From Streptomyces antibioticus (GTDB lineage Bacteria; Actinomycetota; Actinomycetes; Streptomycetales; Streptomycetaceae): a DNA stretch of 64,000 nt. The notes beneath the pieces were generated by a model. That model saw only the letters and a list, made by a program, of their open reading frames with translations. It was not told the origin of the DNA and searched no databases. Location of the stretch: the NCBI RefSeq assembly GCF_001514065.1, contig NZ_KQ948430.1, positions 305,816 through 369,815 of the forward strand, read 5' to 3'. Shown in pieces: positions 1-64,000 of this stretch (position 1 is the first letter of the stretch; each line of letters starts with the position of its first letter). The position numbers and the translations under genes were made by a program.

Positions 1-268
1 CGTCGAGCGTGATGGGCGGCAGCCGGTTGCTGTCCCGGCGGGCGAGATAGCCGACCTCGCCGTCGAGGTTCTCCACGGTCTCGATGACGAGCCCGAGTTC
101 GCGCAGATCGTCCTTGTCGCGCTCGAACATCCGGTTGAAGGAGTCGTCGCTGCTGGCTTCGAGGTAGGCCTCGATGGATTCGCGGAGCTCACGCTTGCTG
201 AGCGGCCTGCGGGTCCCCAGCAGACACAGCGCCAGGTTCATCAGCCGCTCGGCCTTGGCAATGGCCAT
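1..268 (-). CDS. pafB: PafB-like WYL-family transcriptional regulator, 5' part only
   Basis: The window holds the first 89 codons, read leftward from an ATG at 268; the rest lies beyond the left edge. The product begins MAIAKAERLMNLALCLLG and continues with an N-terminal winged-helix region (SKRELRESIEAYLE, then FERDKDDLRELGLVIET) typical of the WYL-domain regulators PafB and PafC. In mycobacteria PafBC activates the LexA/RecA-independent DNA damage response, and the pair is encoded next to pafA. Here it lies downstream of pafA and two FKBP genes on the same strand, which is the expected actinobacterial order. The WYL domain itself is not visible, so the choice of PafB over PafC rests on position and N-terminal similarity. 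Confidence 0.75.
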   Translation of the reverse strand, partial: MAIAKAERLMNLALCLLGTRRPLSKRELRESIEAYLEASSDDSFNRMFERDKDDLRELGLVIETVENLDGEVGYLARRDSNRLPPITLD

Positions 269-417
269 CGACGCCCTTCGCCTCCCTATGGTGCGTAATG
301 ACGTTGACCGTACCGCCCCGCGGTGGCGTGGCAAAAGCCGAGGGCCCATGCCCGGACAGGCATGGGCCCCAGCTGATCGGGACCGATCGTGTGACGATCA
401 CTCGTCAGACAGGAAGA

Positions 418-789
418 TCAGACGGCGATCAGGTCGACCACGAAGATCAGCGTCTCGCCCGGCTTGATCGCCGGGGTCGGGCTCTGGTTGCCGTAGGCGA
501 GGTGCGCCGGGATGGTCAGCTGGCGACGGCCGCCGACCTTCATGCCCTGCACGCCCTGGTCCCAGCCCTTGATGACGCGGCCGCCACCGAGCGGGAACTT
601 GAACGGCGTACCGCGGTTCCAGCTGGCGTCGAACTCCTCGCCGGTGCTGAAGGCGACACCCACGTAGTGCACGGTCACGTTCTGACCGGACTGCGCGACC
701 TCGCCGTCGCCCTCCCAGATGTCCTTGATCTCGAGGTCCGCCGGGGGCTCGCCGCCCGGGAAGTCGATCTCGGGCTTGTCGATGCTCAC
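418..789 (-). CDS. Small cytoplasmic FKBP-type peptidyl-prolyl cis-trans isomerase
   Basis: A 123-residue protein consisting of one FKBP domain: VTVHYVGVAFSTGEEFDASW, GRVIKGWDQGVQGMKVGG, the substrate-pocket LAYG, and a final LIFVVDLIAV strand. It should catalyse proline cis/trans isomerisation. There is no signal peptide, so it probably acts in the cytoplasm. An upstream in-frame start at 822 is possible, but the GTG at 789 is preceded by AGGAG at 8 nt and gives the usual start VSIDKPEIDFPGG. It lies 60 bp downstream of a second, lipoprotein FKBP gene and just upstream of pafB. Confidence 0.9.
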   Translation of the reverse strand: MSIDKPEIDFPGGEPPADLEIKDIWEGDGEVAQSGQNVTVHYVGVAFSTGEEFDASWNRGTPFKFPLGGGRVIKGWDQGVQGMKVGGRRQLTIPAHLAYGNQSPTPAIKPGETLIFVVDLIAV

Positions 790-849
790 GTCACTAGCTC
801 CTGCTTGTTCACGGAAAGGCAACAGGGACAGTCTTACACCCTGGCAGGG

Positions 850-1857
850 TCACATCTTCGCGAGGATGTCCACGGTGAAGACGAGCGTCGAGTCCTTCGA
901 GATGCCACTGCCGCTCGGCGGGCTGTCGCCGTAGCCCAGCGCCGGCGGGATCACGATCAGGACGCGGCTGCCGACCTTCTTGCCGGTCAGACCCTGCGCC
1001 CACCCCTTGACGACCTGCTGCAACGAGAACGACGTCAGCGACTTGCGGCTGTACGTCGAGTCGAACTCCTTGCCGGTGTCCCACAGCACGCCCTTGTACT
1101 GGACGAGCACCGTGTTCTCCGCCTTGACCTCGTCGCCGTCGCCCTCGATCACATACTCCGCGACCAGCTTGGTCGGCGCGTCCGCCTTGGGCACGTCGAT
1201 GGTCGGCGCCTTGCCGTCGGTGTTGGCGCTCACCTTCGGCAGCTTGCTGTCGTCCTGGGCGACCGTCTTGCCCTTGGCCGAGCTCTTGGCGTTGAACGTG
1301 CCCTCGATGTCGACCACGAAGACCAGCGTGTCGGTGCCCTTGATGCCCGCCTGCGCGTTGCCCTGCTTGCCGTACCCCCACGTCGGCGCCGTGGACATCA
1401 GCACCCGGCTGCCGACCTTCTTGCCCGCCAGCGCATAGCGCCAGCTGTCGATGATCGCGCCCTGGGCGAGCTGGATCACCAGCGCCGTCTTGCGGTCGTA
1501 GGAGTTGTCGAAGACCTTCGCCGTGTCCCAGATCTGACCCAGGTAGTTCGCCTGGATGTAGTCGTTCTCCGCGACCGTCTGGCCGCCTCCCGCGATCACC
1601 GTCTTCACCGCGACCTGGTCGGACGGGTCGCCACTGCCCTTGGCGACCGTCGGCTTCTGACCGAACTTGGTCCCCGCCGTGATCGCCGGCAGCGGACCGT
1701 CGACGATCTTCGGCGCCGGCGCGGCGGCCGTCTCCGACGCCGAGGGCGAGGGAGACGCGCTCTCGCTCGCCTTGCTCGAGTCGGAATCCTCGTCACCGCA
1801 CGCGGCGAGTGTGGCCATTCCAGCGGGTACGGCAATGAGCAGTGAGCGTCGGCGCAC
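850..1857 (-). CDS. FKBP-type peptidyl-prolyl isomerase lipoprotein with two FKBP domains
   Basis: A 335-residue predicted lipoprotein. The signal (VRRRSLLIAVPAGM) ends in lipobox LAAC with the acylated Cys at residue 20, followed by a Ser/Glu-rich linker. Two FKBP-like domains follow. The first lacks the neat WDxG core (WRYALAGKKVGSRVLM, WGYG). The second is better conserved (VVKGWAQGLTGKKVGSR, LGYGDSPP, TLVFTVDILAKM). It probably folds proteins outside the membrane. The longer frame to 2046 would bury the signal peptide, and GTG at 1857 with GAGG 8 nt upstream is a better start. It is separated from pafA by a strong terminator-like hairpin, so it may have its own promoter. Confidence 0.88.
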   Translation of the reverse strand: MRRRSLLIAVPAGMATLAACGDEDSDSSKASESASPSPSASETAAAPAPKIVDGPLPAITAGTKFGQKPTVAKGSGDPSDQVAVKTVIAGGGQTVAENDYIQANYLGQIWDTAKVFDNSYDRKTALVIQLAQGAIIDSWRYALAGKKVGSRVLMSTAPTWGYGKQGNAQAGIKGTDTLVFVVDIEGTFNAKSSAKGKTVAQDDSKLPKVSANTDGKAPTIDVPKADAPTKLVAEYVIEGDGDEVKAENTVLVQYKGVLWDTGKEFDSTYSRKSLTSFSLQQVVKGWAQGLTGKKVGSRVLIVIPPALGYGDSPPSGSGISKDSTLVFTVDILAKM

Positions 1858-1920
1858 GGTGAAAGCCTCGTAATCGATCGATCTTGTTGATGGCGTGCGC
1901 GCAACTCTACGGCGTGAGAA

Positions 1921-1949
1921 GGGCGCCGTACGGAAAACGTACGGCGCCC
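1921..1949 (-). terminator. Terminator-like hairpin downstream of pafA
   Basis: A perfect 12-bp stem, GGGCGCCGTACG (1921-1932) and CGTACGGCGCCC (1938-1949), with a five-base loop. It starts 37 bp after the pafA stop codon and precedes the FKBP lipoprotein gene. There is no clear T-tract, which is common for Streptomyces terminators. Confidence 0.7.
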
Positions 1950-1985
1950 GTGTTGCGTTCCGGCAATCCGACCGGAACACCCGAC

Positions 1986-3347
1986 TCACATACCGGCGAT
2001 CAGCTTCTCCACCCGGTCGTCCACCGAACGGAACGGGTCCTTGCACAACACCGTCCGCTGCGCCTGGTCGTTCAGCTTGAGATGGACCCAGTCGACGGTG
2101 AAGTCCCGGCGCTGTTCCTGGGCCCGGCGGATGAAGTCACCGCGAAGCCGGGCCCGAGTGGTCTGCGGGGGCACGGACTTGCCCTCGAAGATCTTCAAGT
2201 CGTTGCAGATACGCGCTGCTTGGCCCTTCCGCTCCAGAAGGTAGTACAGCCCGCGACGACGGTGGATGTCGTGATAAGCGAGGTCTATCTGCGCGACCCG
2301 CGGATGCGACATGGTCATGTTGTGCTTGGCCCGGTACCGCTCGATGAGCTTGTACTTCATCACCCAGTCGATCTCGGTACCGATCCGGTCGAGATCCTCG
2401 GCCTCGATCGCGTCCAGCGTACGGCCCCACAGCTCCAGGACCTGCTCGACGGTGCCCGTACGAATACCGCGGCGCTCACAGAAGTCCACGGCCTTCTCGT
2501 AGTACTCGCGCTGCACCTCCAGCGCGGAGGCCTCCCGGCCGCTCGCCAGACGCACCTTGCGCCGGCCGGTGATGTCATGGCTGACCTCACGGATCGCCCG
2601 GATCGGGTTCTCCAGGGTCAGGTCACGCATCACGGTGCCCGCCTCGATCATGCGCAGCACCAGGTCGGTCGCCCCGACCTTCAGCAGCATGGTCGTCTCG
2701 GACATGTTCGAGTCGCCCACGATCACGTGGAGACGGCGGTAACGCTCGGCGTCCGCGTGCGGTTCGTCACGCGTGTTGATGATCGGGCGCGAACGGGTCG
2801 TCGCCGAGGAGACGCCCTCCCAGATGTGCTCCGCCCGCTGACTGACGCAGTAGACCGCGCCCCGCGGCGTCTGCAGCACCTTGCCGGCACCACACAGAAG
2901 CTGCCGCGTGACGAGGAACGGAATGAGGATGTCCGCGAGCCGGGAGAACTCCCCATGGCGTGCGACGAGGTAGTTCTCGTGGCAGCCGTAGGAGTTGCCG
3001 GCCGAGTCTGTGTTGTTCTTGAAGAGGTAGACGTCGCCCGCGATTCCTTCCTCGTGCAGGCGTCGTTCGGCGTCCACCAGGAGTCCTTCGAGAATGCGCT
3101 CGCCCGCTTTGTCGTGCGTGACCAGTTCCGTCACGTTGTCACATTCGGGAGTGGCGTATTCCGGATGTGACCCGACATCGAGATAGAGGCGGGCGCCGTT
3201 TCGCAGAAAGACGTTGCTGCTGCGGCCCCATGACACGACACGGCGGAAGAGGTACCGCGCCACCTCGTCGGGAGACAGGCGTCGCTGTCCCCTGAACGTA
3301 CATGTGACGCCGTACTCGTTCTCCAGCCCGAAAATGCGGCGGTCCAT
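1986..3347 (-). CDS. pafA: Pup-protein ligase PafA
   Basis: A 453-residue carboxylate-amine ligase that joins the C-terminal glutamate of Pup to substrate lysines using ATP. The N-terminal GLENEYG motif carries the metal-binding Glu9. The catalytic aspartate is D57 in [32 protein letters not shown] and [20 protein letters not shown] are ATP- and Pup-binding segments shared with Dop. It lacks the long insertion (Dop loop) found in Dop. The ATG at 3347 is only 9 nt after the stop codon of the upstream MFS gene, with no obvious Shine-Dalgarno of its own. Translation may therefore be coupled to that gene. The rest of the pupylation genes lie upstream at 5.8-12.0 kb. Confidence 0.97.
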
Positions 3348-3356
3348 GACTGAACA

Positions 3357-4616
3357 TTACGCCCGATCCCCTGTGCTGAAACGGGGTTCGGCAGCACGGT
3401 TTGGATCATTTTCCGATGAAGCCGCAACCACCGCCCCCCTGCCGGGAGCTGCGAGGACCCGTCCGGTGGCCAGCAGAACCAGCAACGACACACCCCCCGT
3501 GACCGCCGGCACGGCAAACCCCCACAGCGCCCCACCGTGCTCCACGACCGGCCCGGCGAGGCCCGTTCCGACCGAAGAACCCACCGTGAACGTCGTCACG
3601 AGCCAGGAGAACGCCTCCGTGACCGTGCCCCGCGGCGCATGGCGGTCGACCAGCACGAACGCACACGCGATCGCGGGCGCCAGGAACAGCCCGGCGAGCA
3701 CCGTCAGCAGCACCATCGCAACCGGACCGGGCCGCAGCATCAACGGCAGCTGACATGCCGCCAGAAGAGCGACCAGCACCCGCAGTCGCCGCGCCGGCTC
3801 ACCGCTCCACTGCCGAGCCCCGTACACGGTCCCGCCGATGAGAGCACCGAGCCCCAGGCCCGCCATCATCCAGCCGTACACCGCATCCCCGCCGTGATCG
3901 TCCGCGTACGACACCGAAGTCACCGCGATCGACCCCAGAGCACAGCCGACGAACAGGAACGCCGCCAGCAGCGCCAGCAGCCCCGGCGAGCGCAACGCAC
4001 CCAGCCAGTGCGCCTCCCGCGGCGCCGACCGCCACGCGCGCGAGGGCCGCGACACGACCACGGAGAGCGCGCCCAGCACCCCGAGGACATTCAGCACCAG
4101 CAACGCCGCCTGCGCCGACCACACCGACGCGCACACCGTCAGCAGCAACGGTCCCACGGTGAACATGACTTCCTGCGCCACCGCGTCCATGGCGTACGCC
4201 GTGTGCACCTGGTCCTCCCGCTGGAGGACCGACGACCACAGCGCCCGCAGACCGCCCTCCAGGGGCGGCGTGAACAGACCGGAGGCGGCCACCGCGGCGT
4301 AGGACAGCACGCGCGGCTCGGTGCCGGTGAAGGCGAAGGCGGTCATCGCCAGCGCCGACAGGACCGCCGCCGGCAGCTGCACCCGCGGCTGCCCGTACAG
4401 GTCGACCAGCCGCCCCAGCACCGGCTGCCCCACGGCGTTGGCGACGCCGTACACCGCCGCCAGCGCACCCGCGAGGCTGTAGGTACCGCCCTCGGAGCGG
4501 ATGAACAGCACGATCGCGATCGCCGCGATGGCGTTCGGCAGCCGCCCCACGAGCGTGCCGACGAGCAGCCGCGTCGCATGCCTAGCCCTGAGGATCTCCA
4601 GGTATCCCGCGGCCAT
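3357..4616 (-). CDS. Major facilitator superfamily transporter
   Basis: A 419-residue membrane protein with about 10-12 hydrophobic segments. The N-terminal half has the MFS loop pattern GRLVDLYGQPRVQL after TM2/3. Long Ala/Leu/Val-rich helices continue through VLLTVLAGLFLAPAIACAFVL near residue 315. The substrate cannot be inferred; the fold resembles drug or sugar exporters. The gene is transcribed away from a divergent LacI regulator, with a paired TACGTA operator-like element between them, so LacI control is likely. Downstream it runs almost directly into pafA (9-nt gap), so pafA could share its transcript. Confidence 0.85.
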   Translation of the reverse strand: MAAGYLEILRARHATRLLVGTLVGRLPNAIAAIAIVLFIRSEGGTYSLAGALAAVYGVANAVGQPVLGRLVDLYGQPRVQLPAAVLSALAMTAFAFTGTEPRVLSYAAVAASGLFTPPLEGGLRALWSSVLQREDQVHTAYAMDAVAQEVMFTVGPLLLTVCASVWSAQAALLVLNVLGVLGALSVVVSRPSRAWRSAPREAHWLGALRSPGLLALLAAFLFVGCALGSIAVTSVSYADDHGGDAVYGWMMAGLGLGALIGGTVYGARQWSGEPARRLRVLVALLAACQLPLMLRPGPVAMVLLTVLAGLFLAPAIACAFVLVDRHAPRGTVTEAFSWLVTTFTVGSSVGTGLAGPVVEHGGALWGFAVPAVTGGVSLLVLLATGRVLAAPGRGAVVAASSENDPNRAAEPRFSTGDRA

Positions 4617-4652
4617 GACCCGCCCTTCCCGTCGGCGACCACGCCGAAGTGT

Positions 4653-4679
4653 TACGTATAACTTCCCTCGTCATACGTA
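4653..4679. promoter_or_regulatory. Putative LacI operator in the MFS/lacI divergent promoter
   Basis: TACGTAT (4653-4659) and ATACGTA (4673-4679) form perfect inverted arms. Each also contains the self-palindrome TACGTA with a central CG, as many LacI-family operators have. The two TACGTA cores are 21 bp apart, two helical turns. The site lies between the MFS start (4616) and the preferred lacI start (4724), where it could control both directions. Confidence 0.6.
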
Positions 4680-4723
4680 CCATGTGCGCTGTTCCCCAGT
4701 CCAGACGAAAGAGCAGGCACACG

Positions 4724-5743
4724 GTGGCACGAGGAGGCAGCACCCGCCCCACCAGCCGGGACGTGGCCCAGGCCGCCGGGGTCTCCCAGGCCGCGGTCTC
4801 CCTCGTCCTCGGCGACAAATGGCGCGGCCGCGTCTCCGAGACCACCGCGCAACGGGTACGGGAAGCCGCGCGGGAACTGGGCTACCGCCCCAACCTCGCC
4901 GCCCGCAATCTCCGTCTGGGGCGCACACGGACCGTCCTCCTGGTCGTCCCCGCCCTGACCACAGAATTCTTCGCCGGCGTCTACACCGGCGCCGCCCGCA
5001 TCGCCGCCGAACGCGGCTTCGGCGTCGTCCTGTACCCCTCCCCCGAAGGCGTCGGCCCCGCCCGGGACCCCTTCGCCTCCGCCCAGGCCGCCCTCGACGG
5101 CGTCATCGCCTCCTCCATGGCCGCCGACGCCCTCACCGCCATCCGCGGCGACCAACTCCCCCTCGTCATGCTCGACAGCGACCCCACAGGCAGCCTCGGC
5201 GCCGCCACCGTCAACCTCGACATCACCGACGGCACCCACCAGATCGCCGACCACCTCCTCGGCCTCGGCCACCGCCACTTCCTGCACCTCGCCGCCGACA
5301 TCCCCTCCTGGACCTTCGAGGTACGCGCGCGTGCCCTGGCCGAACGACTGGCGGCCGTACCCGGCACCTCACTCCGGACCGCCCACACCCCCATGTCCAT
5401 CGAAGGCGCCCTGGCCGCGACAGAAGCGGCCCTCACAGCCCCCGGCCCCCACCCCACCGCGGTCGTCTGCGACGACGACAAACTCGCCGCCGGCGTCTAC
5501 AAAGCCCTCCGCCGCCACGGCCTGCGCATCCCCGACGACGTCTCCGTCACCGGCGTCGACGACATCGCCCTCGCCGCCGCCCTCGACCCCGAACTGACGA
5601 CCGTACGACTCGACGCCGAACTCTTCGGCGAACGCGGCATGCAAGCCCTCCTGGACGTCCTGGACGGCCGCACACCGGACGCCGGGGACATCCCGGTGGA
5701 ACTCGTCGTCCGAGCCTCCACAGCCCCACCCAGCACCCCCTGA
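4724..5743 (+). CDS. LacI-family transcriptional regulator
   Basis: A 339-residue repressor. The N-terminal helix-turn-helix reads RDVAQAAGVSQAAVSLVLGDKW, followed by RVREAARELGYRPNLAARNLR, the hinge-helix region. A periplasmic-binding-protein-like effector domain fills the rest (VDGVIASSM, VCDDDKLAAGVYKALRRHG, GVDDIALAAALDPELTTVR). An ATG at 4649 would start inside the operator-like repeat, so the GTG at 4724, just before the HTH, is preferred; GAAAGAG 8-14 nt upstream is a modest ribosome site. It is divergent from the MFS gene, its probable target. The effector is unknown. Confidence 0.9.
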   Translation: MARGGSTRPTSRDVAQAAGVSQAAVSLVLGDKWRGRVSETTAQRVREAARELGYRPNLAARNLRLGRTRTVLLVVPALTTEFFAGVYTGAARIAAERGFGVVLYPSPEGVGPARDPFASAQAALDGVIASSMAADALTAIRGDQLPLVMLDSDPTGSLGAATVNLDITDGTHQIADHLLGLGHRHFLHLAADIPSWTFEVRARALAERLAAVPGTSLRTAHTPMSIEGALAATEAALTAPGPHPTAVVCDDDKLAAGVYKALRRHGLRIPDDVSVTGVDDIALAAALDPELTTVRLDAELFGERGMQALLDVLDGRTPDAGDIPVELVVRASTAPPSTP

Positions 5744-5749
5744 ACGCCC

Positions 5750-5783
5750 TGTGCCCCGGCCGGGAGACCCGGGCCGGGGCACA
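5750..5783. terminator. Shared terminator between convergent lacI and prcA
   Basis: TGTGCCCCGGCC (5750-5761) pairs with GGCCGGGGCACA (5772-5783), with a further GGG/CCC pair inside. It lies seven bases after the lacI stop and 32 bases beyond the prcA stop, so it can serve both. Confidence 0.75.
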
Positions 5784-5814
5784 GAAGGGGTGAGCGCAGA
5801 AAACCGGGGCCGAC

Positions 5815-6552
5815 CTACTCCTCCTCGGAGCTCTCCGCCTCGGTCTCCGCACCATCGGTCTCCAGCAGCCGCGCCAGCTGACGACCCACGATCCGCTTGA
5901 ACTTCCGCTGCTGCGGACGCGTACGGTCCAGCACCGCGACCTCCAGCCGCTCGGCCGGAATCTCCCGCTGCGTACCGCTCGTGTCCCGCGACAACGCCTG
6001 AACCGCAAGCTTCAGCGCCTCGGCCAGGCTCATACCGTCCTGATGACGCTGATCGAGATAACTGCTGATCTGCTCGGCGTTACCACCGACCGCGACCGAA
6101 CCGTGCTCGTCCACGATCGAACCGTCATGCGGCAGCCGATAGATCTGATCACCCTCGGCCGTGTCACCGACCTCCGCCACGACCAGCTCCACCTCGTACG
6201 GCTTCTCGGCCGCGGAGGAGAAGATCGTGCCCAACGTCTGCGCGTACACGTTGGCGAGACCACGCGCGGTCACATCGTCACGGTCATAGGTGTACCCACG
6301 AAGATCGGCGTACCGCACCCCACCGATCCGCAGGTTCTCGTACTCGTTGTACTTACCGGCGGCCGCGAAACCGATCCGGTCATAGATCTCGCTGAACTTG
6401 TGCAGCGCACGGGACGGGTTCTCACCGACGAACACAATGCCGTCGGCATACTGCAGCACAACCAGGCTGCGGCCACGCGCGATGCCCTTACGGGCGTACT
6501 CCGCCCGGTCGGCCATCGCCTGCTGGGGGGAGACATAGAACGGCGTCGACAC
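5815..6552 (-). CDS. prcA: 20S proteasome alpha subunit
   Basis: A 245-residue alpha-type proteasome subunit that forms the outer gated rings of the 20S core. It begins [26 protein letters not shown], the usual N-terminal gate and H0 helix, followed by the alpha-family segment [18 protein letters not shown]. There is no N-terminal catalytic threonine. The C-terminus is a Glu/Ser-rich acidic tail ([11 protein letters not shown]). It is the last gene of the proteasome operon, 66 bp after prcB. Confidence 0.97.
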
Positions 6553-6618
6553 CGGTTATCCGTCCCTTTCTGTAGAAGTCACTGCGATCACCTGAACAAG
6601 AGCCGGGGCGCCGACCGC

Positions 6619-7464
6619 CTACAGCAGCGCGGCCCGCGGACCGTCAGGCTGCTCCAGACGCCGCTCCAGAATCGAACGGGCGATGTCGGACGACTCCTCG
6701 TCCGTCAGGCGACGGAAACCGTCCTCGGTGATCACGGTGACGATCGGATAGATCCGGCGGGCGACATCGGGACCACCGGTCGCCGAGTCGTCGTCAGCCG
6801 CGTCGTACAGAGCCTGCACCACCAGCGTGGTCGCCTGCTCCTCGCTCAGATCGTCACGGAACAGCTTCTTCATCGCACCGCGCGCGAAGATCGAGCCGGA
6901 ACCGGTCGCAGCGAAGTTGTGCTCCTCGGAACGGCCACCCGTGACGTCGTACGAGAAGATCCGCCCCCGCTCCCGATCCACGTCGTACCCCGCGAACAGC
7001 GGCACGACAGCCAGCCCCTGCATCGCCATGCCGAGATTGGACCGGATCATGGTCGACAACCGGTTGGCCTTGCCCTCCAGCGACAGCTGAGCGCCTTCCA
7101 CCTTCTCGAAGTGCTCCAGCTCCAGCTGGAAAAGCTTCACCATCTCCACGGCCAGACCAGCGGTGCCGGCGATACCGACGGCCGAGTACTCGTCCGCCGG
7201 GAACACCTTCTCGATGTCCCGCTGCGCGATGACATTGCCCATGGTCGCCCGCCGGTCACCGGCGAGCACGACGCCTCCGGGGAACGTCACGGCCACGATG
7301 GTCGTCCCGTGCGGCGCCTCGATGACACCCTGGGTGGGCGGGAGTTGACGCTTGCCAGGCAGCAGCTCGGGCTGGTGCTCGGAGAGAAAGTCCATGAAGG
7401 ACGAGGACCCTGGCGTCAGGAAGGCAGCTGGTAGACGCCCGGTGCTACGAGTGTTGGCTTCCAC
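6619..7464 (-). CDS. prcB: 20S proteasome beta subunit (catalytic)
   Basis: A 281-residue beta subunit. The propeptide ends in EAPHG and self-cleavage would expose Thr54 ([19 protein letters not shown]), the N-terminal nucleophile. [18 protein letters not shown] carries the conserved GSGS segment. The frame stays open to 7551, but GTG at 7464 ([19 protein letters not shown]) matches the family N-terminus and has AAGGA 5 nt upstream. The start lies 49 nt inside the end of the upstream endonuclease VII-like gene, in another reading frame, which suggests coupled translation. Confidence 0.97.
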
Positions 7465-8021
7465 GCGATTCCTTCCACGTATGCGGCAGCCCGCCTTATG
7501 GCATCGGGCCGATCTTTGAACTGCCCCAGTGCGGCATTGCAGCTGAAGCACAGTACGCCTCGGACCCTACCCGTCTTGTGGCAGTGATCCACATGCTCGG
7601 GGCGAGCCGCCAAACATATGCAGCAGCCGCCCCCTTGAGAGGCGATCAACTCGTCACGTTCGGCTTCGGTGATGCCGTACTGGCGCTTCAGATGATCCTG
7701 CCTGCTCTGGATCGCCCGGCACGCTTTGCACCGCGTCGACAGACCATCAGAGGCCGTTGCGTTGCGGTGCCACTCGCTGTGCGGCTTGACCTCGTCACAT
7801 GTCCGGCAGAGCTTGTGCCCAGCCGGGACCTCCACCTGCTCGCGAACCGACTTACCCATGGCCTCCCGGCGCCGCCGGTAGTGCGCGGCGCTGTATTCCG
7901 CCACGCACTCCCGGCAGTGCACCTGGAGGCCATCACGCCGATTTTTGTCTCGCGCGAATGCAGCAAGCGGCAGCTCTCGCCGGCACTTTCTGCACTCCTT
8001 CGCGTTCGGCTCGTCAACCAC
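7416..8021 (-). CDS. Endonuclease VII (HNH/treble-clef) domain protein in the proteasome operon
   Basis: A 201-residue protein with two N-terminal CxxC...CxxC zinc-ribbon-like units (ECRKC...HCREC, then LCRTC...RCKAC). A recombination endonuclease VII domain follows: [22 protein letters not shown], then [16 protein letters not shown], with the HVDHCH metal site and zinc cysteines. Phage T4 endonuclease VII resolves branched DNA; the role of chromosomal relatives is not established. It starts at GTG 8021, sits between pup and prcB on the same strand and overlaps the prcB start by 49 nt. As I recall, other Streptomyces have a gene of this type at the same place. Confidence 0.85.
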
Positions 8022-8070
8022 CCTGTTCCCCCGCCACCTTCACTTCGAAGGCAAAGTGGCCAAACGACCT

Positions 8071-8289
8071 TTACTCTCCACCTTTTTGCACGAAGGAGCG
8101 CACGAAATCCTCGGCATTTTCCTCGAGTACGTCATCGATTTCATCCAGAACCGAGTCCACGTCATCGCTCAGCTTCTCGTGGCGCTCCTTGAGGTCTTCC
8201 GAGCCCTGCGCTTCCGCAGTCTGCTCCTCGGCCTCTTCCGTGGAGCGCGTCGCCTTCTGCTGGCCGCCGCCGGTGTCCTTGGTTGACAT
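8071..8289 (-). CDS. pup: Prokaryotic ubiquitin-like protein Pup
   Basis: A 72-residue, highly acidic, largely disordered tag starting MSTKDTGGGQQKATRS. The conserved C-terminal helix is SVLDEIDDVLEENAEDFVRSF, which binds the Arc coiled coil, and the end is VQKGGE. Because the last residue is already Glu, not Gln, PafA could use it without deamidation by Dop. The ATG at 8289 is preceded by GGTGAGGG. It lies upstream of the endonuclease VII-like gene, prcB and prcA, and downstream of dop and a likely promoter region. Confidence 0.97.
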   Translation of the reverse strand: MSTKDTGGGQQKATRSTEEAEEQTAEAQGSEDLKERHEKLSDDVDSVLDEIDDVLEENAEDFVRSFVQKGGE

Positions 8290-8355
8290 AACCCTCACCC
8301 CGCTCGTTTCGCCCGACATGGTCGCCAGGTCGGCTTATCCGCCGATCGGTGATGA

Positions 8356-8379
8356 TCAGACCCTACAAGCCGGGTCTGA
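8356..8379 (-). promoter_or_regulatory. Inverted repeat and TAGGGT promoter element upstream of pup
   Basis: TCAGACCC (8356-8363) and GGGTCTGA (8372-8379) are perfect 8-bp arms around an 8-bp spacer; an outer GATG/CATC extends them with a mismatch. On the minus strand the repeat contains TAGGGT, which fits the Streptomyces -10 pattern TAGRRT, about 75 bp upstream of the pup ATG. It could be a promoter overlapped by an operator, or an RNA hairpin. Confidence 0.45.
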
Positions 8380-8383
8380 CATC

Positions 8384-8414
8384 GGCCCCGCAGTTTCCTC
8401 AACGTGCGGGGGCC
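8384..8414 (-). terminator. Hairpin between dop and pup
   Basis: GGCCCCGCA (8384-8392) pairs with TGCGGGGGCC (8405-8414), with one bulged G. It lies 65 bp past the dop stop and just before the pup promoter candidate. It may partly terminate the dop transcript. Confidence 0.5.
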
Positions 8415-8478
8415 ACCTCGATGATTCCCGGACGGAGGGATTTCCACCCTGTCCGGCCGACACTGCCCGCGTACCCGC

Positions 8479-9990
8479 TCAGCCGCCCGAGAGGACCCTG
8501 ACCAGGTCTTCCGCCGTGCGACAGCGGTCCAGGAGCTCCTTGACGTGATTTCGCGTTCCGCGTAGTGGTTCCAGGGTTGGGACCCGCTGGAGGGAGTCGC
8601 GGCCCGGGAGGTCGAAGATGACGGAGTCCCAGGAGGCCGCGGCGACGTCGTCGGCGTACTGCTCCAGGCAGCGGCCTCGGAAGTAGGCGCGGGTGTCCTC
8701 CGGCGGCTTCGTACGGGCTCGCTCGACGTCCGCCTCGTCCAGGAGTCGCTTCATGCGGCCGCGGGCCGCGAGGCGGTTGTAGAGGCCCTTCTCGGCGCGC
8801 ACATCGGCGTACTGGAGGTCGAGGAGGTGAAGCTTCGCGGCGTCCCAGTCGAGGCCGTCACGGCGGCGGTAGCCCTCCATGAGCTCCCGCTTGGCCACCC
8901 AGTCGAGCTCACCTGCGAGGCTCATCGGGTCGTTCTCCAGGCGGTTGAGAGTGTCCTCCCAGCGTCCCAGGACGTCCTTGGTCTGCTCGTCGGCGTCGGC
9001 GCCGTAGCGCTCTTCCACGTACTTGCGGGAGAGCTCGAAGTACTCCATCTGGAGTTGCACCGCGGTGAGTGTCCGGCCGCTGCGGAGGGTGACCAGCCGT
9101 TGCAGAGTCGGGTCGTGGGAGACCTGGTGGAGGGTGCGGACGGGCTGGTCGACGGCCAGGTCGACGGCGATGAAGCCGTCCTCGATCATCGAGAGGACCA
9201 GGGCCGTGGTGCCCAGCTTCAGGTACGTCGAGATCTCCGACAGGTTCGCGTCGCCGATGATCACGTGCAGGCGGCGGTATTTCTCCGCGTCCGCGTGGGG
9301 CTCGTCCCGGGTGTTGATGATCGGGCGCTTCAACGTCGTCTCCAGGCCTACCTCGACCTCGAAGTAGTCGGCGCGCTGGCTGATCTGGAAGCCGTGTTCG
9401 TGGCCGTCCTGGCCGATGCCGACGCGGCCGGCGCCGGTGACGACCTGGCGGGAGACGAAGAAGGGGGTGAGGTGGCGCACGATGTCCGAGAAGGGGGTTT
9501 CCCGCTTCATCAGGTAGTTCTCGTGCGTGCCGTAGCTGGCGCCCTTGTTGTCGGTGTTGTTCTTGTAGAGGTGGATGGGCTGGGCCCCGGGGAGTGCGGC
9601 GGCGCGTTCGGCGGCTTCGGCCATGATGCGTTCGCCGGCCTTGTCCCAGAGGACGGCGTCGCGGGGGTTGGTGACTTCGGGGGCGCTGTATTCGGGGTGT
9701 GCGTGGTCGACGTAGAGCCTGGCGCCGTTGGTGAGGATGACGTTGGCGAGGCCGATGTCCTCGTCGGTGAGCTGGCTGGAGTCGGCGGCCTCGCGGGCGA
9801 GGTCGAAGCCTCGCGCGTCCCGTAGCGGGTTCTCCTCCTCGAAGTCCCAGCGGGCCCGGCGGGCCCGGTGCATCGCCGCCGCGTAGGCGTTGACGATCTG
9901 GGACGAGGTGAGCATGGCATTGGCGTTGGGGTGGCCGGGGACGGAGATCCCGTACTCCGTCTCGATGCCCATTACTCGCCGTACGGTCAT
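8479..9990 (-). CDS. dop: Depupylase/deamidase Dop
   Basis: A 503-residue PafA homologue that removes Pup from substrates and deamidates Pup ending in Gln. GIETEYG holds the metal-binding Glu, and [14 protein letters not shown] the catalytic Asp95. The segment about residues 40-80 ([17 protein letters not shown] and on) is the Dop-specific loop absent from PafA. The shared segments [20 protein letters not shown] and [18 protein letters not shown] are present. Because Pup here ends in GGE, depupylation rather than deamidation should be its main job. It is transcribed with pup and the proteasome genes, 189 bp upstream of pup and 245 bp downstream of arc. Confidence 0.96.
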
Positions 9991-10191
9991 GCGGCCCTCC
10001 TTGCCCGGCGGCGCCCTCGGTCGGGGGCGGCGCTCAAGTACCGCTGGCGCTCCGGTGCGTGTGCGGTGCCCGTCCCCGCACTGCGCGACTCGGCGGTACC
10101 GAAGAGCCTAGAACGGCTTTGCGCTGGTGGGGAGATCATTTGCGTCATTGCCTTGTGCGCCTGTGGTTGTGGCTGTGTCCTGGAAAACAGT

Positions 10192-10226
10192 CGGCTGCGG
10201 GTACCCGGTGAGGGCACCCGCAGCCG
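10192..10226 (-). terminator. Terminator downstream of arc
   Basis: CGGCTGCGGGT (10192-10202) and ACCCGCAGCCG (10216-10226) form an 11-bp stem. Read leftward after arc it is followed by ACTGTTTT; read rightward it is followed by CCCTGTTTTTT. It starts 9 bp past the arc stop, so dop probably has its own promoter in the following 200 bp. Confidence 0.85.
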
Positions 10227-10235
10227 CCCTGTTTT

Positions 10236-12002
10236 TTACAGGTACTGACCGGTGTTCGCCACCGTGTCGATGGAGCGTCCGGTGTCGGCGCCCTGCTTTC
10301 CGGTGATGAGGGTACGGATGTAGACGATCCGTTCGCCCTTCTTTCCGGAGATGCGGGCCCAGTCGTCCGGGTTGGTGGTGTTGGGGAGGTCCTCGTTCTC
10401 CTTGAACTCGTCCACGCAGGCCTGGAGGAGGTGGGAGACGCGGAGTCCCTTCTGGTTGTGGTCGAGGAAGTCCTTGATGGCCATCTTCTTGGCGCGGCCG
10501 ACGATGTTCTCGATCATGGCGCCGGAGTTGAAGTCCTTGAAGTAGAGGACTTCCTTGTCTCCGTTGGCGTAGGTGACTTCCAGGAAGCGGTTTTCCTCGG
10601 ATTCGGCGTACATGTGCTCGACGGCCGTCTGGATCATGCTCTGGACGGTCGTTTCCTTGCTGCCACCGTGCTCGCCGAGGTCGTCGGAGTGCAGGGGGAG
10701 GCGCTCGGTGAGGTACTTGGCGAAGATGTCCTTGGCGGCCTCGGCGTCGGGACGTTCGATCTTGATCTTCACGTCCAGGCGGCCGGGGCGCAGGATGGCG
10801 GGGTCGATCATGTCCTCGCGGTTGGAGGCGCCGATGACGACCACGTTCTGGAGGCCTTCCACGCCGTCGATCTCGGCGAGGAGCTGGGGGACGATGGTGT
10901 TCTCCACGTCCGAGCTGACGCCGGATCCGCGGGTGCGGAAGAGGGATTCCATCTCGTCGAAGAAGACGATGACGGGGGTGCCCGCGGAGGCCTTCTCACG
11001 GGCACGCTGGAAGACGAGGCGGATCTGCCGCTCGGTCTCGCCGACGTACTTGTTGAGGAGTTCGGGGCCCTTGATGTTGAGGAAGAAGCTCTTGCCCTGG
11101 GCTTGTCCGGTGACCTCGGCGACCTTCTTGGCCAGCGAGTTGGCGACGGCCTTGGCGATGAGTGTCTTGCCGCATCCGGGGGGTCCGTAGAGCAGGACGC
11201 CCTTGGGCGGGCGGAGTTCGTGCTCCCTGAACAGGTCCGGGTAGAGGTACGGCAGTTCGACCGCGTCGCGGATGGCTTCGATCTGGCCGCCGAGGCCGCC
11301 GATCTGTTCGTAGCCGATGTCGGGGACTTCTTCGAGGACGAGTTCCTCGACCTCGCTCTTGGGGACGATCTCGTAGACGTAGCCGGAGCGGGGTTCGAGC
11401 AGGAGGGCGTCGCCGGGGCGGATGGTGATGTCCAGCAGGGGCTCGGCGAGCCTCACCACCCTTTCCTCGTCGGTGTGCCCCTGCACGAGGGCGCGTTCGC
11501 CGTCCTCGAGGATCTCCTTGAGGGTGACGATGTCGCCGACGCTCTCGAACTCCATGGCCTCGACCACGTTGAGTGCTTCGTTGAGCATCAGTTCCTGGCC
11601 GCGCCGGAGTTCTTCGAGGTCGACGCTGGGGCTGACGTTCACCCGGAGTTTGCGTCCTCCGGTGAAGATGTCGGCGGTGCCGTCCTCGTTGGCTTGCAGG
11701 AAGACGCCGAAGCCGGCCGGGGGCTGTGCGAGCCGGTCGACTTCTTCCTTGAGGGCCACGATCTGGTCGCGGGCCTCGCGGAGCGTGTTCGCGAGTCGCT
11801 CGTTCTGGGCGGACACGCCGGCCAGATTGGTCTGCAACTCGACGATCCGCTCTTCGAGAATCCTCGTGTGCCGCGGAGAGTCGGCGAGCTTGCGTCGCAG
11901 GACGGCGATCTCCTGCTCAAGATAGGCAATCTGCCCGGCCGGGTCGTCGGACCCTCGTCCCGGGCGGATGCCGCGGTTCATGTCGTCGTCGTGGGCTGCC
12001 AC
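10236..12002 (-). CDS. arc: Proteasome-activating AAA ATPase Arc/Mpa
   Basis: A 588-residue hexameric unfoldase that recognises Pup and feeds tagged proteins to the 20S core. An N-terminal coiled coil (about residues 24-92) binds Pup. Two OB-like domains follow, then the AAA module with Walker A GPPGCGKT (273-280), Walker [11 protein letters not shown] and arginine-finger region RPGRLDVKI. The C-terminus GQYL is the penultimate-Tyr motif that docks into the alpha ring. The GTG at 12002 has GGAGGAGG about 8 nt upstream; a start at 12020 would lie upstream of that ribosome site. It is the first gene of the proteasome locus. Confidence 0.97.
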
Positions 12003-12583
12003 GGTCCTCACCTCCTCCAAGGGGAGCTGGACGCTTCCAGACCCTACCTGGGTGGGTGTCGATTGAAACCCCTAGATCACCAACAGTGTCAAGGTGTGTC
12101 GTCGGTCACCCTGCGCTCTCCCTCACGCCGTCTGAATACCCAGTCAACGTGATTCAGAAGCCGACTGTTCCTGGGCAGGAGTGCTCGAAATCTTCCATGG
12201 CGGGGGTGAGTTGCGCGCAGCGCCGCCGGTCGGGGGCTCGTGGCGGCCGGTGATCGGGTCTTCGGTGCTTGTTTTCCGGGAGGTGGGGGTAGTGGGGCGG
12301 TGGCGGGGTGGTGCTGACGGAGCGTGTGCGGGTGGGTGGGCTGCGTCATGGCGGTGGCGGCCGGATCGGCGGTGGCCGGGCGGTGGCACGGGGGGCGCAC
12401 GGGTGTGGGGAGGGGGTGTCTCGACCGGTGCGCGACGCGTGGTCGAAGGGTTTTCGAGGGGTACTGCACCGGCACGCGATGCGGTGGGCGGGTCCGGCCG
12501 GCTTGGTCGGCGGCCGGGGGTTCGTAGGGTGGCGGGGGTAGGGTCGGGGGTGTTGAGCAGCGGAGGTGGCAGGAGACGTGAGC
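12003..12583. other. Intergenic region between arc and the ferredoxin gene
   Basis: About 580 bp of divergent upstream DNA. TTGACA occurs on the minus strand at 12087-12092, about 85 bp before arc, but no good -10 lies at the right spacing. The part from about 12250 to 12560 is extremely G-rich on the plus strand. Several open frames there have no family resemblance and I do not call them genes. Confidence 0.5.
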
Positions 12584-12883
12584 GTGCAGCAGGAGGCCGG
12601 GGTCGGCGGTGAGGCTCTGGAGGTCTGGATCGATCAGGATCTCTGTACCGGCGACGGCATCTGTGTCCAGTACGCGCCTGAGGTGTTCGAGCTGGACATC
12701 GACGGTCTGGCGTATGTGAAGGGCGCGGACGACGAGCTGCTGCAGTCCGCGGGTGCGTCGACGCCGGTGCCGCTGCCGTTGCTGACGGACGTGGTGGATT
12801 CGGCCAGGGAGTGCCCGGGCGAGTGCATTCATGTGCGCCGGGCGTCGGACGGGGTCGAGGTGTACGGGCCCGACGTGACGTGA
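12584..12883 (+). CDS. Small 3Fe-4S-type ferredoxin
   Basis: A roughly 100-residue acidic ferredoxin. Cluster ligands are in IDQDLCTGDGICVQYAPEVFEL (Cys-x5-Cys) and ARECPGECIHV (a Cys-Pro, plus a fourth Cys three residues on). This is the single-cluster pattern of Streptomyces ferredoxins that serve cytochromes P450 and other oxidoreductases. No P450 or reductase is adjacent, so its partner is unknown. GTG starts at 12566, 12578 and 12584 are possible; 12584 is chosen because AGGAG lies 8 nt upstream. It is convergent with the exported protein gene downstream. Confidence 0.85.
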   Translation: MQQEAGVGGEALEVWIDQDLCTGDGICVQYAPEVFELDIDGLAYVKGADDELLQSAGASTPVPLPLLTDVVDSARECPGECIHVRRASDGVEVYGPDVT

Positions 12884-12979
12884 GCGCGCGGGGGTGCCGG
12901 TCGGCGGTGTGGCCGCGGCCGGAAGGCTTGGTGTCGCTCTGTCAGTTGGCTGCGGCCGTGGTGGCGTGCTGAGCGGGGC

Positions 12980-13558
12980 TCAGACGCTCTGTGTGCCGGC
13001 CGGGGTGGAGCGCAGGAAGGTGCCGTTCTTCCACTGCCACTTCGCGCTGGTCTTCACGTCCGGGCAGCAACTGGGTACGGAGCCCGAGGAGTAGCCGAGG
13101 GTGTCGGCGAGGACGGTTCCGTCGGTGACAGTGAGGGTCTTGACGGTGGTGCGGTCCTTGGGGTCGATCAGGGTCGCCACGACGCGGGGCTTCTTGGCGT
13201 CGGCGGCCTGGGTGAGGACGTAGACGCCGTCGGGCGGGGTGCCCATGGGGGCGTCGCAGTGGACGACCGCGACGGTCTCGGGGCGGCCGTCGCCGTCGAG
13301 GTCGCCGGTGGCCTTCTTCACCACCAGGGCTTTGACGGGGCCGCAGTCGATCGGGAAGTCGACGTGGGCCGGGCTGGGGGCGGTGGCGGTGACGGGGGCC
13401 TTCTGCGACCGCGGGCCGGCGGCCTGGGCGGCGGTGGCCGGATTCGGCTGGAGGACCGAGGAGAGGGCCACGACGCCTGCCACGGCGGTGGCGGTGGCCA
13501 CCCAGTGGATGGGGCGGGTGTGCGTGTGAGCGAGTTCCGGAACCGCGGATTGCTGCAC
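12980..13558 (-). CDS. Putative exported protein of unknown function
   Basis: A 192-residue protein. An N-terminal signal or anchor segment, WVATATAVAGVVALSS at about residues 19-34, is followed by an Ala/Pro linker. The soluble part has KKATGDLDGDGRPETVAVVHC, resembling an FG-GAP/VCBS-type calcium-binding turn. Cysteines (VDFPIDCG, VVHCD, PSCCPD) could form disulfides outside the cell. GTG 13558 has GGGAG about 9 nt upstream; an upstream start at 13612 would add residues before the signal. I do not recognise a named family with confidence. Confidence 0.7.
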   Translation of the reverse strand: MQQSAVPELAHTHTRPIHWVATATAVAGVVALSSVLQPNPATAAQAAGPRSQKAPVTATAPSPAHVDFPIDCGPVKALVVKKATGDLDGDGRPETVAVVHCDAPMGTPPDGVYVLTQAADAKKPRVVATLIDPKDRTTVKTLTVTDGTVLADTLGYSSGSVPSCCPDVKTSAKWQWKNGTFLRSTPAGTQSV

Positions 13559-13689
13559 TAGGGGTGACTCCCGAGAGGGCTGTGGCGGTGGGGGTGTCCC
13601 GCATGGTGCCACACGTCACAGGGGAGTGGAACGGCGGGGTCGGTGGTTGTCGCACGGACCTCGGGATCCGAGGCGTCGGCAACGAAAAG

Positions 13690-13738
13690 GCGCCGCGCCC
13701 GAGTTCCGGAGCGGGTGTCGGGAACTCGGCCGCGGCGC
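13690..13738 (-). terminator. Terminator downstream of trmI
   Basis: GCGCCGCG (13690-13697) plus CCGAGTTCC (13699-13707) pair with GGAACTCGG (13721-13729) plus CGCGGCGC (13731-13738), giving a long stem with one internal mismatch. Read leftward it is followed by CTTTTCG, a short T-run. Confidence 0.8.
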
Positions 13739-13767
13739 GGTTGCGTTGTACGCGGTACGGGGCCGCC

Positions 13768-14670
13768 TCAGCGGCCGGAGCCTCCGTCGGCGTTGGGGCC
13801 GGCGTAGTCCTCGCCGTAGGCGCCCTTGGCGGGGCGGCGGCGGCGCATGGGCGGCTCGACGCCGTCGGCGAGGCGGCGGGCGGTGAGCAGGAAGCCGGTG
13901 TGGCCGATCATCCGGTGGTCCGGGCGGACGGCGAGGCCCTCGATGTGCCAGTTGCGGATCATCGACTCCCAGGCGGTCGGCTCGTTGAAGGAGCCGATCT
14001 CGCGGATGGACTCGACGGTCCGGGCGAGCTGGGTGGTGGTGGCGACGTAGCAGCACAGGATGCCGCCGGGGACGAGCGCCTTGGAGACGGCCTCCAGGCA
14101 TTCCCAGGGGGCGAGCATGTCGAGGATGACGCGGTCGACGTCGGTGTCGGACAGGTTGTCCTGGAGGTCGCCGACGGTGAGCTGCCAGGCGGGGTGGGGG
14201 CCGCCGAAGTAGCGCTCGACGTTCTGCTGGGCGATCTCTGCGAAGTCCTCGCGGCGCTCGTAGGAGTGCAGCATGCCCTGGTCGCCGATGGCGCGCAGCA
14301 GGAAGCTGCTGAGCGAGCCGGAGCCGACGCCGGCTTCGACGACGCGTGCGCCGGGGAAGATGTCGGCGAAGGCGAGGATCTGTCCCGCGTCCTTCGGGTA
14401 GACGACGGCTGCCCCGCGGGGCATGGACAGGACGTAGTCGGGGAGCAGGGGGCGCAGCGCGAGGTAGGCGACGTTCCCGGTGGTGCGGACAACGCTGCCC
14501 TCGGGAGCGCCGATCAGCTCGTCGTGGGGGAAGGAACCCTTGTGGGTGTGGAAGTTCTTTCCCTCTTCGAGCGTGAACGTGTAGTGGCGGCCCTTGGGGT
14601 CGGTCAGCTGAACCTGGTCCCCGACCTTGAAGGGCCCGCGCCTGCGGGCGGCACCGGTCGGTTCGGACAT
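13768..14670 (-). CDS. trmI: tRNA (adenine-58-N1)-methyltransferase TrmI
   Basis: A 300-residue SAM-dependent methyltransferase that methylates N1 of A58 in the T-loop of tRNA. The N-terminal small beta domain (FKVGDQVQLTDPKGRHYTF) precedes a Rossmann domain with motif I VVEAGVGSGSLSSFLL, then SYERREDFAEIAQQNV, and VDRVILDMLAPWECL as the catalytic-region motif. YPKDAGQILAFADIFPGARV is typical of actinobacterial TrmI. In Mycobacterium and Streptomyces this gene often lies near the proteasome locus, as here. It ends at a strong hairpin and starts 77 bp after the M50 peptidase stop. Confidence 0.94.
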   Translation of the reverse strand: MSEPTGAARRRGPFKVGDQVQLTDPKGRHYTFTLEEGKNFHTHKGSFPHDELIGAPEGSVVRTTGNVAYLALRPLLPDYVLSMPRGAAVVYPKDAGQILAFADIFPGARVVEAGVGSGSLSSFLLRAIGDQGMLHSYERREDFAEIAQQNVERYFGGPHPAWQLTVGDLQDNLSDTDVDRVILDMLAPWECLEAVSKALVPGGILCCYVATTTQLARTVESIREIGSFNEPTAWESMIRNWHIEGLAVRPDHRMIGHTGFLLTARRLADGVEPPMRRRRPAKGAYGEDYAGPNADGGSGR

Positions 14671-14747
14671 GTGAACAGACTACCGGCGTTTCGGAGGGCC
14701 GCCGACCACGAGGAAGTGCCGAGCACCCCTTTGGGAGAGCGGTGCTC

Positions 14748-16274
14748 TCAGCTCGGGCGGGCCATGGCCTTGACGAAGGCGCGCTCGACGTCTGCGGCGG
14801 ACAGGACGCCGTAGATCTCGCCGGTGTCCTCGACCACGAGGTATTCGGTGGCGGGGCTGGCGCGCAGGGCGTCGAGGAGGTCTTCCCCGGCCAGTTCCGC
14901 GGAGACGCGCATGCCGTCGGTGAGGTCCTGGGCGAGGCCGCTGACGGCGACCCAGGGGCGGCGGTGTTCGGGGACGCCGACGATGGCGGCCTCGCGGACG
15001 AGGGAGAGGGGTTCGCCGTCGGTGTCGACGACGACGAGGGCGCGGGCGCCGGCTTCGTTGGCGCGGCGCAGGGCTTCGGAGAGGGGGGTGTCGGTCTCGA
15101 CGGGGACGGCGCGGCGGGTGAGGTTGCGGGCGCGGAGTTCCGGGAGGTGTTCGCGCAGGCGGGCCATGCGGAGGCTGTTGCCGGCGCCGGTCCAGATGAT
15201 GGCGGCGAGGATCGCGGCGAGCAGGGCGTCCATGACGGTGTCCATGCCGACGTTGTCCTCGGCGTTGGAGCCGAGGGCTCCGGACTGGGTGAGCAGGGGG
15301 AGGCCGATGAGGACGGAGACGGCGAGGGCGCGGCCGACCCAGGCGGCGGCGATGGTGCCGCTCATGGGCTTGCCGGTGATCTTCCAGACGACGGCGCGGA
15401 GCATGCGGCCGCCGTCGAGGGGCAGGCCCGGCAGGAGGTTGAAGGCGGCCACGATGAGGTTGGAGATCATCAGGCCGGCGAGCAGGACGCCGGGGACGGT
15501 GCCGGGTTCGACGGGCTGGAGGGCGACGTAGAAGAGGCCGGCGAGGACGAGGGAGAGCAGGGGGCCGACGAAGGCCAGCACGAACTCGCGGCCGGGGGTC
15601 TCGGCTTCCTTCTCGATCTCGGAGACGCCGCCGAAGAACTGGAGCTGGATGCGGCGGACGGGGAGTTTGAAGCGGAGGGCGGCGACGGTGTGGGCGAGTT
15701 CGTGGACGAGGACGGAGGCGTAGAAGGCGACGGCGAAGAAGAGGGAGACGAGGTAGCGGGCGGCGCCGAGTTCGGGCAGGACGCGGTCGAGCTGTCCGCC
15801 GAACACCCAGGTGATGAGGGCGGCCACGAGGAACCAGCTGGGCGCGACGTACACGGGCACGCCGAAGGGGCGTCCCATGAGCAGTCCCCCGCCGGGGTCG
15901 CGCTGCCGCTGGGGCGGGCGGCCCTTGGTGGTGCCGGAGTGGGCGAGGGTGCGGTGGTCGTGGGCCGGGTCCTGGCCGTGGGGGGTGGGGGTGTTCGGCG
16001 TCGGGTGGTCCTGAACAGCGTCGGTGGCGTCGGGGACGGTGTGGTCGTCCGTCGCCGGGTCCTGGCGCTTCGTCTCGGTGTCCGTGGTGCTTGAGCTGCG
16101 CGGAGGCGTCGGCGCCTTTTCGTTCGGTGCCGTGTCCTCGGTGGGGCCGGTCGTGGGCTCGTCCCGCTCGCCCTCCCCCGTGGTGGGGTCGGCGGCCGGG
16201 GTCGTAGGGCCTGCCTGCTGGGCCGGCTCGTCGTTGCCGGACCGCGGCTGCCCGCTCCCGCCGCTCTCGTCCAC
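14748..16274 (-). CDS. Site-2-protease-like M50 membrane metallopeptidase with CBS domains
   Basis: A 508-residue membrane protease. Residues 1 to about 130 are a long hydrophilic Thr/Pro/Asp-rich tail. About six membrane segments follow, containing the zinc motif HELAHT and the second motif FNLLPGLPLDGGRML. The C-terminal part carries two CBS-like repeats (RAVPVETDTPLSEALRRA and ATEYLVVEDTGEIYGVLSAADV), which usually bind adenosyl ligands. Such proteins cut membrane-embedded substrates such as anti-sigma factors; the substrate here is unknown. GTG 16274 with GAGGGG 5 nt upstream is preferred over far longer open frames. It is divergent from the RecB-type nuclease and upstream of trmI. Confidence 0.88.
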   Translation of the reverse strand: MDESGGSGQPRSGNDEPAQQAGPTTPAADPTTGEGERDEPTTGPTEDTAPNEKAPTPPRSSSTTDTETKRQDPATDDHTVPDATDAVQDHPTPNTPTPHGQDPAHDHRTLAHSGTTKGRPPQRQRDPGGGLLMGRPFGVPVYVAPSWFLVAALITWVFGGQLDRVLPELGAARYLVSLFFAVAFYASVLVHELAHTVAALRFKLPVRRIQLQFFGGVSEIEKEAETPGREFVLAFVGPLLSLVLAGLFYVALQPVEPGTVPGVLLAGLMISNLIVAAFNLLPGLPLDGGRMLRAVVWKITGKPMSGTIAAAWVGRALAVSVLIGLPLLTQSGALGSNAEDNVGMDTVMDALLAAILAAIIWTGAGNSLRMARLREHLPELRARNLTRRAVPVETDTPLSEALRRANEAGARALVVVDTDGEPLSLVREAAIVGVPEHRRPWVAVSGLAQDLTDGMRVSAELAGEDLLDALRASPATEYLVVEDTGEIYGVLSAADVERAFVKAMARPS

Positions 16275-16448
16275 GGTGTCCCCTCGTTCGAAGCGTCTTC
16301 CGCGCCTGCCGGCGGAAGGGTCTCGGGGTCGATGGTATGCGGCGGTCGCGACGCGTTCCGCCCCGGCACCCCCTGTGTTTCCCGGGCTGTCGCGCGGTCC
16401 CGGCGGCGAGTGGGTCACTGTCAGTGGTGGGCCGTAAGGTCTGTGGGC

Positions 16449-17402
16449 ATGGAGACGAGCACCGAGGGCGCGGCGGAGGCCGCCGGCGGCGGGATCGCGG
16501 ACGTGGATCCGCCGGTCGTGGGCGAGCAGGCGGCGACGGCACAGGACGTGACGGTCATGGCCGAGGCGCGTGTCGCCATAGCGCCCGCGTCGCTGTCGCC
16601 GTCGCGGGCGAGCGACTTCATGCAGTGCCCGTTGCTGTACCGGTTCCGGGTGATCGACCGGTTGCCGGAGAAGCCGAGCGAGGCGGCGACGCGGGGCACT
16701 TTGGTGCATGCGGTGCTTGAGCGGCTGTTCGACGCACCGGCGGGTGAGCGGACGGCGCCGCGGGCGAAGTCGCTCGTTCCGGGGCAGTGGGACCGGTTGC
16801 GGGAGTCGCGGCCCGAGGTCGTGGAGCTGTTCGCCGACGATCCGGAGGGTGAGCGGCTGGCGCGGTGGCTCGGGGAGGCCGAGCAGCTGGTGGAGCGGTG
16901 GTTCAGTCTGGAGGATCCGACGCGGTTGGAGCCTGCCGAGCGGGAGTTGTTCGTCGAGGCGGAGCTGGAGTCCGGGCTGAAGCTGCGCGGGATCATCGAC
17001 CGGGTGGACGTGGCGCCCACGGGGGATGTGCGGATCGTCGACTACAAGACGGGCAAGGCGCCGCGGCCGGAGTATGCCGAGGGTGCGCTGTTCCAGATGA
17101 AGTTCTACGCGCTGGTGGTGTGGCGGCTGAAGCAGGTCGTGCCGCGGCGGTTGCAGCTGGTGTATCTCGGCAGCGGTGACGTGCTGACGTACGACCCCGT
17201 GCCGGCGGATCTGGAGCGGGTGGAGCGGAAGCTGCTGGCGCTGTGGGAGGCGATCCGGCTGGCGACGGAGACGGGCGACTGGCGGCCGCGGCCGACGAAG
17301 CTGTGCGGCTGGTGCGACCACCAGGCGCACTGCCCGGAGTTCGGCGGTACTCCCCCGCCGTATCCGCTGCCGGTGAGGGCGGCCGAGTCCGGCGGCGTGT
17401 AG
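16449..17402 (+). CDS. RecB-family PD-(D/E)XK nuclease with probable Fe-S cluster
   Basis: A 317-residue stand-alone nuclease domain. Motifs run PSRASDFMQCPLLYRFR, RGTLVHAVLERLF, the metal-binding GIIDRVD and IVDYKTGK (PD-(D/E)xK core), then QMKFYALVVW. One Cys in MQCP plus three in LCGWCDHQAHCPEF give the Cys-x(n)-Cys-x2-Cys-x5-Cys arrangement of AddB/Cas4-type 4Fe-4S nucleases. No helicase partner is adjacent. ATG 16449 starts METSTEG; AAGG lies 10 nt upstream. Confidence 0.9.
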   Translation: METSTEGAAEAAGGGIADVDPPVVGEQAATAQDVTVMAEARVAIAPASLSPSRASDFMQCPLLYRFRVIDRLPEKPSEAATRGTLVHAVLERLFDAPAGERTAPRAKSLVPGQWDRLRESRPEVVELFADDPEGERLARWLGEAEQLVERWFSLEDPTRLEPAERELFVEAELESGLKLRGIIDRVDVAPTGDVRIVDYKTGKAPRPEYAEGALFQMKFYALVVWRLKQVVPRRLQLVYLGSGDVLTYDPVPADLERVERKLLALWEAIRLATETGDWRPRPTKLCGWCDHQAHCPEFGGTPPPYPLPVRAAESGGV

Positions 17403-17440
17403 CAGGGCAGAATGGGGCCGGACTAGCGAAGGAGTGTCAC

Positions 17441-18112
17441 GTGGCCATCCGCGTCCTACTGGTCGACGACCAGCCGCTGCTGCGTACCGGCTTCCGGATG
17501 ATTCTGGAGGCGGAGCAGGACATCGCTGTGGTCGGTGAGGCCGGAGACGGCCTTCAGGCGCTCGACCAGGTGCGGGCGTTGCAGCCCGACGTGGTTCTCA
17601 TGGACATCCGTATGCCCCGGATGGACGGCGTCGAGGCGACCCGGCAGATCACCGGGCCCGGGCGGGACGGTCCGGCGAAGGTGCTGGTGCTGACCACGTT
17701 CGATCTCGACGAGTACGTGGTGGAGGCGCTGCGCGCGGGGGCCAGCGGGTTCCTGCTCAAGGACGCCCCCGCCAATGAGCTGGTGCAGGCGATCCGGGTG
17801 GTGGCCGCGGGTGAGGCGATGCTCGCGCCGAGCATCACGCGCCGGCTGCTCGACAAGTACGCCACGCATCTGCCGTCGGGTGACGAGCCGGTGCCGGACA
17901 CGCTGCACACGCTCACCGACCGTGAGGTGGAGGTGCTGAAGCTGGTGGCGCGGGGGTTGTCGAACGCGGAGATCGCGGCCGATCTGTTCGTCAGCGAGAC
18001 CACGGTGAAGACGCATGTGGGGCATGTGCTGACGAAGCTGGGGCTGCGGGACCGGGTACAGGCGGCGGTGTACGCGTACGAGAGCGGGCTGGTGCGTCCC
18101 GGCGCGCAGTAG
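17441..18112 (+). CDS. Orphan NarL/LuxR-type response regulator
   Basis: A 223-residue two-component regulator. The receiver domain has the acidic pair D9/D10 (LLVDDQP), the phospho-acceptor D55 (VVLMDIRMPRMDG), Thr in VLVLTTFD and Lys in GFLLKDAP. The C-terminal LuxR-type HTH is LTDREVEVLKLVARGLSNAE with SETTVKTHVGHVLTKLGL. GTG 17441 has AGGAG 6-7 nt upstream. No histidine kinase is encoded nearby, so the partner is elsewhere or the protein is atypical. It lies 38 bp after the RecB-type nuclease gene and ends at a perfect hairpin. Confidence 0.95.
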   Translation: MAIRVLLVDDQPLLRTGFRMILEAEQDIAVVGEAGDGLQALDQVRALQPDVVLMDIRMPRMDGVEATRQITGPGRDGPAKVLVLTTFDLDEYVVEALRAGASGFLLKDAPANELVQAIRVVAAGEAMLAPSITRRLLDKYATHLPSGDEPVPDTLHTLTDREVEVLKLVARGLSNAEIAADLFVSETTVKTHVGHVLTKLGLRDRVQAAVYAYESGLVRPGAQ

Positions 18113-18122
18113 CGGTAGCCGA

Positions 18123-18170
18123 CAACGGCAAAGGGCGCCCCCTCTCAGGAGGGGGCGCCCTTTGCCGTTG
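18123..18170. terminator. Bidirectional terminator with a perfect 22-bp stem
   Basis: The arms 18123-18144 and 18149-18170 are perfectly complementary around the loop TCAG. The core is GGGCGCCCCC/GGGGGCGCCC, flanked by AAA/TTT pairs. It separates the convergent response regulator and solute-binding protein genes, 10 bp from each stop. Confidence 0.92.
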
Positions 18171-18180
18171 CCGGGGCCGG

Positions 18181-19758
18181 TCAGCCCTTGCTGATCTCCC
18201 AGAAGCGGAAGACGGTGGAGGCGTCGAGGCAGTACTCGAGGCCGTAGACGTTGTCGCGGACGACGGCGTACTGCTTGGCCTGCCACAGGGGCAGGACGGG
18301 GAGTTCGGCGGCGACGACGTCCTGGAGGTGGCCGTAGTCGCTGTCGGTGGCGGCGCGGTCGCTCTGGGCGGCGGTGCGCGGGATGAGCGTGCCGGTGATC
18401 GTGCTGTTGGTGTAGTTGTTGCTCAGCACGTTGCCCTCGCCGAAGAAGGGGGCGGTGAAGTTGTCGGCGTCCGGGTAGTCGGGGACCCAGCCCTTCACGT
18501 AGACGCCGTACTTGCCCTTGGCTATGTCCTTCTCGTACTGGTCGTAGGCGACGGACTTGACGTCGGCGTCGAAGAGGCCGCTGTCGTTGAGCTGGCCGGC
18601 GATCGCCTTGAGTTCCTGGTCGGTGGAGGGGCCGTAGCGGGTGGGGGTGGACCAGAGGGTGAGCTTGACCTTGCCGGTGATGCCCTCGGCGTTCAGGGCG
18701 GCGGCGGCCTTGGCCTTGGAGGGGCGGGCGCCGTAGGTGTCGAAGAAGGCCGTGTTGTGGCCCGCGATGCCGGCCGGGATGATCGAGTAGAGCGAGGTGG
18801 CGGTGCCCTGGTAGACGTCGGTGATGAGGGCGTCGCGGTCGAGCAGGTAGGCCATGGCCTTGCGGACGCCGAGCTTGCCGGCGACGGGGTCGTCCATGTT
18901 GAAGACGAGGTGCTGGACCTCGGCGCTGGTGCCCTCGACGAGTTCGACGGCGGCGCGGGTGCCGGCGGCCTCGATGTCGGAGATGTCGCTCGCGCTGAGG
19001 CCTCGGTAGGCGATGTCGATCTTGTCGTCGGTGAGGTCCTGCTTGAGCTGGGCCTGGTCGACGCCGAACTTCAGGGTGACGCCGGAGTTCTTGATCTTGG
19101 CGGTGCCCTCGTAGTTCTCGTTGACGGAGAAGACGGCCTCGCCGTCGTCGAACGAGTCGAGCTTGTAGGGGCCGGAGCCGACGGCCCCGCCGTCCTCGCG
19201 GAGCTTGCCGGCGTCGTACTCCCGGTGGTCGACGATGGAGCCGGCGCCGGAGGCGATCTTGCTGGGGAAGGTGGCGTCGGGCGTGTTCAGCTGGAACACG
19301 ACCGTCTTCTCGTTCGGCGTCTCGACCTTGTCGAGCATGGGGAACATGATCGCGGGGCCGGCGTCGTCGTTGATCTTCAGCATGCGGTCGAAGGAGAACT
19401 TGACGTCCTCCGAGGTGAGGTCGTCACCGTTGCTGAACTTCAGGCCGTCCTTCAGCGTGCACTTGAAGACCTTGGTCTCGGTGTCGCTGAACCCGCAGCT
19501 CTCGGCGGCTTCCGGCACCGGCTCGGTGCCGCCCTTGGGGAAGCTGAGCAACGACTGGAAGACGTTGTTGAACAGCAGCCACGAGCCGGGGTCGTAGCCG
19601 GAGGCCGGGTCGGTGGCCAGGACGTCGTCGGACATCCCCATCACCACGGTGGAGCCACCGCTTCCGGATTCTCCGTTCTCCGAGCCGCAGCCGGTCAACA
19701 GGCCGGAGGCCAGCCCCGCCATGATGGGCAGGACCGGCCACTGGTTGCGCAGGTTCAC
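18181..19758 (-). CDS. Family-5 solute-binding lipoprotein (peptide/nickel ABC type)
   Basis: A 525-residue extracytoplasmic binding protein. Signal MNLRNQWPVLPIMAGLASG is followed by lipobox LLTGC with Cys24. The mature part has the SBP_bac_5 pattern: CTLKDGLKFSNGDDLTSEDVKF, SFDRMLKIND, GPYKLDSFDDGEAVF, and a C-terminal GWVPDYPDADNF. These proteins deliver oligopeptides or similar ligands to ABC importers. No permease or ATPase is nearby. It is 67 bp downstream of a close paralogue on the same strand, probably a tandem duplication. GTG 19758 is used with AAGG 9 nt upstream. Confidence 0.92.
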   Translation of the reverse strand: MNLRNQWPVLPIMAGLASGLLTGCGSENGESGSGGSTVVMGMSDDVLATDPASGYDPGSWLLFNNVFQSLLSFPKGGTEPVPEAAESCGFSDTETKVFKCTLKDGLKFSNGDDLTSEDVKFSFDRMLKINDDAGPAIMFPMLDKVETPNEKTVVFQLNTPDATFPSKIASGAGSIVDHREYDAGKLREDGGAVGSGPYKLDSFDDGEAVFSVNENYEGTAKIKNSGVTLKFGVDQAQLKQDLTDDKIDIAYRGLSASDISDIEAAGTRAAVELVEGTSAEVQHLVFNMDDPVAGKLGVRKAMAYLLDRDALITDVYQGTATSLYSIIPAGIAGHNTAFFDTYGARPSKAKAAAALNAEGITGKVKLTLWSTPTRYGPSTDQELKAIAGQLNDSGLFDADVKSVAYDQYEKDIAKGKYGVYVKGWVPDYPDADNFTAPFFGEGNVLSNNYTNSTITGTLIPRTAAQSDRAATDSDYGHLQDVVAAELPVLPLWQAKQYAVVRDNVYGLEYCLDASTVFRFWEISKG

Positions 19759-19788
19759 GTGCGAGTGCCTTGTCGTCGGGTGTCGGAT

Positions 19789-19816
19789 CCCGGGGCCGGC
19801 CGTCCCGGGCCCCGGG
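19789..19816 (-). terminator. Hairpin between the two binding-protein genes
   Basis: CCCGGGGCC (19789-19797) and GGCCCCGGG (19808-19816) form a 9-bp stem directly after the stop of the upstream paralogue. There is no T-tract; it may limit read-through into the downstream copy. Confidence 0.45.
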
Positions 19817-19825
19817 CAGGGACGG

Positions 19826-21433
19826 TCAGCCGCTCACGCCACGGCCGAGCTCCCACAGCTGAAGGGTGGAGGAGGAGTTGAGAACGTAGGCGGTGCCGGT
19901 GATGTCGTCGCGGGCGGCGACGTACTGCTTGCCCTGCCACAGCGGCAGCACCGGGACGTCGTCGGCGACGATGTCCTGGATGTCGGTGAGGCTGGTGGAG
20001 GCGGACAGCCGGTCGGCCTGGCGGCGGGACTCCGGGATCAGGGTGTTGCGGATCTCGCTGTTCGCGTAGGGCGAGCCGAGGAAGTTGTCCTTGTCGAGGA
20101 AGGGCGCGAGGTAGTTGTCGGCGTCGGGGAAGTCCGGGAACCAGCCCATGCCGTAGACGTCGTACGTGCCCTTCTGCTCAGCGGGGCGGAAGGTCTTCCA
20201 GACCTCGCCCTTGATGCTGACGTCGAACAGGCCCGAGGCGTTGAGCTGCTGCCGGAGCTGCTCGAACTCCTGCTTGGTGGCCGAGCCGTAGTGGTCGGTG
20301 GTGTAGTGCAGGGTCAGCTTGACCGGGGTGGTGATGTTCGCCCTGTTCAGCAGTGCGGTGGCCTTGGCCTTGCTGGGGTCGCCGTACTTGTTGAAGAACG
20401 AGTTGGAGTGGCCGATGATGCTCGCCGGCACCAGCGAGAACAGCGGTTCGGCCTCGGAGCCGTAGACCTTGGAGACGAGTTCGCTGCGGTTGATGACCTG
20501 GGCCATCGCCTGGCGCACGGCCTTGGTCTTGACCGTGGGGGCGTTCGTGTTGAAGGCCAGGTAGCGGATCTCCAGGCCGGGCATCTCGACGAGGTCGACA
20601 TCGCTGTCAGGGGACGCGGCGGAGAGCTTCTCGATCTGCTCGGGCGACATGGTGCGTGACATGACGTCGATGTCACCCTTGTCGATGGCGGCGCCCATGG
20701 CGTCGGCGTCCGCGAAGGTGCGCAGTTCGACCTTGTCGTTGTTCACCTTCAGGATCCCCTTGTAGTTGGGGTTCTTGGTGAACACGGCGCTGACGAGCTG
20801 GTCGTCCTTGACCTCGGCGGACATGGTGTACGGGCCGGAGCCGTCGAGGTCGAAGCCGTCGCGCAGGCTCTTGGCCGGGTAGTCGTCGGGGTTGAGGATG
20901 CCGGCGACGGGGGTCGAGAGCTTGTACGGGAAGGTGGCGTCGGCCGTCTTGAGGTGGAAGATCACCTCGCGGTCGCCCTGGGTCTCGACGGTGTCGATGG
21001 TGGAGAGCAGACCGACCGGGCCGCCCTCGACGTTGATGTTCCGCGCGCGGTCGATGGAGTACTTGACGTCCTTGGCGGTGACGTCGTCGCCGTTGGCGAA
21101 CTTCAGGCCCGGGCGCAGCTTGCAGGCGTAGCGCTCGTTGCCGGTGTCGGTGAAACCGCAGCTCTCGGCGGCCTCGGGCACGGGCTCGCCCTCGCCGCGC
21201 GGCTGGATCATCAGGGTCTGCACGGTCTGGCGCAGGATGTTCCAGATGCCGGCGTCGTAGGCGTAGGCCGGGTCGAGGGGCGCGGGGGCGTCCTTCGAGG
21301 CAGTGACCGCGTCCGTGGTGCCGACGACTATCGCGTCTCCGCCGCCGCTGCTGCCGTCGGACCCGCCGCAGGCGGCGAGGACCGGCGCGAGCAGACCAGC
21401 CACGGCCGGCAGCACCAAAGTCTTGCGGTTCAT
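19826..21433 (-). CDS. Family-5 solute-binding lipoprotein, paralogue of its neighbour
   Basis: A 535-residue lipoprotein. MNRKTLVLPAVAGLLAP is followed by lipobox VLAAC (Cys22) and a Gly/Ser linker. The mature domain has the same landmarks as the downstream copy: CKLRPGLKFANGDDVTAKDVKY, SGPYTMSAEVKD, GMGWFPDFPDADNYLAPF, and the closing VLPLWQGKQYVAARD. The ATG at 21433 has GGAGA about 9 nt upstream; extension to 21499 would bury the signal. No cognate permease is visible in the window, so it may share a transporter encoded elsewhere. The 420 bp upstream probably hold its promoter. Confidence 0.92.
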   Translation of the reverse strand: MNRKTLVLPAVAGLLAPVLAACGGSDGSSGGGDAIVVGTTDAVTASKDAPAPLDPAYAYDAGIWNILRQTVQTLMIQPRGEGEPVPEAAESCGFTDTGNERYACKLRPGLKFANGDDVTAKDVKYSIDRARNINVEGGPVGLLSTIDTVETQGDREVIFHLKTADATFPYKLSTPVAGILNPDDYPAKSLRDGFDLDGSGPYTMSAEVKDDQLVSAVFTKNPNYKGILKVNNDKVELRTFADADAMGAAIDKGDIDVMSRTMSPEQIEKLSAASPDSDVDLVEMPGLEIRYLAFNTNAPTVKTKAVRQAMAQVINRSELVSKVYGSEAEPLFSLVPASIIGHSNSFFNKYGDPSKAKATALLNRANITTPVKLTLHYTTDHYGSATKQEFEQLRQQLNASGLFDVSIKGEVWKTFRPAEQKGTYDVYGMGWFPDFPDADNYLAPFLDKDNFLGSPYANSEIRNTLIPESRRQADRLSASTSLTDIQDIVADDVPVLPLWQGKQYVAARDDITGTAYVLNSSSTLQLWELGRGVSG

Positions 21434-21854
21434 GCTCGAGTTTCTCCAGAGCTGTCGAGTCCGTGTATCCGGCATGCATGGGTGGTGCGGCGGATCCACG
21501 GGGGGTGCGGTGATGTTCTCGCGACGAGATTAGTCCGCGCCCGCAGAGGGGTTCACAGGCACCGGAGTTGAGGCGTCATCACGGAGCGAAACCGGGTGCG
21601 GACACACCGAAAACCCGACAGGGGAAGGATTAGTGCAGGTTTCCATCAATCGGGACACAAGGGCGCGGCACAACCCCCTCATTGCGGGCCACAGGCACAG
21701 CCCGCGCCACCTGTCGACCTTCCGTGAAGTGGGGAACGTCACATGCTCAACCAAGTGTACGGACACCGGAATTCGGCCAGCCATCAAGATTCGAATTCCT
21801 TTGCGCGCGGCCCGGAAATGCTTCCGTTATCCCCGATGCACGCTGGGTGAACGC
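21434..21854. other. Intergenic region upstream of the binding-protein pair
   Basis: About 420 bp with lower GC than the surrounding genes, holding the promoter of the pair on the minus strand. A possible -10 TAATCT on that strand lies near 21528-21533; no convincing -35 was found. Two GAATTC sites flank part of it. I see no gene. Confidence 0.4.
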
Positions 21855-22556
21855 TCAGCGCATTTCCGTCATCAGACCGCGCAGAAATGCCAGGTCGACC
21901 TCCTCGAGCGAGGTGACGACGGTGCGCCGGGCGGCGGGGGCGATGGGCGCGACGGACGGCACGGCCACGACATGGCAGCCCGCGGCCTCGGCGGCGGCGA
22001 CACCGGTGGCGGTGTCCTCGACGACGGCGCATCTGGCCGGATCGACGCCGAGTCCGGCGGCGGCGAAGAGGTAGGGGTCGGGGTGCGGCTTGGTGCGTGC
22101 CACCTCGTCGCCGGCGACGGTGAGGGCGAAGTGCTGGGGCCCGAGGGAGGTGAGCACCCGGTCGATGATGCGCCGGTGGGAGGCGGAGACCAGGGCGGTG
22201 GGGATCTCGTACTCGGAGAGCTCGGCCAGCAGCCGCAGGGCGCCCGGCATCAGCGGCAGGGCGCGGCCGATGCGGTCCTCGAAGCCCTCGTTGAGCAGCA
22301 CCGTGAGTTCGGGGAGGGTGATGTCGGCGCCGGTCGCCTCGATCAGGAACCCCGCGCTGCGGGTCATGGGACCGCCGACGACGACATGGCGCCAGGAGTC
22401 GTCGAGGGTGTGGCCGAGCCCGGCGAAGATCTCCACCTCGACGTCCCACCAGAAGCCCTCGGTGTCCACCAGGGTGCCGTCCATGTCGAGCAGCACGGCC
22501 TGCAGGGCTGAGCCTTCGGCCGTACGGGTTCCGAGCGCGGGGACCGTACTGGTCAT
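21855..22556 (-). CDS. HAD-superfamily phosphatase (beta-phosphoglucomutase-like)
   Basis: A 233-residue HAD hydrolase. Motif I is LLDMDGTLVDTEG (nucleophile D24, acid D26). Motif II is TALVSASHRR, motif III the Lys of ARTKPHPDPYLF, and motif IV VVEDTATGVAAAEAAG. The helical cap between motifs I and II marks subfamily I, the group with beta-phosphoglucomutase and phosphoglycolate-type phosphatases. The substrate cannot be named. ATG 22556 has a perfect AGGAGG 9 nt upstream. It lies downstream of metH but beyond a terminator. Confidence 0.9.
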   Translation of the reverse strand: MTSTVPALGTRTAEGSALQAVLLDMDGTLVDTEGFWWDVEVEIFAGLGHTLDDSWRHVVVGGPMTRSAGFLIEATGADITLPELTVLLNEGFEDRIGRALPLMPGALRLLAELSEYEIPTALVSASHRRIIDRVLTSLGPQHFALTVAGDEVARTKPHPDPYLFAAAGLGVDPARCAVVEDTATGVAAAEAAGCHVVAVPSVAPIAPAARRTVVTSLEEVDLAFLRGLMTEMR

Positions 22557-22583
22557 GTAGGCGCACCTCCTTGAGGGACGATC

Positions 22584-22612
22584 AGGCCGGTTCCCATGGA
22601 GGGAACCGGCCT
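22584..22612 (-). terminator. Terminator downstream of metH
   Basis: AGGCCGGTTCCC (22584-22595) and GGGAACCGGCCT (22601-22612) form a perfect 12-bp stem with a 5-base loop, between the metH stop (22741) and the HAD gene start. Confidence 0.8.
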
Positions 22613-22740
22613 GCGATGGACCGTCCAGTGTACGACTGTCCCGGAGGATGCGCCTCGTTTAATCGACGTGGCCCGGGGCACATCTCAAGTACCGCCGGGG
22701 GCCGTCTTGAGCTGCGCTTATGTGCCCCTCGAGCACCTCG

Positions 22741-25700
22741 CTAGCGGGCGTTGAAGTACTTCGCCTCCGGGTGGTGGATCACGATCGCGTCCGTGGACTG
22801 CTCGGGGTGCAGCTGAAACTCCTCCGACAGGTGGACGCCGATGCGCTCCGGCTGGAGCAGATCGGCGATCTTGGCGCGGTCCTCCAGGTTGGGGCAGGCG
22901 CCGTAGCCGAGGGAGAAGCGCGCGCCCCGGTACTTCAGGGCGAACATGTCCTCGATGTCGTTGGGGTCCTCACCGGCGAAGCCGAGTTCCGAACGCACGC
23001 GGGCGTGCCAGTACTCGGCGAGGGCCTCGGCCAACTGGACGGACAGGCCGTGCAGTTCGAGGTAGTCGCGGTAGGCGTTGGCCTCGAAGAGCTTGGCGGT
23101 CTGCTCGCCGATGCGGGAACCCACGGTGACGACCTGGAGGCCGACGACGTCGGTCTCCCCGGACTCCTCCGGGCGGAAGAAGTCGGCCAGGCACAGCCGG
23201 CGGCCGCGGCGCTGGCGGGGGAAGGTGAAGCGGGTGCGCTCGTTGCCCTGGTCGTCGAGGATGATCAGGTCGTCGTCCTTGGAGACACACGGGAAGTAGC
23301 CGTAGACGACGGCCGCTTCGAGGAGGTTCTCCGTCTGGAGCCGGTCGAGCAGCCCGCGCAGCCGGGGGCGGCCCTCGGTCTCGACGAGTTCCTCGTAGGT
23401 CGGACCGTCGCCGGTGCGGGCCTGCTTGAGGCCCCACTGGCCCTTGAAGAGGGCGCCCTCGTCGAGCCAGGACGCGTACTCCTTGAGCTGGATGCCCTTG
23501 ATGACGCGGGTGTCCCAGAACGGCGGGGCGGGGATCGGGTTGTCGGTGGCGACGTCGGAGCGGACGTGCCCCTCCTCGGGCCGCTCCTCCTCGACCTGTA
23601 CGGAACCGGCGCGCACCCGGCGCTGCTTGAGCTCCGGCAGGGCCGCGCCGGGCACACCGCGCTTGACGCCGATGAGGGCGTCCATGAGGCGCAGGCCTTC
23701 GAAGGCGTCGCGGGCGTAGCGGACTTCGCCCTGGTAGATCTCGTGGAGGTCCTGCTCTACGTAGGCCCGGGTGAGGGCGGCGCCGCCGAGGATGACCGGG
23801 TAATCGGCGGCCATGCCACGGGAGTTGAGCTCCTCCAGGTTCTCCTTCATGATCACCGTGGACTTCACCAGCAGCCCGGACATACCGATCACATCGGCCT
23901 TGTGCTCCTCGGCCGCCTCCAGAATCGCCGAGACCGGCTGCTTGATACCGAGATTGACCACGTTGTAGCCGTTGTTGGACAAGATGATGTCCACCAGGTT
24001 CTTGCCGATGTCGTGGACATCCCCGCGGACCGTGGCCAGCACGATGGTGCCCTTGCCCTCCGCGTCCGACTTCTCCATGTGCGGCTCGAGATAAGCGACC
24101 GCCGACTTCATCACCTCAGCGGACTGGAGCACGAACGGCAGCTGCATCTGGCCCGAGCCGAACAGCTCACCGACCACCTTCATGCCATCCAGCAGCGTCT
24201 CGTTGACGATGTCGAGCGCCGGACGGGTCTCAAGAGCAGCAGCCAGATCGGCTTCCAGGCCGTTCTTCTCGCCGTCGATGATGCGCTGCTTGAGACGCTC
24301 CTCCAGCGGCAGCGCCGCCAGTTCCTCGGCCTTGCCCGCCTTCAGCGACTTCGCGGTGGCGCCCTCGAACAGCGCCATCAGCTTCTGCAACGGGTCATAG
24401 CCCTCGGCGCGACGGTCGTAGACGAGGTCGAGGGCTGTTTGCACCTCCTCCTCGGAGAACCGGGCGATCGGCAGGATCTTCGAGGCGTGCACGATCGCCG
24501 AGTCCAGACCCGCCTTCACACACTCGTCCAGGAACACCGAGTTCAGCAGGATCCGCGCGGCCGGGTTCAGACCGAAGGAGATGTTCGACAACCCCAGCGT
24601 GGTCTGCACGTCCGGGTGGCGCCGCTTGAGCTCGCGGATCGCCTCGATGGTGGCGATGCCGTCCTTGCGGGACTCCTCCTGACCGGTGCAGATGGTGAAG
24701 GTCAGGGTGTCGATGAGGATGTCCGACTCGTGGATGCCCCAGTTGCCGGTCAGGTCATCGATCAGCCGCTCGGCGATGGCGACCTTGGTCTCGGGGGTGC
24801 GGGCCTGGCCCTCCTCGTCGATGGTCAGCGCGATCAGCGCCGCCCCGTGCTCCCGGGCCAGCTGGGTGACCTTCGCGAAGCGGGACTCGGGGCCGTCGCC
24901 GTCCTCGTAGTTGACCGAGTTGATGACCGCCCGCCCGCCCAGCTTCTCCAGCCCGGCCTGGATGACGTCGACCTCGGTGGAGTCCAGCACGATCGGCAGG
25001 GTGGAGGCGGTGGCGAAGCGGCCGGCGAGTTCCTTCATGTCGGCCACGCCGTCGCGGCCGACGTAGTCCACGCACAGGTCGAGCATGTGCGCGCCCTCGC
25101 GGATCTGGTCGCGGGCCATCTCCACACAGTCGTCCCAGCGGCCCTCCAGCATCGCCTCACGGAACTTCTTCGACCCGTTCGCGTTCGTCCGCTCACCGAT
25201 CGCCAGATACGAGGTGTCCTGACGGAACGGCACCGTCTGATAGAGCGAGGCGGCGCCCGGCTCGGGGCGCGGGTGGCGCTCGGCGGGGGTGAGGTCGCGG
25301 ACGCGTTCGACGACCTGGCGCAAATGCTCGGGGGTGGTGCCGCAGCAGCCGCCGATGAGGCTCAGGCCGTAGTCGCGTACGAAGTTCTCCTGGGCGTCGG
25401 CCAGGCCCTCGGGGTCGAGGGGGAAGTGTGCGCCGTCCTTGGTGAGGATGGGCAGGCCCGCGTTCGGCATGCACAGCAGGGGGATGCGGGAGTGCCGGGT
25501 GAGATAGCGCAGGTGCTCGCTCATCTCGGCGGGGCCGGTGGAACAGTTCAAGCCGATCATGTCGATGCCGAGCGGCTCCAGCGCGGTCAGTGCGGCGCCG
25601 ATCTCGGAGCCCAGGAGCATGGTGCCGGTCGTCTCGAAGGCCATGGAGACCACGAGGGGTACGTCGGCGCCGAGGGCCTCCATGGCGCGGCGGGCGCCGA

Positions 25701-26256
25701 GGACGGAGGCCTTGGTCTGGAGGAGGTCCTGGGTGGTCTCGACGATCAGGGCGTCGGAGCCGCCGGCGAGCAGGCCCTCGACGTTGGCCTGGTAGCCGTC
25801 GCGGATGGTGGCGTAGTCGATGTGACCGAGGGTGGGCAGCTTGGTGCCGGGGCCCACGGAGCCGAGGACCCAGCGCTGGCGGCCGTCGCGGGCGGTGAAC
25901 TCGTCGGCCGTCTCGCGGGCGATGCGGGCGCCGGCCTCGGACAGCTCGTGGACCCGGTCGGCGATGTCGTACTCGGAGGCGGCCGTGTGGTTGGACCCGA
26001 AGGTGTTGGTCTCGACGCAGTCGACGCCCACCGCGAAGTACGCGTCGTGGACGGAGCGGACGATGTCCGGGCGGGTCACGTTGAGGATCTCGTTACAGCC
26101 TTCGAGGTTCTCGAAGTCCTCAAGGGTGGGGTCCTGCGCCTGGAGCATGGTGCCCATGGCTCCGTCGGCGACCACCACTCGGGTGGCGAGCGCCTCGCGG
26201 AGCGCGGACACACGGGCCCGGCTGTCGGCGGAAGGGGACGGTGGCAACGAGGCCAT
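22741..26256 (-). CDS. metH: Cobalamin-dependent methionine synthase MetH
   Basis: A 1,171-residue enzyme that transfers the methyl of 5-methyl-tetrahydrofolate to homocysteine through cobalamin. Modules run in order. The homocysteine domain has DGAMGTML near residue 31 and zinc cysteines GGCCGTTPEHL near 303. The pterin domain has ERTNANGSKKFREAM and later PIVLDSTEVDVIQAGLE. The B12 cap and binding domain has DVHDIGKN with the cobalt-ligating His near residue 747. The SAM-dependent reactivation domain ends EQSTDAIVIHHPEAKYFNAR. ATG 26256 has GGGAG 7 nt upstream; a start at 26328 is less likely. It is divergent from gylR. No cobalamin riboswitch was recognisable upstream. Confidence 0.96.
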   Translation of the reverse strand: MASLPPSPSADSRARVSALREALATRVVVADGAMGTMLQAQDPTLEDFENLEGCNEILNVTRPDIVRSVHDAYFAVGVDCVETNTFGSNHTAASEYDIADRVHELSEAGARIARETADEFTARDGRQRWVLGSVGPGTKLPTLGHIDYATIRDGYQANVEGLLAGGSDALIVETTQDLLQTKASVLGARRAMEALGADVPLVVSMAFETTGTMLLGSEIGAALTALEPLGIDMIGLNCSTGPAEMSEHLRYLTRHSRIPLLCMPNAGLPILTKDGAHFPLDPEGLADAQENFVRDYGLSLIGGCCGTTPEHLRQVVERVRDLTPAERHPRPEPGAASLYQTVPFRQDTSYLAIGERTNANGSKKFREAMLEGRWDDCVEMARDQIREGAHMLDLCVDYVGRDGVADMKELAGRFATASTLPIVLDSTEVDVIQAGLEKLGGRAVINSVNYEDGDGPESRFAKVTQLAREHGAALIALTIDEEGQARTPETKVAIAERLIDDLTGNWGIHESDILIDTLTFTICTGQEESRKDGIATIEAIRELKRRHPDVQTTLGLSNISFGLNPAARILLNSVFLDECVKAGLDSAIVHASKILPIARFSEEEVQTALDLVYDRRAEGYDPLQKLMALFEGATAKSLKAGKAEELAALPLEERLKQRIIDGEKNGLEADLAAALETRPALDIVNETLLDGMKVVGELFGSGQMQLPFVLQSAEVMKSAVAYLEPHMEKSDAEGKGTIVLATVRGDVHDIGKNLVDIILSNNGYNVVNLGIKQPVSAILEAAEEHKADVIGMSGLLVKSTVIMKENLEELNSRGMAADYPVILGGAALTRAYVEQDLHEIYQGEVRYARDAFEGLRLMDALIGVKRGVPGAALPELKQRRVRAGSVQVEEERPEEGHVRSDVATDNPIPAPPFWDTRVIKGIQLKEYASWLDEGALFKGQWGLKQARTGDGPTYEELVETEGRPRLRGLLDRLQTENLLEAAVVYGYFPCVSKDDDLIILDDQGNERTRFTFPRQRRGRRLCLADFFRPEESGETDVVGLQVVTVGSRIGEQTAKLFEANAYRDYLELHGLSVQLAEALAEYWHARVRSELGFAGEDPNDIEDMFALKYRGARFSLGYGACPNLEDRAKIADLLQPERIGVHLSEEFQLHPEQSTDAIVIHHPEAKYFNAR

Positions 26257-26560
26257 GAAAGGGCTCCCTTTGGGTGCGACGGCTGTCGGCTTTGCGTCCC
26301 GCCGTAGGGCTTCCCACAGCGGGCGCACGCCGCCAGGGTAGCCGGGACCGGCACCGGATGGTCAGGGAGTCCACGGGGCGGACGAGGATGACGGGCAGGT
26401 CATCGGCGGGATACGAGTGACGAGAGACTGCGTGTCGGTGGCGCAAACGTGTCGTCCGACTATTGGCGGTCGGTCGGCATGGACTAGTAGTGTTCGACAT
26501 TGCCGAACGGCGGCAGCGACGTCGCGGGTCGACGGCGAAGGGGACGGAGGCAGGACGGCG
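26257..26560. other. metH/gylR divergent promoter region
   Basis: About 300 bp between the two start codons. It holds the gylR promoter and operator near 26463-26506. On the metH side I found no B12-box or S-box riboswitch landmarks and no confident promoter. Confidence 0.55.
26463..26506 (+). promoter_or_regulatory. gylR promoter with GylR operator
   Basis: TTGGCG (26463-26468) and TAGTAG (26485-26490), 16 bp apart, form a candidate promoter. Starting on its last base is GTGTTCGACATTGCCGA (26490-26506), an imperfect palindrome (GTTCG-N7-CGAAC). It matches 16 of 17 bases of a site upstream of glpF in reverse orientation. Its place at the start point suggests autorepression. Confidence 0.65.
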
Positions 26561-27325
26561 ATGGCACGGAACATCCAGTCGCTCGAACGGGCGGCCGCGA
26601 TGCTGCGGCTGCTCGCGGGCGGCGAGCGGCGGCTCGGCCTGTCGGACATCGCCTCGGCCCTCGGCCTCGCCAAGGGCACCGCGCACGGAATCCTGCGCAC
26701 CCTCCAGGCGGAGGGCTTCGTCGAGCAGGACGACACCTCCGGGCGCTATCAGCTGGGCGCCGAGCTGCTGCGTCTCGGCACCACCTATCTCGACGTGCAC
26801 GAGCTGCGGGCACGCGCGCTGGTGTGGACCGACGACCTGGCCCGCTCCAGCGGCGAGAGCGTCTATCTGGGGGTCCTGCATCAGCAGGGCGTGCTGATCG
26901 TGCATCACGTCTTCCGGCCGGACGACAGCCGTCAGGTGCTGGAGATCGGGGCCATGCAGCCCCTGCACTCCACGGCCCTGGGCAAGGTGCTGTCGGCCTA
27001 CGACCCGGTGGCGCACAGCGAGGTCATCGAGGCGGACCGCAAACCGTTCACGGACCGCACGGTGTGCCAGCTGGACAGCTTCGAGAACATCCTCGACATC
27101 ACCCGCGCGCGTGGCTACGCGGCGGACGTGGAGGAGACCTGGGAGGGCGTCGCGGGTGTCGCCGCCCCCATCCACGACCGGCGACGGATGCCGGTCGGCG
27201 CGGTCGGCATCACGGGTGCCGTGGAGCGGCTGTGCCGGGACGGCGAGCTGCGGCCCGAACTGATCGCGGCGGTACGCGACTGCGCCCGCGCGGTCTCGCG
27301 CGACCTGGGCGCCGGACGCTTCTAG
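26561..27325 (+). CDS. gylR: IclR-family glycerol operon regulator GylR
   Basis: A 254-residue IclR-type regulator. The winged HTH is RLGLSDIASALGLAKGTAHGIL with QAEGFVEQDDTSGRYQLG. The effector domain has GESVYLGVLHQQGVLIVHHV, MQPLHSTALGKVLSAY and RGYAADVEETWEGVAGVAAPI. In S. coelicolor GylR represses glycerol uptake and catabolism genes and its own gene, relieved by a glycerol-pathway metabolite. ATG 26561 has GGAGG 10 nt upstream. It sits directly before glpF-glpK-glpD, and matching operator-like sites precede both gylR and glpF. Confidence 0.95.
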   Translation: MARNIQSLERAAAMLRLLAGGERRLGLSDIASALGLAKGTAHGILRTLQAEGFVEQDDTSGRYQLGAELLRLGTTYLDVHELRARALVWTDDLARSSGESVYLGVLHQQGVLIVHHVFRPDDSRQVLEIGAMQPLHSTALGKVLSAYDPVAHSEVIEADRKPFTDRTVCQLDSFENILDITRARGYAADVEETWEGVAGVAAPIHDRRRMPVGAVGITGAVERLCRDGELRPELIAAVRDCARAVSRDLGAGRF

Positions 27326-27681
27326 AGCCTGCACCACCCGAGAACTCGGCAAGAGCCACCGGGACGCCGCGACGGCGCCCCGGACTTCGCCATACCCTGA
27401 AGGGGACATATCGGGCGGGACATCTCAAACAACCCGCTTGAAGATCGATAGCCCACAGCAATCAATAACGATCGCGCTTTCGATAACAGAACCCTTGACG
27501 TGCACGTAACGCCGGAGCAAGACTCCCGTCCATCGGTCGGCATTGTCGAACACCTACCGGCAATACGCGCTAGAGTGTGACAACGCCAAGGGCCGGCAAC
27601 GCTCTCATCCCCGAGGGCACGCGAACCACCGGAGGGACCCGGGGTTCCGCTTTCCCTGGACGAAGGACAAAGGAGTCGCGG
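27326..27681. other. Intergenic region and long leader upstream of glpF
   Basis: About 356 bp. It holds TTGACG (27495-27500) in a relatively A/T-rich stretch, the GylR-like box at 27537-27553, and a TAGAGT -10 element at 27571-27576. About 105 nt of untranslated leader follow before glpF. I saw no terminator hairpin after gylR. Confidence 0.5.
27537..27553 (-). promoter_or_regulatory. GylR operator upstream of glpF
   Basis: On the minus strand this reads GTGTTCGACAATGCCGA, one base different from the box at the gylR promoter. It overlaps the -35 position of a promoter whose -10 is TAGAGT (27571-27576), so binding would block glpFKD transcription. Confidence 0.65.
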
Positions 27682-28482
27682 GTGTCCAGCTCCGACATCT
27701 TCATCGGCGAGACCATCGGTACCGCCATACTCATCCTGCTCGGCGGTGGCGTGTGCGCCGCCGTCACGCTGAAGGCCTCCAAGGCCCGTAACGCCGGTTG
27801 GCTCGCCATCACCTTCGGGTGGGGTTTCGCCGTTCTCACGGCCGTCTACACCTCCGCGCCCCTGTCCGGCGCACACCTGAACCCGGCCGTGACCCTCGCG
27901 CTCGCGCTCAAGAAGGACGGCATCTCCTGGAGTGACGTCCCGGTCTACTGGGGCGGGCAGTTGCTCGGCGCCATGATCGGTGCGGCTCTGGTCTGGATCG
28001 CCTACTACGGCCAGTTCCTCGCGCACCTCACCGACAAGGAGATCGTCGGCGGTCCGGGCGCGCAGTCCACCAAGGCCAAGGCCGTCGAGGCGCGGGAGAA
28101 GGGCGCCGGCCCGGTCCTGGGCATCTTCTCCACCGGTCCGGAGATCCGGGTCGCCTGGCAGAACGTCGCCACCGAGGTCATCGGCACCATCGTGCTGGTC
28201 CTCGCCGTCCTCACGCAGGGCCTCAACGACGGCGGCAACGGCCTGGGCACCCTGGGCGCGCTGATCACCGCCCTGGTCGTCGTCTCGATCGGTCTGTCCC
28301 TCGGTGGCCCGACCGGCTACGCGATCAACCCGGCCCGTGACCTCGGTCCGCGTATCGTGCACGCCCTCCTGCCCCTGCCCAACAAGGGCGGTTCCGACTG
28401 GGGCTACGCCTGGGTCCCGGTCGTCGGTCCGCTGATCGGCGGCGCGATCGCTGCAGGCATCTACAACGTCGCTTTCGCTTAG
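27682..28482 (+). CDS. glpF: Glycerol uptake facilitator GlpF (aquaglyceroporin)
   Basis: A 266-residue MIP-family channel that lets glycerol cross the membrane. Both pore motifs are present: [14 protein letters not shown] and [13 protein letters not shown]. Six membrane helices surround them, starting [17 protein letters not shown]. The Asp after the second NPA (NPARD) is the glycerol-type signature. GTG 27682 has AGGAG 6 nt upstream; an in-frame start at 27577 would add a non-membrane extension. First gene of the gyl operon, 89 bp before glpK. Confidence 0.95.
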
Positions 28483-28497
28483 AAGCAGCACTCCAGG

Positions 28498-28535
28498 CAA
28501 GCACGCGTAGCAAGCACTCGTAGCACCAGCCGTAG
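28498..28535 (+). repeat. Short 13-bp tandem repeat between glpF and glpK
   Basis: CAAGCACGCGTAG (28498-28510), CAAGCACTCGTAG (28511-28523) and a degenerate third copy CACCAGCCGTAG (28524-28535). CACTCGTAG recurs at 30120-30128 in the glpK-glpD gap. The function is unknown; it could be an RNA-processing or spacing element. Confidence 0.6.
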
Positions 28536-28571
28536 ACAGACCGCTTATCCACGGAACCTCAGGAGCACACC

Positions 28572-30113
28572 GTGACCGACGCGCACACCGCCGGCCCCTT
28601 CATCGCCGCGATCGACCAGGGCACGACCTCGTCCCGCTGCATCGTCTTCGACCGCGACGGCCGTATCGTCTCCGTCGACCAGAAGGAGCACGAGCAGATC
28701 TTCCCGAAGCCGGGCTGGGTCGAGCACAACGCCAACGAGATCTGGACCAACGTCCAGGAAGTCGTCGCCGGAGCCATCCAGAAGGCCGGCATCACCCGGG
28801 ACGACATCAAGGCCATCGGTATCACCAACCAGCGTGAGACCACGCTGCTGTGGGACAAGAACACCGGTGAGCCCGTCCACAACGCCATCGTCTGGCAGGA
28901 CACCCGCACCGACGCCCTGTGCAAGGAGCTGGGCCGCAACGTCGGGCAGGACCGTTTCCGCCGCGAGACCGGCCTTCCGCTCGCCTCCTACTTCGCCGGT
29001 CCGAAGGCCCGCTGGCTGCTGGACAACGTCGAGGGCCTGCGCGAGCGCGCCGAGGCCGGCGACATCCTGTTCGGCACCATGGACACCTGGGTCATCTGGA
29101 ACCTGACGGGCGGTGTCAACGGCGGCAAGCACTACACCGACGTCACCAACGCCTCCCGCACCCTGCTGATGAACCTCCACACCCTGGAGTGGGACGAGAA
29201 GATCGCCGAGTCCATCGGCGTGCCGCTGTCGATGCTCCCGGAGATCCACTCCTCCGCCGAGGTCTACGGCGAGGTCACCGGCGGCAAGCTGGGCGACCTG
29301 CTCGGCGGCATCCCGGTCGCCTCGGCGCTCGGTGACCAGCAGGCGGCCCTGTTCGGCCAGACCTGTTTCGCCGAGGGCGAGGCCAAGTCGACGTACGGCA
29401 CCGGCACCTTCCTGCTGATGAACACCGGAGAGAAGCCGGTCAACTCGTACAACGGCCTGCTCACCACGGTCGGCTACCGGATCGGTGACCAGAAGGCGGT
29501 CTACGCCCTCGAGGGCTCGATCGCCGTCACCGGTTCGCTGGTGCAGTGGATGCGCGACCAGATGGGCCTGATCTCCACCGCCGCCGAGATCGAGACGCTC
29601 GCGCTCTCGGTCGAGGACAACGGCGGCGCCTACTTCGTGCCGGCCTTCTCCGGTCTGTTCGCCCCGTACTGGCGCTCCGACGCCCGCGGTGTGATCGCCG
29701 GTCTGACCCGGTACGTCACCAAGGCGCACCTCGCGCGCGCCGTCCTGGAGGCCACGGCCTGGCAGACCCGTGAGATCACCGACGCCATGACCAAGGACTC
29801 CGGTGTCGAGCTCGCGGCCGTCAAGGTCGACGGCGGCATGACCTCCAACAACCTGCTGATGCAGACCCTCGCCGACTTCGTGGACGCCCCCGTGGTCCGT
29901 CCGATGGTCGCCGAGACCACCTGCCTCGGTGCCGCCTATGCCGCCGGTCTCGCCGTCGGCTTCTGGACCAGCACCGACGACCTGCGCGCCAACTGGCGCC
30001 GAGCCGCCGAGTGGACCCCCAACATGGCCGCGGAGAAGCGCGACCGTGAGTACAAGAGCTGGCTCAAGGCCGTCGAGCGGACCATGGGCTGGCTCGAGGA
30101 CGAGGAGAGCTGA
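28572..30113 (+). CDS. glpK: Glycerol kinase GlpK
   Basis: A 513-residue FGGY-family kinase making sn-glycerol-3-phosphate from glycerol and [24 protein letters not shown] is the N-terminal phosphate motif, [18 protein letters not shown] and WQDTRT the glycerol-site region, [13 protein letters not shown] the second ATP motif, and [19 protein letters not shown] the C-terminal adenosine motif. The GTG at 28572 has AGGAG 7 nt upstream. It is second in the glpF-glpK-glpD operon, whose product should be fed to GlpD. Confidence 0.97.
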
Positions 30114-30164
30114 CGAGAGCCACTCGTAGGCTCAAGCCGCTCTGATGAGGAGTAAGAACCCGAA

Positions 30165-31781
30165 ATGACCAGTCAGACCACCCTCAAGTCCGTGCCTGCC
30201 CTCGGTACGCGCCCGGCCTCCGGCTCCAACCCGAGCCGCGCCGAGACCCGGGAGCAGCTCGCCAAGGCGTCGTACGACCTTCTCGTGATCGGCGGCGGCA
30301 TCCTGGGCATCTCCACCGCCTGGCACGCCGCGCAGTCCGGCCTGAGGGTGGCTCTGGTCGACGCCGGTGACTTCGCCGGCGCCACCTCCTCCGCCTCCTC
30401 CAAGCTTCTCCACGGCGGTCTGCGCTATCTGCAGACCGGCGCGGTGAAGCTGGTGGCGGAGAACCACTTCGAGCGGCGTGCGGTGTCTCGCCAGGTGGCT
30501 CCCCACCTGGCGAACCCGCTCACGTTCTACCTGCCCGTGTACAAGGGCGGGCCGCACGGCGCGGCGAAGCTCGGGGCGGGCGTCTTCGCCTACTCCGCGC
30601 TCTCCGCGTTCGGTGACGGCGTCGGCCACCTCCTGTCCCCCGCGAAGGCGGCGCAGGACGTGCCCGAGCTGCGCACCGACAACCTCAAGGCCGTCGCGGT
30701 CTACGGCGACGACCAGATGAACGACGCCCGCATGGCGCTGATGACGGTCCGCGCGGCCGTCGAGGCGGGCGCGGCCGTCCTGAACCACGCCGAGGTGACC
30801 GGCCTCCGCTTCACCCAGGGCCGGGTCACCGGCGCCGAGCTGCGCGACCGGCTGTCCGGCGACGAGTTCGGCGTCAACGCCCGGCTCGTGCTGAACGCGA
30901 CCGGCCCGTGGGTCGACCACCTGCGCAAGATGGAGGACCCGAACGCGGCGCCCTCCATCCGCCTCTCCAAGGGCGCGCACCTGGTCCTGAAGCGGACCTC
31001 CCCCTGGAAGGCCGCGCTCGCGACCCCCATAGACAAGTACCGGATCACCTTCGCCCTCCCCTGGGAGGACATGCTCCTTCTCGGTACGACCGACGAGGAG
31101 TTCGAGGGCGACCCGGCGGACGTCAAGGTCACCGAGAAGGACACCGCGCAGATCCTCGACGAGGCCGCGTTCTCCATCCGGGACCAGCAGCTCGACCGTG
31201 ACCTCATCACGTACGCCTTCGCGGGTCTGCGTGTGCTGCCGGGCGGGCCCGGTGACACCGCCAAGGCCAAGCGCGAGACGGTCGTGACCGAGGGCAAGGG
31301 CGGCATGCTGTCCGTCGCGGGCGGCAAGTGGACGACGTTCCGGCACATCGGCCGCACGGTCATGCAGAAGCTGGAGGCGCTGCCGGGTCACCCGCTGGGC
31401 GACGACTTCGAACCGATCTCGTCCCTGCCGAAGAAGCTCCCGCTGCCCGGTGTCGCCAACCCGCGCGCGGTCGCGCACCGCCTGCTGGTCGACAACCCGG
31501 CGCCGGGTCCGCGCATGGCCGCCGACACGGCCAAGCACCTGGCCACCCACTACGGCTCCCTCGCCTTCGACATCGCCCGGCTGGCGAACGAGAACCCGGA
31601 GCTGGGCGAGCGCGTCCACCCCGACGCCCCCGAGATCTGGGCGCAGGTCGTGTACGCCCGTGACACCGAGTGGGCCGAGACGGCGGACGACGTGCTGCGC
31701 CGCCGGACGACACTGACGATCCGGGGTCTGGCGACGGACGAGGTCCGGACGAAGGTGCAGGACCTGCTCGACAAGAAGTAG
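30165..31781 (+). CDS. glpD: Aerobic glycerol-3-phosphate dehydrogenase GlpD
   Basis: A 538-residue FAD enzyme oxidising glycerol-3-phosphate to dihydroxyacetone phosphate at the membrane. The FAD-binding motif is DLLVIGGGILGISTAWHAAQ, followed by the GlpD signature SSKLLHGGLRYLQTG. Later landmarks are LSKGAHLVLKR, TFALPWEDMLLLGTTD and AGLRVLPGG. The C-terminal helical domain (VYARDTEWAETADDVLRRRT) is also standard. ATG 30165 follows glpK by 51 bp. It is the last gene of the gyl operon before a terminator at 31907. Confidence 0.97.
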   Translation: MTSQTTLKSVPALGTRPASGSNPSRAETREQLAKASYDLLVIGGGILGISTAWHAAQSGLRVALVDAGDFAGATSSASSKLLHGGLRYLQTGAVKLVAENHFERRAVSRQVAPHLANPLTFYLPVYKGGPHGAAKLGAGVFAYSALSAFGDGVGHLLSPAKAAQDVPELRTDNLKAVAVYGDDQMNDARMALMTVRAAVEAGAAVLNHAEVTGLRFTQGRVTGAELRDRLSGDEFGVNARLVLNATGPWVDHLRKMEDPNAAPSIRLSKGAHLVLKRTSPWKAALATPIDKYRITFALPWEDMLLLGTTDEEFEGDPADVKVTEKDTAQILDEAAFSIRDQQLDRDLITYAFAGLRVLPGGPGDTAKAKRETVVTEGKGGMLSVAGGKWTTFRHIGRTVMQKLEALPGHPLGDDFEPISSLPKKLPLPGVANPRAVAHRLLVDNPAPGPRMAADTAKHLATHYGSLAFDIARLANENPELGERVHPDAPEIWAQVVYARDTEWAETADDVLRRRTTLTIRGLATDEVRTKVQDLLDKK

Positions 31782-31906
31782 GCGCTTCGGTAGGTAGGCA
31801 GGCGCCACGAGAAGCGGGCGCTACGACTCGAAGGGCGCGGCTCCTCCTGACGGGAGCCGACCTGATCGAGACCCGGCCCTCCTCCCCTATGGGGCCGGTA
31901 CGCGAG

Positions 31907-31938
31907 AGGGGCGGCTCCACGCCGATGGAGCCGCCCCT
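31907..31938 (+). terminator. Terminator of the glycerol operon
   Basis: AGGGGCGGCTCC (31907-31918) and GGAGCCGCCCCT (31927-31938) form a perfect 12-bp stem with an 8-base loop, followed by TTC, 126 bp after the glpD stop. Confidence 0.85.
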
Positions 31939-31972
31939 TTCGCATGCCGCGTTGTCAGTGGCGGGTGTTTTC

Positions 31973-32527
31973 ATGGAGCGCATGAACATCGAACGGGCCG
32001 TCCCCGAGGAACTCGCCGCGCTGCGCGAGGCGTTCGCCGTGGAGGACGAGGGTGCCTCGGCGCTGGGGTGGGAGGCGGTGCACGCCTTCGAGGCGGAGCA
32101 CGGCGTGGTGTTGCCGGAGCCGTACCGGACCTTCGTGGCGGAGGTGTCGGACGGGTCGTTCCAAGGGCCGCCGGAGTACGGGCTGGTGGGGCTGGCCGAG
32201 AGCGCCAAAGGGCAGGATCTGGGCCGTCCTTTCCCGCTCGCCGAGCCCTGGATGTGGGAGGACGACGACGGGGGTCACGAAGACCCTGACGCCGTCGTCG
32301 AGCAGGTCGTCCACCAGGGCTCGCTGAACCTCGGCACGGACGGCTGTGGCATGGACTGGCAACTGATCGTCACCGGCCCCCACCGCGGACACATATGGCA
32401 GGTCACCGATGTGGGCGCCCTGCCGTTCGGCGCGGAGTTCGGTCATACGACCTCCGCGCCCGGCTTCGCCGGCTGGGTGCGGCACTGGGCCGCCGGCCAG
32501 GAGTGGTTCGACGCCGAGTCTCAGTGA
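31973..32527 (+). CDS. SMI1/KNR4 (SUKH)-family protein
   Basis: A 184-residue acidic protein with the SUKH core: a helix with WEAVHAFEAEHGVVLPEPYRTFV, then EVSDGSFQGPPEYGLVGL, and later DGCGMDWQLIVTGPHRGHIWQV. SUKH proteins are often immunity proteins for toxins or nucleases, but many solitary copies have no known partner and no toxin gene is nearby. ATG starts at 31973 and 31982 are both possible; the first is chosen by default, and neither has a strong ribosome site. It follows the glp operon terminator and ends 9 bp from the mtnK stop on the other strand. Confidence 0.8.
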   Translation: MERMNIERAVPEELAALREAFAVEDEGASALGWEAVHAFEAEHGVVLPEPYRTFVAEVSDGSFQGPPEYGLVGLAESAKGQDLGRPFPLAEPWMWEDDDGGHEDPDAVVEQVVHQGSLNLGTDGCGMDWQLIVTGPHRGHIWQVTDVGALPFGAEFGHTTSAPGFAGWVRHWAAGQEWFDAESQ

Positions 32528-32536
32528 GGCGGCGGG

Positions 32537-33709
32537 TCAGCTCAGTGAGGTGACGGTCTCGCGTACGGCGGTCGCGTCCCGCAACTCCTCGCGGCGCACG
32601 ATCAGTTCCCGGCCCAGCAGCAGCGCCCTGCGGGACGCCGGTGCCGGGTCCGGGAGGGTCGTCAGGTCGGTCAGGTGGGCGAAGCCGATGATGCGGCGGA
32701 TGATCTCCGTGCCCGCGTAGCCGACCGCTTCCGTCCAGACGCGGCGCAGGAAGCGGTCCAGGTAGGCGTCGTCGAAGAAGGTGTCGACGCGGGTCGGCCA
32801 CAGCCGGCGGAACTCCGTCTCGAAGGCCTCCCAGGACAGCCGGAGTTGGTCGCCGTGGTCGCTCAGCGACCCCAGCGCCCGTGCCCGTTCCTCCGACACC
32901 AGGGCGTTGGCCCAGTACAGGCCGAGGTCGTAGCCGATCGGGCCGACGAAGGAGAACTCCGGGTCGAAGACCCGTACGACGGGGGCGCCTTCGCGGTCGC
33001 CGACCATGATGCTGCCGGTGTGCAGGTCACCATGGAGGAGGGCCTGGGCGCTGGTCATGAACGTGTGCCGGAGGTCGGCGACCTCGGTGCGCAGGCGCGC
33101 GTCGGCGCGGAACTCCGCCGCCAGGTCGGCCACGCCCTCGTGCCAGTGGTTGTGCTCGTGCTCGATGTACGGCTCGGAGAGGACCACGTCCTCGGTGATC
33201 TTGCAGAGCTCGGGGCTGACCGAGGCCGCGATCAGGGCCTTGCGTTCGGCGGAGGGCATGCCGAAGTCGCTGGTGGCGAAGGAGAGCTGGGCCACGAACT
33301 CGCCCACCCGCGCCGAGGTGTTCGGGCCGTAGGCCGCGCCCTCGTTGAGGAGCGTGCGCAGGACCTCTAGATCCGACATGTCCTCCATGACGAGGGCGTA
33401 GTTCTCGGGGTCGTAGCCGTGGATCGCCGGGATCTTGTCCGGGGCCACCTTGGCGACCTGGTCGTAGGCGCGGGCCTCGGCGTCGGCGCGGTCGGGGTTC
33501 ATCGGCCAGGACGGGCCGGCGACGCGGACCCACGGCAGGGCCTGCTTCACGGCGAGGCTGCGGGTGCCGGCGGGCGAGGTCGCCAGGAAGACGCGATTCA
33601 TGTTGCCGTCGGAGACCTCCCGGACCTCCGGGTCGGCGGCCTCGTCCCAGTGGCCGCGCTCGCGCAGGTACGCCGGGATGTCCTCGGTCTCCAGGATGCG
33701 GTAACCCAT
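32537..33709 (-). CDS. mtnK: S-methyl-5-thioribose kinase MtnK
   Basis: A 390-residue aminoglycoside-phosphotransferase-like kinase that phosphorylates methylthioribose to methylthioribose-1-phosphate. It begins MGYRILETEDIPAYLRERG. Motifs include EVSDGNMNRVFLA (Gly loop), LAVKQALPWVRVAG (Lys, typical MtnK), MEDMSDLEVLR, the catalytic loop LLHGDLHTGSIMV and metal site VRVFDPEFSFVGPIGYDLG. The VRVAG and HGDLHTGS segments are MtnK hallmarks that separate it from other APH folds. It is the last gene of the importer operon, 11 bp after the permease. It should supply substrate for MtnA at 39.9 kb. Confidence 0.94.
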   Translation of the reverse strand: MGYRILETEDIPAYLRERGHWDEAADPEVREVSDGNMNRVFLATSPAGTRSLAVKQALPWVRVAGPSWPMNPDRADAEARAYDQVAKVAPDKIPAIHGYDPENYALVMEDMSDLEVLRTLLNEGAAYGPNTSARVGEFVAQLSFATSDFGMPSAERKALIAASVSPELCKITEDVVLSEPYIEHEHNHWHEGVADLAAEFRADARLRTEVADLRHTFMTSAQALLHGDLHTGSIMVGDREGAPVVRVFDPEFSFVGPIGYDLGLYWANALVSEERARALGSLSDHGDQLRLSWEAFETEFRRLWPTRVDTFFDDAYLDRFLRRVWTEAVGYAGTEIIRRIIGFAHLTDLTTLPDPAPASRRALLLGRELIVRREELRDATAVRETVTSLS

Positions 33710-33720
33710 CGTGAACTCCC

Positions 33721-34764
33721 CTATGCGGTGCGGCGCTTGGACAGGGTGAAGCTGAAGACCAGGGCGAGGATGAGGACCGCGCCCTCGACGACGTCCTGGG
33801 TGTAGTACGGCAGGCCCTTGATGGTCAGGCCGGTGGTGATGATGCCGATCAGGACCGCGCCGAGGGCCGTGCCCCAGACGTTCGGGCGGCCCTTGCCCAG
33901 GACCGATGTGCCGACCAGGGCGACCGCCACGGCCTCCAGGAGCTGCGAGGTGCCGGCCGACACGTCGCCCTGGCCGATGCGGGAGGCCAGGATCAGGCCG
34001 CCGACGGAGGCGAGGACACCGGACAGGACGTAGGCGAGGGCCCGGTACGCGCCGACGCGGATGCCGGCCAGCCGGGACGCCTCGGGGTTGGCGCCGATGG
34101 CGTAGAGCACACGGCCCCAGCGGGTGCGGGCGAGGAAGACCCAGGCGGCGATCGTCAGCCCGCCGAAGACGAGGACGGAGATCGGGATGCCGAGGACCGT
34201 GCCTCGGTCGATCTTCAGGAAGCCCTCGGTGAACTTGCCGGGTGCGGTGGAACCGTCGTCCAGGGTCATGCCGGGGGTGATGGACTGACCGTCGACCAGG
34301 ACGAGTTTGAGGCCCTGGACGATGAACAGCGTGCCGAGGGTCGCCAGCATGTCGGGGATCTTCAGTACGACGATCAGCAGGGCGTTGAGCAGGCCCACCA
34401 CGGCACCCGCCGCGAGCACCGCGATGATCGCGACCGTGCCGACCTGGTTGTAGACGACCATCGTCTGCGCGGCGACGGAGACACCGAGGCCCGCCACCGC
34501 GCCGACGGACATGTCCATTCCGCCGACGGCCAGGGTGAGGGTGACGCCGAGGCCGAGGATGGCGGCGACGGAGACATAGCGCAGGGTGTCGAGGAGGGTC
34601 GCCGACTCGCGGAAGGAGCCCTCGCTGAGCGCGAAGTAGAGGAAGAGCGCGACCGTCACGAAGATGAAGCCGTACTTGATGACAGCGTTCTGGACGCGCG
34701 CGGCCGGGGTGGCCGTGGTGGACGGGGTCGCCGTCTTCACCGGGGTGCTCTGGGCTGTGGTCAT
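33721..34764 (-). CDS. Ribose-type ABC transporter permease, probable methylthioribose importer
   Basis: A 347-residue RbsC-like permease with about ten membrane helices. Family landmarks are GLGVTLTLAVGGMDMSVGAV, LNALLIVVLKIPDMLATLGTL, and the cytoplasmic loop RWGRVLYAIGANPEASRLAGI that contacts the ATPase. In sugar importers of this family it forms a homodimer. The gene lies between the double ATPase (28-bp gap) and mtnK (11-bp gap). The substrate assignment to methylthioribose or a related sugar is inference from that operon. Confidence 0.9.
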   Translation of the reverse strand: MTTAQSTPVKTATPSTTATPAARVQNAVIKYGFIFVTVALFLYFALSEGSFRESATLLDTLRYVSVAAILGLGVTLTLAVGGMDMSVGAVAGLGVSVAAQTMVVYNQVGTVAIIAVLAAGAVVGLLNALLIVVLKIPDMLATLGTLFIVQGLKLVLVDGQSITPGMTLDDGSTAPGKFTEGFLKIDRGTVLGIPISVLVFGGLTIAAWVFLARTRWGRVLYAIGANPEASRLAGIRVGAYRALAYVLSGVLASVGGLILASRIGQGDVSAGTSQLLEAVAVALVGTSVLGKGRPNVWGTALGAVLIGIITTGLTIKGLPYYTQDVVEGAVLILALVFSFTLSKRRTA

Positions 34765-34792
34765 GGGGTGCTTCCTTCAGCGGCGGCGGGCG

Positions 34793-36346
34793 TCACACCG
34801 ACGCCGAGATGGTCTGGATCACGCGGTCGCGTTCCGCGTCCTCGCCGTAGGCTTCGAGGTGGATCTCGCCGGCGGCGAGCACGACGACGCGGTCGGCGAC
34901 CTCCAGCACCTCGTCGACGTCGGCGGACAGGACGAGCACGGCGGCGCCCTCGGCGGCCAGGGCGCGGGCGCGGCGGCCGATGTCGCGGCGGGCGCCGATG
35001 TCCACGCCTCGGAACGGCTCGTCCAGGATGAGGACGCGGGGTGTCTCGGCGAGCCAGCGGCCGACGACGACCTTCTGCTGGTTGCCGCCGGACAGCTCCT
35101 CGACGGTGCTGTGTTCGTCGCGGGTGACGACACCGAGGGCTTCGATGGTGTCGCGGCCGAGGGCGTCCTCCTTGGCCGTGTTGACGAGGCCGAGCCGGGA
35201 GAAGGACTTCAGGAACGGCAGCGAGATGTTCTGGGCGAGGGACCAGCCGGGGACGAGGGCGTCGGCGTGCCGGTCCTCGGGCACCAGGTGGATGCCGGCG
35301 CGGATGGCGTCGGCGGGGCGGCGGGGCGCGTAGGGCTGGCCGTCGAGTTCGACGGTGCCCGACGTGAAGGGCTCAGCGCCGAACAGGCCGCGGGCCAGCT
35401 CGGTCTTGCCCGCGCCCAGCAGGCCGACGACGCCGGTGACCTCGCCTGTGCGGATGTCGAGGTCGAGCGGCGTGCGGCCCTCGAAGAGCCTGACGCCCCT
35501 GAGCGAGAGGGCCACTTCATGCGAGGGCCCCCCTTCCCGTACTGGCCGGGCCGTGGTCGCCTCGTGGGCCTGGGCGAGCATGGCGCGCAGGGCCGCGTCC
35601 CAGTCGAAGGGCTTGGCCTGGTCCTCGGTGAGACGGCCGTCCCGCAGGACGACCAGCCGGTCGGCGAGGGCGTCGATCTCGCCGAGGCGGTGGGAGACGT
35701 AGAGGACGGCGATGCCGTCGTCGCGCATCTTCTCGACCAGGGCGAAGAGGCGTTCCGCCTCGGCCGCCGACAGCGCGGAGGTCGGCTCGTCGAGGATGAG
35801 GAGGCGCGGGCGGGTGGCCAGGGCGCGGGCGAGGATGAGCAACTGGCGGTCGGAGATGCCGAGTTCGGTGACGTCTTTCTTCAACAGTGCGTCGCTCCAG
35901 CCCAGTTCCAGGCCCGCCTGGATCTCGCGGGCGCGGGCCAGCAGCTTGGCACCGTTGAGGAAGGGGTTGCCGCGGCGCTGGGCGAGCTCCTCGAAGGCGA
36001 GGTTCTCGGCGACCGTGAGGCCGGGCACGATGCCCTCGCCGATGCGCTGGTGCACGGTCTGGATGCCCAACTGCCGGGCGGCCAGCGGCGACTGGAGGGC
36101 CGCGGGCTCCCCCGCGACCCGCACCTGTCCGCCGTGGTCGGTGTGCACGCCGGACAGGATCTTGATCAGGGTGGACTTGCCGGCGCCGTTCGCGCCGAGC
36201 AGCGCGACGACGCTGCCCGGCGCGATGTCCAGCGAGACGGACTCCAGGACCGTCTTGCCGGCGAAGGCCATGCTGACGTCGGTCAGCGCAACGGCCGGTT
36301 CGCCGGGCGACGGCACCTCAGCCGGCGGCGTCTCAGTGGGCGACAT
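34793..36346 (-). CDS. Double ABC ATPase of a ribose-type importer
   Basis: A 517-residue RbsA-like protein with two nucleotide-binding domains. The N-terminal domain has Walker A GANGAGKST and Walker B LLILDEPTSALS. Its signature region is ISDRQLLILARAL, without the canonical LSGGQ. The C-terminal domain has LLGAGKTEL in place of a full Walker A and a proper LSGGNQQKVVVGRWL followed by VLILDEPFRGVDIGA. Such asymmetry is common in this family. The ATG at 36346 lies 14 nt inside the end of the binding-protein gene, so the two are translationally coupled. Confidence 0.92.
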   Translation of the reverse strand: MSPTETPPAEVPSPGEPAVALTDVSMAFAGKTVLESVSLDIAPGSVVALLGANGAGKSTLIKILSGVHTDHGGQVRVAGEPAALQSPLAARQLGIQTVHQRIGEGIVPGLTVAENLAFEELAQRRGNPFLNGAKLLARAREIQAGLELGWSDALLKKDVTELGISDRQLLILARALATRPRLLILDEPTSALSAAEAERLFALVEKMRDDGIAVLYVSHRLGEIDALADRLVVLRDGRLTEDQAKPFDWDAALRAMLAQAHEATTARPVREGGPSHEVALSLRGVRLFEGRTPLDLDIRTGEVTGVVGLLGAGKTELARGLFGAEPFTSGTVELDGQPYAPRRPADAIRAGIHLVPEDRHADALVPGWSLAQNISLPFLKSFSRLGLVNTAKEDALGRDTIEALGVVTRDEHSTVEELSGGNQQKVVVGRWLAETPRVLILDEPFRGVDIGARRDIGRRARALAAEGAAVLVLSADVDEVLEVADRVVVLAAGEIHLEAYGEDAERDRVIQTISASV

Positions 36347-37430
36347 TCGGGATCCAGTCCGCGGTCGCGACCTGGGAAAGGTTCAGCGCGGGCAGCGCCG
36401 TGCGCAGCTGGTCCATGTTCTCGATCTTCTTCTCGCGCAGGAAGTCCTGTGTGATGGCGACGGCCGGGAACTCGACGGAGGTCTTGTTCAGCTGACCGGC
36501 CAGCTCCAGGGCGGTGGTGCGGACGACGGCGGCGCCGACGGCGGACGGGTCGGTGCCGGCGGTGGCGACCCAGGGGCTGTCGGCGGCGGTCATCTGCTGG
36601 ATGTCGGCGTTGGAGACGTCCGCGCCGAAGACCTTCACCTTGTCCTGGAGCTTCTTGTTCTGCACGGCGAGGACGGTGCCCTTGGCGAGCTCGTCGTAGG
36701 GGGCGAAGACACCGGCGACGTCGCCGTGCTGGGTGAGCGCCGCGGAGACGAGGGGAACGTTGTCGGTGGCCGTGGAGTCGGTGACCTTGCCGACCTTGAA
36801 CTCCTGCTTCCAGCCCTGCGCCGCGAGTTCCTTCGTCCAGACGGTGTTGCGCTTGTCGAGGGCGGCGTAGCCGGCCACGTTGACGTAGCCGACCTTGGCG
36901 TCCTTGCCGACCTTGTCGGCCATCACGTCGAGGACGGCCTGGGCCATGCTGGCGTCGTCCTGCTTGGTGGAGACGACGCCCTTGGTGGCGGTCTCGACGT
37001 CGTAGACGACGACCTTGATGCCCTTCTTCACGGCCTTGTCGATCTCCGGCTGGATGGTGGCCGGGAAGCCGTGGTCGATGATGATCGCCTTGGCGCCGGA
37101 GTTGATGGCCGAGGAGAGGTCGGTGGCCTGCTTGGCGTTGTCGGCCTGGGCGTCGTACACGGTCAGGTCGATGCCGAGGGCCTTGGCCTGCGCCTTGGCG
37201 CCGTTGCCCCACTGCTCGAAGTAGTCGCCGGCGCCGCTCTGTCTGACCAGGGCGACCTTGACCGCGCCGGCGCTGAACGGGGCGGGCTTCTTGCCGGTGG
37301 CGGCCGACGCGGAGGCGGCGGTGTCGCCGGCGTCCTTGGAGGCGTCGGTGGACTGCGAGCAGCCGGAGAGCACGAGCGCGGAGAGGGACGCGAGGGAGAG
37401 CGCGGCAAGGGGCAGACGGGTGCGGGACAT
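36333..37430 (-). CDS. Ribose-type solute-binding lipoprotein, probable methylthioribose-binding protein
   Basis: A 365-residue lipoprotein. Signal MSRTRLPLAALSLASLSA is followed by lipobox LVLSGC (Cys24). The mature domain is a Peripla_BP_4/RbsB-like fold: VKVALVRQSGAGDYFEQWG, AINSGAKAIIIDHGFPATI, VDKAV-type helices, KVGYVNVAGYAALDKRNTVW, and AGVFAPYDELAKGTV. ATG 37430 has GGAG 7 nt upstream. It is the first full gene of the operon ending in mtnK, and a 23-codon leader ORF ending in Cys-Arg precedes it. The ligand is inferred, not seen. Confidence 0.9.
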   Translation of the reverse strand: MSRTRLPLAALSLASLSALVLSGCSQSTDASKDAGDTAASASAATGKKPAPFSAGAVKVALVRQSGAGDYFEQWGNGAKAQAKALGIDLTVYDAQADNAKQATDLSSAINSGAKAIIIDHGFPATIQPEIDKAVKKGIKVVVYDVETATKGVVSTKQDDASMAQAVLDVMADKVGKDAKVGYVNVAGYAALDKRNTVWTKELAAQGWKQEFKVGKVTDSTATDNVPLVSAALTQHGDVAGVFAPYDELAKGTVLAVQNKKLQDKVKVFGADVSNADIQQMTAADSPWVATAGTDPSAVGAAVVRTTALELAGQLNKTSVEFPAVAITQDFLREKKIENMDQLRTALPALNLSQVATADWIPNVAH

Positions 37431-37481
37431 GGTGGGGCTCCAGGTGCGGGGTGGTGCTGAGCGGATGAAGGGGGTGCCTGG

Positions 37482-37542
37482 CCCGGAGCGCGAGCAGAAG
37501 GGAATGCGCCACCGCCGAAGGAGGGCAGGGCGGGGCTCCGGG
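37482..37542 (-). promoter_or_regulatory. Long-range hairpin in the leader of the importer-mtnK operon
   Basis: CCCGGAGC (37482-37489) is complementary to GCTCCGGG (37535-37542), with a 45-nt loop. The latter lies 6 nt past the stop codon of leader peptide 1. A ribosome paused at the leader's last codons could cover one arm, so the stem is a candidate attenuator element. Confidence 0.35.
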
Positions 37543-37547
37543 AGGGG

Positions 37548-37619
37548 TCAGCGACAGCTGGCGGTGGTCGTCCGGAGCAGGTCCACGTACAGCCGCCGTA
37601 CGAGCAGCAGCGTCTTCAT
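37548..37619 (-). CDS. Leader peptide 1, Cys-Arg ending, upstream of the importer-mtnK operon
   Basis: A 23-codon ORF read leftward from ATG 37619 to TGA 37548. It starts MKTLLLVRRL and ends YVDLLRTTTASCR. The pattern RR-aromatic-x-D-L-x-R ... C-R-stop is that of the short cysteine leader peptides found before sulfur and transport operons in Streptomyces. The gene has no Shine-Dalgarno. A -10 CATGAT ends only 6 nt before the ATG, so the mRNA probably begins at or next to the start codon (leaderless). It lies 117 bp upstream of the solute-binding protein. Ribosome behaviour at the Cys codon just before the stop is the expected signal. Confidence 0.7.
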   Translation of the reverse strand: MKTLLLVRRLYVDLLRTTTASCR

Positions 37620-37625
37620 ATGCAG

Positions 37626-37655
37626 ATCATGAGAACGATTTCAGCCATCCGTCAA
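37626..37655 (-). promoter_or_regulatory. Promoter of leader peptide 1 and the importer-mtnK operon
   Basis: On the minus strand TTGACG (37650-37655) and CATGAT (37626-37631) are separated by 18 bp. The expected start of transcription falls at the ATG of leader peptide 1. Confidence 0.6.
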
Positions 37656-37770
37656 AGGTGTGGAAGCGGTTTCTCAGCAGGTGAGACAACGACTACGTCA
37701 CACGCGATTGACCGGACATGGCGGGTTACCATCGCGGGACCGGCACCCGACCCGGCACAGTGAGGCCCCG

Positions 37771-37845
37771 ATGACGACACCCCGTGCGAACGCGCTGCGT
37801 ATGCCCTGCATGCGCGGCTGTTGTCGCGCGCTGTGTCGCGGCTGA
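37771..37845 (+). CDS. Leader peptide 2, polycysteine, upstream of mtnD-mtnC-mtnB
   Basis: A 24-codon ORF from ATG 37771 to TGA 37845. The second half, [14 protein letters not shown], contains four cysteines. GAGG (37762-37765) lies 5 nt before the ATG. It resembles the polycysteine short ORFs that act as cysteine-responsive attenuators in mycobacteria. A TTGACC element at 37708-37713 may be the -35 of its promoter. The mtnD start is 104 bp further on. An in-frame extension to 37660 is open but lacks a ribosome site. Confidence 0.6.
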
Positions 37846-37926
37846 CCGACTGTCCCGCCGCGTTTCGCCGCCGTCCCTCTTCCTCCCCCGCCGGTCCGGT
37901 GCTTGTCTCGGTATCCGGACTTTCCT

Positions 37927-37940
37927 TCCAGACTCCTGGA
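37927..37940 (+). promoter_or_regulatory. Small hairpin occluding the mtnD ribosome site
   Basis: TCCAG (37927-37931) pairs with CTGGA (37936-37940) around ACTC. The 3' arm contains most of the mtnD Shine-Dalgarno (GGAG, 37938-37941), 8 nt before the ATG. Short, but placed to lower mtnD initiation unless opened by upstream translation. Confidence 0.35.
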
Positions 37941-37949
37941 GTTGTTCCC

Positions 37950-38549
37950 ATGACGCTGCTGACCACCTGGTCCGAGTCCGGCCCCGAGACGCAGGTCCGC
38001 CGTACCTCGGACCCCGCCGAGATCGCCGAGGCGCTCAAGCCGCTCGGCGTGCGCTACGAGCAGTGGCCGATCCGCGAGGACGTGCCCTTCGACGCGGACA
38101 GCGACACGGTGTTCGCCGCGTACGGCCCGGAGATCGAGAAGCTGAACGCCGAGGAGGGCTTCACCACCGTCGACGTCCTCGGCCTCCACCCCAGCGACGA
38201 CCCGGAGTTCCCGGCGAAGGCGAAGGCCGCGCGCGAGAAGTTCCTCCAGGAGCACACGCACGACGACGATGACGAGGTCCGCTTCTTCGTCTCCGGTTCC
38301 GGCATCTTCTATCTGCACGTGAACGGCGAGGTGCACGCGGTCTTCTGCGAGAAGGGCGACCTGCTGGGCGTGCCGCGCGGCACCACCCACTGGTTCGACA
38401 TGGGCACCAACCCCTCGTTCACCGCGATCCGCTTCTTCCACGAGGAGGACGGCTGGATCGGCAACTTCACCGGTTCGACGATCGCGTCCCGCTTCCCGGA
38501 CTACGACACGATCGCGGCGGGCTACGAGGCGGACAAGGCCTCCGCATGA
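37950..38549 (+). CDS. mtnD: Acireductone dioxygenase MtnD
   Basis: A 199-residue cupin that cleaves acireductone to the keto acid of methionine plus formate (Fe form), or to methylthiopropionate, CO and formate (Ni form). Metal ligands are H102 and H104 in [13 protein letters not shown], and H147 in PRGTTHWFD. The third ligand should be Glu109, but there is one more residue between H104 and it than in the common HxHx3E pattern, so Asp108 could also serve. GVRYEQWPI and [17 protein letters not shown] are family segments. ATG 37950 has GGAG upstream inside a small hairpin. mtnC overlaps its end by 4 nt. Confidence 0.95.
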
Positions 38550-39274
38550 GCCTGTCGTACGACGTGGACGCCGTGGTGCTCGACATCGAGGGCACCACGA
38601 GCGCCACGGGCTTCGTCGTCGACGTCCTCTACCCGTACTCCCGCTCACGTTTCGGAGCACTGCTCTCTCAGCGCAGCGACGATCCGGACGTCCAGCGGGC
38701 CGTCGCCCAGGTCCGCGAGGAGCTCGGCGACCCGGAGGCGGACGCGGCGGCCGTCGAGAAGGCCCTCAACTCCTGGCTCGACGAGGACCGCAAGGCCACC
38801 CCGCTCAAGACCCTCCAGGGCATCATCTGGTCCGAGGGCTTCGCCCGCGGCGACCTCGTCTCGCACTTCTACGACGACGTCGTACCGCGCCTGCGCACCT
38901 GGCACGCGGCGGGCAAGCGGCTGTACGTCTACTCGTCCGGATCGGTGGCGGCGCAGCGGGCGTGGTTCACCAACAGCCCGGAGGGCGACCTGACGTCCCT
39001 CGTCTCGGGGCTGTACGACACCGAGAACGCGGGCCCCAAGCAGGAACCGGAGTCGTACCGCCGTATCGCGGAGGCGACCGGAGTCCAGCCGGCCAGGCTT
39101 CTCTTCCTCTCCGACCGCCCCGGCGAGCTGGACGCGGCCCGTGCGGCCGGCTGGCACGCGGTCGGCATCCGGCGGCCCGGGGAGCCGTACTACGAGCAAG
39201 GCGTCGGCGACCACGCGCAGGCGGGGACGTTCGACGAGATCACCGTTTCTGCCGTTTCTGGGAGCACCGCATGA
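38546..39274 (+). CDS. mtnC: Enolase-phosphatase MtnC
   Basis: A 242-residue HAD enzyme that enolises and dephosphorylates diketo-methylthiopentyl-1-phosphate to acireductone. Motif I is [10 protein letters not shown], with D13 and E15, the DxE(G)TT variant typical of Mtn[29 protein letters not shown], the motif II region [29 protein letters not shown] (Lys) and [18 protein letters not shown] follow. It overlaps mtnD by ATGA and mtnB by ATGA, so the three enzymes should be made in fixed proportion. Confidence 0.96.
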
Positions 39275-39879
39275 CCGCCGACATCAGCGCACTCGACCTG
39301 GAGGAGGCGGGGGCGGTCCTCGCCGCCGAGTCCGCCCGCTTCGCCTCCTTCGGCTGGATGCGGGGCACCTCCGGCAACCTGTCCGTGGTGCTCACCCGTG
39401 ACCCGCTGCGCCTCGCGGTCACCGCGAGCGGCCATGACAAGGGTGAACTGACGCCCGCGGACGTGGTGTTGGTGGACGGGCACGGTGCGGCCGTGCAGGG
39501 CGGCAAGCCGTCCGCCGAGGCCGAGCTGCACGCGCGGGTCGCCGCGCTGACCGGGGCCGGGGCGGTCGTGCACGTCCACACGGTGGCGTCCGTGGCCATG
39601 GGGCGGCGCGAGCCGGGCGGAATCGTCTTCAAGGATCTGGAGATGCTGAAGGGCGTGGGGCAGCCCGCGCACGACGTCGAGGTGACGCTGCCGGTCATCG
39701 CCAACAGCCAGGACATGAAGGTGCTCGGGGACCGGCTGGAGGCCGCGCGGGACCCGCGGATGCCGGCGGTGGTCGTGGCCGGGCACGGGCTGTACGTGTG
39801 GGGGGCCGATCCGCGTCAGGCGCGGCACCACACCGAAGTGGTGGAGTGGCTGCTGGAGTTGGAGCTTTCGCAGCGCTGA
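39271..39879 (+). CDS. mtnB: Methylthioribulose-1-phosphate dehydratase MtnB
   Basis: A 202-residue class II aldolase/adducin-family zinc enzyme that dehydrates methylthioribulose-1-phosphate. RGTSGNLSV and TASGHDKGELTPADVV form the phosphate region. EAELHARVAAL, then VVHVHTVASVA, supplies zinc histidines, and VVVAGHGLYVWG completes the site. ATG 39271 overlaps the mtnC stop by 4 nt with GGGAG 6 nt upstream. It is the last gene of the mtnDCB unit and converges on mtnA, which makes its substrate. Confidence 0.95.
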   Translation: MTADISALDLEEAGAVLAAESARFASFGWMRGTSGNLSVVLTRDPLRLAVTASGHDKGELTPADVVLVDGHGAAVQGGKPSAEAELHARVAALTGAGAVVHVHTVASVAMGRREPGGIVFKDLEMLKGVGQPAHDVEVTLPVIANSQDMKVLGDRLEAARDPRMPAVVVAGHGLYVWGADPRQARHHTEVVEWLLELELSQR

Positions 39880-39900
39880 GCCGCGTTGTCCGGCATGAAC

Positions 39901-39926
39901 AGGGACCCCCGAGTCCGGGGGTCCCT
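39901..39926. terminator. Bidirectional terminator between mtnB and mtnA
   Basis: AGGGACCCCCG pairs with CGGGGGTCCCT around the four-base loop AGTC, followed by TCTT. It lies 21 bp after the mtnB stop and 17 bp beyond the mtnA stop. Confidence 0.88.
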
Positions 39927-39943
39927 TCTTGTCACCCGAGGCT

Positions 39944-40975
39944 CTACTTCAGGTGATCCGCGGGCAGTTCACCGGCGGAGACCTCCAGCACGCCCCGTTC
40001 CGTCACCAGTCCCGTCACCAGCCGCCCCGGCGTCACGTCGAACGCGGGGTTGTGGCCGCGCGACTCGGCGGGCGCCGTGCGCACCCCGCCCCACTCCAAC
40101 ACCTCGGCCTCACCGCGGAGTTCGATGTGGATGTCGTCGCCGGTCTTGGTGGCGAGGTCGACCGTCGTCGTCGGCGCGGCCACCAGGAACGGGATGCCGG
40201 CGTCGGCGCAGGCGAGGGCGACGCCCACGGTGCCGACCTTGTTGGCGGTGTCGCCGTTGGCCGCGATGCGGTCCGCGCCGACGATCGCCGCGTCGACCTC
40301 GCCGCGCAGGATGGTGCCGGCGGCGGCACCGTCGGCCTGGACGTAGTGCGGTATGCCCTCCTGGACCAACTCCCAGGCGGTGAGCCGGGATCCCTGGAGC
40401 AGCGGGCGCGTCTCGTCGGCGTACACGACCTCCAGGCGCCCGCGCGCGTGCAGTTCACGGATGACGCCGAGTGCCGTGCCCCAGCCGGCGGTCGCGAGGG
40501 CGCCGGTGTTGCAGTGGGTCAGGATGCGCAACGGGCGGTCCTCGCCGACCTTTTCGAGCAGCCAGTCGGCGCCGAAGGCGCCCATCGCGCGGTTCGCCTC
40601 GACGTCCTCGCGCTGGACGGCGGCGGCTTCCGCCAGCACCGCGTCGAGGCCCTCGTCGAAGCGGGCCATGACCCGGTCCACGCACACCATGAGATTGACG
40701 GCCGTGGGGCGGGCCGCGCGGACGCGGGCGACGGCCGCGCGCACCTCGTCCTGCGACCAGCCCTCGCGCTCCCCCTCGATGAGCGCGAGCGCGACACCGT
40801 ACGCGCCCGCCGCGCCGATGGCCGGCGCGCCGCGCACCACGAGGCGCTGGATCGCGTCGACCAGGGTGTCCACATCGTGGACATCGAGTGTCTCGGTGCG
40901 CTGCGGCAGCAGCGTCTGGTCGATGAGGGCGAGGCTCTCCCCGGTCCACTCGACCGCACGCAATTCCTGGGGCAT
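39944..40975 (-). CDS. mtnA: S-methyl-5-thioribose-1-phosphate isomerase MtnA
   Basis: A 343-residue isomerase turning methylthioribose-1-phosphate into methylthioribulose-1-phosphate, related to eIF2B. RLVVRGAPAIGAAGAYGVALA is the N-terminal signature. The catalytic pair is C155 in ILTHCNTGALATAGWGTALG and D235 in DAAIVGADRIAANGDTANKVGT. ATG 40975 has AGGAG 9 nt upstream; an in-frame start at 41035 is possible but has no ribosome site. It is transcribed alone on the minus strand, convergent with mtnDCB and divergent from the BMP importer operon. It is the point where both upstream salvage routes of this island would meet. Confidence 0.96.
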   Translation of the reverse strand: MPQELRAVEWTGESLALIDQTLLPQRTETLDVHDVDTLVDAIQRLVVRGAPAIGAAGAYGVALALIEGEREGWSQDEVRAAVARVRAARPTAVNLMVCVDRVMARFDEGLDAVLAEAAAVQREDVEANRAMGAFGADWLLEKVGEDRPLRILTHCNTGALATAGWGTALGVIRELHARGRLEVVYADETRPLLQGSRLTAWELVQEGIPHYVQADGAAAGTILRGEVDAAIVGADRIAANGDTANKVGTVGVALACADAGIPFLVAAPTTTVDLATKTGDDIHIELRGEAEVLEWGGVRTAPAESRGHNPAFDVTPGRLVTGLVTERGVLEVSAGELPADHLK

Positions 40976-41120
40976 ATCGGGACACTCCTGATGTTCCGGT
41001 GGTCTCCGCCACCGTACATGACCTGCACGAACCATAGTTCGAGACAGTCGAGCAGGTGTCCGGAAACGGATGCTACTGTCCAGCGATCAGTCCGCAGACC
41101 GAGACGAAGGAGGAAAGATC

Positions 41121-41186
41121 GTGCTGCTGACCAAGCGCCGTTTCCTCGACTTCGGCCGGTGTGCCGGCGACGGCTGTCGACGCTGA
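41121..41186 (+). CDS. Leader peptide 3, cysteine-containing, upstream of the BMP-importer operon
   Basis: A 21-codon ORF from GTG 41121 to TGA 41186. It begins with Leu-Leu-Thr-Lys then RRFLDFGRCAGDGCRR at the end. Its Shine-Dalgarno, AAGGAGG (41107-41113), is perfect and 7 nt before the GTG. The RR-aromatic-x-D-(L/F) core and terminal Cys-Arg match leader peptide 1. The solute-binding protein starts 88 bp further on, after a hairpin at 41228-41247. Confidence 0.75.
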   Translation: MLLTKRRFLDFGRCAGDGCRR

Positions 41187-41227
41187 CCCGTCCCCGCAGC
41201 GTCCCCCCTCGCCCTCATCCACCCTCA

Positions 41228-41247
41228 CGCGCTCCCGACGGAGCGCG
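41228..41247 (+). terminator. Attenuator-like hairpin between leader peptide 3 and the BMP lipoprotein gene
   Basis: CGCGCTCC (41228-41235) and GGAGCGCG (41240-41247) form an 8-bp stem with loop CGAC. It stands 41 nt after the leader stop and 27 nt before the next start codon. There is no T-tract, so it may act as a terminator or as an mRNA structure near the ribosome site. Confidence 0.55.
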
Positions 41248-41274
41248 CATCGCCGTATCCGGAAGGCCCTCCCG

Positions 41275-42324
41275 ATGCTCCGCAGATCCCGCCGTACCCT
41301 CCAGGTCGCTGCCACCACCGCGCTGCTCGTCACCGCGGCCACCGCCTGCAACGCCGCCGCGAAGGACGACGCCGGCAGCGCGAGCGCGGGCAGCGACACG
41401 TCGTTCACGCTGGTCACCCCGGACGCCGTCGGCCAGAACGAGTTCCTGAAGCTCGCCGTCAGCGGCATCAAGTCCGCGGCGAAGCAGCACAACGGCTCGC
41501 AGAAGGTCTACGAGTCCACGGACACCGCCTCCCAGCAGCAGAACGTGCAGGCCGCGGTCGACGCCAAGCCGGACGTCATCGTGCTGGTGGGCTTCGAGTT
41601 CGCCGACATCGTCGCCCAGCAGGCCGAGAAGAACCCGAAGCAGCAGTTCCTGATCGTCGACGCCTGCACCACGAAGACCTTCAAGAACGTCAGCTGCGCG
41701 GTCTTCCGTGAGCACGAGGGCGTCTTCCTCGCGGGCGCCGAGGCGGGCCTGCTCAGCAAGTCGGGCAAGGTAGGCGCTGTCGACGTCCTCGACACGCCCC
41801 AGTTCCGCCGCTACAGCGACCCGTTCGCGGCCGGCGCCAAGAAGGTCGCGCCGAAGACCACCACCGACACGCGCTTCGTCGGCGGCCAGTCCCCCTTCGA
41901 CGACTCGGCCCGCGCCAAGGAGCAGGCGGACACCCTGCTCGCCAAGGGCTACGACCAGCTGATGGCGGCCGCCGCGGCCGGCAACTACGGCGTCTTCGAG
42001 GCCACGAAGGCCAAGGGCGCGTACGCGTACGGCGTCGACGTCAACCAGTGCACCGCGGCGCCCGGCACGGTCGTCGACAACGTGATCAAGCGCACGGACG
42101 TCGCCGTGGAGAAGGGCATCGAGTCGGTGCTCGACGGCAAGGCGGGCACGACCGTCTCCTACGGCCTCAAGGAGGGCGGCATCAGCCTGACCGGCCTGGA
42201 GGACGGCGTCGCGACGTCGAAGTGCGTCATCGCCGACCACGCGGACGTCCTCGCGAAGGTCAAGGAACTGCGCGACCAGATCGTGTCCGGGAAGCTGACG
42301 GTCGATGACCCCGCCGCCGGCTGA
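41275..42324 (+). CDS. BMP-family nucleoside-binding lipoprotein
   Basis: A 349-residue lipoprotein of the basic-membrane-protein (Bmp) family. Signal RRTLQVAATTALLVTAA leads to Cys25 in a weak lipobox (ATAC). The mature domain has NEFLKLAVSGIKSAAKQHNGS, VIVLVGFEFADIVAQQAEKN, the BMP hallmark EHEGVFLAGAEAGLLSKSGKVG, and YAYGVDVNQC. Characterised BMP systems import purine nucleosides or related compounds. ATG 41275 has GGAAGG 8 nt upstream. The ATPase start overlaps its end by 20 nt. With a phosphorylase and a deaminase downstream, methylthioadenosine or purine nucleosides are plausible ligands (inference). Confidence 0.92.
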   Translation: MLRRSRRTLQVAATTALLVTAATACNAAAKDDAGSASAGSDTSFTLVTPDAVGQNEFLKLAVSGIKSAAKQHNGSQKVYESTDTASQQQNVQAAVDAKPDVIVLVGFEFADIVAQQAEKNPKQQFLIVDACTTKTFKNVSCAVFREHEGVFLAGAEAGLLSKSGKVGAVDVLDTPQFRRYSDPFAAGAKKVAPKTTTDTRFVGGQSPFDDSARAKEQADTLLAKGYDQLMAAAAAGNYGVFEATKAKGAYAYGVDVNQCTAAPGTVVDNVIKRTDVAVEKGIESVLDGKAGTTVSYGLKEGGISLTGLEDGVATSKCVIADHADVLAKVKELRDQIVSGKLTVDDPAAG

Positions 42325-43864
42325 TCCGGCGGTCGAGCTCCGGGGAATCACCAAGCGGTTCCCCGGCACGCTCGCCAACGACGCCGTCGACCTGACCGTC
42401 CGGCGCGGCGAGATCCACGCCCTCATGGGCGAGAACGGCGCGGGCAAGTCCACCCTCATGTCGATCCTGTACGGCATGACGCGCGCCGACGCCGGTTCGG
42501 TCCGGGTCGACGGGCGCGAGGCGGACTTCGCCAGCCCGGGCGACGCGATGGCGGCCGGGCTCGGCATGGTCCACCAGAGCTTCAAGCTGTTCGACTCGCT
42601 GAGCGTGGCCGAGAACGTCGTCTACGCCGCCGAGCCGCGCCGCTTCGGCCTGGTGGACCGGGCCGCGGCCCGCCGCCGGGTGCGTGTGCTCGCCGAGGAG
42701 CACGGCCTGGCCGTGGACCCGGACGCACGCGTCGGCGACCTGCCCGTGGGCCTGCGCCAGCGCGTCGAGATCCTCAAGCTGCTGCACCGTGGCGCCCGCA
42801 CGCTGATCCTCGACGAGCCGACGGCGGTGCTCACGCCCGCCGAGGCGGACACGCTGTTCGCCGTCCTCAAGTCGCTGGCCGGGCAGGGCCGTACGGTGAT
42901 CCTCGTCACCCACAAGCTGCGCGAGGTCCTGGAAGGCAGCGACCGCGTGACCGTGCTGCGGGACGGCCGGGTGGTGGCCCGCCTGGTCACCGCGGAGACC
43001 TCCGCCGACGAGATCGCCGCCGCGATGACCGGCCGCGCGGTCGAACTGGACCGCATCCACGCCCCGGGGACGCCGGGTGACGTGGTCCTGGACGTGTCCG
43101 GCCTCACCACCGACGGCGTGCGCGAGGCCTCGCTCACGGTGCGGGCGGGCGAGATCGTCGGCATCGCGGGCGTCGCGGGCAACGGCCAGAGCGAGCTGAT
43201 CGAGGCGCTGGCCGGACTGCGGCCCACCACGGGGGGACGCGTGTCCCTGCTCGACGCCGACATCACCCACGCCTCGGCCACCGAACGCCGTCTGAAGGGC
43301 CTGGCGTACGTGCCCGAGGACCGCCACGCGGTCGGTACGGCCCCTGCCGCGTCCGTCGCCGAGAACCTCGCGATGGGGCATCACCGTACGTCGTTGTCCT
43401 CCCGTGGGCTGCTGGCGCCGGCCGGAGTCCGGGCGCACGCACGGCAGTTGATCGACCGCTTCGGCATCAAGGCGTCCGCCCCCGAGGTGCCCGCCTCGGC
43501 ACTGTCCGGCGGCAACCTCCAGAAGCTGCTCATCGGCCGTGAACTCGCCCACGAGGCACCGCTGTTGCTCGTCGAGCAGCCCACCCGCGGGGTCGACATC
43601 GGCGCCATCCAGAACATCCACGACCAGCTGATCGCCTACCGCGACGCCGGTCACGCCGTACTCCTCGTCTCGGCCGAACTGAGCGAGATCCGGGGCCTGG
43701 CGGACCGGGTGCTGGTCATGTACGAGGGCCGGATCACGGCGTCGTACGACAAGGACGAGGCGGACGAACGGACCCTGGGCCTCGCGATGGCGGGCGGCAC
43801 CAGCTCCGGAGCCGCCGTCACGGTGGAGGCCGTCGACCGACATGAACAAGCGGATGTCGACTGA
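42305..43864 (+). CDS. Double ABC ATPase of a BMP-type nucleoside importer
   Basis: A 519-residue protein with two nucleotide-binding domains. The first has Walker A GENGAGKST, the family signature LPVGLRQRVEILKLL and Walker B LILDEPTAVLT. The second has GVAGNGQSEL in place of Walker A and LSGGNLQKLLIGREL, with VEQPTRGVDIGA replacing the Walker B Asp-Glu pair. This asymmetric layout is normal for BMP-type importers. ATG 42305 lies within the binding-protein gene (20-nt overlap). Confidence 0.94.
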   Translation: MTPPPADPAVELRGITKRFPGTLANDAVDLTVRRGEIHALMGENGAGKSTLMSILYGMTRADAGSVRVDGREADFASPGDAMAAGLGMVHQSFKLFDSLSVAENVVYAAEPRRFGLVDRAAARRRVRVLAEEHGLAVDPDARVGDLPVGLRQRVEILKLLHRGARTLILDEPTAVLTPAEADTLFAVLKSLAGQGRTVILVTHKLREVLEGSDRVTVLRDGRVVARLVTAETSADEIAAAMTGRAVELDRIHAPGTPGDVVLDVSGLTTDGVREASLTVRAGEIVGIAGVAGNGQSELIEALAGLRPTTGGRVSLLDADITHASATERRLKGLAYVPEDRHAVGTAPAASVAENLAMGHHRTSLSSRGLLAPAGVRAHARQLIDRFGIKASAPEVPASALSGGNLQKLLIGRELAHEAPLLLVEQPTRGVDIGAIQNIHDQLIAYRDAGHAVLLVSAELSEIRGLADRVLVMYEGRITASYDKDEADERTLGLAMAGGTSSGAAVTVEAVDRHEQADVD

Positions 43865-44906
43865 CATGAACGACCGGATATCGGGAGCCCTGCGCTCCCC
43901 CATCACCTTCTCGGTGCTCGCGGGCGTCCTCATCGGCGCCCTCTTCCTCGTCGGCACCGGCGCGGACCCCATCGCGGCCTACGAGGCGGTCCTCACCGGC
44001 TCGCTCGGCGCCGACGGCATCGGCTCCACGCTGACGACCGGCACCAGCGTGCTCGGCATGGCGCTCGCGCTGGCGATCCCGCTGCGGGCCGGGCTCATCA
44101 ACCTGGGCGGCGACGGCCAGATGGTCCTCGGCGGCATCACGGCGGCCGTGACCGGCCTCCACTCGCCGCTGCCGGCACCCCTCACCGTCGTCCTCGCGCT
44201 GCTCGCGGGCATGGCGGCCGGTGCCCTCTACGCCGCCCTGGCAGCCCTGTGCGAGAACCACTTCGGCGTCCCGCTCCTGGTCAGCAGCCTGCTGCTGAGC
44301 TACCCGGCGGTCTCGCTCGCCTCCTATCTGGCCCGCTACCCGCTCAAGGAGCCCGGCTCCAGCCTCCCGCAGACCCGTGCCCTCCCCGACGGGGTGGCGC
44401 TGCCCGCGTTCGGGGACTCCACGGTCACCTGGGGGCTGGTTCTGGTCGTTCTCGCGGCGGCCGCCTACTGGTTCACCGACCAGCGGACCGCGATCGGGTA
44501 CGAGATCCGTATGACCGGCCTCAACGCGCGCTTCTCCGCCTACGCGGGAGTCGAACGCCGGGGCCTGACCCTGAAGTTGATGTCCGTGTCGGGCGCGACC
44601 GCCGGACTCGTGGGCGCCATCGGGGTGTTGAGCTTCCCGTACCGCTTCGTGGACGGCTCGCTGACCGCACCGGGCTACACCTGGACGGGACTCACCGCCG
44701 CGCTGCTGGCGACGGCCGCCCCGCTCGGCACGGTCGTCGCGTCCTTCTTCTTCGCCGTCCTCCAGGTCGGCGGCCTGGCGATGGAGCGCACGACGGAGGT
44801 GCCGCGCGAACTCACCCAGGTGCTCCAGGCGATCGTGATCGTGTTCCTCGCGGCCCGACTGCGTTTCCCCAGCCGGTGGTTCAACCGTCGCAAGGAGGCG
44901 GTGTGA
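43842..44906 (+). CDS. BMP-type ABC transporter permease 1
   Basis: A 354-residue permease of the branched-chain/nucleoside class with about eight to ten helices. GLINLGGDGQMVLGGITAAV is the family signature and RMTGLNARFSAYAGVERR the ATPase-coupling loop. Starts at 43842, 43854 and 43866 are possible; 43842 overlaps the ATPase stop by 23 nt, whereas 43866 follows it directly. It pairs with permease 2, with which it shares TGATG. Confidence 0.9.
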   Translation: MNKRMSTDMNDRISGALRSPITFSVLAGVLIGALFLVGTGADPIAAYEAVLTGSLGADGIGSTLTTGTSVLGMALALAIPLRAGLINLGGDGQMVLGGITAAVTGLHSPLPAPLTVVLALLAGMAAGALYAALAALCENHFGVPLLVSSLLLSYPAVSLASYLARYPLKEPGSSLPQTRALPDGVALPAFGDSTVTWGLVLVVLAAAAYWFTDQRTAIGYEIRMTGLNARFSAYAGVERRGLTLKLMSVSGATAGLVGAIGVLSFPYRFVDGSLTAPGYTWTGLTAALLATAAPLGTVVASFFFAVLQVGGLAMERTTEVPRELTQVLQAIVIVFLAARLRFPSRWFNRRKEAV

Positions 44907-45778
44907 TGTTCTTCGACTCCGATCTCCTGATGTCGGCGCTGCGCGCGCTGACCCCGATCCTGCTGGCCGCGCTGGGCGGTGCGATCTGTGAGCGTGCGGG
45001 CGTCTTCAACATCGGCCTCGAAGGCATGATGCTGATGGGCTGCTTCACGGCCGTGACCACGAGCTGGTTCACCGGCAGTCCGTGGCTCGGTGTCCTGGCG
45101 GCGGCACTGGCCGCGGCGGCGTACTCGCTGATCCTGGCGGTGGGGACCGTGACCCTGCGCGGGGACGCGGTGGTTCTGGGCGTGGCCATGAACCTCCTCG
45201 CCGTGGGCCTCACCAGCTTCCTGCTGCGTACGATCTTCGGTGTGCAGGGCACTTTCGACGATCCGTCGCTCGCCGGGCTGCCGCTCATCGGCGGTCTGAG
45301 TCCGCTCGCCTATCTGTCGTGGGCGGCGGTCGCGGTGGCCGCGGTCATGCTGTCGCGGCATGTGTGGGGCCTTCGGCTGCGCGGGGTCGGCGAGGCGCCG
45401 GACGCGGCGGCCACGCTCGGGGTGAGCCCCGCGCAGTACAAGTACGCGGCCGTACTGCTCTCCGGCGTCCTGTGCGGACTGGCCGGGGCCCAACTCGCGC
45501 TCGGCAACGTCACGTTGTTCACCGAGAACATGACCGCGGGCCGCGGCTGGATCGCCGTGGTCGCCGTCATGCTCGGCCGCGCCCTGCCTCTCGGCGTCCT
45601 GCTCGCGGCGCTGCTCTTCGGCCTCGCCGAGGCGGCCGGCTTCCGCCTCCAGGGCCTCGGTCTGCCCCAACAGGCCACCGACGCCGCGCCGTACGTCGTC
45701 ACGCTCGGCGCCCTCTTCCTCACCACGGCACGCCGTCGTCGCCGTGTCCGTCCGTCGTCCACCGGAGCCACCTCATGA
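44906..45778 (+). CDS. BMP-type ABC transporter permease 2
   Basis: A 290-residue permease. The signature is AICERAGVFNIGLEGMMLMG and the coupling loop is LRLRGVGEAPDAAATLGVS. The C-terminal AALLFGLAEAAGFRLQGLG is typical of the partner permease in nucleoside importers. ATG 44906 overlaps the permease 1 stop by one base and has AAGGAGG 7 nt upstream. Its stop overlaps the phosphorylase start (ATGA). Confidence 0.92.
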   Translation: MFFDSDLLMSALRALTPILLAALGGAICERAGVFNIGLEGMMLMGCFTAVTTSWFTGSPWLGVLAAALAAAAYSLILAVGTVTLRGDAVVLGVAMNLLAVGLTSFLLRTIFGVQGTFDDPSLAGLPLIGGLSPLAYLSWAAVAVAAVMLSRHVWGLRLRGVGEAPDAAATLGVSPAQYKYAAVLLSGVLCGLAGAQLALGNVTLFTENMTAGRGWIAVVAVMLGRALPLGVLLAALLFGLAEAAGFRLQGLGLPQQATDAAPYVVTLGALFLTTARRRRRVRPSSTGATS

Positions 45779-46527
45779 CGCAGGACCTGCTGCCCATCAC
45801 CCGCATACCCCGCACCGGTCTGCCGGCCCACGCGGTCGTCGTCGGCGACCCGGCGCGCGCCGCGGCCGTCGCCGCACTGCTCGACGGCGCCGAGGAGGTG
45901 TCGTACCACCGCGAATACCGTGTGTTCAGCGGTAGTTGGAAGGGCCTGCCGGTCGTCGTCGCCTCGCACGGGGTGGGCGGTCCGGGCGCGATCCTGCTGT
46001 TCCAGGAGCTCGCGGACGCGGGCGTGCGGGTGCTGCTGCGGTTCGGTACGGCGGGTGCGATGAAGCCGGGGATCGCCGACGGCGACCTCGTCATCGCCGA
46101 GGCGGCCGTCCGCGACGACGGGGTCACCCAGCAGCTGCTGCCGCCGGAGTACCCGGCGGTCTCCTCCCCCGAGGCCGTCTTCGCGCTCCAGCGCGCGGCC
46201 CGCGCGGCGGACGCCCCGCACCACCGGGGCGTCGTCTGGACCCGCGCCGCCTTCCAGCCCGGGCTGCTGCCGCTGTTCTCCTACGACGGTGCCGGCCTCG
46301 CCGCCATCGAGATGGAGCTCTCCGCGCTGCTGGTCACGGCGTCGCTGCGCGGCCTGGTCGCGGGTGGCGTGCTGGTCGTCGACGGGGCGAACGCGGACGA
46401 GCTGGTGGACGACGAGGGCACCAGCGTCTACGACCCGCACCGTGACGTGGTCGCGGCCGGTGTCGAGAAGGGGGCCGTGGTGTCGCTGGAGGCGCTGCGG
46501 CTGCTGGCCGAGGAGTACGGGCTGTGA
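45775..46527 (+). CDS. Nucleoside phosphorylase of the uridine phosphorylase/PNP family
   Basis: A 250-residue NP-I family protein. VVVGDPARAAAVAALLDGA gives the phosphate-binding GDPxR. YHREYRVFSGSWKGLPVVVAS, SHGVGGPGAILLFQEL and LLRFGTAGAM follow. The sugar-site motif is AIEMELSALLVTA. Which base it prefers cannot be read off; the uridine-phosphorylase branch includes Plasmodium PNP, which accepts methylthioinosine. Translation is coupled on both sides (ATGA with the permease, GTGA with the deaminase). Context suggests phosphorolysis of methylthioinosine to hypoxanthine and methylthioribose-1-phosphate. Confidence 0.88.
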   Translation: MTQDLLPITRIPRTGLPAHAVVVGDPARAAAVAALLDGAEEVSYHREYRVFSGSWKGLPVVVASHGVGGPGAILLFQELADAGVRVLLRFGTAGAMKPGIADGDLVIAEAAVRDDGVTQQLLPPEYPAVSSPEAVFALQRAARAADAPHHRGVVWTRAAFQPGLLPLFSYDGAGLAAIEMELSALLVTASLRGLVAGGVLVVDGANADELVDDEGTSVYDPHRDVVAAGVEKGAVVSLEALRLLAEEYGL

Positions 46528-47819
46528 GCATCGATCTGCTGGTGCACGGCGGTGACGTCCTGACCGTCGACGAGGCCGGAACCGTCGTCCGGGACGGGGC
46601 GGTCGCCGTCCACGAGGGCGAGATCGTCGCCGTCGGCCCCGCTGAGGAACTGAAAGCGCGATTCACAGCCGCAGAGCGCATTGACGCGGCGGGCTGTCTC
46701 GTCCTGCCCGGCCTGGTCAACACGCACACCCACCTCGCGATGACCCTCATACGCGGGCTGGCCGACGACGTCACCCTCCAGGGGTTCCTGGAGCGGGTGC
46801 TGCCCGCCGAGGCCCAGCTGCTGGCGCCGAAGAACGTGGCGGCGGCGGTGCGGCTCGCGGTCGCCGAGAGCGTCCGGGCCGGGGTGACCTCCGCGCTGGA
46901 CATGTACTGGTTCCACGAGGCGGCCGAGCAGGCGGCCCGTGAAGCGGGCTGGCGGCTGCACACCGGGCCCACCTTCATGGACGTACCCGAGCCGCCGGAC
47001 GGCATCGCGTACGAGGACCGCCTGGAGTGGGCGCGGCGGGACCTCCAGGCGCGTGGCCCGGCCCGCGCGGGGAGCCGGCCCGTGGTGTTCGCGCACTCGA
47101 CGTACACCCTCTCCCCCGACCAGCTCGTCGAGATCTTCGCCCTGGCGCGGGAGTTCGGGGCGCTGATCCACATCCACGCGGCCGAGAACGCCACCGAGGT
47201 CGCCACGGTCGAGGTCAAGTACGGCAAGCGTCCCGTGGAGTTGCTGGACTCGCTCGGGCTGCTCGGCGACGACGTGCTGCTCGCGCACGCCGTGGATCTG
47301 ACCGGCCCGGAGATCGCGGTGCTGGCCCGCACCGGCACCGCGGTCGCCCACTGTCCCGTCTCCAACCTGAAGTTGGGCTGCGGGATCGCCCCGGTGCCGC
47401 GGCTGCTGAGCGCCGGCGTGACCGTCGGGCTCGGCACGGACGGCGCCGTCAGCTCCAACACGCTGGACGTGCTCGGAGCGGTCCGGCAGGCCGCGCTCGT
47501 GCACAAGGCGGGCGGCGACCCCACCCTCGTCGGCGCCGAACAGGCCGTACGCATGGCGACGATCGAGGGCGCGCGGGCGCTGGGGCTCGGGGCGCAGTTG
47601 GGCTCCCTTGAGGTGGGCAAGCGGGCCGACCTCGTCGTCCTCGACCTGAACGCCCCGCATCTGCGGCCGCTGCACGACCCGTGGTCGACGCTCGCCTACG
47701 CCGCGCACTCGGCGGACGTGCGGGACACCGTGGTCGACGGGCGGGTGCTGATGCGGGACCGGGTGCTGACGACGCTGGACGAGCCGGCCGTGATCGCCGA
47801 TCTTGAAGCACTGGTCTGA
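46524..47819 (+). CDS. mtaD: Methylthioadenosine/S-adenosylhomocysteine deaminase-type amidohydrolase
   Basis: A 431-residue TRZ/ATZ-family amidohydrolase. Metal ligands are H68 and H70 in PGLVNTHTHLAMTLIRGLADD, then His in LIHIHAAENATEV and LLAHAVDL, and Asp in VGLGTDGAVSSNTLD. The sequence order and the TLIRGLADDVTLQGFL segment match MTA/SAH deaminases (MtaD) and differ from guanine deaminase and chlorohydrolases, though substrate calls within this family from sequence are uncertain. It would convert MTA to methylthioinosine for the overlapping phosphorylase gene. GTG 46524 overlaps the previous stop by 4 nt. Confidence 0.85.
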   Translation: MSIDLLVHGGDVLTVDEAGTVVRDGAVAVHEGEIVAVGPAEELKARFTAAERIDAAGCLVLPGLVNTHTHLAMTLIRGLADDVTLQGFLERVLPAEAQLLAPKNVAAAVRLAVAESVRAGVTSALDMYWFHEAAEQAAREAGWRLHTGPTFMDVPEPPDGIAYEDRLEWARRDLQARGPARAGSRPVVFAHSTYTLSPDQLVEIFALAREFGALIHIHAAENATEVATVEVKYGKRPVELLDSLGLLGDDVLLAHAVDLTGPEIAVLARTGTAVAHCPVSNLKLGCGIAPVPRLLSAGVTVGLGTDGAVSSNTLDVLGAVRQAALVHKAGGDPTLVGAEQAVRMATIEGARALGLGAQLGSLEVGKRADLVVLDLNAPHLRPLHDPWSTLAYAAHSADVRDTVVDGRVLMRDRVLTTLDEPAVIADLEALV

Positions 47820-47866
47820 CCGGGGATTTGTCTCCCGTGGCGCTCATTCCGCCCTCATAATGGCGT

Positions 47867-47883
47867 GAGACATCGGATGTCTC
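47867..47883 (+). promoter_or_regulatory. Operator-like palindrome of the GntR/FCD regulator
   Basis: GAGACATCGGATGTCTC is a perfect 17-bp palindrome with 8-bp arms about one central base. It lies 5 nt downstream of a CATAAT -10 element (47856-47861) and 36 nt before the regulator start, a position fitting autorepression. Confidence 0.65.
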
Positions 47884-47918
47884 GACGGACATGCGCGTGA
47901 ACCACAGGGAGGCCGGCC

Positions 47919-48590
47919 ATGGCAGTGACCGACGAGGCGATCGAGAAGATCAAAGGCATGATCGTCTCCGGTGCCGTGCGCCCCGGCGACCGGCTGCCGA
48001 AGGAGTCCGAACTCGCCGCGGAACTCGGGCTGTCCCGCAACTCCCTGCGCGAGGCCGTGCGGGCCCTGTCGCTGATCCGGATCCTGGACGTGCGACAGGG
48101 CGACGGCACGTACGTGACCAGCCTCGACCCCCAACTCCTCCTGGAAGCCCTCAGTTTCGTCGTCGACTTCCACCGCGACGACACGGTCCTGGAGTTCCTC
48201 GCCGTGCGCCGCATCCTGGAGCCCGCCGCGACCGCGATGGCCGCCTCCCGGATCAGCGAGCAGCAATTGAGCGCCCTCTCGGCCCAGTTGGACATACTCG
48301 GCGACACCCCGTCGGTGGAGGAGCTGGTCGCCTCCGATCTGGAGTTCCACCGGGGCATCGTGCAGAGCTCCGGCAACTCCGTGCTCTGCTCCCTCCTCGA
48401 CGGTCTGTCGGGCCCCACCACCCGGGCCCGGATCTGGCGCGGCCTGACCCAGGAGGACGCGGTCAGCCGCACGCTGCACGAGCACCGCATGATCCTCGCC
48501 GCCCTGCGGGACCGGGACGCGGAGGCGGCGCGGTCGTGGGCGACGGTGCACATCGCGAGCGTGGAGCAGTGGCTACGCGCGTCACTGTGA
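47919..48590 (+). CDS. GntR-family (FadR/FCD subgroup) regulator
   Basis: A 223-residue regulator. The N-terminal winged HTH is EKIKGMIVSGAVRPGDRLPKE, SELAAELGLSRNSLREAVRAL, with the wing VRQGDGTYVTS. The C-terminal helical FCD domain has LAVRRILEPAATAMAASR, LVASDLEFHRGIVQSSGNS and EHRMILAALRDRDAEAAR, supplying Asp/His metal ligands used to bind carboxylate-type effectors. ATG 47919 has GGGAGG upstream. It lies 99 bp after the deaminase, at the right end of the salvage island, with its own palindromic operator. Whether it controls the salvage genes is unknown. Confidence 0.92.
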   Translation: MAVTDEAIEKIKGMIVSGAVRPGDRLPKESELAAELGLSRNSLREAVRALSLIRILDVRQGDGTYVTSLDPQLLLEALSFVVDFHRDDTVLEFLAVRRILEPAATAMAASRISEQQLSALSAQLDILGDTPSVEELVASDLEFHRGIVQSSGNSVLCSLLDGLSGPTTRARIWRGLTQEDAVSRTLHEHRMILAALRDRDAEAARSWATVHIASVEQWLRASL

Positions 48591-48749
48591 AACGGGTGAT
48601 TCGACCCGGCGCAGATCATCGGGGGGTGTTCCGGGGTGGCTAATGGGGCAGTGATGCGTTCACTCCCCCGTGCAAGGGGGCTGCGGACGCCCCCGCTGGA
48701 CGCCGTAAGGTTGGGGCGTACGGGAGGGCACGTCGGAAGGAGGCACTGG

Positions 48750-49772
48750 GTGATCGAGCTCGAGGGGGTTCCCGAGCTGATCGACCCGGTCATGGTGGCC
48801 GCGTTCGAGGGCTGGAACGATGCCGGCGACGCCGCCTCCACCGCGGTCGCGCATCTGGACAGGGAGTGGAAGGGCGAGGTGTTCGCGGCGCTGGACGCCG
48901 AGGACTACTACGACTTCCAGGTGAACCGGCCCACGGTGTGGATGGACGCCGGAGTTCGCAAGATCACCTGGCCCACGACACGGCTGTCCGTGGTCCGGGT
49001 CGGCGGCGAGAAGCCGCGCGATCTCGTGCTGGTCCGAGGTATCGAACCGTCCATGCGCTGGCGCTCGTTCTGCAACGAGCTGCTGGGCTTCGCCCATGAA
49101 CTGGGCGTGGAACTGGTCGTGATCCTGGGCGCTCTGCTCGGTGACACCCCGCACACACGTCCGGTCCCGATCAGCGGGACCACGTCCGATGCGGACCTGG
49201 CCCAGCGGATGGACCTGGAGGAGACCAAGTACGAGGGGCCCACGGGCATCGTCGGCGTCCTCCAGGAGGCGTGCACGCACGCGGGTGTGCCGGCCGTGTC
49301 GCTGTGGGCGGCCGTGCCGCACTACGTGTCGCAGCCGCCGAACCCGAAGGCGACGCTGGCCCTGCTCAACCGGCTCGAGGACCTGATCGACGTGCGCATC
49401 CCGCTGGGCGAGCTGCCCGAGGACGCGCGCGCCTGGCAGGTGGGCGTGGACCAGCTGGCCGCCGAGGACACCGAGGTCGCCGAGTACGTGCAGACGCTGG
49501 AGGAGGCCCGGGACACCGCCGAGCTGCCGGAGGCGTCGGGCGAGGCGATCGCCCGCGAGTTCGAGCGGTATCTGCGGCGCCGGGACGGCGGCAGCCCGCC
49601 GGGCGGGCACGCGACGGAGAGCGGCGACGGTACGTCGTATCTGCGGGACAGCCCCAGCGGCGGTCGTACGCGACCGCCGAAGCCGCCGAAGCCGAGCGCG
49701 GACAAGGACCCCGAGCCGGGTGCGGAGACGGGGACCGACGGCGACGATTCCGGGGATTCGTCGGAGGAGTGA
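48750..49772 (+). CDS. parJ: ParJ-like PAC2-family protein
   Basis: A 340-residue protein of the PAC2 (proteasome assembly chaperone 2-like) family. The start VIELEGVPELIDPVMVAAFEG, then WNDAGDAASTAVAHLDREW, DYYDFQVNRPTVWMD, and VILGALLGDTPHTRPVPISGT are family landmarks. The C-terminal 70 residues are Gly/Pro/Glu-rich and disordered. As I recall, the S. coelicolor gene at this place (next to glpD and mshC) is ParJ, which regulates ParA polymerisation during sporulation. GTG 48750 has AAGGAGG 6 nt upstream, better than the open frame from 48636. Confidence 0.85.
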   Translation: MIELEGVPELIDPVMVAAFEGWNDAGDAASTAVAHLDREWKGEVFAALDAEDYYDFQVNRPTVWMDAGVRKITWPTTRLSVVRVGGEKPRDLVLVRGIEPSMRWRSFCNELLGFAHELGVELVVILGALLGDTPHTRPVPISGTTSDADLAQRMDLEETKYEGPTGIVGVLQEACTHAGVPAVSLWAAVPHYVSQPPNPKATLALLNRLEDLIDVRIPLGELPEDARAWQVGVDQLAAEDTEVAEYVQTLEEARDTAELPEASGEAIAREFERYLRRRDGGSPPGGHATESGDGTSYLRDSPSGGRTRPPKPPKPSADKDPEPGAETGTDGDDSGDSSEE

Positions 49773-49786
49773 GAAGTGGGACGGGG

Positions 49787-49817
49787 AAGGGCGGTGCGCC
49801 TCGCGCGCACCGCCCTT
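49787..49817. terminator. Bidirectional terminator after parJ
   Basis: AAGGGCGGTGCGC (49787-49799) and GCGCACCGCCCTT (49805-49817) form a 13-bp stem with a 5-base loop, ending in a TTTTT run. It serves parJ and the convergent secreted-protein gene. Confidence 0.92.
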
Positions 49818-49839
49818 TTTCACGTCCCGGGGGTGGGTG

Positions 49840-50793
49840 TCACACCTGCGGCACCGCCACCGCGTCGTAGTCGGTGTCGGGTGTCGGCTGCTCCACGTCG
49901 AAGCGGGCGTTGGGCAGGTAGAGCCGGTCGCCCCAGGCCGCGACGGTCGTCGGGATGCGGAAGCGCGGGTCGGTGATCCGAGTGATCGCCGTGCCCTTGG
50001 TGCCGGCCGCGTTCAGACGGAAGACGTCGATGGCGTTCTGCGCCTGCTGGACGACGTAGAAGGTCCGGCCGAGCAGCAACATGCCGTCCCCGTTGGGGAG
50101 TTTGGCGCCGCCGAGGTCGACGGCGGCCGCGACTCCGGTGCGCGGGTCGACCCGCATCAGGGTGCCGCCGCCGGCGAAGCAGTTCACCACGAGCAGGGCG
50201 CGGCCGTCGGGAGTGCGCTCGATGCCGTTGGCGGTGAAGTCGTCGCCCTGGACCCAGTCGCCGGACAGGGGCAGCGTCGTCAGGGCCCCGGGCGCGCCGT
50301 GCCTGCCGAGGGCCACGCGGTAGAGCTGGGCCTTGAAGGAGTCGGTGAACCAGGCGGCGCCCGGGGTGAGGATCACGTCGTTCACGAAGGTGCCGCCGGT
50401 GGCGTACACCTTCTCGATGGCGCCCGAGTGCAGGTCCACCGTGCGGATCTCGCCGCTGGCGCCGCCGGCGAGGAACAGCCGGCCGTGGCCGGTCTTGAGG
50501 CCCACGGTGGGGTGTTCGGCGCCGAGGCCCTTGCTGACGACGGAGCCGCGGCCGGTGGCGAGGTTCGCCCGGTAGATGTCCCCGTTGGCCAGGGAGCCGA
50601 AGTAGGCGAAGGGTGTGCCGCCGATGGTGATGCCCTCGGGCTGGAAGCCGTCGGGCAGCGGGAACTGGTCGGGCCAGGCGGGTTTCGGTGTACCGGCCGC
50701 GTGCGCGGTGCCGCCGAGCAGCGCCGCTCCCGTCAGCGCCGCGGTTCCGGTGAGCAGTCTTCTACGTGCGAAGGAACGTGCTGTGGGTGCCAC
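49840..50793 (-). CDS. Secreted SMP-30/NHL-like beta-propeller protein
   Basis: A 317-residue exported protein. The signal SFARRRLLTGTAALTGAALLGGTAHA has an Arg-Arg pair before the hydrophobic stretch, so Tat export is possible. The mature part has repeated propeller strands of the SMP-30/gluconolactonase type: PDGFQPEGITIGGTPFAYFGSL, GDIYRANLATGRG, NDVILTPGAAWFTDS, GDDFTANGIERTPDGRALLVV. Many such proteins are lactonases, but the catalytic residues cannot be confirmed here. GTG 50793 has AAGGA 6 nt upstream. It is divergent from the S8 peptidase. Confidence 0.85.
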   Translation of the reverse strand: MAPTARSFARRRLLTGTAALTGAALLGGTAHAAGTPKPAWPDQFPLPDGFQPEGITIGGTPFAYFGSLANGDIYRANLATGRGSVVSKGLGAEHPTVGLKTGHGRLFLAGGASGEIRTVDLHSGAIEKVYATGGTFVNDVILTPGAAWFTDSFKAQLYRVALGRHGAPGALTTLPLSGDWVQGDDFTANGIERTPDGRALLVVNCFAGGGTLMRVDPRTGVAAAVDLGGAKLPNGDGMLLLGRTFYVVQQAQNAIDVFRLNAAGTKGTAITRITDPRFRIPTTVAAWGDRLYLPNARFDVEQPTPDTDYDAVAVPQV

Positions 50794-51088
50794 TGTGCGT
50801 CCTTCTGCCAAGGGGCCGGCGATCACCGGCCGAACGGTCAACAGACGCTCTCACCCCATCACATGACCGTCACCTCCGCAGTCTTTGGCCGGATTGCGGC
50901 GTGACATCTGTTTCAGGACGGATTGCACGCGTTACCCCGTTCAACTTGTTTTCAAACCGAGTTGGCGAACGCGGGGTGGACGAGGGGCCGTTCCGGTGCT
51001 TGGTTGTCCCCCGGAGACGCTTCGAGTCCCCAGCAGGACGCACGACCCGCAACCAGGCACCCGCAAGGACCGAAGGGAGCGGTACCCG

Positions 51089-52819
51089 ATGAGCGACCAG
51101 GTACAGCCGGCGCAGGGCCCGGGAACGTCCGGGCCGGGGCCCGACGGAGCGGGATTCACCTATCGAGGGGCCGAGCAGGAACTGATCGTCGTCGCCCGCC
51201 CCGAGGCCCGGCTGCGCGCCGGCGCCGAGGGCGTACGGTCGGCGGCCGGCGCCGATGTCTCGGCCCTCAACATGTTCCTCAGCGACGAACAGCTCGCCCT
51301 GGAACCCCTGTTCGGCAGTGAGGAGAGGCTCCAGCAGTCGGGCACGGCGACCGCCCGGAACGTGCCCGACCTCGCGTTGTTCTACCGGGTCGGCGGCGAC
51401 GGCGGCCGCGCCGAGGAACTGCGCTCGCGGATCGCCGCGCTGCCGGGCATCGACACCGCGTACGTGAAGCCGGGCGCCGTCCCCGCCTCCCTGGGGCAGG
51501 TCGGCGAGGAGAGCGGTCGGCTGAAGGAAGGCACCCCGGTCACCCCGGACTTCAGCAGCCGGCAGGGCTATCTGGGCCCCGCCCCCGAGGGGATCGACGC
51601 CCACTGGGCGTGGCAGCGGCCCGGCGGCACCGGCCAGGGCGTGACCGTGATCGACGTCGAGGGCTCCTGGCAGCTCGGTCACGAGGACCTGGCCGCCAAG
51701 CTGGCCGGCGTCGTGGTCGGCACCCCGCTGACCGACCTGGCCTGGCGCAACCACGGCACCGCGGTGATCGGCGTGATCGGCGGCGACCGCAACGAGCACG
51801 GGGTCACGGGGATCGCGCCGGACGCGGTGACGGCCGCCGCGTCCTTCCAGGGCATCGGCACCGCGGCCGCCATCCACGCGGCGGCGGACCGGCTCGGTCC
51901 CGGCGACATCGTGCTGGTCGAGCTGCACCGCCCGGGCCCGCGGCTGGACTTCGCCGACCGCGACGACCAGAAGGGCTACGTCGCCCTCGAATGGTGGCCG
52001 GACGACTTCGCGGCCGTACGGTACGCCACCGCCAAGGGCGTGCTCGTCGTGGCGGCCGCGGGCAACGGGGCCGAGTCCCTCGACGACGCCGTCTACGAGC
52101 GCCGCCCGGACGCGTTCCCGGAGTGGTGGCGCAACCCCTTCAACCCGTCCAACCAGTCCTCCGGCGCGGTCCTGGTCGGCGCCGGCGCCCCGCCGCCCGG
52201 CACACACGGCCGCGACCACGGCCCGGACCGCTCCAGGCTCGCGTTCTCCAACTACGGTGCCCGCGTGGACGCCCAGGGCTGGGGCCGCGAGGTCACCACC
52301 ACCGGTGGCTTCTGGGACCGGCCCGGCGACCTTCAGGGCGGGCCCGAGGAGATCGCCTGGTACACGGACACGTTCTCCGGGACGTCCTCGGCCTCGCCGA
52401 TGGTGGTCGGCGCCCTGGCCGTGCTCCAGGGCATGCTGAAGACGGCCGGCCAGGCGCCGATGTCCCCGGAGCGTGCGCGCGCGATGCTGCGGGCGACCGG
52501 ATCACCGCAGCAGGACGCGCCGGGCCGGCCCGCGTCCCAGCGGATCGGCAACCGGCCCGACATCAAGGCGGCGGTCACCCATCTGCTGCCGCACGCGGTC
52601 GGCTCGGGCCACGCCGAACGGTACTGGGACGAGCTGCTGCCGTATCCGCGCGAACTCCCGCCGAGGCTCCGGCTGTTCGTGGCCGGCGGCTGGCGGAATC
52701 TCAACCATCCGTCCCCGGAGATCCGCCAGGCGGTGCACTCCGCCTTCGCGGGGGGACGGCCCGACGTCCGCGTGTGGTTCGCGGACGACGAGATCGTCGG
52801 CCTGGTCGTGACGGGCTGA
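51089..52819 (+). CDS. S8 (subtilisin-like) serine peptidase without a signal peptide
   Basis: A 576-residue protease. The catalytic triad is visible: D189 in GVTVIDVEGSW, H222 in WRNHGTAVIGVIGGD and S433 in FSGTSSASPMVVGAL. The oxyanion Asn326 is in AAAGNGAES. The first 150 residues form a domain of unknown type rather than a secretory prepro-region, and no signal peptide or membrane segment is seen, so it may act in the cytoplasm or leave by another route. ATG 51089 has GGGAG 9 nt upstream. A glutamine-rich protein gene follows 40 bp downstream and is probably in the same operon. Confidence 0.92.
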   Translation: MSDQVQPAQGPGTSGPGPDGAGFTYRGAEQELIVVARPEARLRAGAEGVRSAAGADVSALNMFLSDEQLALEPLFGSEERLQQSGTATARNVPDLALFYRVGGDGGRAEELRSRIAALPGIDTAYVKPGAVPASLGQVGEESGRLKEGTPVTPDFSSRQGYLGPAPEGIDAHWAWQRPGGTGQGVTVIDVEGSWQLGHEDLAAKLAGVVVGTPLTDLAWRNHGTAVIGVIGGDRNEHGVTGIAPDAVTAAASFQGIGTAAAIHAAADRLGPGDIVLVELHRPGPRLDFADRDDQKGYVALEWWPDDFAAVRYATAKGVLVVAAAGNGAESLDDAVYERRPDAFPEWWRNPFNPSNQSSGAVLVGAGAPPPGTHGRDHGPDRSRLAFSNYGARVDAQGWGREVTTTGGFWDRPGDLQGGPEEIAWYTDTFSGTSSASPMVVGALAVLQGMLKTAGQAPMSPERARAMLRATGSPQQDAPGRPASQRIGNRPDIKAAVTHLLPHAVGSGHAERYWDELLPYPRELPPRLRLFVAGGWRNLNHPSPEIRQAVHSAFAGGRPDVRVWFADDEIVGLVVTG

Positions 52820-52859
52820 CGTCGGCACATCCCAACCATCAAGGGAAGGTGACACCCGC

Positions 52860-53459
52860 ATGAGCACCACCCCGCAGATGAGCCAACTGGGACAACAGCA
52901 GGGACAGCAAGGGCAGGGGGGACAGCAGTTCCCGAGCACCTCTCCGTATCAGCAGCAACAGCAGCAGCCGTTCGGGCAGCAGGGCTTCGGCCAGCAGCAG
53001 CCGTACGGCACGGGCGGCTTCGGCGGCTCGCTGGAGCAGCTCCAGCAGCTCGGCCAGCAGCAGCCCTACCAGCAGCTGCTCCAGCAGCTCGGCCAGCAGC
53101 CCTTCGCCCAGCAGCAGGGCTTCGGCCAGCAGCAGCAACAACAGCAGGTCGAGCAGCAGGTGCAGCAGCACATCCACCAGATCGCCCAGGCCGCCGTGCA
53201 GTACCTGCAGCAGCAGGTGCAGACGCAGGCGTTCCAGGCCGGCATCGCGAACGGCTACATCGATGTCGTCCAGCCGCTGCCGGGGCAGCCGAGTGTGATC
53301 GGGCTGCTGATCGGCGGTCAGCTGCGGGTCCTGTTCAACCCCAACCCGCAGACCCACGACCAGGTCCAGCAGGCGTTCGCGTTCGGTCACCAGGTGATCG
53401 GCGTCTGGGACTCCCAGACCCCGCAGATCCTGCGCAGCATCCAGGTCCGCAGGATCTGA
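52860..53459 (+). CDS. Glutamine-rich low-complexity protein
   Basis: A 199-residue protein. Residues 1-120 are dominated by Gln with Gly, Phe, Tyr and Pro (for example GQQGFGQQQPYGTGGFG), including runs of six or seven Gln. The composition is like prion-type disordered domains. The C-terminal 75 residues look folded: FQAGIANGYIDVVQPLPGQ, SVIGLLIGGQLRVLFNP, QVIGVWDSQTPQILRSIQV. No family is recognised. ATG 52860 has GGAAGG upstream. It follows the S8 peptidase by 40 bp and ends at a strong terminator. Confidence 0.85.
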   Translation: MSTTPQMSQLGQQQGQQGQGGQQFPSTSPYQQQQQQPFGQQGFGQQQPYGTGGFGGSLEQLQQLGQQQPYQQLLQQLGQQPFAQQQGFGQQQQQQQVEQQVQQHIHQIAQAAVQYLQQQVQTQAFQAGIANGYIDVVQPLPGQPSVIGLLIGGQLRVLFNPNPQTHDQVQQAFAFGHQVIGVWDSQTPQILRSIQVRRI

Positions 53460-53476
53460 CCGGCACCAGGTGACAC

Positions 53477-53510
53477 GAAGGGCGCTTCCCCCGGCGGGGA
53501 AGCGCCCTTC
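53477..53510. terminator. Bidirectional terminator between the Gln-rich gene and mshC
   Basis: GAAGGGCGCTTCCCC (53477-53491) and GGGGAAGCGCCCTTC (53496-53510) are perfect 15-bp arms around CGGC. It lies between the two convergent stop codons. Confidence 0.92.
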
Positions 53511-53524
53511 TCGGTACTACGGCA

Positions 53525-54754
53525 CTACAGCGCGACGCCGAGCAGCGCGTCCACCGCGCGCGAGACGACGCCGGGGGCGCTCTCGTCCGTGCCGCCCGTC
53601 TCCTCCTGGCGGGCCGCCCAGCGGTCGACCGCGGCGAGCGCGGCCGGGGCGTCGAGGTCGTTGGCGAGGGCCTCGCGGATCTCCTCGACGAGCTCCTCGG
53701 CGGCCGGGCCGTCGGGCCGGGAGACGGCGGCACGCCACCGTCCGAGCCGCGCGACCGCGTCCTGAAGCACCTGGTCGGTCCACTCCCAGTCGGCCCGGTA
53801 GTGGTGGGCGAGCAGGGCCAGCCGGATGGCAGCCGGGTCGACGCCCTCGCGGCGCAGCGCCGAGACGAAGACGAGATTGCCCTTGGACTTGGACATCTTC
53901 TCGCCGTGCAGGGCGACCATGCCGGCGTGGACGTACGCCTTGGCCATGGGGAACTCGCCGGTGAGCACCTGGGCGTGGGAGGCGCCCATCTCGTGGTGCG
54001 GGAAGGCGAGGTCGGAGCCGCCGCCCTGGACGTCGAAGGTCATGCCGAGGTGGTCGAGGGCGATGGCGACGCACTCGATGTGCCAGCCGGGGCGCCCGCG
54101 GCCGAGCGAGCCGCCGTCCCAGCTCGGCTCGCCCGGGCGGGCGGCCATCCACAGCATCGGGTCGAGCGGGTTCTTCTTGCCCGCCCGGTCGGGGTCGCCG
54201 CCGCGCTCGGCGGACAGCAGCCGCATGGCGGCGGCGTCGAGGTTCGAGACCTTGCCGAAGTTCGGGTCGGACTCGACGGAGAAGTAGATGTCGCCTTCGA
54301 GCTCGTAGGCGGCGCCCGCGTCCCGGAGCCGCTCGACGAGCGGAACGATTCCGGGTATGGCCTCGACGGCCCCGATGTAGTGCTGCGGCGGGAGCATCCG
54401 CAGGGCGGTCATGTCCTCGCGGAAGAGGGCCGTCTCCTTCTCGGCGAGGGCGACCCAGTCGATGTTGTCCCGCTCGGCGCGCTCCAGGAGCGGGTCGTCG
54501 ACGTCGGTGACGTTCTGGACGTAGTGAACCTGCCGCTTGGTGTCGAGCCACACGCGCTGCACGAGGTCGAACGCGTTGTAAGTCGCCGCGTGCCCCATGT
54601 GGGTGGCGTCGTACGGCGTGATACCGCAGACGTAGATACGGGCGACGGGACCGGGGTCGAGGGAGACCAGACCGCCGGTCGCGGTGTCGTGGATCCTCAG
54701 GTCGCGGCCCTGACCAGGCAGGGCGGGGACCTCGGAAGCGGGCCAGGCATGCAT
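53525..54754 (-). CDS. mshC: Cysteine:GlcN-Ins ligase MshC (mycothiol biosynthesis)
   Basis: A 409-residue relative of cysteinyl-tRNA synthetase that joins cysteine to glucosaminyl-inositol in mycothiol synthesis. [21 protein letters not shown] holds the zinc Cys and HIGH-like motif in its MshC form. [15 protein letters not shown] and [11 protein letters not shown] carry the other zinc ligands, and EKMSKSKGN is the KMSKS loop. The length (about 410, against about 460 for CysS) and the absence of the C-terminal anticodon domain support MshC. It follows the SCO1664-type gene by 113 bp on the same strand. Confidence 0.95.
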
Positions 54755-54867
54755 GTCATGAGCCTAACCGGACGGATGTTCCGTATACGAACCGGACCGG
54801 GCCGGATGGCCGGTAAGGCATTCTTGCGCGCTGTCGTCCGGTGTGCTGTCGCACCGGCGGTGTGCTG

Positions 54868-55683
54868 CTAGACCGGCGGCCAGGGAATGGCCGGCCACTC
54901 ACCGCTCGGCTCCGGGTGCTTGCCGGTGGCGAGCAGTTCGTCGACCCGCGCGCGCGTGGCGTCGAGTTCGGCAGGGGTGATGAGTACGGCCAGACGGGCG
55001 GCCAGGGCTCCTCCGGCGCCGAGCGCCTCCTTGAGGCCCTTGAGGACGTCGACCGCCTCCCCCGTCAGGGGCTCGCCCGCCCAGCCCCACAGCAGGGTGC
55101 GGAGCTTGTTGTCGACGTTGAAGGTGACGCCGTGGTCGATGCCGTACAGGCGGTCGCCGGCGGGCAGCAGATGGCCGCCCTTGCGGTCCGCGTTGTTGAT
55201 CACGGCGTCGAGGACGGCGAGCCGGCGCAGCCGTTCGTCGTCGGCGTGCACCAGCAGCGCGGTCTTGCCCTCGCCGACCTCGGCCAGGCCGATGGCCTTC
55301 CAGCCGGGCTCGGGTTCCTCGGCGTCGACCAGGGCGAGCAACTCGGCGCCGGGCAGGCCCTCGATCCAGAGCTGGACCATGCCCTCGCCGTAGGGGCCGT
55401 CGCGCAGCACGGTGGGCGGGACCAGGCCCCAGCCGGTCGCCTCGGACACCTCGTAGGCGGCGACCTCGCGCTGGGCGAGGGTGCCGTCCGGGAAGTCCCA
55501 CAGGGGGCGCTCGCCGCGGACGGGCTTGTAGACGCAGAAGGCCTCCTGGCCGTCGTGCTCCACGGAACAGTGCAGCACCGCGTTGGAGGCGTCCCGGATC
55601 TGTCCGCGCACCGTCAGCTCACCGCGGGTGAGCAGCTCGGCCGTGGTCACGCCCCGCGGCGGTATCCGTTCTGGCGCGGACAT
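54868..55683 (-). CDS. Conserved actinobacterial protein, SCO1664 family (kinase-like)
   Basis: A 271-residue protein of the family named after S. coelicolor SCO1664, remotely similar to PI3/4-kinase-type folds. Landmarks are AFCVYKPVRGERPLWDFPDGTL (candidate nucleotide Lys), REVAAYEVSEATGWGLVPPT, VLDAVINNADRKGGHLLP (catalytic-loop-like Asp/Asn) and YGIDHGVTFNVDNKLRTLLW (metal Asp). ATG 55683 lies 37 nt inside the previous gene. The three genes from 56992 down to here form a tight operon conserved beside mshC in actinobacteria. Substrate unknown. Confidence 0.85.
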   Translation of the reverse strand: MSAPERIPPRGVTTAELLTRGELTVRGQIRDASNAVLHCSVEHDGQEAFCVYKPVRGERPLWDFPDGTLAQREVAAYEVSEATGWGLVPPTVLRDGPYGEGMVQLWIEGLPGAELLALVDAEEPEPGWKAIGLAEVGEGKTALLVHADDERLRRLAVLDAVINNADRKGGHLLPAGDRLYGIDHGVTFNVDNKLRTLLWGWAGEPLTGEAVDVLKGLKEALGAGGALAARLAVLITPAELDATRARVDELLATGKHPEPSGEWPAIPWPPV

Positions 55684-56237
55684 ACGTGTCCTTCCGGGTC
55701 GAGCGGGAGGCTGCACAGCGGGCACGGCGGCCGCCCGGCGTTGACGACGTCCAGGGCCCGCTTGGCGAAGGCTCTCGCCTGCGCGCCGGTGAGCCGGACC
55801 CGCAGCATCGGGGGGCCGTTCTCCTCGTCCTGGAGGAGCCTTTCCTCGGCCTCGGCGAGGTCCTCCTCGGACTCCGCGTCGAGCTCCACGAGGGCCTGCG
55901 CCTCGACGATCATGCGCTGTTCCTCACCGTCCCAGGCCAGCGCCATGGTGCCGACGCGGAACTCCTCCTCGACGGGGGTGTCCAGCGGGGCGGTGTCGGA
56001 GACCTCGGTGGGTGCCATGGCCGGGACGGAGGCGTTGCCGCCGCTGCGCCGGACCACTTCGTCCAGCAGTTCGTCCATGCGCTCGGCGAGGGCGGCGACC
56101 TGGGTCTTCTCCAGGGCCACGCTGGTCACCCGGGAGCCTGCGATGGCCTGGAGGAAGAACGTACGGCGTCCGGGCAGTCCGACCGTGCCGGCCACGAAGC
56201 GGTCCGGAGGGTCGTAGAGGAACACCTGACGGGACAC
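55647..56237 (-). CDS. Conserved actinobacterial protein, DUF3090 family
   Basis: A 196-residue protein starting with SRQVFLYDPPDRFVAGTVG. Middle landmarks are GRRTFFLQAIAG, VALEKTQVAALAERMDELLDEV and VGTMALAWDGEEQRMIVEAQA. The C-terminus PPCPLCSLPLDPEGHVCPRQNGY resembles a zinc knuckle. Function unknown. GTG 56237 has AGGAG 7 nt upstream. Its end overlaps the SCO1664-family gene by 37 nt. Confidence 0.88.
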   Translation of the reverse strand: MSRQVFLYDPPDRFVAGTVGLPGRRTFFLQAIAGSRVTSVALEKTQVAALAERMDELLDEVVRRSGGNASVPAMAPTEVSDTAPLDTPVEEEFRVGTMALAWDGEEQRMIVEAQALVELDAESEEDLAEAEERLLQDEENGPPMLRVRLTGAQARAFAKRALDVVNAGRPPCPLCSLPLDPEGHVCPRQNGYRRGA

Positions 56238-56305
56238 GTCCTGTCTCCTGGAGTCGTGATGGGTACGGCGCTACTGCGACCGCTTCACCCTACTGCGCCC
56301 GACGA

Positions 56306-56992
56306 TCACGGTGCGCCCGCACCGCCCCCGACCGGGGCGTCGTCCGCGGGCGGTGTCTCGCGCGGGGCCAGCGAGGCGAAGTCACCGGTGTCGCCGAGGC
56401 GTACGAGGAACGGGCGCAGACGGGTGTAACGGATCGCGGTGATGGAACACGGGTCTACAGAGATTCGCTGGAAGAGGTCGAGATGAAGTCCGAGCGCGTC
56501 CGCGACGAGCGACTTGATGATGTCGCCGTGCGAGCACATGAGGTAGACGGCGTCGGCGCCGTGGTCGCGCTCCACGCGCGCGTTCCACTCCCGTACGGCC
56601 TCGGCGGCGCGGGTCTGCATGGCCCGCATCGACTCGCCGCCGGGGAACGCGGCCGCCGACGGATGGGCCTGCACGACCTCCATCAGGGGCTCGTCCATGA
56701 GCTCGGCGAGCTTGCGGCCGGACCAGTCGCCGTAGTGGCACTCGCCGATCCGCTCGTCGGTGTGGACGCTCAGCCCGGGCCGGGCGTCCAGGAGGGGTTG
56801 GAGCGTCTCCTGGCAGCGCTGGAGCGGGCTGCTGACGATCTCGGCGAGGGGCAGCTCGGCGAGCCGCTGGGGCAGCGCGGCGGCCTGGCTCCGGCCGCGC
56901 TCGTCCAGGGCGACACCGGGGGTCCACCCGGCGAGCAGTCCCTCGGTGTTGGCGGTGGATCGTCCGTGCCGGACGAGGATCAGCGTGGGCAT
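56306..56992 (-). CDS. Histidine phosphatase-family protein (phosphoglycerate mutase-like)
   Basis: A 228-residue histidine phosphatase. The RHG motif LILVRHGRSTANTEG holds the phospho-His, and IVSSPLQRCQETLQPL, ERIGECHYGDWSG and YLMCSHGDIIKSL supply the second Arg, Glu and His. Substrate unknown; it belongs to the group that accompanies the DUF3090 and SCO1664 families in actinobacteria. ATG 56992 is chosen because PTLILVRHG is the usual N-terminus; the frame is open to 57136. It is divergent from corA by 62 bp. Confidence 0.9.
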   Translation of the reverse strand: MPTLILVRHGRSTANTEGLLAGWTPGVALDERGRSQAAALPQRLAELPLAEIVSSPLQRCQETLQPLLDARPGLSVHTDERIGECHYGDWSGRKLAELMDEPLMEVVQAHPSAAAFPGGESMRAMQTRAAEAVREWNARVERDHGADAVYLMCSHGDIIKSLVADALGLHLDLFQRISVDPCSITAIRYTRLRPFLVRLGDTGDFASLAPRETPPADDAPVGGGAGAP

Positions 56993-57054
56993 GCGGCCCA
57001 GGGTAGGCGCACACGCGCGTGCACCGGCCGGCGAGTGACGGGAGAATACGCACC

Positions 57055-58053
57055 GTGATCGTGGACTGTGCCGTCTACCGCGACGGACACCGCACCGAGG
57101 GCCCCGACGACCTCTCCGACGCCCTGGCGGAGGCACGGGCCGCGGGCGGGTTCGTCTGGATCGGGCTGCACGAGCCGTCGGAGCGCGAGTTCGACCTCGT
57201 CACCCAGGAGTTCGGGCTGCACCCGCTGGCGGTCGAGGACGCCCTGAAGGCCCATCAGCGGCCCAAGCTGGAGGTCTACGACGACTCGCTGTTCCTCGTC
57301 CTCAAACCGGTCGTGTACGAGCCCGACAGCGACCAGGTCTCCACCGGCGAGGTCATGCTGTTCCTCGGCGACTCCTTCGTGGTGACCGTCCGGCACGGCG
57401 AGGGCGCCCCGCTGAAGGCCGTACGACGGCGTCTGGAGCAGGAGCCGGACATGCTCCACAAGGGGCCCACGGCGGTGCTGTACGCCATCTCGGACGCCGT
57501 CGTCGACCACTACCTGGAGGTGGCAACCGAGCTCCAGACGGACCTGGAGGAGCTGGAGGCGGAGGTGTTCTCGCCGGACGGGGGCGGCGGCTCGCGCACC
57601 ACGGCGTCGCGGATCTACACCTTCAAGCGGCAGATCCTGGAGTTCCGACGGGCCACCGGTCCGCTGGCCCTGCCGCTGAACCGGCTGGCGGGCATCGGCC
57701 AGTCCGGCGGCTCGGTGCCGTTCGTCAGCGAGAAGGCGCGGCCCTTCTTCCGGGACGTCAACGACCACCTCATGCGGGTGAACGAGTCCGTGGAGGGCCT
57801 GGACCGGCTGGTGTCGGACATCCTGTCGGCGCATCTGGCGCAGATGAGCGTCCGGCAGAACGACGACATGCGGAAGATCTCCGCGTGGGCGGCCATGGCC
57901 GCGATCCCCACGATGATCGCGGGGATCTACGGCATGAACTTCGACCACATGCCGGAGCTGCACTGGGTGTGGGCGTATCCGGCGGTGATCGCGCTGATGG
58001 CCCTCCTGGAGGTCCTGCTGTACCGGACGTTCAAGCGCCGGGGCTGGCTCTGA
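57055..58053 (+). CDS. corA: CorA-family magnesium/cobalt transporter
   Basis: A 332-residue CorA protein. The long N-terminal cytoplasmic domain (FVWIGLHEPSEREFDLV, LAVEDALKAHQRPKLEVYDD, LKPVVYEP) leads to two C-terminal membrane helices. The YGMNFDHMPEL loop between them is the selectivity motif. The pentameric channel should take up Mg2+. The GTG at 57055 has GGGAG about 10 nt upstream. It ends 4 bp from the convergent ferritin-like gene. Confidence 0.94.
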   Translation: MIVDCAVYRDGHRTEGPDDLSDALAEARAAGGFVWIGLHEPSEREFDLVTQEFGLHPLAVEDALKAHQRPKLEVYDDSLFLVLKPVVYEPDSDQVSTGEVMLFLGDSFVVTVRHGEGAPLKAVRRRLEQEPDMLHKGPTAVLYAISDAVVDHYLEVATELQTDLEELEAEVFSPDGGGGSRTTASRIYTFKRQILEFRRATGPLALPLNRLAGIGQSGGSVPFVSEKARPFFRDVNDHLMRVNESVEGLDRLVSDILSAHLAQMSVRQNDDMRKISAWAAMAAIPTMIAGIYGMNFDHMPELHWVWAYPAVIALMALLEVLLYRTFKRRGWL

Positions 58054-58057
58054 GCCC

Positions 58058-58846
58058 TTACGCGAACTCGGGGGCGGCGGTGGCCGGGCCGCCGAGCGCG
58101 TCGCGCCGTTCGGGCATCTTCAGGGAGACCATGCGGCGCCAGCCCGCGGCTCGTTCGTAGGCGTACACGGCGTGGATGCCCGCCGCGAGGACCGCCGACT
58201 TGGCCTTGGGCCAGCCCAGGATGCGGCCCATGTGGGCCATGACGGCGAGGCTGACGTCGCGGTAGACGCGGATCTCGGCGTGCGCGCACTCCCGGAGGAT
58301 GCGCTGGATGTCCCGGCCGTGGCCCGCGTGCGCGAAGCGCAGCAACTCCTCGTGGCAGTAGGCGAGGTGGTTGTCCTCGTCGTTGGAGATCATCTTCACC
58401 GCGCGCCCGAGGTCGGGGTGGTCGGCGAAGTGCTTGCGCAGCAGCTCCATCTGCTCGGAGGCGCGCTGCTCGGTGACCCTGCTGTGCGCGAGGTAGGTCA
58501 CGATGTCCTGCACGGTGAGCGGCTGGTCGGCCTTGAGCTTGTCGTGGGCCAGACCGATGCCGTTCTGCTCCAGGAGCATCGTGTAGTCGGTCTCGGGGGG
58601 TACGGGTACGGGGTCGAGGCCGCGCTTCTTCATCAGGGCGTTGAAGATCCGGCCGTGTTTGTCCTCGTCGGCGCCGTGCCGGGTGATCTTGGGGGCGAGT
58701 TCGCGCTCGCTCTCCGGGACCAGGGCGGCGATGCGGGCGTTCTCCCAGCCTCCCTGCGACTCGCCGCTGGCGGCGATGGAACAGAACAGGCGGAAGGAAT
58801 CGTCGTTGTCGAGGATCTCGGTGAACAGACTCTTGGCCGAAAGCAT
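58058..58846 (-). CDS. Ferritin-like di-iron protein
   Basis: A 262-residue, mostly helical protein. Candidate iron ligands are Glu and His in PKITRHGADEDKHGRIF and in ISNDEDNHLAYCHEELL, plus ECAHAEIRVYRDVSLAVM, the ExxH repeats of a four-helix ferritin-like fold. Role unknown; similar proteins are annotated only as ferritin-like. ATG 58846 (MLSAKSLFTEILDNDDSF) has AGGTG about 7 nt upstream; the much longer open frame to 59047 is rejected as low-complexity. Confidence 0.85.
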   Translation of the reverse strand: MLSAKSLFTEILDNDDSFRLFCSIAASGESQGGWENARIAALVPESERELAPKITRHGADEDKHGRIFNALMKKRGLDPVPVPPETDYTMLLEQNGIGLAHDKLKADQPLTVQDIVTYLAHSRVTEQRASEQMELLRKHFADHPDLGRAVKMISNDEDNHLAYCHEELLRFAHAGHGRDIQRILRECAHAEIRVYRDVSLAVMAHMGRILGWPKAKSAVLAAGIHAVYAYERAAGWRRMVSLKMPERRDALGGPATAAPEFA

Positions 58847-59011
58847 CGTGGGCACCTCTCTGCGGGGCTCCGCGGCACTCCGCAAATAACGAGTCAAATG
58901 CGGTGAGAGAGGTGCTGCAACAGCTGTGTCGGACAACTCCGCCAAAAGGAGGACCCACGGGGTCACGTCCGGGGCGTAACCCGGCGGGCACGCGCGCGTT
59001 GTTCTGCGTGA

Positions 59012-59052
59012 CGGCCGTGGCGGGGAAGACCCCCGAGCCCCCACCACGGCCG
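59012..59052 (-). terminator. Hairpin downstream of the F420-type oxidoreductase
   Basis: CGGCCGTGG (59012-59020) pairs with CCACGGCCG (59044-59052), and inside it CGGGG (59021-59025) pairs with CCCCG (59031-59035). It lies 86 bp past the oxidoreductase stop, between it and the ferritin-like gene. Confidence 0.65.
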
Positions 59053-59081
59053 CAGAAACCTCCGGCGGTCCTGAAGCGCGT

Positions 59082-59144
59082 GTTACGGCGTCCGCCGTTA
59101 CGTCGCTCGCCCCGCCGTTACGCCGCCCGGCCCGCTGTTACGCC
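59082..59144. repeat. Short imperfect tandem repeat with GTTACG cores
   Basis: GTTACG occurs at 59082, 59097, 59117 and 59137, so spacings are 15, 20 and 20 bp, with CG-rich filler of similar sequence between. The last copy contains the TAA stop of the oxidoreductase gene on the minus strand. Probably a slippage-derived repeat. Confidence 0.6.
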
Positions 59145-60193
59145 AGTCCGGACAGCTCCAGCGCCTCGGCCCCGGCGCGGAGCGCGGCGATCCGCTCGTC
59201 GAGCGTGAAGCCCGCGGGTGCGAGGCTCAGCGAGGTGACACCGGCCGCCGCGTACTCCTTCATCCGGTCCGCGATGCGGTCCACGGAGCCCAGCAGCGTG
59301 GTCTGGTCGATCAGGTCGTGCGGAATCGCCGCCGCGGCGCCCTGCTTGTCGCCCGCGAGGTACTTCTCCTGGACCTCGGCGGCGGCCGCCTCGAAGCCCA
59401 TGCGCTGGGCGAGCTGGTTGTAGAAGTTCTGCTTGGCGCTGCCCATGCCGCCGACGTACAGGGCGGTGTAGGGGCGGAAGGTGTCGGCGAGTGTGGCCAC
59501 GTCCTTGTCCTCGCCGAGGGCGAGCGGCAGCGTCGGGTGGACGTCGAAGCCGTCGAGGGTCTTGCCGGCCTTCTCCCGTCCGGCTCGCAGGTACTTGATC
59601 GTGGTCTCCTCCAGATGCGCCGCGGAGGGGAAGATCAGCAGCGCGCCGTCGGCGATCTCACCGGTCTGCTCCAGGTTCTTGGGGCCGATCGCGGCGATGT
59701 AGAGCGGGATGTGCTCGCGCTCCGGGTGCACGGTCAGCTTCAGGGGCTTGCCGGGGCCGCCGGGCAGCGGCAGCGTCCAGTGCGCGCCGTCGTAGGACAG
59801 CCGCTCGCGCGTCATGGCCTTGCGCACGATCTCGACGTACTCGCGCGTGCGGGCCAGCGGCTTGTCGAACTTGACGCCGTACCAGCCCTCGGAGACCTGC
59901 GGCCCGGAGACGCCGAGGCCGAGGCGGAAGCGGCCGTGCGAGAGCGAGTCCAGGGTGGCGGCGGTCATCGCCGTCATCGCGGGCTGGCGGGCCGGGATCT
60001 GGAAGATGGCCGAGCCGACGTCGATGCGCTCGGTCTGCGCCGCGACCCAGCTGAGCACGGTGGCCGCGTCGGAGCCGTAGGCCTCGGCGGCCCAGCACAC
60101 GGCGTACCCGAGGCGGTCGGCCTCCTGGGCGACGGCGAGATTGTCCGCGTCCATTCCGGCGCCCCAGTAACCGAGGTTGATGCCGAGCTGCAT
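59138..60193 (-). CDS. LLM-class F420-dependent oxidoreductase
   Basis: A 351-residue luciferase-like (beta/alpha)8 enzyme. The start QLGINLGYWGAGMDADNLAVA, AAEAYGSDAATVLSWVAAQT, VGSAIFQIPARQPAMTAMTA (cis-peptide region near the cofactor) and GRFRLGLGVSGPQVSEGWYG are typical of actinobacterial F420-dependent members. ATG 60193 begins the conserved strand directly. Substrate unknown. It is divergent from the aldo/keto reductase. Confidence 0.92.
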   Translation of the reverse strand: MQLGINLGYWGAGMDADNLAVAQEADRLGYAVCWAAEAYGSDAATVLSWVAAQTERIDVGSAIFQIPARQPAMTAMTAATLDSLSHGRFRLGLGVSGPQVSEGWYGVKFDKPLARTREYVEIVRKAMTRERLSYDGAHWTLPLPGGPGKPLKLTVHPEREHIPLYIAAIGPKNLEQTGEIADGALLIFPSAAHLEETTIKYLRAGREKAGKTLDGFDVHPTLPLALGEDKDVATLADTFRPYTALYVGGMGSAKQNFYNQLAQRMGFEAAAAEVQEKYLAGDKQGAAAAIPHDLIDQTTLLGSVDRIADRMKEYAAAGVTSLSLAPAGFTLDERIAALRAGAEALELSGLA

Positions 60194-60358
60194 GGCCGAT
60201 TCCCCTTACCGATCAGTAACGTCCCTTGTGGGGTGACCATAGCGCGGGGGCGTGGACGGGGGCAGTTCACGGTCGTGTTCTTCCGCCCACAGCAGTGCCG
60301 TGACGATCAGCGGAAACTGGTTGTCCACAGGCCCCCACACCACTGGTTCAGGCCAGTA

Positions 60359-61357
60359 ATGTCGGCGCTCATGGAGCAGAGGCATCTCGGCCGCACCGGC
60401 CTGCGTGTGTCCCGTATCGGACTCGGCACCCTCACGTGGGGCAGGGACACCGACGAGCACGACGCCGCGGACCTCTTGAAGACGTTCTGGGAAGCGGGCG
60501 GCAGCCTCGTCGACACGGCCGACGTGTACGGCGACGGGGAGGCCGAGTATCTGCTCGGACGCCTCATAGAAGGCCTGGTCCCGCGCCGGGACCTGGTCAT
60601 CTCCACCAAGGCGGGCAGCGTGCCGGACCCGGACCGCCGCTTCGACGGCTCGCGCGGCCATCTGCTCTCCGCGCTGGACGCCTCCCTCGCCCGCCTCGGC
60701 ACGGACTACGTCGACGTGTGGCACGTCCACGCCTACGACCCCGAAACCCCCCTGGAGGAGACCCTCCAGGCGCTCGACCTGGCGGTCGGCAGCGGCCGCG
60801 CGCGCTATGCCGCCGTCTCCAACTTCTGCGGCTGGCAGCTCGCCAAGGCCGCGACCTGGCAGCTGGCGGCACCGGGCACCCGGACCCGGCTGGCGGCCAC
60901 GCAGCTGGAGTACTCCCTGCTCCAGCGGGGCGTCGAGCGCGAGGTGCTGCCGGCCGCGCTGGACCTGGGCATCGGGCTGCTGCCCTCCTCCCCGCTGGGC
61001 CGGGGAGTACTGACGGGCAAGTACCGGGGGGACGTCACACCCGCCGACTCGCGGGGCGCCTCCGAGCATCTGGCGCCGTTCGTCGAGCCGTACCTCGACG
61101 ACACGGCGAGCCGCATCGTGGACGCCGTGCAGACCGCGGCCGACGGGCTCGCGGTGACCCCGCTCCAGGTGGCCCTCGCCTGGGTCCGCGACCGGCCCGG
61201 GGTGACCGCCCCGATCGTCGGCGCGCGCAACGCGCAGCAGCTCACGGCGGCATTGTCAGTGGAGGCCCTTAGTCTTCCTGACGAGATCTGCCGGGCGCTC
61301 GACGACGTGTCGGCGCCCGTGCACCGCTATCCCGATCACGACTGGAGCACGCTGTGA
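60359..61357 (+). CDS. Aldo/keto reductase
   Basis: A 332-residue NADPH-dependent reductase. The fold start MEQRHLGRTGLRVSRIGLGT is followed by the catalytic tetrad region: Asp and Tyr in SLVDTADVYGDGEAEYLLG, Lys in LVISTKAGSVPD, and His in DVWHVHAYDPETPLEE. C-terminal cofactor residues are in PIVGARNAQQLTAAL. The substrate is not identifiable. ATG 60359 and 60371 are both possible, neither with a strong ribosome site. The RecD2-like gene overlaps its stop by 4 nt. Confidence 0.92.
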   Translation: MSALMEQRHLGRTGLRVSRIGLGTLTWGRDTDEHDAADLLKTFWEAGGSLVDTADVYGDGEAEYLLGRLIEGLVPRRDLVISTKAGSVPDPDRRFDGSRGHLLSALDASLARLGTDYVDVWHVHAYDPETPLEETLQALDLAVGSGRARYAAVSNFCGWQLAKAATWQLAAPGTRTRLAATQLEYSLLQRGVEREVLPAALDLGIGLLPSSPLGRGVLTGKYRGDVTPADSRGASEHLAPFVEPYLDDTASRIVDAVQTAADGLAVTPLQVALAWVRDRPGVTAPIVGARNAQQLTAALSVEALSLPDEICRALDDVSAPVHRYPDHDWSTL

Positions 61358-63495
61358 GCACGGAGCCGGGGCCCACGGAGGAGACCGAGCCGGAGGAGGC
61401 GCCGACCGGGGAGGACACCCCGACGGCGCCCGAAGAGGCCGACGCCGCCGAGAGCGACGCCGAGGAGGCGACACCCGAGGCCTCCGGCGAGCAGGGCGAG
61501 GCCGCTCCGCAGTTGTCCGAGGCCGAGGCGGAGCTCGCGGCGCAGAAGGTCGAGCGGGAGCGGATCGCGCGGCGGAAGGCCGAGAAGCAGGGGCCCGTCG
61601 AGAGCGGGGCGAAGCTCAGCGGCAAGGCCGCCGATCTGCTCGCGGCCGTGCGGGCGGTGGAGAGCGGGGCCAAGCCGGTGGCCGCGGTCTTCAGCGAGCC
61701 CCCGGCCCCGCGCCGGCCCGCGCCGGAACCGGTGCAGCGCCCCCAGCCCGCCGCCGCCGACGTGCCCGCGGCACCCGCCGCCGAGACCGTCGAGTCCGTG
61801 CGCGGCGTCCTCACCGAGGGCGGCGCCCCCGAAGCGCTGGTCCCGCAGGTCGCCGCCGCGCTCGGGGAGGGCGCGGCGGAGCAGCTGCGCGCCGATCCCT
61901 GGCAGTTGCTGCGCGTCAGCGGTGTACGGCCGGAGCAGGCCGACGGGTTCGCGCGGGCGCTGCTGGGCGCGGAGTGCGGCCCGGACGACGAGCGCCGGGG
62001 CCGTGCCGTGACCGTCTGGCTGCTGGAGCAGGCGGCGCTGGCCGGGCACACCGCCCTCGAACTGCCCACGCTCGTCGCCGCGCTGGGCAAGCAGGGTGTG
62101 CCGGACGCCGACGCGGCCGTGCAGAACACCCTCGCGGAGGCCGAGGCCCTGGTCTTCCAGGACGCCCTCGATCCGCGGGCCCCGGAGCCCGAGGACGAGG
62201 ACGCGGAGCGCCCGGTCCGCGTCCTGGTCGGTCTGGAGCGGTACGCGCTGGCCGAGGAGAGCCTCGCCGACGGACTGTCCCGGCTGATCAACTCGGCGCC
62301 CAAGCAGGACGGCTCGGCCGAGGACTGGGAGCGCGCCGCGGGCTCCGCGCAGGCGTCGGCCGGCGAGCTGATCCGCGCGGTCGCGGGCCACGGCCTGGTC
62401 CTGCACACCGGCGGGGAGGCGTCCCTGGCCGAACCGGCGGCGCTGCTCCAGGCGGCCCGGGAACTCGGCCTGCGTGCCTGGGCGGCGGCTCACGGCCCCC
62501 TCGGGCGCGACCGTTTCGCGGCCCTGATCCCCGGGGCGACCACCGTGACGACGGTCGGCGGTCTCCTGTCCGGCACCGAGGGCCCTGGCCGGGACGCCGA
62601 CGGCGCCCTCGACCTGGACCTCCTCGTCGTGCTCGACGCCCCCCAGTTGGACGTGGAGACGGCGGCGCTGCTCACGGAGTCGCTGCCGGACGGGGCCCGG
62701 CTGCTGCTGGCCGGCGACCCGGCGGTGCTGTGGTCGGCGGGCCCGGGGCGGGTGTTCGCCGATCTGCTGGCCGCGCGGGTCTGCCCCCAGGTCGCCTCCC
62801 GGCGCCCCGACCCCGGCCCGCTCGGCGAGCTGGTCTCCGGTATCGGCATCGGCGAGCTGAACCAGGTCGAGGCCCCCGGCAAGGAGGTCGTGATCGTGCC
62901 GGTGCGGGACGCGGGCGAGGCCGTGCACCGGACCGTGCAGCTCGTCGCCGACTCGGTGCCGCGGGCGATCGGCGTCCCGCCCGAGGACACCCAGGTCATC
63001 ACCCCGGGCCACGGCGGAGCGGCGGGCACCCGCGCCCTCAACGCCGCCCTCAAGGAGCGCCTCAACCCGGGCCCGGGCCGCTTCGGCGGCTTCGACCCCG
63101 GCGATCGTGTCGCCTACTCCCCCACCCCGGGCCGCACCCTGCCGGGCCAGGTGGTGAAGGCCGACGCGGAGGGCCTGCACCTGACCTGCTCGGGCGAGGC
63201 GGTCGTCGTCCCGAAGGACCGCGTGGACCAGTCCGTCCGCCACGGCTGGGCCCTGACCGCCCACCAGGCGGTCGGCGGCCGCTGGCCGGCGGTCGTGGTG
63301 GTCCTCCCGGGCGACGCCACCCAGTCCCTGACCCGCCCCTGGGTCTACACAGCCTTCGGCCGGGCGTCCCGCCACCTGTCGGTGGTCCACGGCGCGGAAC
63401 AGGCCCTGCCAAGGGCGGTGACAGAGCTCGGCCCGAAGCCCCGCACAACCCGTCTCCCGGTACTTCTGAGCCCACAGCTGGGTCAACCCACCTAG
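61354..63495 (+). CDS. RecD2-like helicase homologue with degenerate ATPase motifs
   Basis: A 713-residue protein. Residues 1-140 are acidic, disordered and Ala/Pro-rich. A helix-hairpin-helix-like region (LRADPWQLLRVSGVRPEQADGFA) matches the RecD2 N-terminus. The helicase part aligns by motif: LLVVLDAPQLDVETAAL (usually VIDEASMLD), ARLLLAGDPAVLWSAGPGRVF, VITPGHGGAAGTRALNAALK, FDPGDRVAYSPTPGR, and ALTAHQAVGGRWPAVVVVL. The expected GxGKT Walker A is replaced by LHTGGEASLAEP and the Walker B Asp-Glu by Asp-Ala, so ATP hydrolysis looks lost. GTG 61354 overlaps the aldo/keto reductase stop by 4 nt. Confidence 0.85.
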   Translation: MSTEPGPTEETEPEEAPTGEDTPTAPEEADAAESDAEEATPEASGEQGEAAPQLSEAEAELAAQKVERERIARRKAEKQGPVESGAKLSGKAADLLAAVRAVESGAKPVAAVFSEPPAPRRPAPEPVQRPQPAAADVPAAPAAETVESVRGVLTEGGAPEALVPQVAAALGEGAAEQLRADPWQLLRVSGVRPEQADGFARALLGAECGPDDERRGRAVTVWLLEQAALAGHTALELPTLVAALGKQGVPDADAAVQNTLAEAEALVFQDALDPRAPEPEDEDAERPVRVLVGLERYALAEESLADGLSRLINSAPKQDGSAEDWERAAGSAQASAGELIRAVAGHGLVLHTGGEASLAEPAALLQAARELGLRAWAAAHGPLGRDRFAALIPGATTVTTVGGLLSGTEGPGRDADGALDLDLLVVLDAPQLDVETAALLTESLPDGARLLLAGDPAVLWSAGPGRVFADLLAARVCPQVASRRPDPGPLGELVSGIGIGELNQVEAPGKEVVIVPVRDAGEAVHRTVQLVADSVPRAIGVPPEDTQVITPGHGGAAGTRALNAALKERLNPGPGRFGGFDPGDRVAYSPTPGRTLPGQVVKADAEGLHLTCSGEAVVVPKDRVDQSVRHGWALTAHQAVGGRWPAVVVVLPGDATQSLTRPWVYTAFGRASRHLSVVHGAEQALPRAVTELGPKPRTTRLPVLLSPQLGQPT

Positions 63496-63540
63496 GGGCG
63501 CGGGGAACTGCGCGACCAGCCACAACGCAGCCGCAGTCGC
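63494..63540 (+). repeat. Dispersed Streptomyces intergenic repeat
   Basis: The stretch beginning GGGGCGCGGGGAACTGCGCG, then ACCAGCCACAACGCAGCCGCAG, is a sequence I recognise as recurring between genes in many Streptomyces genomes. Here it begins on the stop codon of the RecD2-like gene. No copy-number count is possible from one window. Confidence 0.6.
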
Positions 63541-63582
63541 GTACGACACAACGGCCCCCCACGGCGAATGGGCGCAAAACCC

Positions 63583-63619
63583 GGCGGCGGCCACGGAAAG
63601 AACCTCCGTGACCGCCGCC
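63583..63619. terminator. Terminator between the RecD2-like gene and the last gene
   Basis: GGCGGCGGCCACGGA (63583-63597) pairs with TCCGTGACCGCCGCC (63605-63619) with one mismatch and a 7-base loop. It lies between the two convergent genes. Confidence 0.75.
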
Positions 63620-63633
63620 GCCCAGGCCCAGCG

Positions 63634-64000
63634 CTAGCGGTGGGGCTCCAGATCCTCGTCCTCGTCCAGATCCGCATCGAGCTCATCGAGCTCGTCGTCC
63701 TCCGCACCGTCGTCGACGTCGTCGTCGAAGACCGCGCTCACATCGAACCGGCACACCACCTGCTGCGGATCGACCCCGTCGAACGGCGCCTCCAGCCACT
63801 CCCCGGGCTCGGCCGGCTCCTCCGCCGCGGTCACCCACAGCGTGGAGTCGCCCTCCTCCAGGCCGAACTCCTTGTGCCGCGAGGCGATCTCGTCCGGTTC
63901 GTACTCGCCGAACAGCAACCCCAGCGCCCCGTGCACCGTGCCGGAGCCCGCCGCGCGGGAGGTCTCCCCGTCGGGGTCGGCCGACTCGATCCGCTGGGCC
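63634..64000 (-). CDS. Conserved acidic protein of unknown function, 5' end beyond the window
   Basis: The frame is open from TAG at 63634 to the right edge, so the gene starts outside. The visible 121 residues include HGALGLLFGEYEPDEIASRHKE, DSTLWVTAAEEPAEPGEWLEAP and PQQVVCRFDVSAVFDDD, then a very acidic tail (about 20 Asp/Glu in the last 35 residues) ending EPHR. A GTG at 63936 could be a start, but coding-like sequence continues upstream of it. I do not recognise a family. Confidence 0.7.
   Translation of the reverse strand, partial: AQRIESADPDGETSRAAGSGTVHGALGLLFGEYEPDEIASRHKEFGLEEGDSTLWVTAAEEPAEPGEWLEAPFDGVDPQQVVCRFDVSAVFDDDVDDGAEDDELDELDADLDEDEDLEPHR

Follow-up and report, generated by a model that had tools for sequence, protein, structure and literature searches.

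The window, a 64,000-nucleotide stretch of the Streptomyces antibioticus genome, carries three methylthio salvage units, each preceded by a short, cysteine-containing open reading frame (ORF). On the minus strand, the importer-mtnK unit begins with the substrate-binding protein of an ABC importer (Peripla_BP_4; 36333-37430), followed by the importer ATPase (34793-36346), the permease (33721-34764) and mtnK, encoding S-methyl-5-thioribose kinase (32537-33709; TIGR01767, 414.9 bits, cut-off 275). The plus strand carries mtnD, the acireductone dioxygenase (ARD) gene (37950-38549; PF03079, 100.5 bits), an mtnC-like HAD hydrolase (38546-39274; PF00702), an mtnB-like class II aldolase (39271-39879; PF00596) and, as the first gene of a second importer unit, a BMP-type substrate-binding lipoprotein (41275-42324; PF02608). 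All four of these plus-strand products, and all importer parts submitted to the Pfam scan, exceed their Pfam cut-offs. MtnA lies above its NCBIfam cut-off, and the phosphorylase and deaminase of the BMP unit match related families only, below the NCBIfam cut-offs. Around these units, no Rfam family matched at gathering scores.

Leader 1 (37548-37619, minus strand) stands before the importer-mtnK unit. It has 23 codons (MKTLLLVRRLYVDLLRTTTASCR) and a single Cys codon, UGU at codon 22, nine codons after Asp13. Leader 2 (37771-37845, plus strand), ahead of mtnD, has 24 codons and four Cys, the two conserved ones being UGU. Leader 3 (41121-41186, plus strand) precedes the BMP unit; its 21 codons open with GTG ((M)LLTKRRFLDFGRCAGDGCRR), its Cys19 (UGU) lies nine codons after Asp10, and it follows a strong Shine-Dalgarno sequence, AAGGAGG (41107-41113). 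The initial annotation had described three short Cys-containing ORFs before these three units, and in the window sequence all three translate as it described, at the positions it gave, and are conserved in relatives.

We compared 81 loci, namely the window and the best 80 of the 112 relatives found by an MtnD search. With presence called at alignment scores of 90, 38 and 75 for leaders 1, 2 and 3, thresholds that were set after the scores were known, leader 1 is kept in 63/63 loci that yielded the importer's binding protein and leader 3 in 53 of the 58 with the BMP protein (absent at threshold in L038, L042, L055, L087 and L110). Leader 2 is kept in 49/81 loci and missing in 32. It accompanies the binding protein in 46 of 63 loci and occurs in 3 of the 18 without it; in two of these 18 (L037 and L078) the sequence extends only some 400 bases beyond mtnD on its upstream side, too short a stretch to show the importer. 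The three predicted ORFs are more than chance occurrences. No such ORF lies within 200 bases upstream of the mtnA unit, either in the window or in 72 of the 78 loci with mtnA. The initial annotation had named unconserved Cys codons in orthologs as evidence against its proposal; the C-terminal Cys is kept in 63/63, 53/53 and 49/49 orthologs of leaders 1, 3 and 2. Its idea that the three leaders form one regulon could hold for part of the clade only, because leader 2 is unrelated in sequence to the others and missing in the 32 loci. Of the 47 loci that carry both the binding protein and the BMP protein, 33 have all three leaders. Across the order, a search at E 1e-100 detected the importer protein in 8 of 197 genomes, every one a Streptomyces (ten candidates scored per genome); within the genus, 29 of 121 genomes gave MtnD at 1e-30. 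Both counts include the genome of the window; thus, the evidence from mtn genes is confined to Streptomyces.

What is new here is that, without exception, the regulatory Cys is encoded by UGU, a codon that is rare in these genes. The C-terminal Cys of leader 1 is UGU in 63/63 orthologs and the Cys nine codons after the Asp of leader 3 in 53/53; of the two conserved Cys in leader 2, the second is UGU in 49/49 and the first in 46/49. Six genes of the same loci use 650 UGC and 18 UGU, and 15 genes of the window use 17 UGC and 3 UGU. The other codons of leaders 1, 2 and 3 end in G or C in 96, 83 and 91% of cases. A small hairpin around the UGU of leader 1 was considered as a cause of the invariance and rejected by eye; in 18 of 63 loci the preceding AGC is replaced by CGC.

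Next to its ORF, leader 1 has a predicted promoter (37626-37655, minus strand: TTGACG, 18 nt, CATGAT), separated from the ATG by six bases. This was the one match in a sigma-70-like promoter scan of 37400-41300, where 0.2 were expected, and the arrangement TTTGAC, 16-20 nt, CATNAT, then 5-8 nt to the ATG recurs in 62/63 loci (exception L075). Because transcription from the predicted promoter would begin at the A of the ATG itself, leader 1 is probably leaderless; no Shine-Dalgarno sequence was seen before it by eye.

The RNA of leader 1 contains four segments that allow two alternative pairings, one of which would hide the importer's ribosome-binding site. Segment 1 (GCUCCGG, 37572-37578, minus strand, as are all four) occupies codons 14-16, segment 2 (CCGGAGC, 37535-37541) lies directly past the stop codon, segment 3 (GCUCCGG, 37483-37489) has two possible partners, segment 2 and the Shine-Dalgarno sequence, and segment 4 (CUGGAGC, 37437-37443) is the Shine-Dalgarno sequence of the importer's binding protein. 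Counts of exact complements rank 1:2 and 2:3 first, at 48/63 and 47/63 loci. Segments 2 and 3 are conserved amid otherwise divergent spacers: the segment 2 core CCGGAG is present in 57/62 spacers (0.53 expected from shuffles) and segment 3 in 50/62 (1.76 expected), comparisons that overstate independence because related loci share descent. Segment 2 is missing in 5/62 spacers and segment 3 in 12/62, including a clade that retains leader 1. A clade with GGAGU (L060, L087, L090, L093, L095, L096 and L101) was considered as covariation and set aside, segment 3 being altered inconsistently by eye. The attenuator proposed in the initial annotation finds a counterpart at leader 1, where attenuator-like RNA with conserved segments and exact complements is present.

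We then modelled the pairings against ribosome position. When codon 22 occupied the A site, the probability of 2:3 was 0.69, falling to 0.22 with codon 23, while pairing of segment 1 or 3 with the Shine-Dalgarno region rose from 0.35 to 0.88 (49 loci), placing the modelled switch at or adjoining the Cys codon. Modelled stalls at any codon between about 11 and 22 gave the same pairing (2:3 at 0.60-0.79), so codon 22 would be the last opening codon and not the sole one. Three of six ribosome footprints tried moved the flip one codon earlier, and with these the site would remain shut while the ribosome is at codon 22. Modelled openness of the Shine-Dalgarno sequence was low even at codon 22 (0.121 vs 0.065 in free RNA; 63 loci). 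As a thermodynamic test, such opening alone was discarded: its effect was small, because the GC-rich RNA gives GGAG other partners, and was not peculiar to codon 22 (it was largest at codon 19); the clear flip came from modelling specific pairings instead. The search yielded no switch in leaders 2 and 3 comparable to that of leader 1.

Our main reading, which we hold at roughly 70%, is that the three leader peptides make methylthio import and salvage depend on cysteine supply, by ribosome-mediated attenuation. The leaders would probably switch the salvage genes on at cysteine shortage, in a group of Streptomyces species. When Cys-tRNA is scarce, the ribosome would wait at the UGU near the end of the leader; when it is plentiful, the ribosome would run to the stop codon. 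On leader 1, a ribosome waiting at codon 22 would cover segment 1 and leave segment 2 free to pair with segment 3, so that the Shine-Dalgarno sequence of the importer stays free. If the ribosome read on, segment 1 or 3 could pair with the Shine-Dalgarno sequence, shutting the importer-mtnK unit. Leader 1 would thus probably act on translation.

The output could instead be Rho-dependent or other termination of transcription in the spacer, with no role for hiding the Shine-Dalgarno sequence. A consensus scan of 37400-41300 returned 0 intrinsic terminators against 1.0 expected in shuffles, a passage of PMC1262725 suggests Rho for mycobacterial cys operons, and the search yielded no conserved alternative structure for leader 3. 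We nevertheless consider termination unlikely, since at leader 1 the segments expected to mask the importer's Shine-Dalgarno sequence are conserved in divergent spacers.

By its sequence, leader 2 stands apart from the other two as a Cys leader that varies between lineages. Across orthologs, its first, second and third codon positions are about equally variable, suggesting weak constraint on the peptide outside the Cys region. It matched no leader-family model, and its Cys-end pattern occurs once in the genome, in the window itself. Upstream (37727-37765, plus strand) it has a conserved -10-like TACCAT (37727-37732), which the promoter scan did not pick up, and a Shine-Dalgarno-like GTGAGG (37760-37765). 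Leader 2 might sense methionine in place of cysteine, as has been proposed for the S. lividans metL leader: 33 of its 49 orthologs have internal Met codons, and a passage of PMC8079986 reads a metNIQ leader with three Cys and several Met as Met-dependent. We regard this as the least probable of the alternatives, as the other 16 orthologs lack internal Met and the two Cys are kept in 49/49. In the genome of the window, no leader with at least two Cys was found upstream of the best metN match, which itself falls below the MetN cut-off.

Between leaders 1 and 2 lies a candidate operator, GTGAGAC-N9-GTCACAC (37681-37703), and related repeats (GTGTGAC-N9-GTCTCAC-like) occur in 57/63 loci by a pattern made after the alignment was viewed. 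A transcription factor bound there could regulate these units, the leader ORFs being minor. Such control would leave the conserved ORFs, the invariant UGU and segments 2 and 3 unexplained, and could coexist with attenuation at the leaders; as the main regulator we find it improbable, if slightly less so than methionine sensing. On comparison of their putative peptides, leaders 1 and 3 are of the same leader type.

This type appears in NCBI's leader families. Leader 1 aligns over all 19 positions of NF042934 (cis_reg_atten, 'putative leader peptide'), shares the Asp-to-Cys spacing of its members and scores 25.6 bits, below the cut-off of 27; two variants score 25.1 and 23.1, and the L035 ortholog passes at 29.1. 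Leaders 2 and 3 of the window are unlisted for this model, for which the L110 form of leader 3 reaches 26.7. At E up to 10, NF042934 has matches in 10 of 14 control genomes, none above cut-off, and at E 0.001 and 0.0001 in 0/14; NF042933 at E 0.01 has a match in one. Leader 3 matches NF042933 (Ms5788A family) weakly (16.8 bits, cut-off 45), sharing with its members K-R-R-x-x-D-x-x-R and a Cys nine codons past the Asp, UGU in the parsed members; it has no listed match to NF042936 (Ms4527A family). Unlike the Cys-rich leaders of NF042933 and NF042936, leader 3 has a Shine-Dalgarno sequence and no Cys run. Leaders 1 and 3 both carry Asp, nine codons and Cys (UGU), a feature defined here and not by the curators. 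This Asp-to-Cys distance holds in 72 of the 83 family loci examined, the remainder being unparsed or without it. Wherever that codon is Cys it is UGU, in 64/64 distinct peptides that elsewhere use 82 UGC and 16 UGU, and in 27/27 parsed of 30 further matches, some at sites shared with the earlier set.

The leaders of this type may sense cysteine or Cys-tRNA beyond codon starvation alone, perhaps in the manner of known arrest peptides: a conserved nascent R-R-x-V-D-L-x-R in the ribosome tunnel would aid a pause exactly nine codons later, at the UGU. This is compatible with attenuation. Around the Asp, each conserved residue is encoded by several different codons, which argues that the peptide is selected and not the RNA alone; leader 1 has just one Cys codon, a low number if codon starvation alone were at work. 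Leader 2 lacks the segment and yet carries UGU codons, and we place nascent-chain sensing somewhat below even odds. A wider version is a shade more tentative: an Actinomycetes-wide leader type would sense cysteine by this geometry, with a slowly decoded Cys codon as part of the sensor, where UGC would not serve, and the methylthio salvage locus would hold two such sensors and an independently arisen third with the same UGU solution.

To see what family leaders precede in the genome of the window, we scanned ten downstream genes, picked from 24 after their translations were inspected, and 6/10 match sulfur-linked families. SfnG and O-acetylhomoserine/serine sulfhydrylase lie above cut-off; SsuC-, taurine dioxygenase-, mercaptopyruvate sulfurtransferase- and nitrite/sulfite reductase-like proteins lie below it. 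Three others match NtaA/DmoA monooxygenases (one above cut-off) and one gene has no match. The initial annotation had held that similar leaders precede sulfur genes in Streptomyces, and leaders 1 and 3 indeed bear the signature of such a type. That UGU is so strictly preferred to UGC at a set distance from a conserved peptide segment, before varied sulfur genes and across several families, offers a sharp clue to how one codon could report the supply of an amino acid.

Attenuation of this kind is already known, and NCBI already models such leader families. Canestrari et al. 2020 reportedly call mycobacterial polycysteine leaderless short ORFs cysteine-responsive attenuators in their title. Those ORFs are short and leaderless, as leader 1 probably is; they serve cysteine genes, whereas the leaders of the window serve methylthio salvage and have one to four Cys codons without a long run. 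In the literature covered, which for that paper was its title, we recognised no account of mtn leader peptides or of the UGU rule. In Firmicutes, methylthio salvage is under a SAM riboswitch, and Murphy et al. 2002 are said to have described S-box control of MTA recycling genes. The pathway is the same and on our reading likewise under sulfur control, but the S-box is a riboswitch for SAM and the window has leader ORFs. If our reading is true, these Streptomyces run methylthio salvage by cysteine supply read at the ribosome instead of by a SAM riboswitch.

Cysteine genes of M. smegmatis are said, in a passage of PMC13236596 that cites Canestrari et al. 2020, to be under translation attenuation. 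The part of PMC8632094 that describes the uORFC-8-2 motif before cysS in Rhodobacterales proposes it as an attenuator; like the leaders of the window it places Cys codons in a short upstream ORF, and it differs in having two tandem Cys codons, mostly UGC, and an intrinsic terminator, and in its phylum. The UGU rule, the alternative pairing of leader 1, the operator-like repeat and the existing NCBI leader models are observations beyond the initial annotation. All three leaders are short ORFs before a sulfur operon with a conserved Cys codon near the end (leader 2 in 49/81 loci only), and Asp, nine codons and UGU can serve as an annotation rule for leaders that fall under the present family cut-offs.

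Three short cysteine-containing ORFs had been described in the initial annotation, and their translations in the window are identical to that description, which confirms the observation of three Cys leader ORFs. Leader 1 (23 codons, 37619-37548, minus strand) precedes a minus-strand unit of a sugar-type ABC importer and mtnK that adjoins the leader ORFs. Leader 2 (24 codons, 37771-37845, plus strand) precedes plus-strand mtnD and the presumed mtnC and mtnB, which encode a HAD hydrolase and a class II aldolase. Downstream of leader 3 (21 codons, 41121-41186, plus strand) lie a BMP-type importer and then a phosphorylase-like and a deaminase-like gene. No comparable ORF was found within 200 bases of the mtnA unit (minus strand) in the window, nor before this unit in 72 of 78 mtnA-bearing loci. 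We consider attenuation by cysteine supply through the three leaders to be the best explanation of this arrangement, with a probability of roughly 0.7.

To follow the leaders across relatives, we used the best 80 of 112 MtnD relatives (78 labelled Streptomyces, two labelled "Actinobacteria bacterium"), with the presence of leaders judged by alignment-score thresholds set after viewing the scores. With the window included, leader 1 is present in 63/63 loci where the importer binding protein was found, and leader 3, under its own threshold, in 53 of the 58 loci with the BMP protein. Leader 2 is kept in 49 of 81 loci (the window and 80 relatives), with a retention of 46/63 where the importer adjoins and 3/18 elsewhere. 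All three leaders occur together in 33 of the 47 loci having both the importer binding protein and the BMP protein.

Database models for such leaders already exist. Leader 1 matched the NCBIfam "putative leader peptide" model NF042934 (E 6.6e-6, 25.6 bits, below the cut-off of 27), which its ortholog in one mtn relative (L035) exceeded with 29.1 bits. Leader 3 matched NF042933, the model of Ms5788A Cys-rich leaders, with 16.8 bits (cut-off 45), and leader 2 had no family-model match. The matches of leaders 1 and 3 bear out the statement of the initial annotation that Cys leaders occur before Streptomyces sulfur genes. Another mtn relative (L110), counted as lacking leader 3 at threshold, bears a longer peptide, MPGGTRAQGTLTSRRHIDLCRCAAAGCCL, and as this peptide scores with both NF042934 (26.7 bits) and NF042933 (22.2 bits), it ties leader 3 to both families. 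NF042934 is common, with over-cut-off matches in 61/61 genomes of a genus sample and in 128 of 197 genomes of a class sample. For the genes after family leaders, ten were picked, non-blindly, from 24 loci of the same genome whose translations had already been viewed. Sulfur-linked families were matched by six of the ten: SfnG and O-acetylhomoserine/serine sulfhydrylase exceed their cut-offs, and SsuC-like, taurine dioxygenase-like, mercaptopyruvate sulfurtransferase-like and nitrite/sulfite reductase-like genes fall below theirs, the last having nitrite reductase as its closest match. Another three hit NtaA/DmoA monooxygenases, of which one passes the cut-off, and the tenth had no match at 1e-30.

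The last conserved Cys codon of the leaders is always UGU. This holds for the Cys codon near the end of leader 1 (codon 22; 63/63 orthologs), for the Cys nine codons past the Asp in leader 3 (53/53) and for the last conserved Cys of leader 2 (49/49), whose preceding conserved Cys is UGU in 46/49. At the inner Cys of leader 3, the 47 orthologs of the main length are split into 24 UGU and 23 UGC. A single tRNA-Cys, with anticodon GCA, would be expected to decode both codons. Six genes of the same loci have 650 UGC versus 18 UGU, 15 window genes have 17 versus 3, and G or C occupies the third position in 96, 83 and 91% of the remaining codons of leaders 1, 2 and 3, respectively.

A survey of 83 loci from the NF042934 and NF042933 searches, picked by amino acid and not by codon, extended the rule to the families. 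A Cys lies nine codons past the motif Asp in 72 loci, the other 11 being unparsed or without such a Cys. These 72 loci gave 64 distinct peptides, and the ninth-codon Cys is UGU in 64/64, versus 82 UGC and 16 UGU for their other Cys codons (Fisher p 2.6e-30, under an assumption of independence that these peptides only partly satisfy). A later class sample comprised 30 loci from ten families, some sites repeating earlier ones, and UGU was found in 27/27 of those that could be parsed. Since the bases around the UGU codon vary and the conserved residues near the Asp are each drawn from several codons, the rule cannot be put down to base composition or to a fixed RNA motif. One locus (L006) has a family-like leader, MSRTSRPSPLLTSRRHIDLQRVCSAIRARG, in which a Cys occurs but not at the ninth codon past the Asp; this leader is either an exception or a decayed copy. 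Unlike the leaders here, the Cys attenuator proposed before cysS in Rhodobacterales has mostly UGC Cys codons, according to excerpts of PMC8632094.

Leader 1 is preceded by a promoter, TTGACG-18-CATGAT, whose end lies six bases before the ATG and whose pattern is retained in 62/63 loci; this position and conservation point to a probably leaderless transcript. The stretch from leader 1 to the importer is long and variable. Nevertheless, CCGGAG occurs within 30 bases past the leader stop in 57/62 loci (0.53 expected from dinucleotide shuffles), GCUCCGG farther downstream in 50/62 (1.76 expected from such shuffles), and both in 48/62 (0.01 expected), with one of the 63 loci omitted as it had no Shine-Dalgarno match. 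Both motifs were first spotted by eye; all exact seven-base complements were then counted. The top pairs were segments 1 (GCUCCGG, codons 14-16) and 2 (CCGGAGC, after the stop), in 48/63 loci, and segments 2 and 3 (GCUCCGG), in 47/63. Segment 3 also complements CUGGAGC at the importer Shine-Dalgarno, one G-U pair included.

We then modelled a ribosome covering bases -15 to +15 from the P-site codon in the 49 loci with all segments. On moving the A site from codon 22 to codon 23, the predicted 2:3 pairing fell from 0.69 to 0.22, while predicted sequestration of the Shine-Dalgarno region by either segment 1 or segment 3 rose from 0.35 to 0.88. From codon 11 to 22, 2:3 pairing was nearly constant (0.60-0.79), so codon 22 would be the last opening position and not the sole one. 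Among six footprints tried, the flip fell between codons 22 and 23 in three and between codons 21 and 22 in three. With the first three, a ribosome waiting at the leader 1 Cys codon would open the switch and one reading onward would shut it, as expected for attenuation; with the other three, waiting at that codon would fail to open it. Because half of the footprints place the flip one codon early, our confidence in the attenuation reading was slightly lowered. Two further observations count against it: the Shine-Dalgarno is seldom predicted to be free (0.121 at codon 22, 63 loci), and one clade keeps leader 1 yet has lost segment 3.

No switch comparable to the one modelled for leader 1 was found for leaders 2 and 3, and no intrinsic terminators were found in 37400-41300. 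In 16/53 loci, an exact six-base match gives leader 3 a hairpin about 33 bases upstream of the BMP start, and codons 2-4 of leader 2 are able to pair with the end bearing the last UGU in 30 of 45 loci, a set defined by a stricter threshold than the 49/81 count. Judged from sequence, Cys attenuation is the likely mechanism of leaders 1 and 3 and a plausible one for leader 2.

Leader-peptide attenuation of this kind is known; what is new is its probable use before methylthio salvage, the proposed leader 1 switch and the UGU rule. PMC1262725 predicted Cys leaders for the cys operons in mycobacteria and elsewhere, without finding terminators, and passages of PMC4633059 report that an ORF of this type is occupied by ribosomes in M. 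smegmatis. An extract of PMC13236596 credits Canestrari et al. 2020 with showing that several cysteine genes of M. smegmatis are controlled by translation attenuation. In PMC8079986, eight S. lividans leader peptides are listed, none assigned to cysteine, and a text search for the word "methylthio" gave nothing. The literature searched showed us no description of leader peptides before mtn genes, nor of a UGU rule. Table 4 of PMC8079986 reads the S. lividans metL leader, with three Cys, as Met-dependent; it may be a Cys leader. In the S. antibioticus genome, the stretch upstream of the best MetN match (L170) yielded no ORF with at least two Cys.

At gathering scores, Rfam gave nothing in the window but a distant Streptomyces-metH RNA (RF03076, 26254-26386, minus strand, 100.5 bits). 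The region separating leaders 1 and 2, which are divergent, holds a gapped inverted repeat, GTGAGAC-N9-GTCACAC (37681-37703), a candidate operator with a related form in 57/63 loci. A conserved block around CCAcAGTTCGAGACag, at about 41040-41060, lies upstream of leader 3, between this leader and the divergent mtnA.
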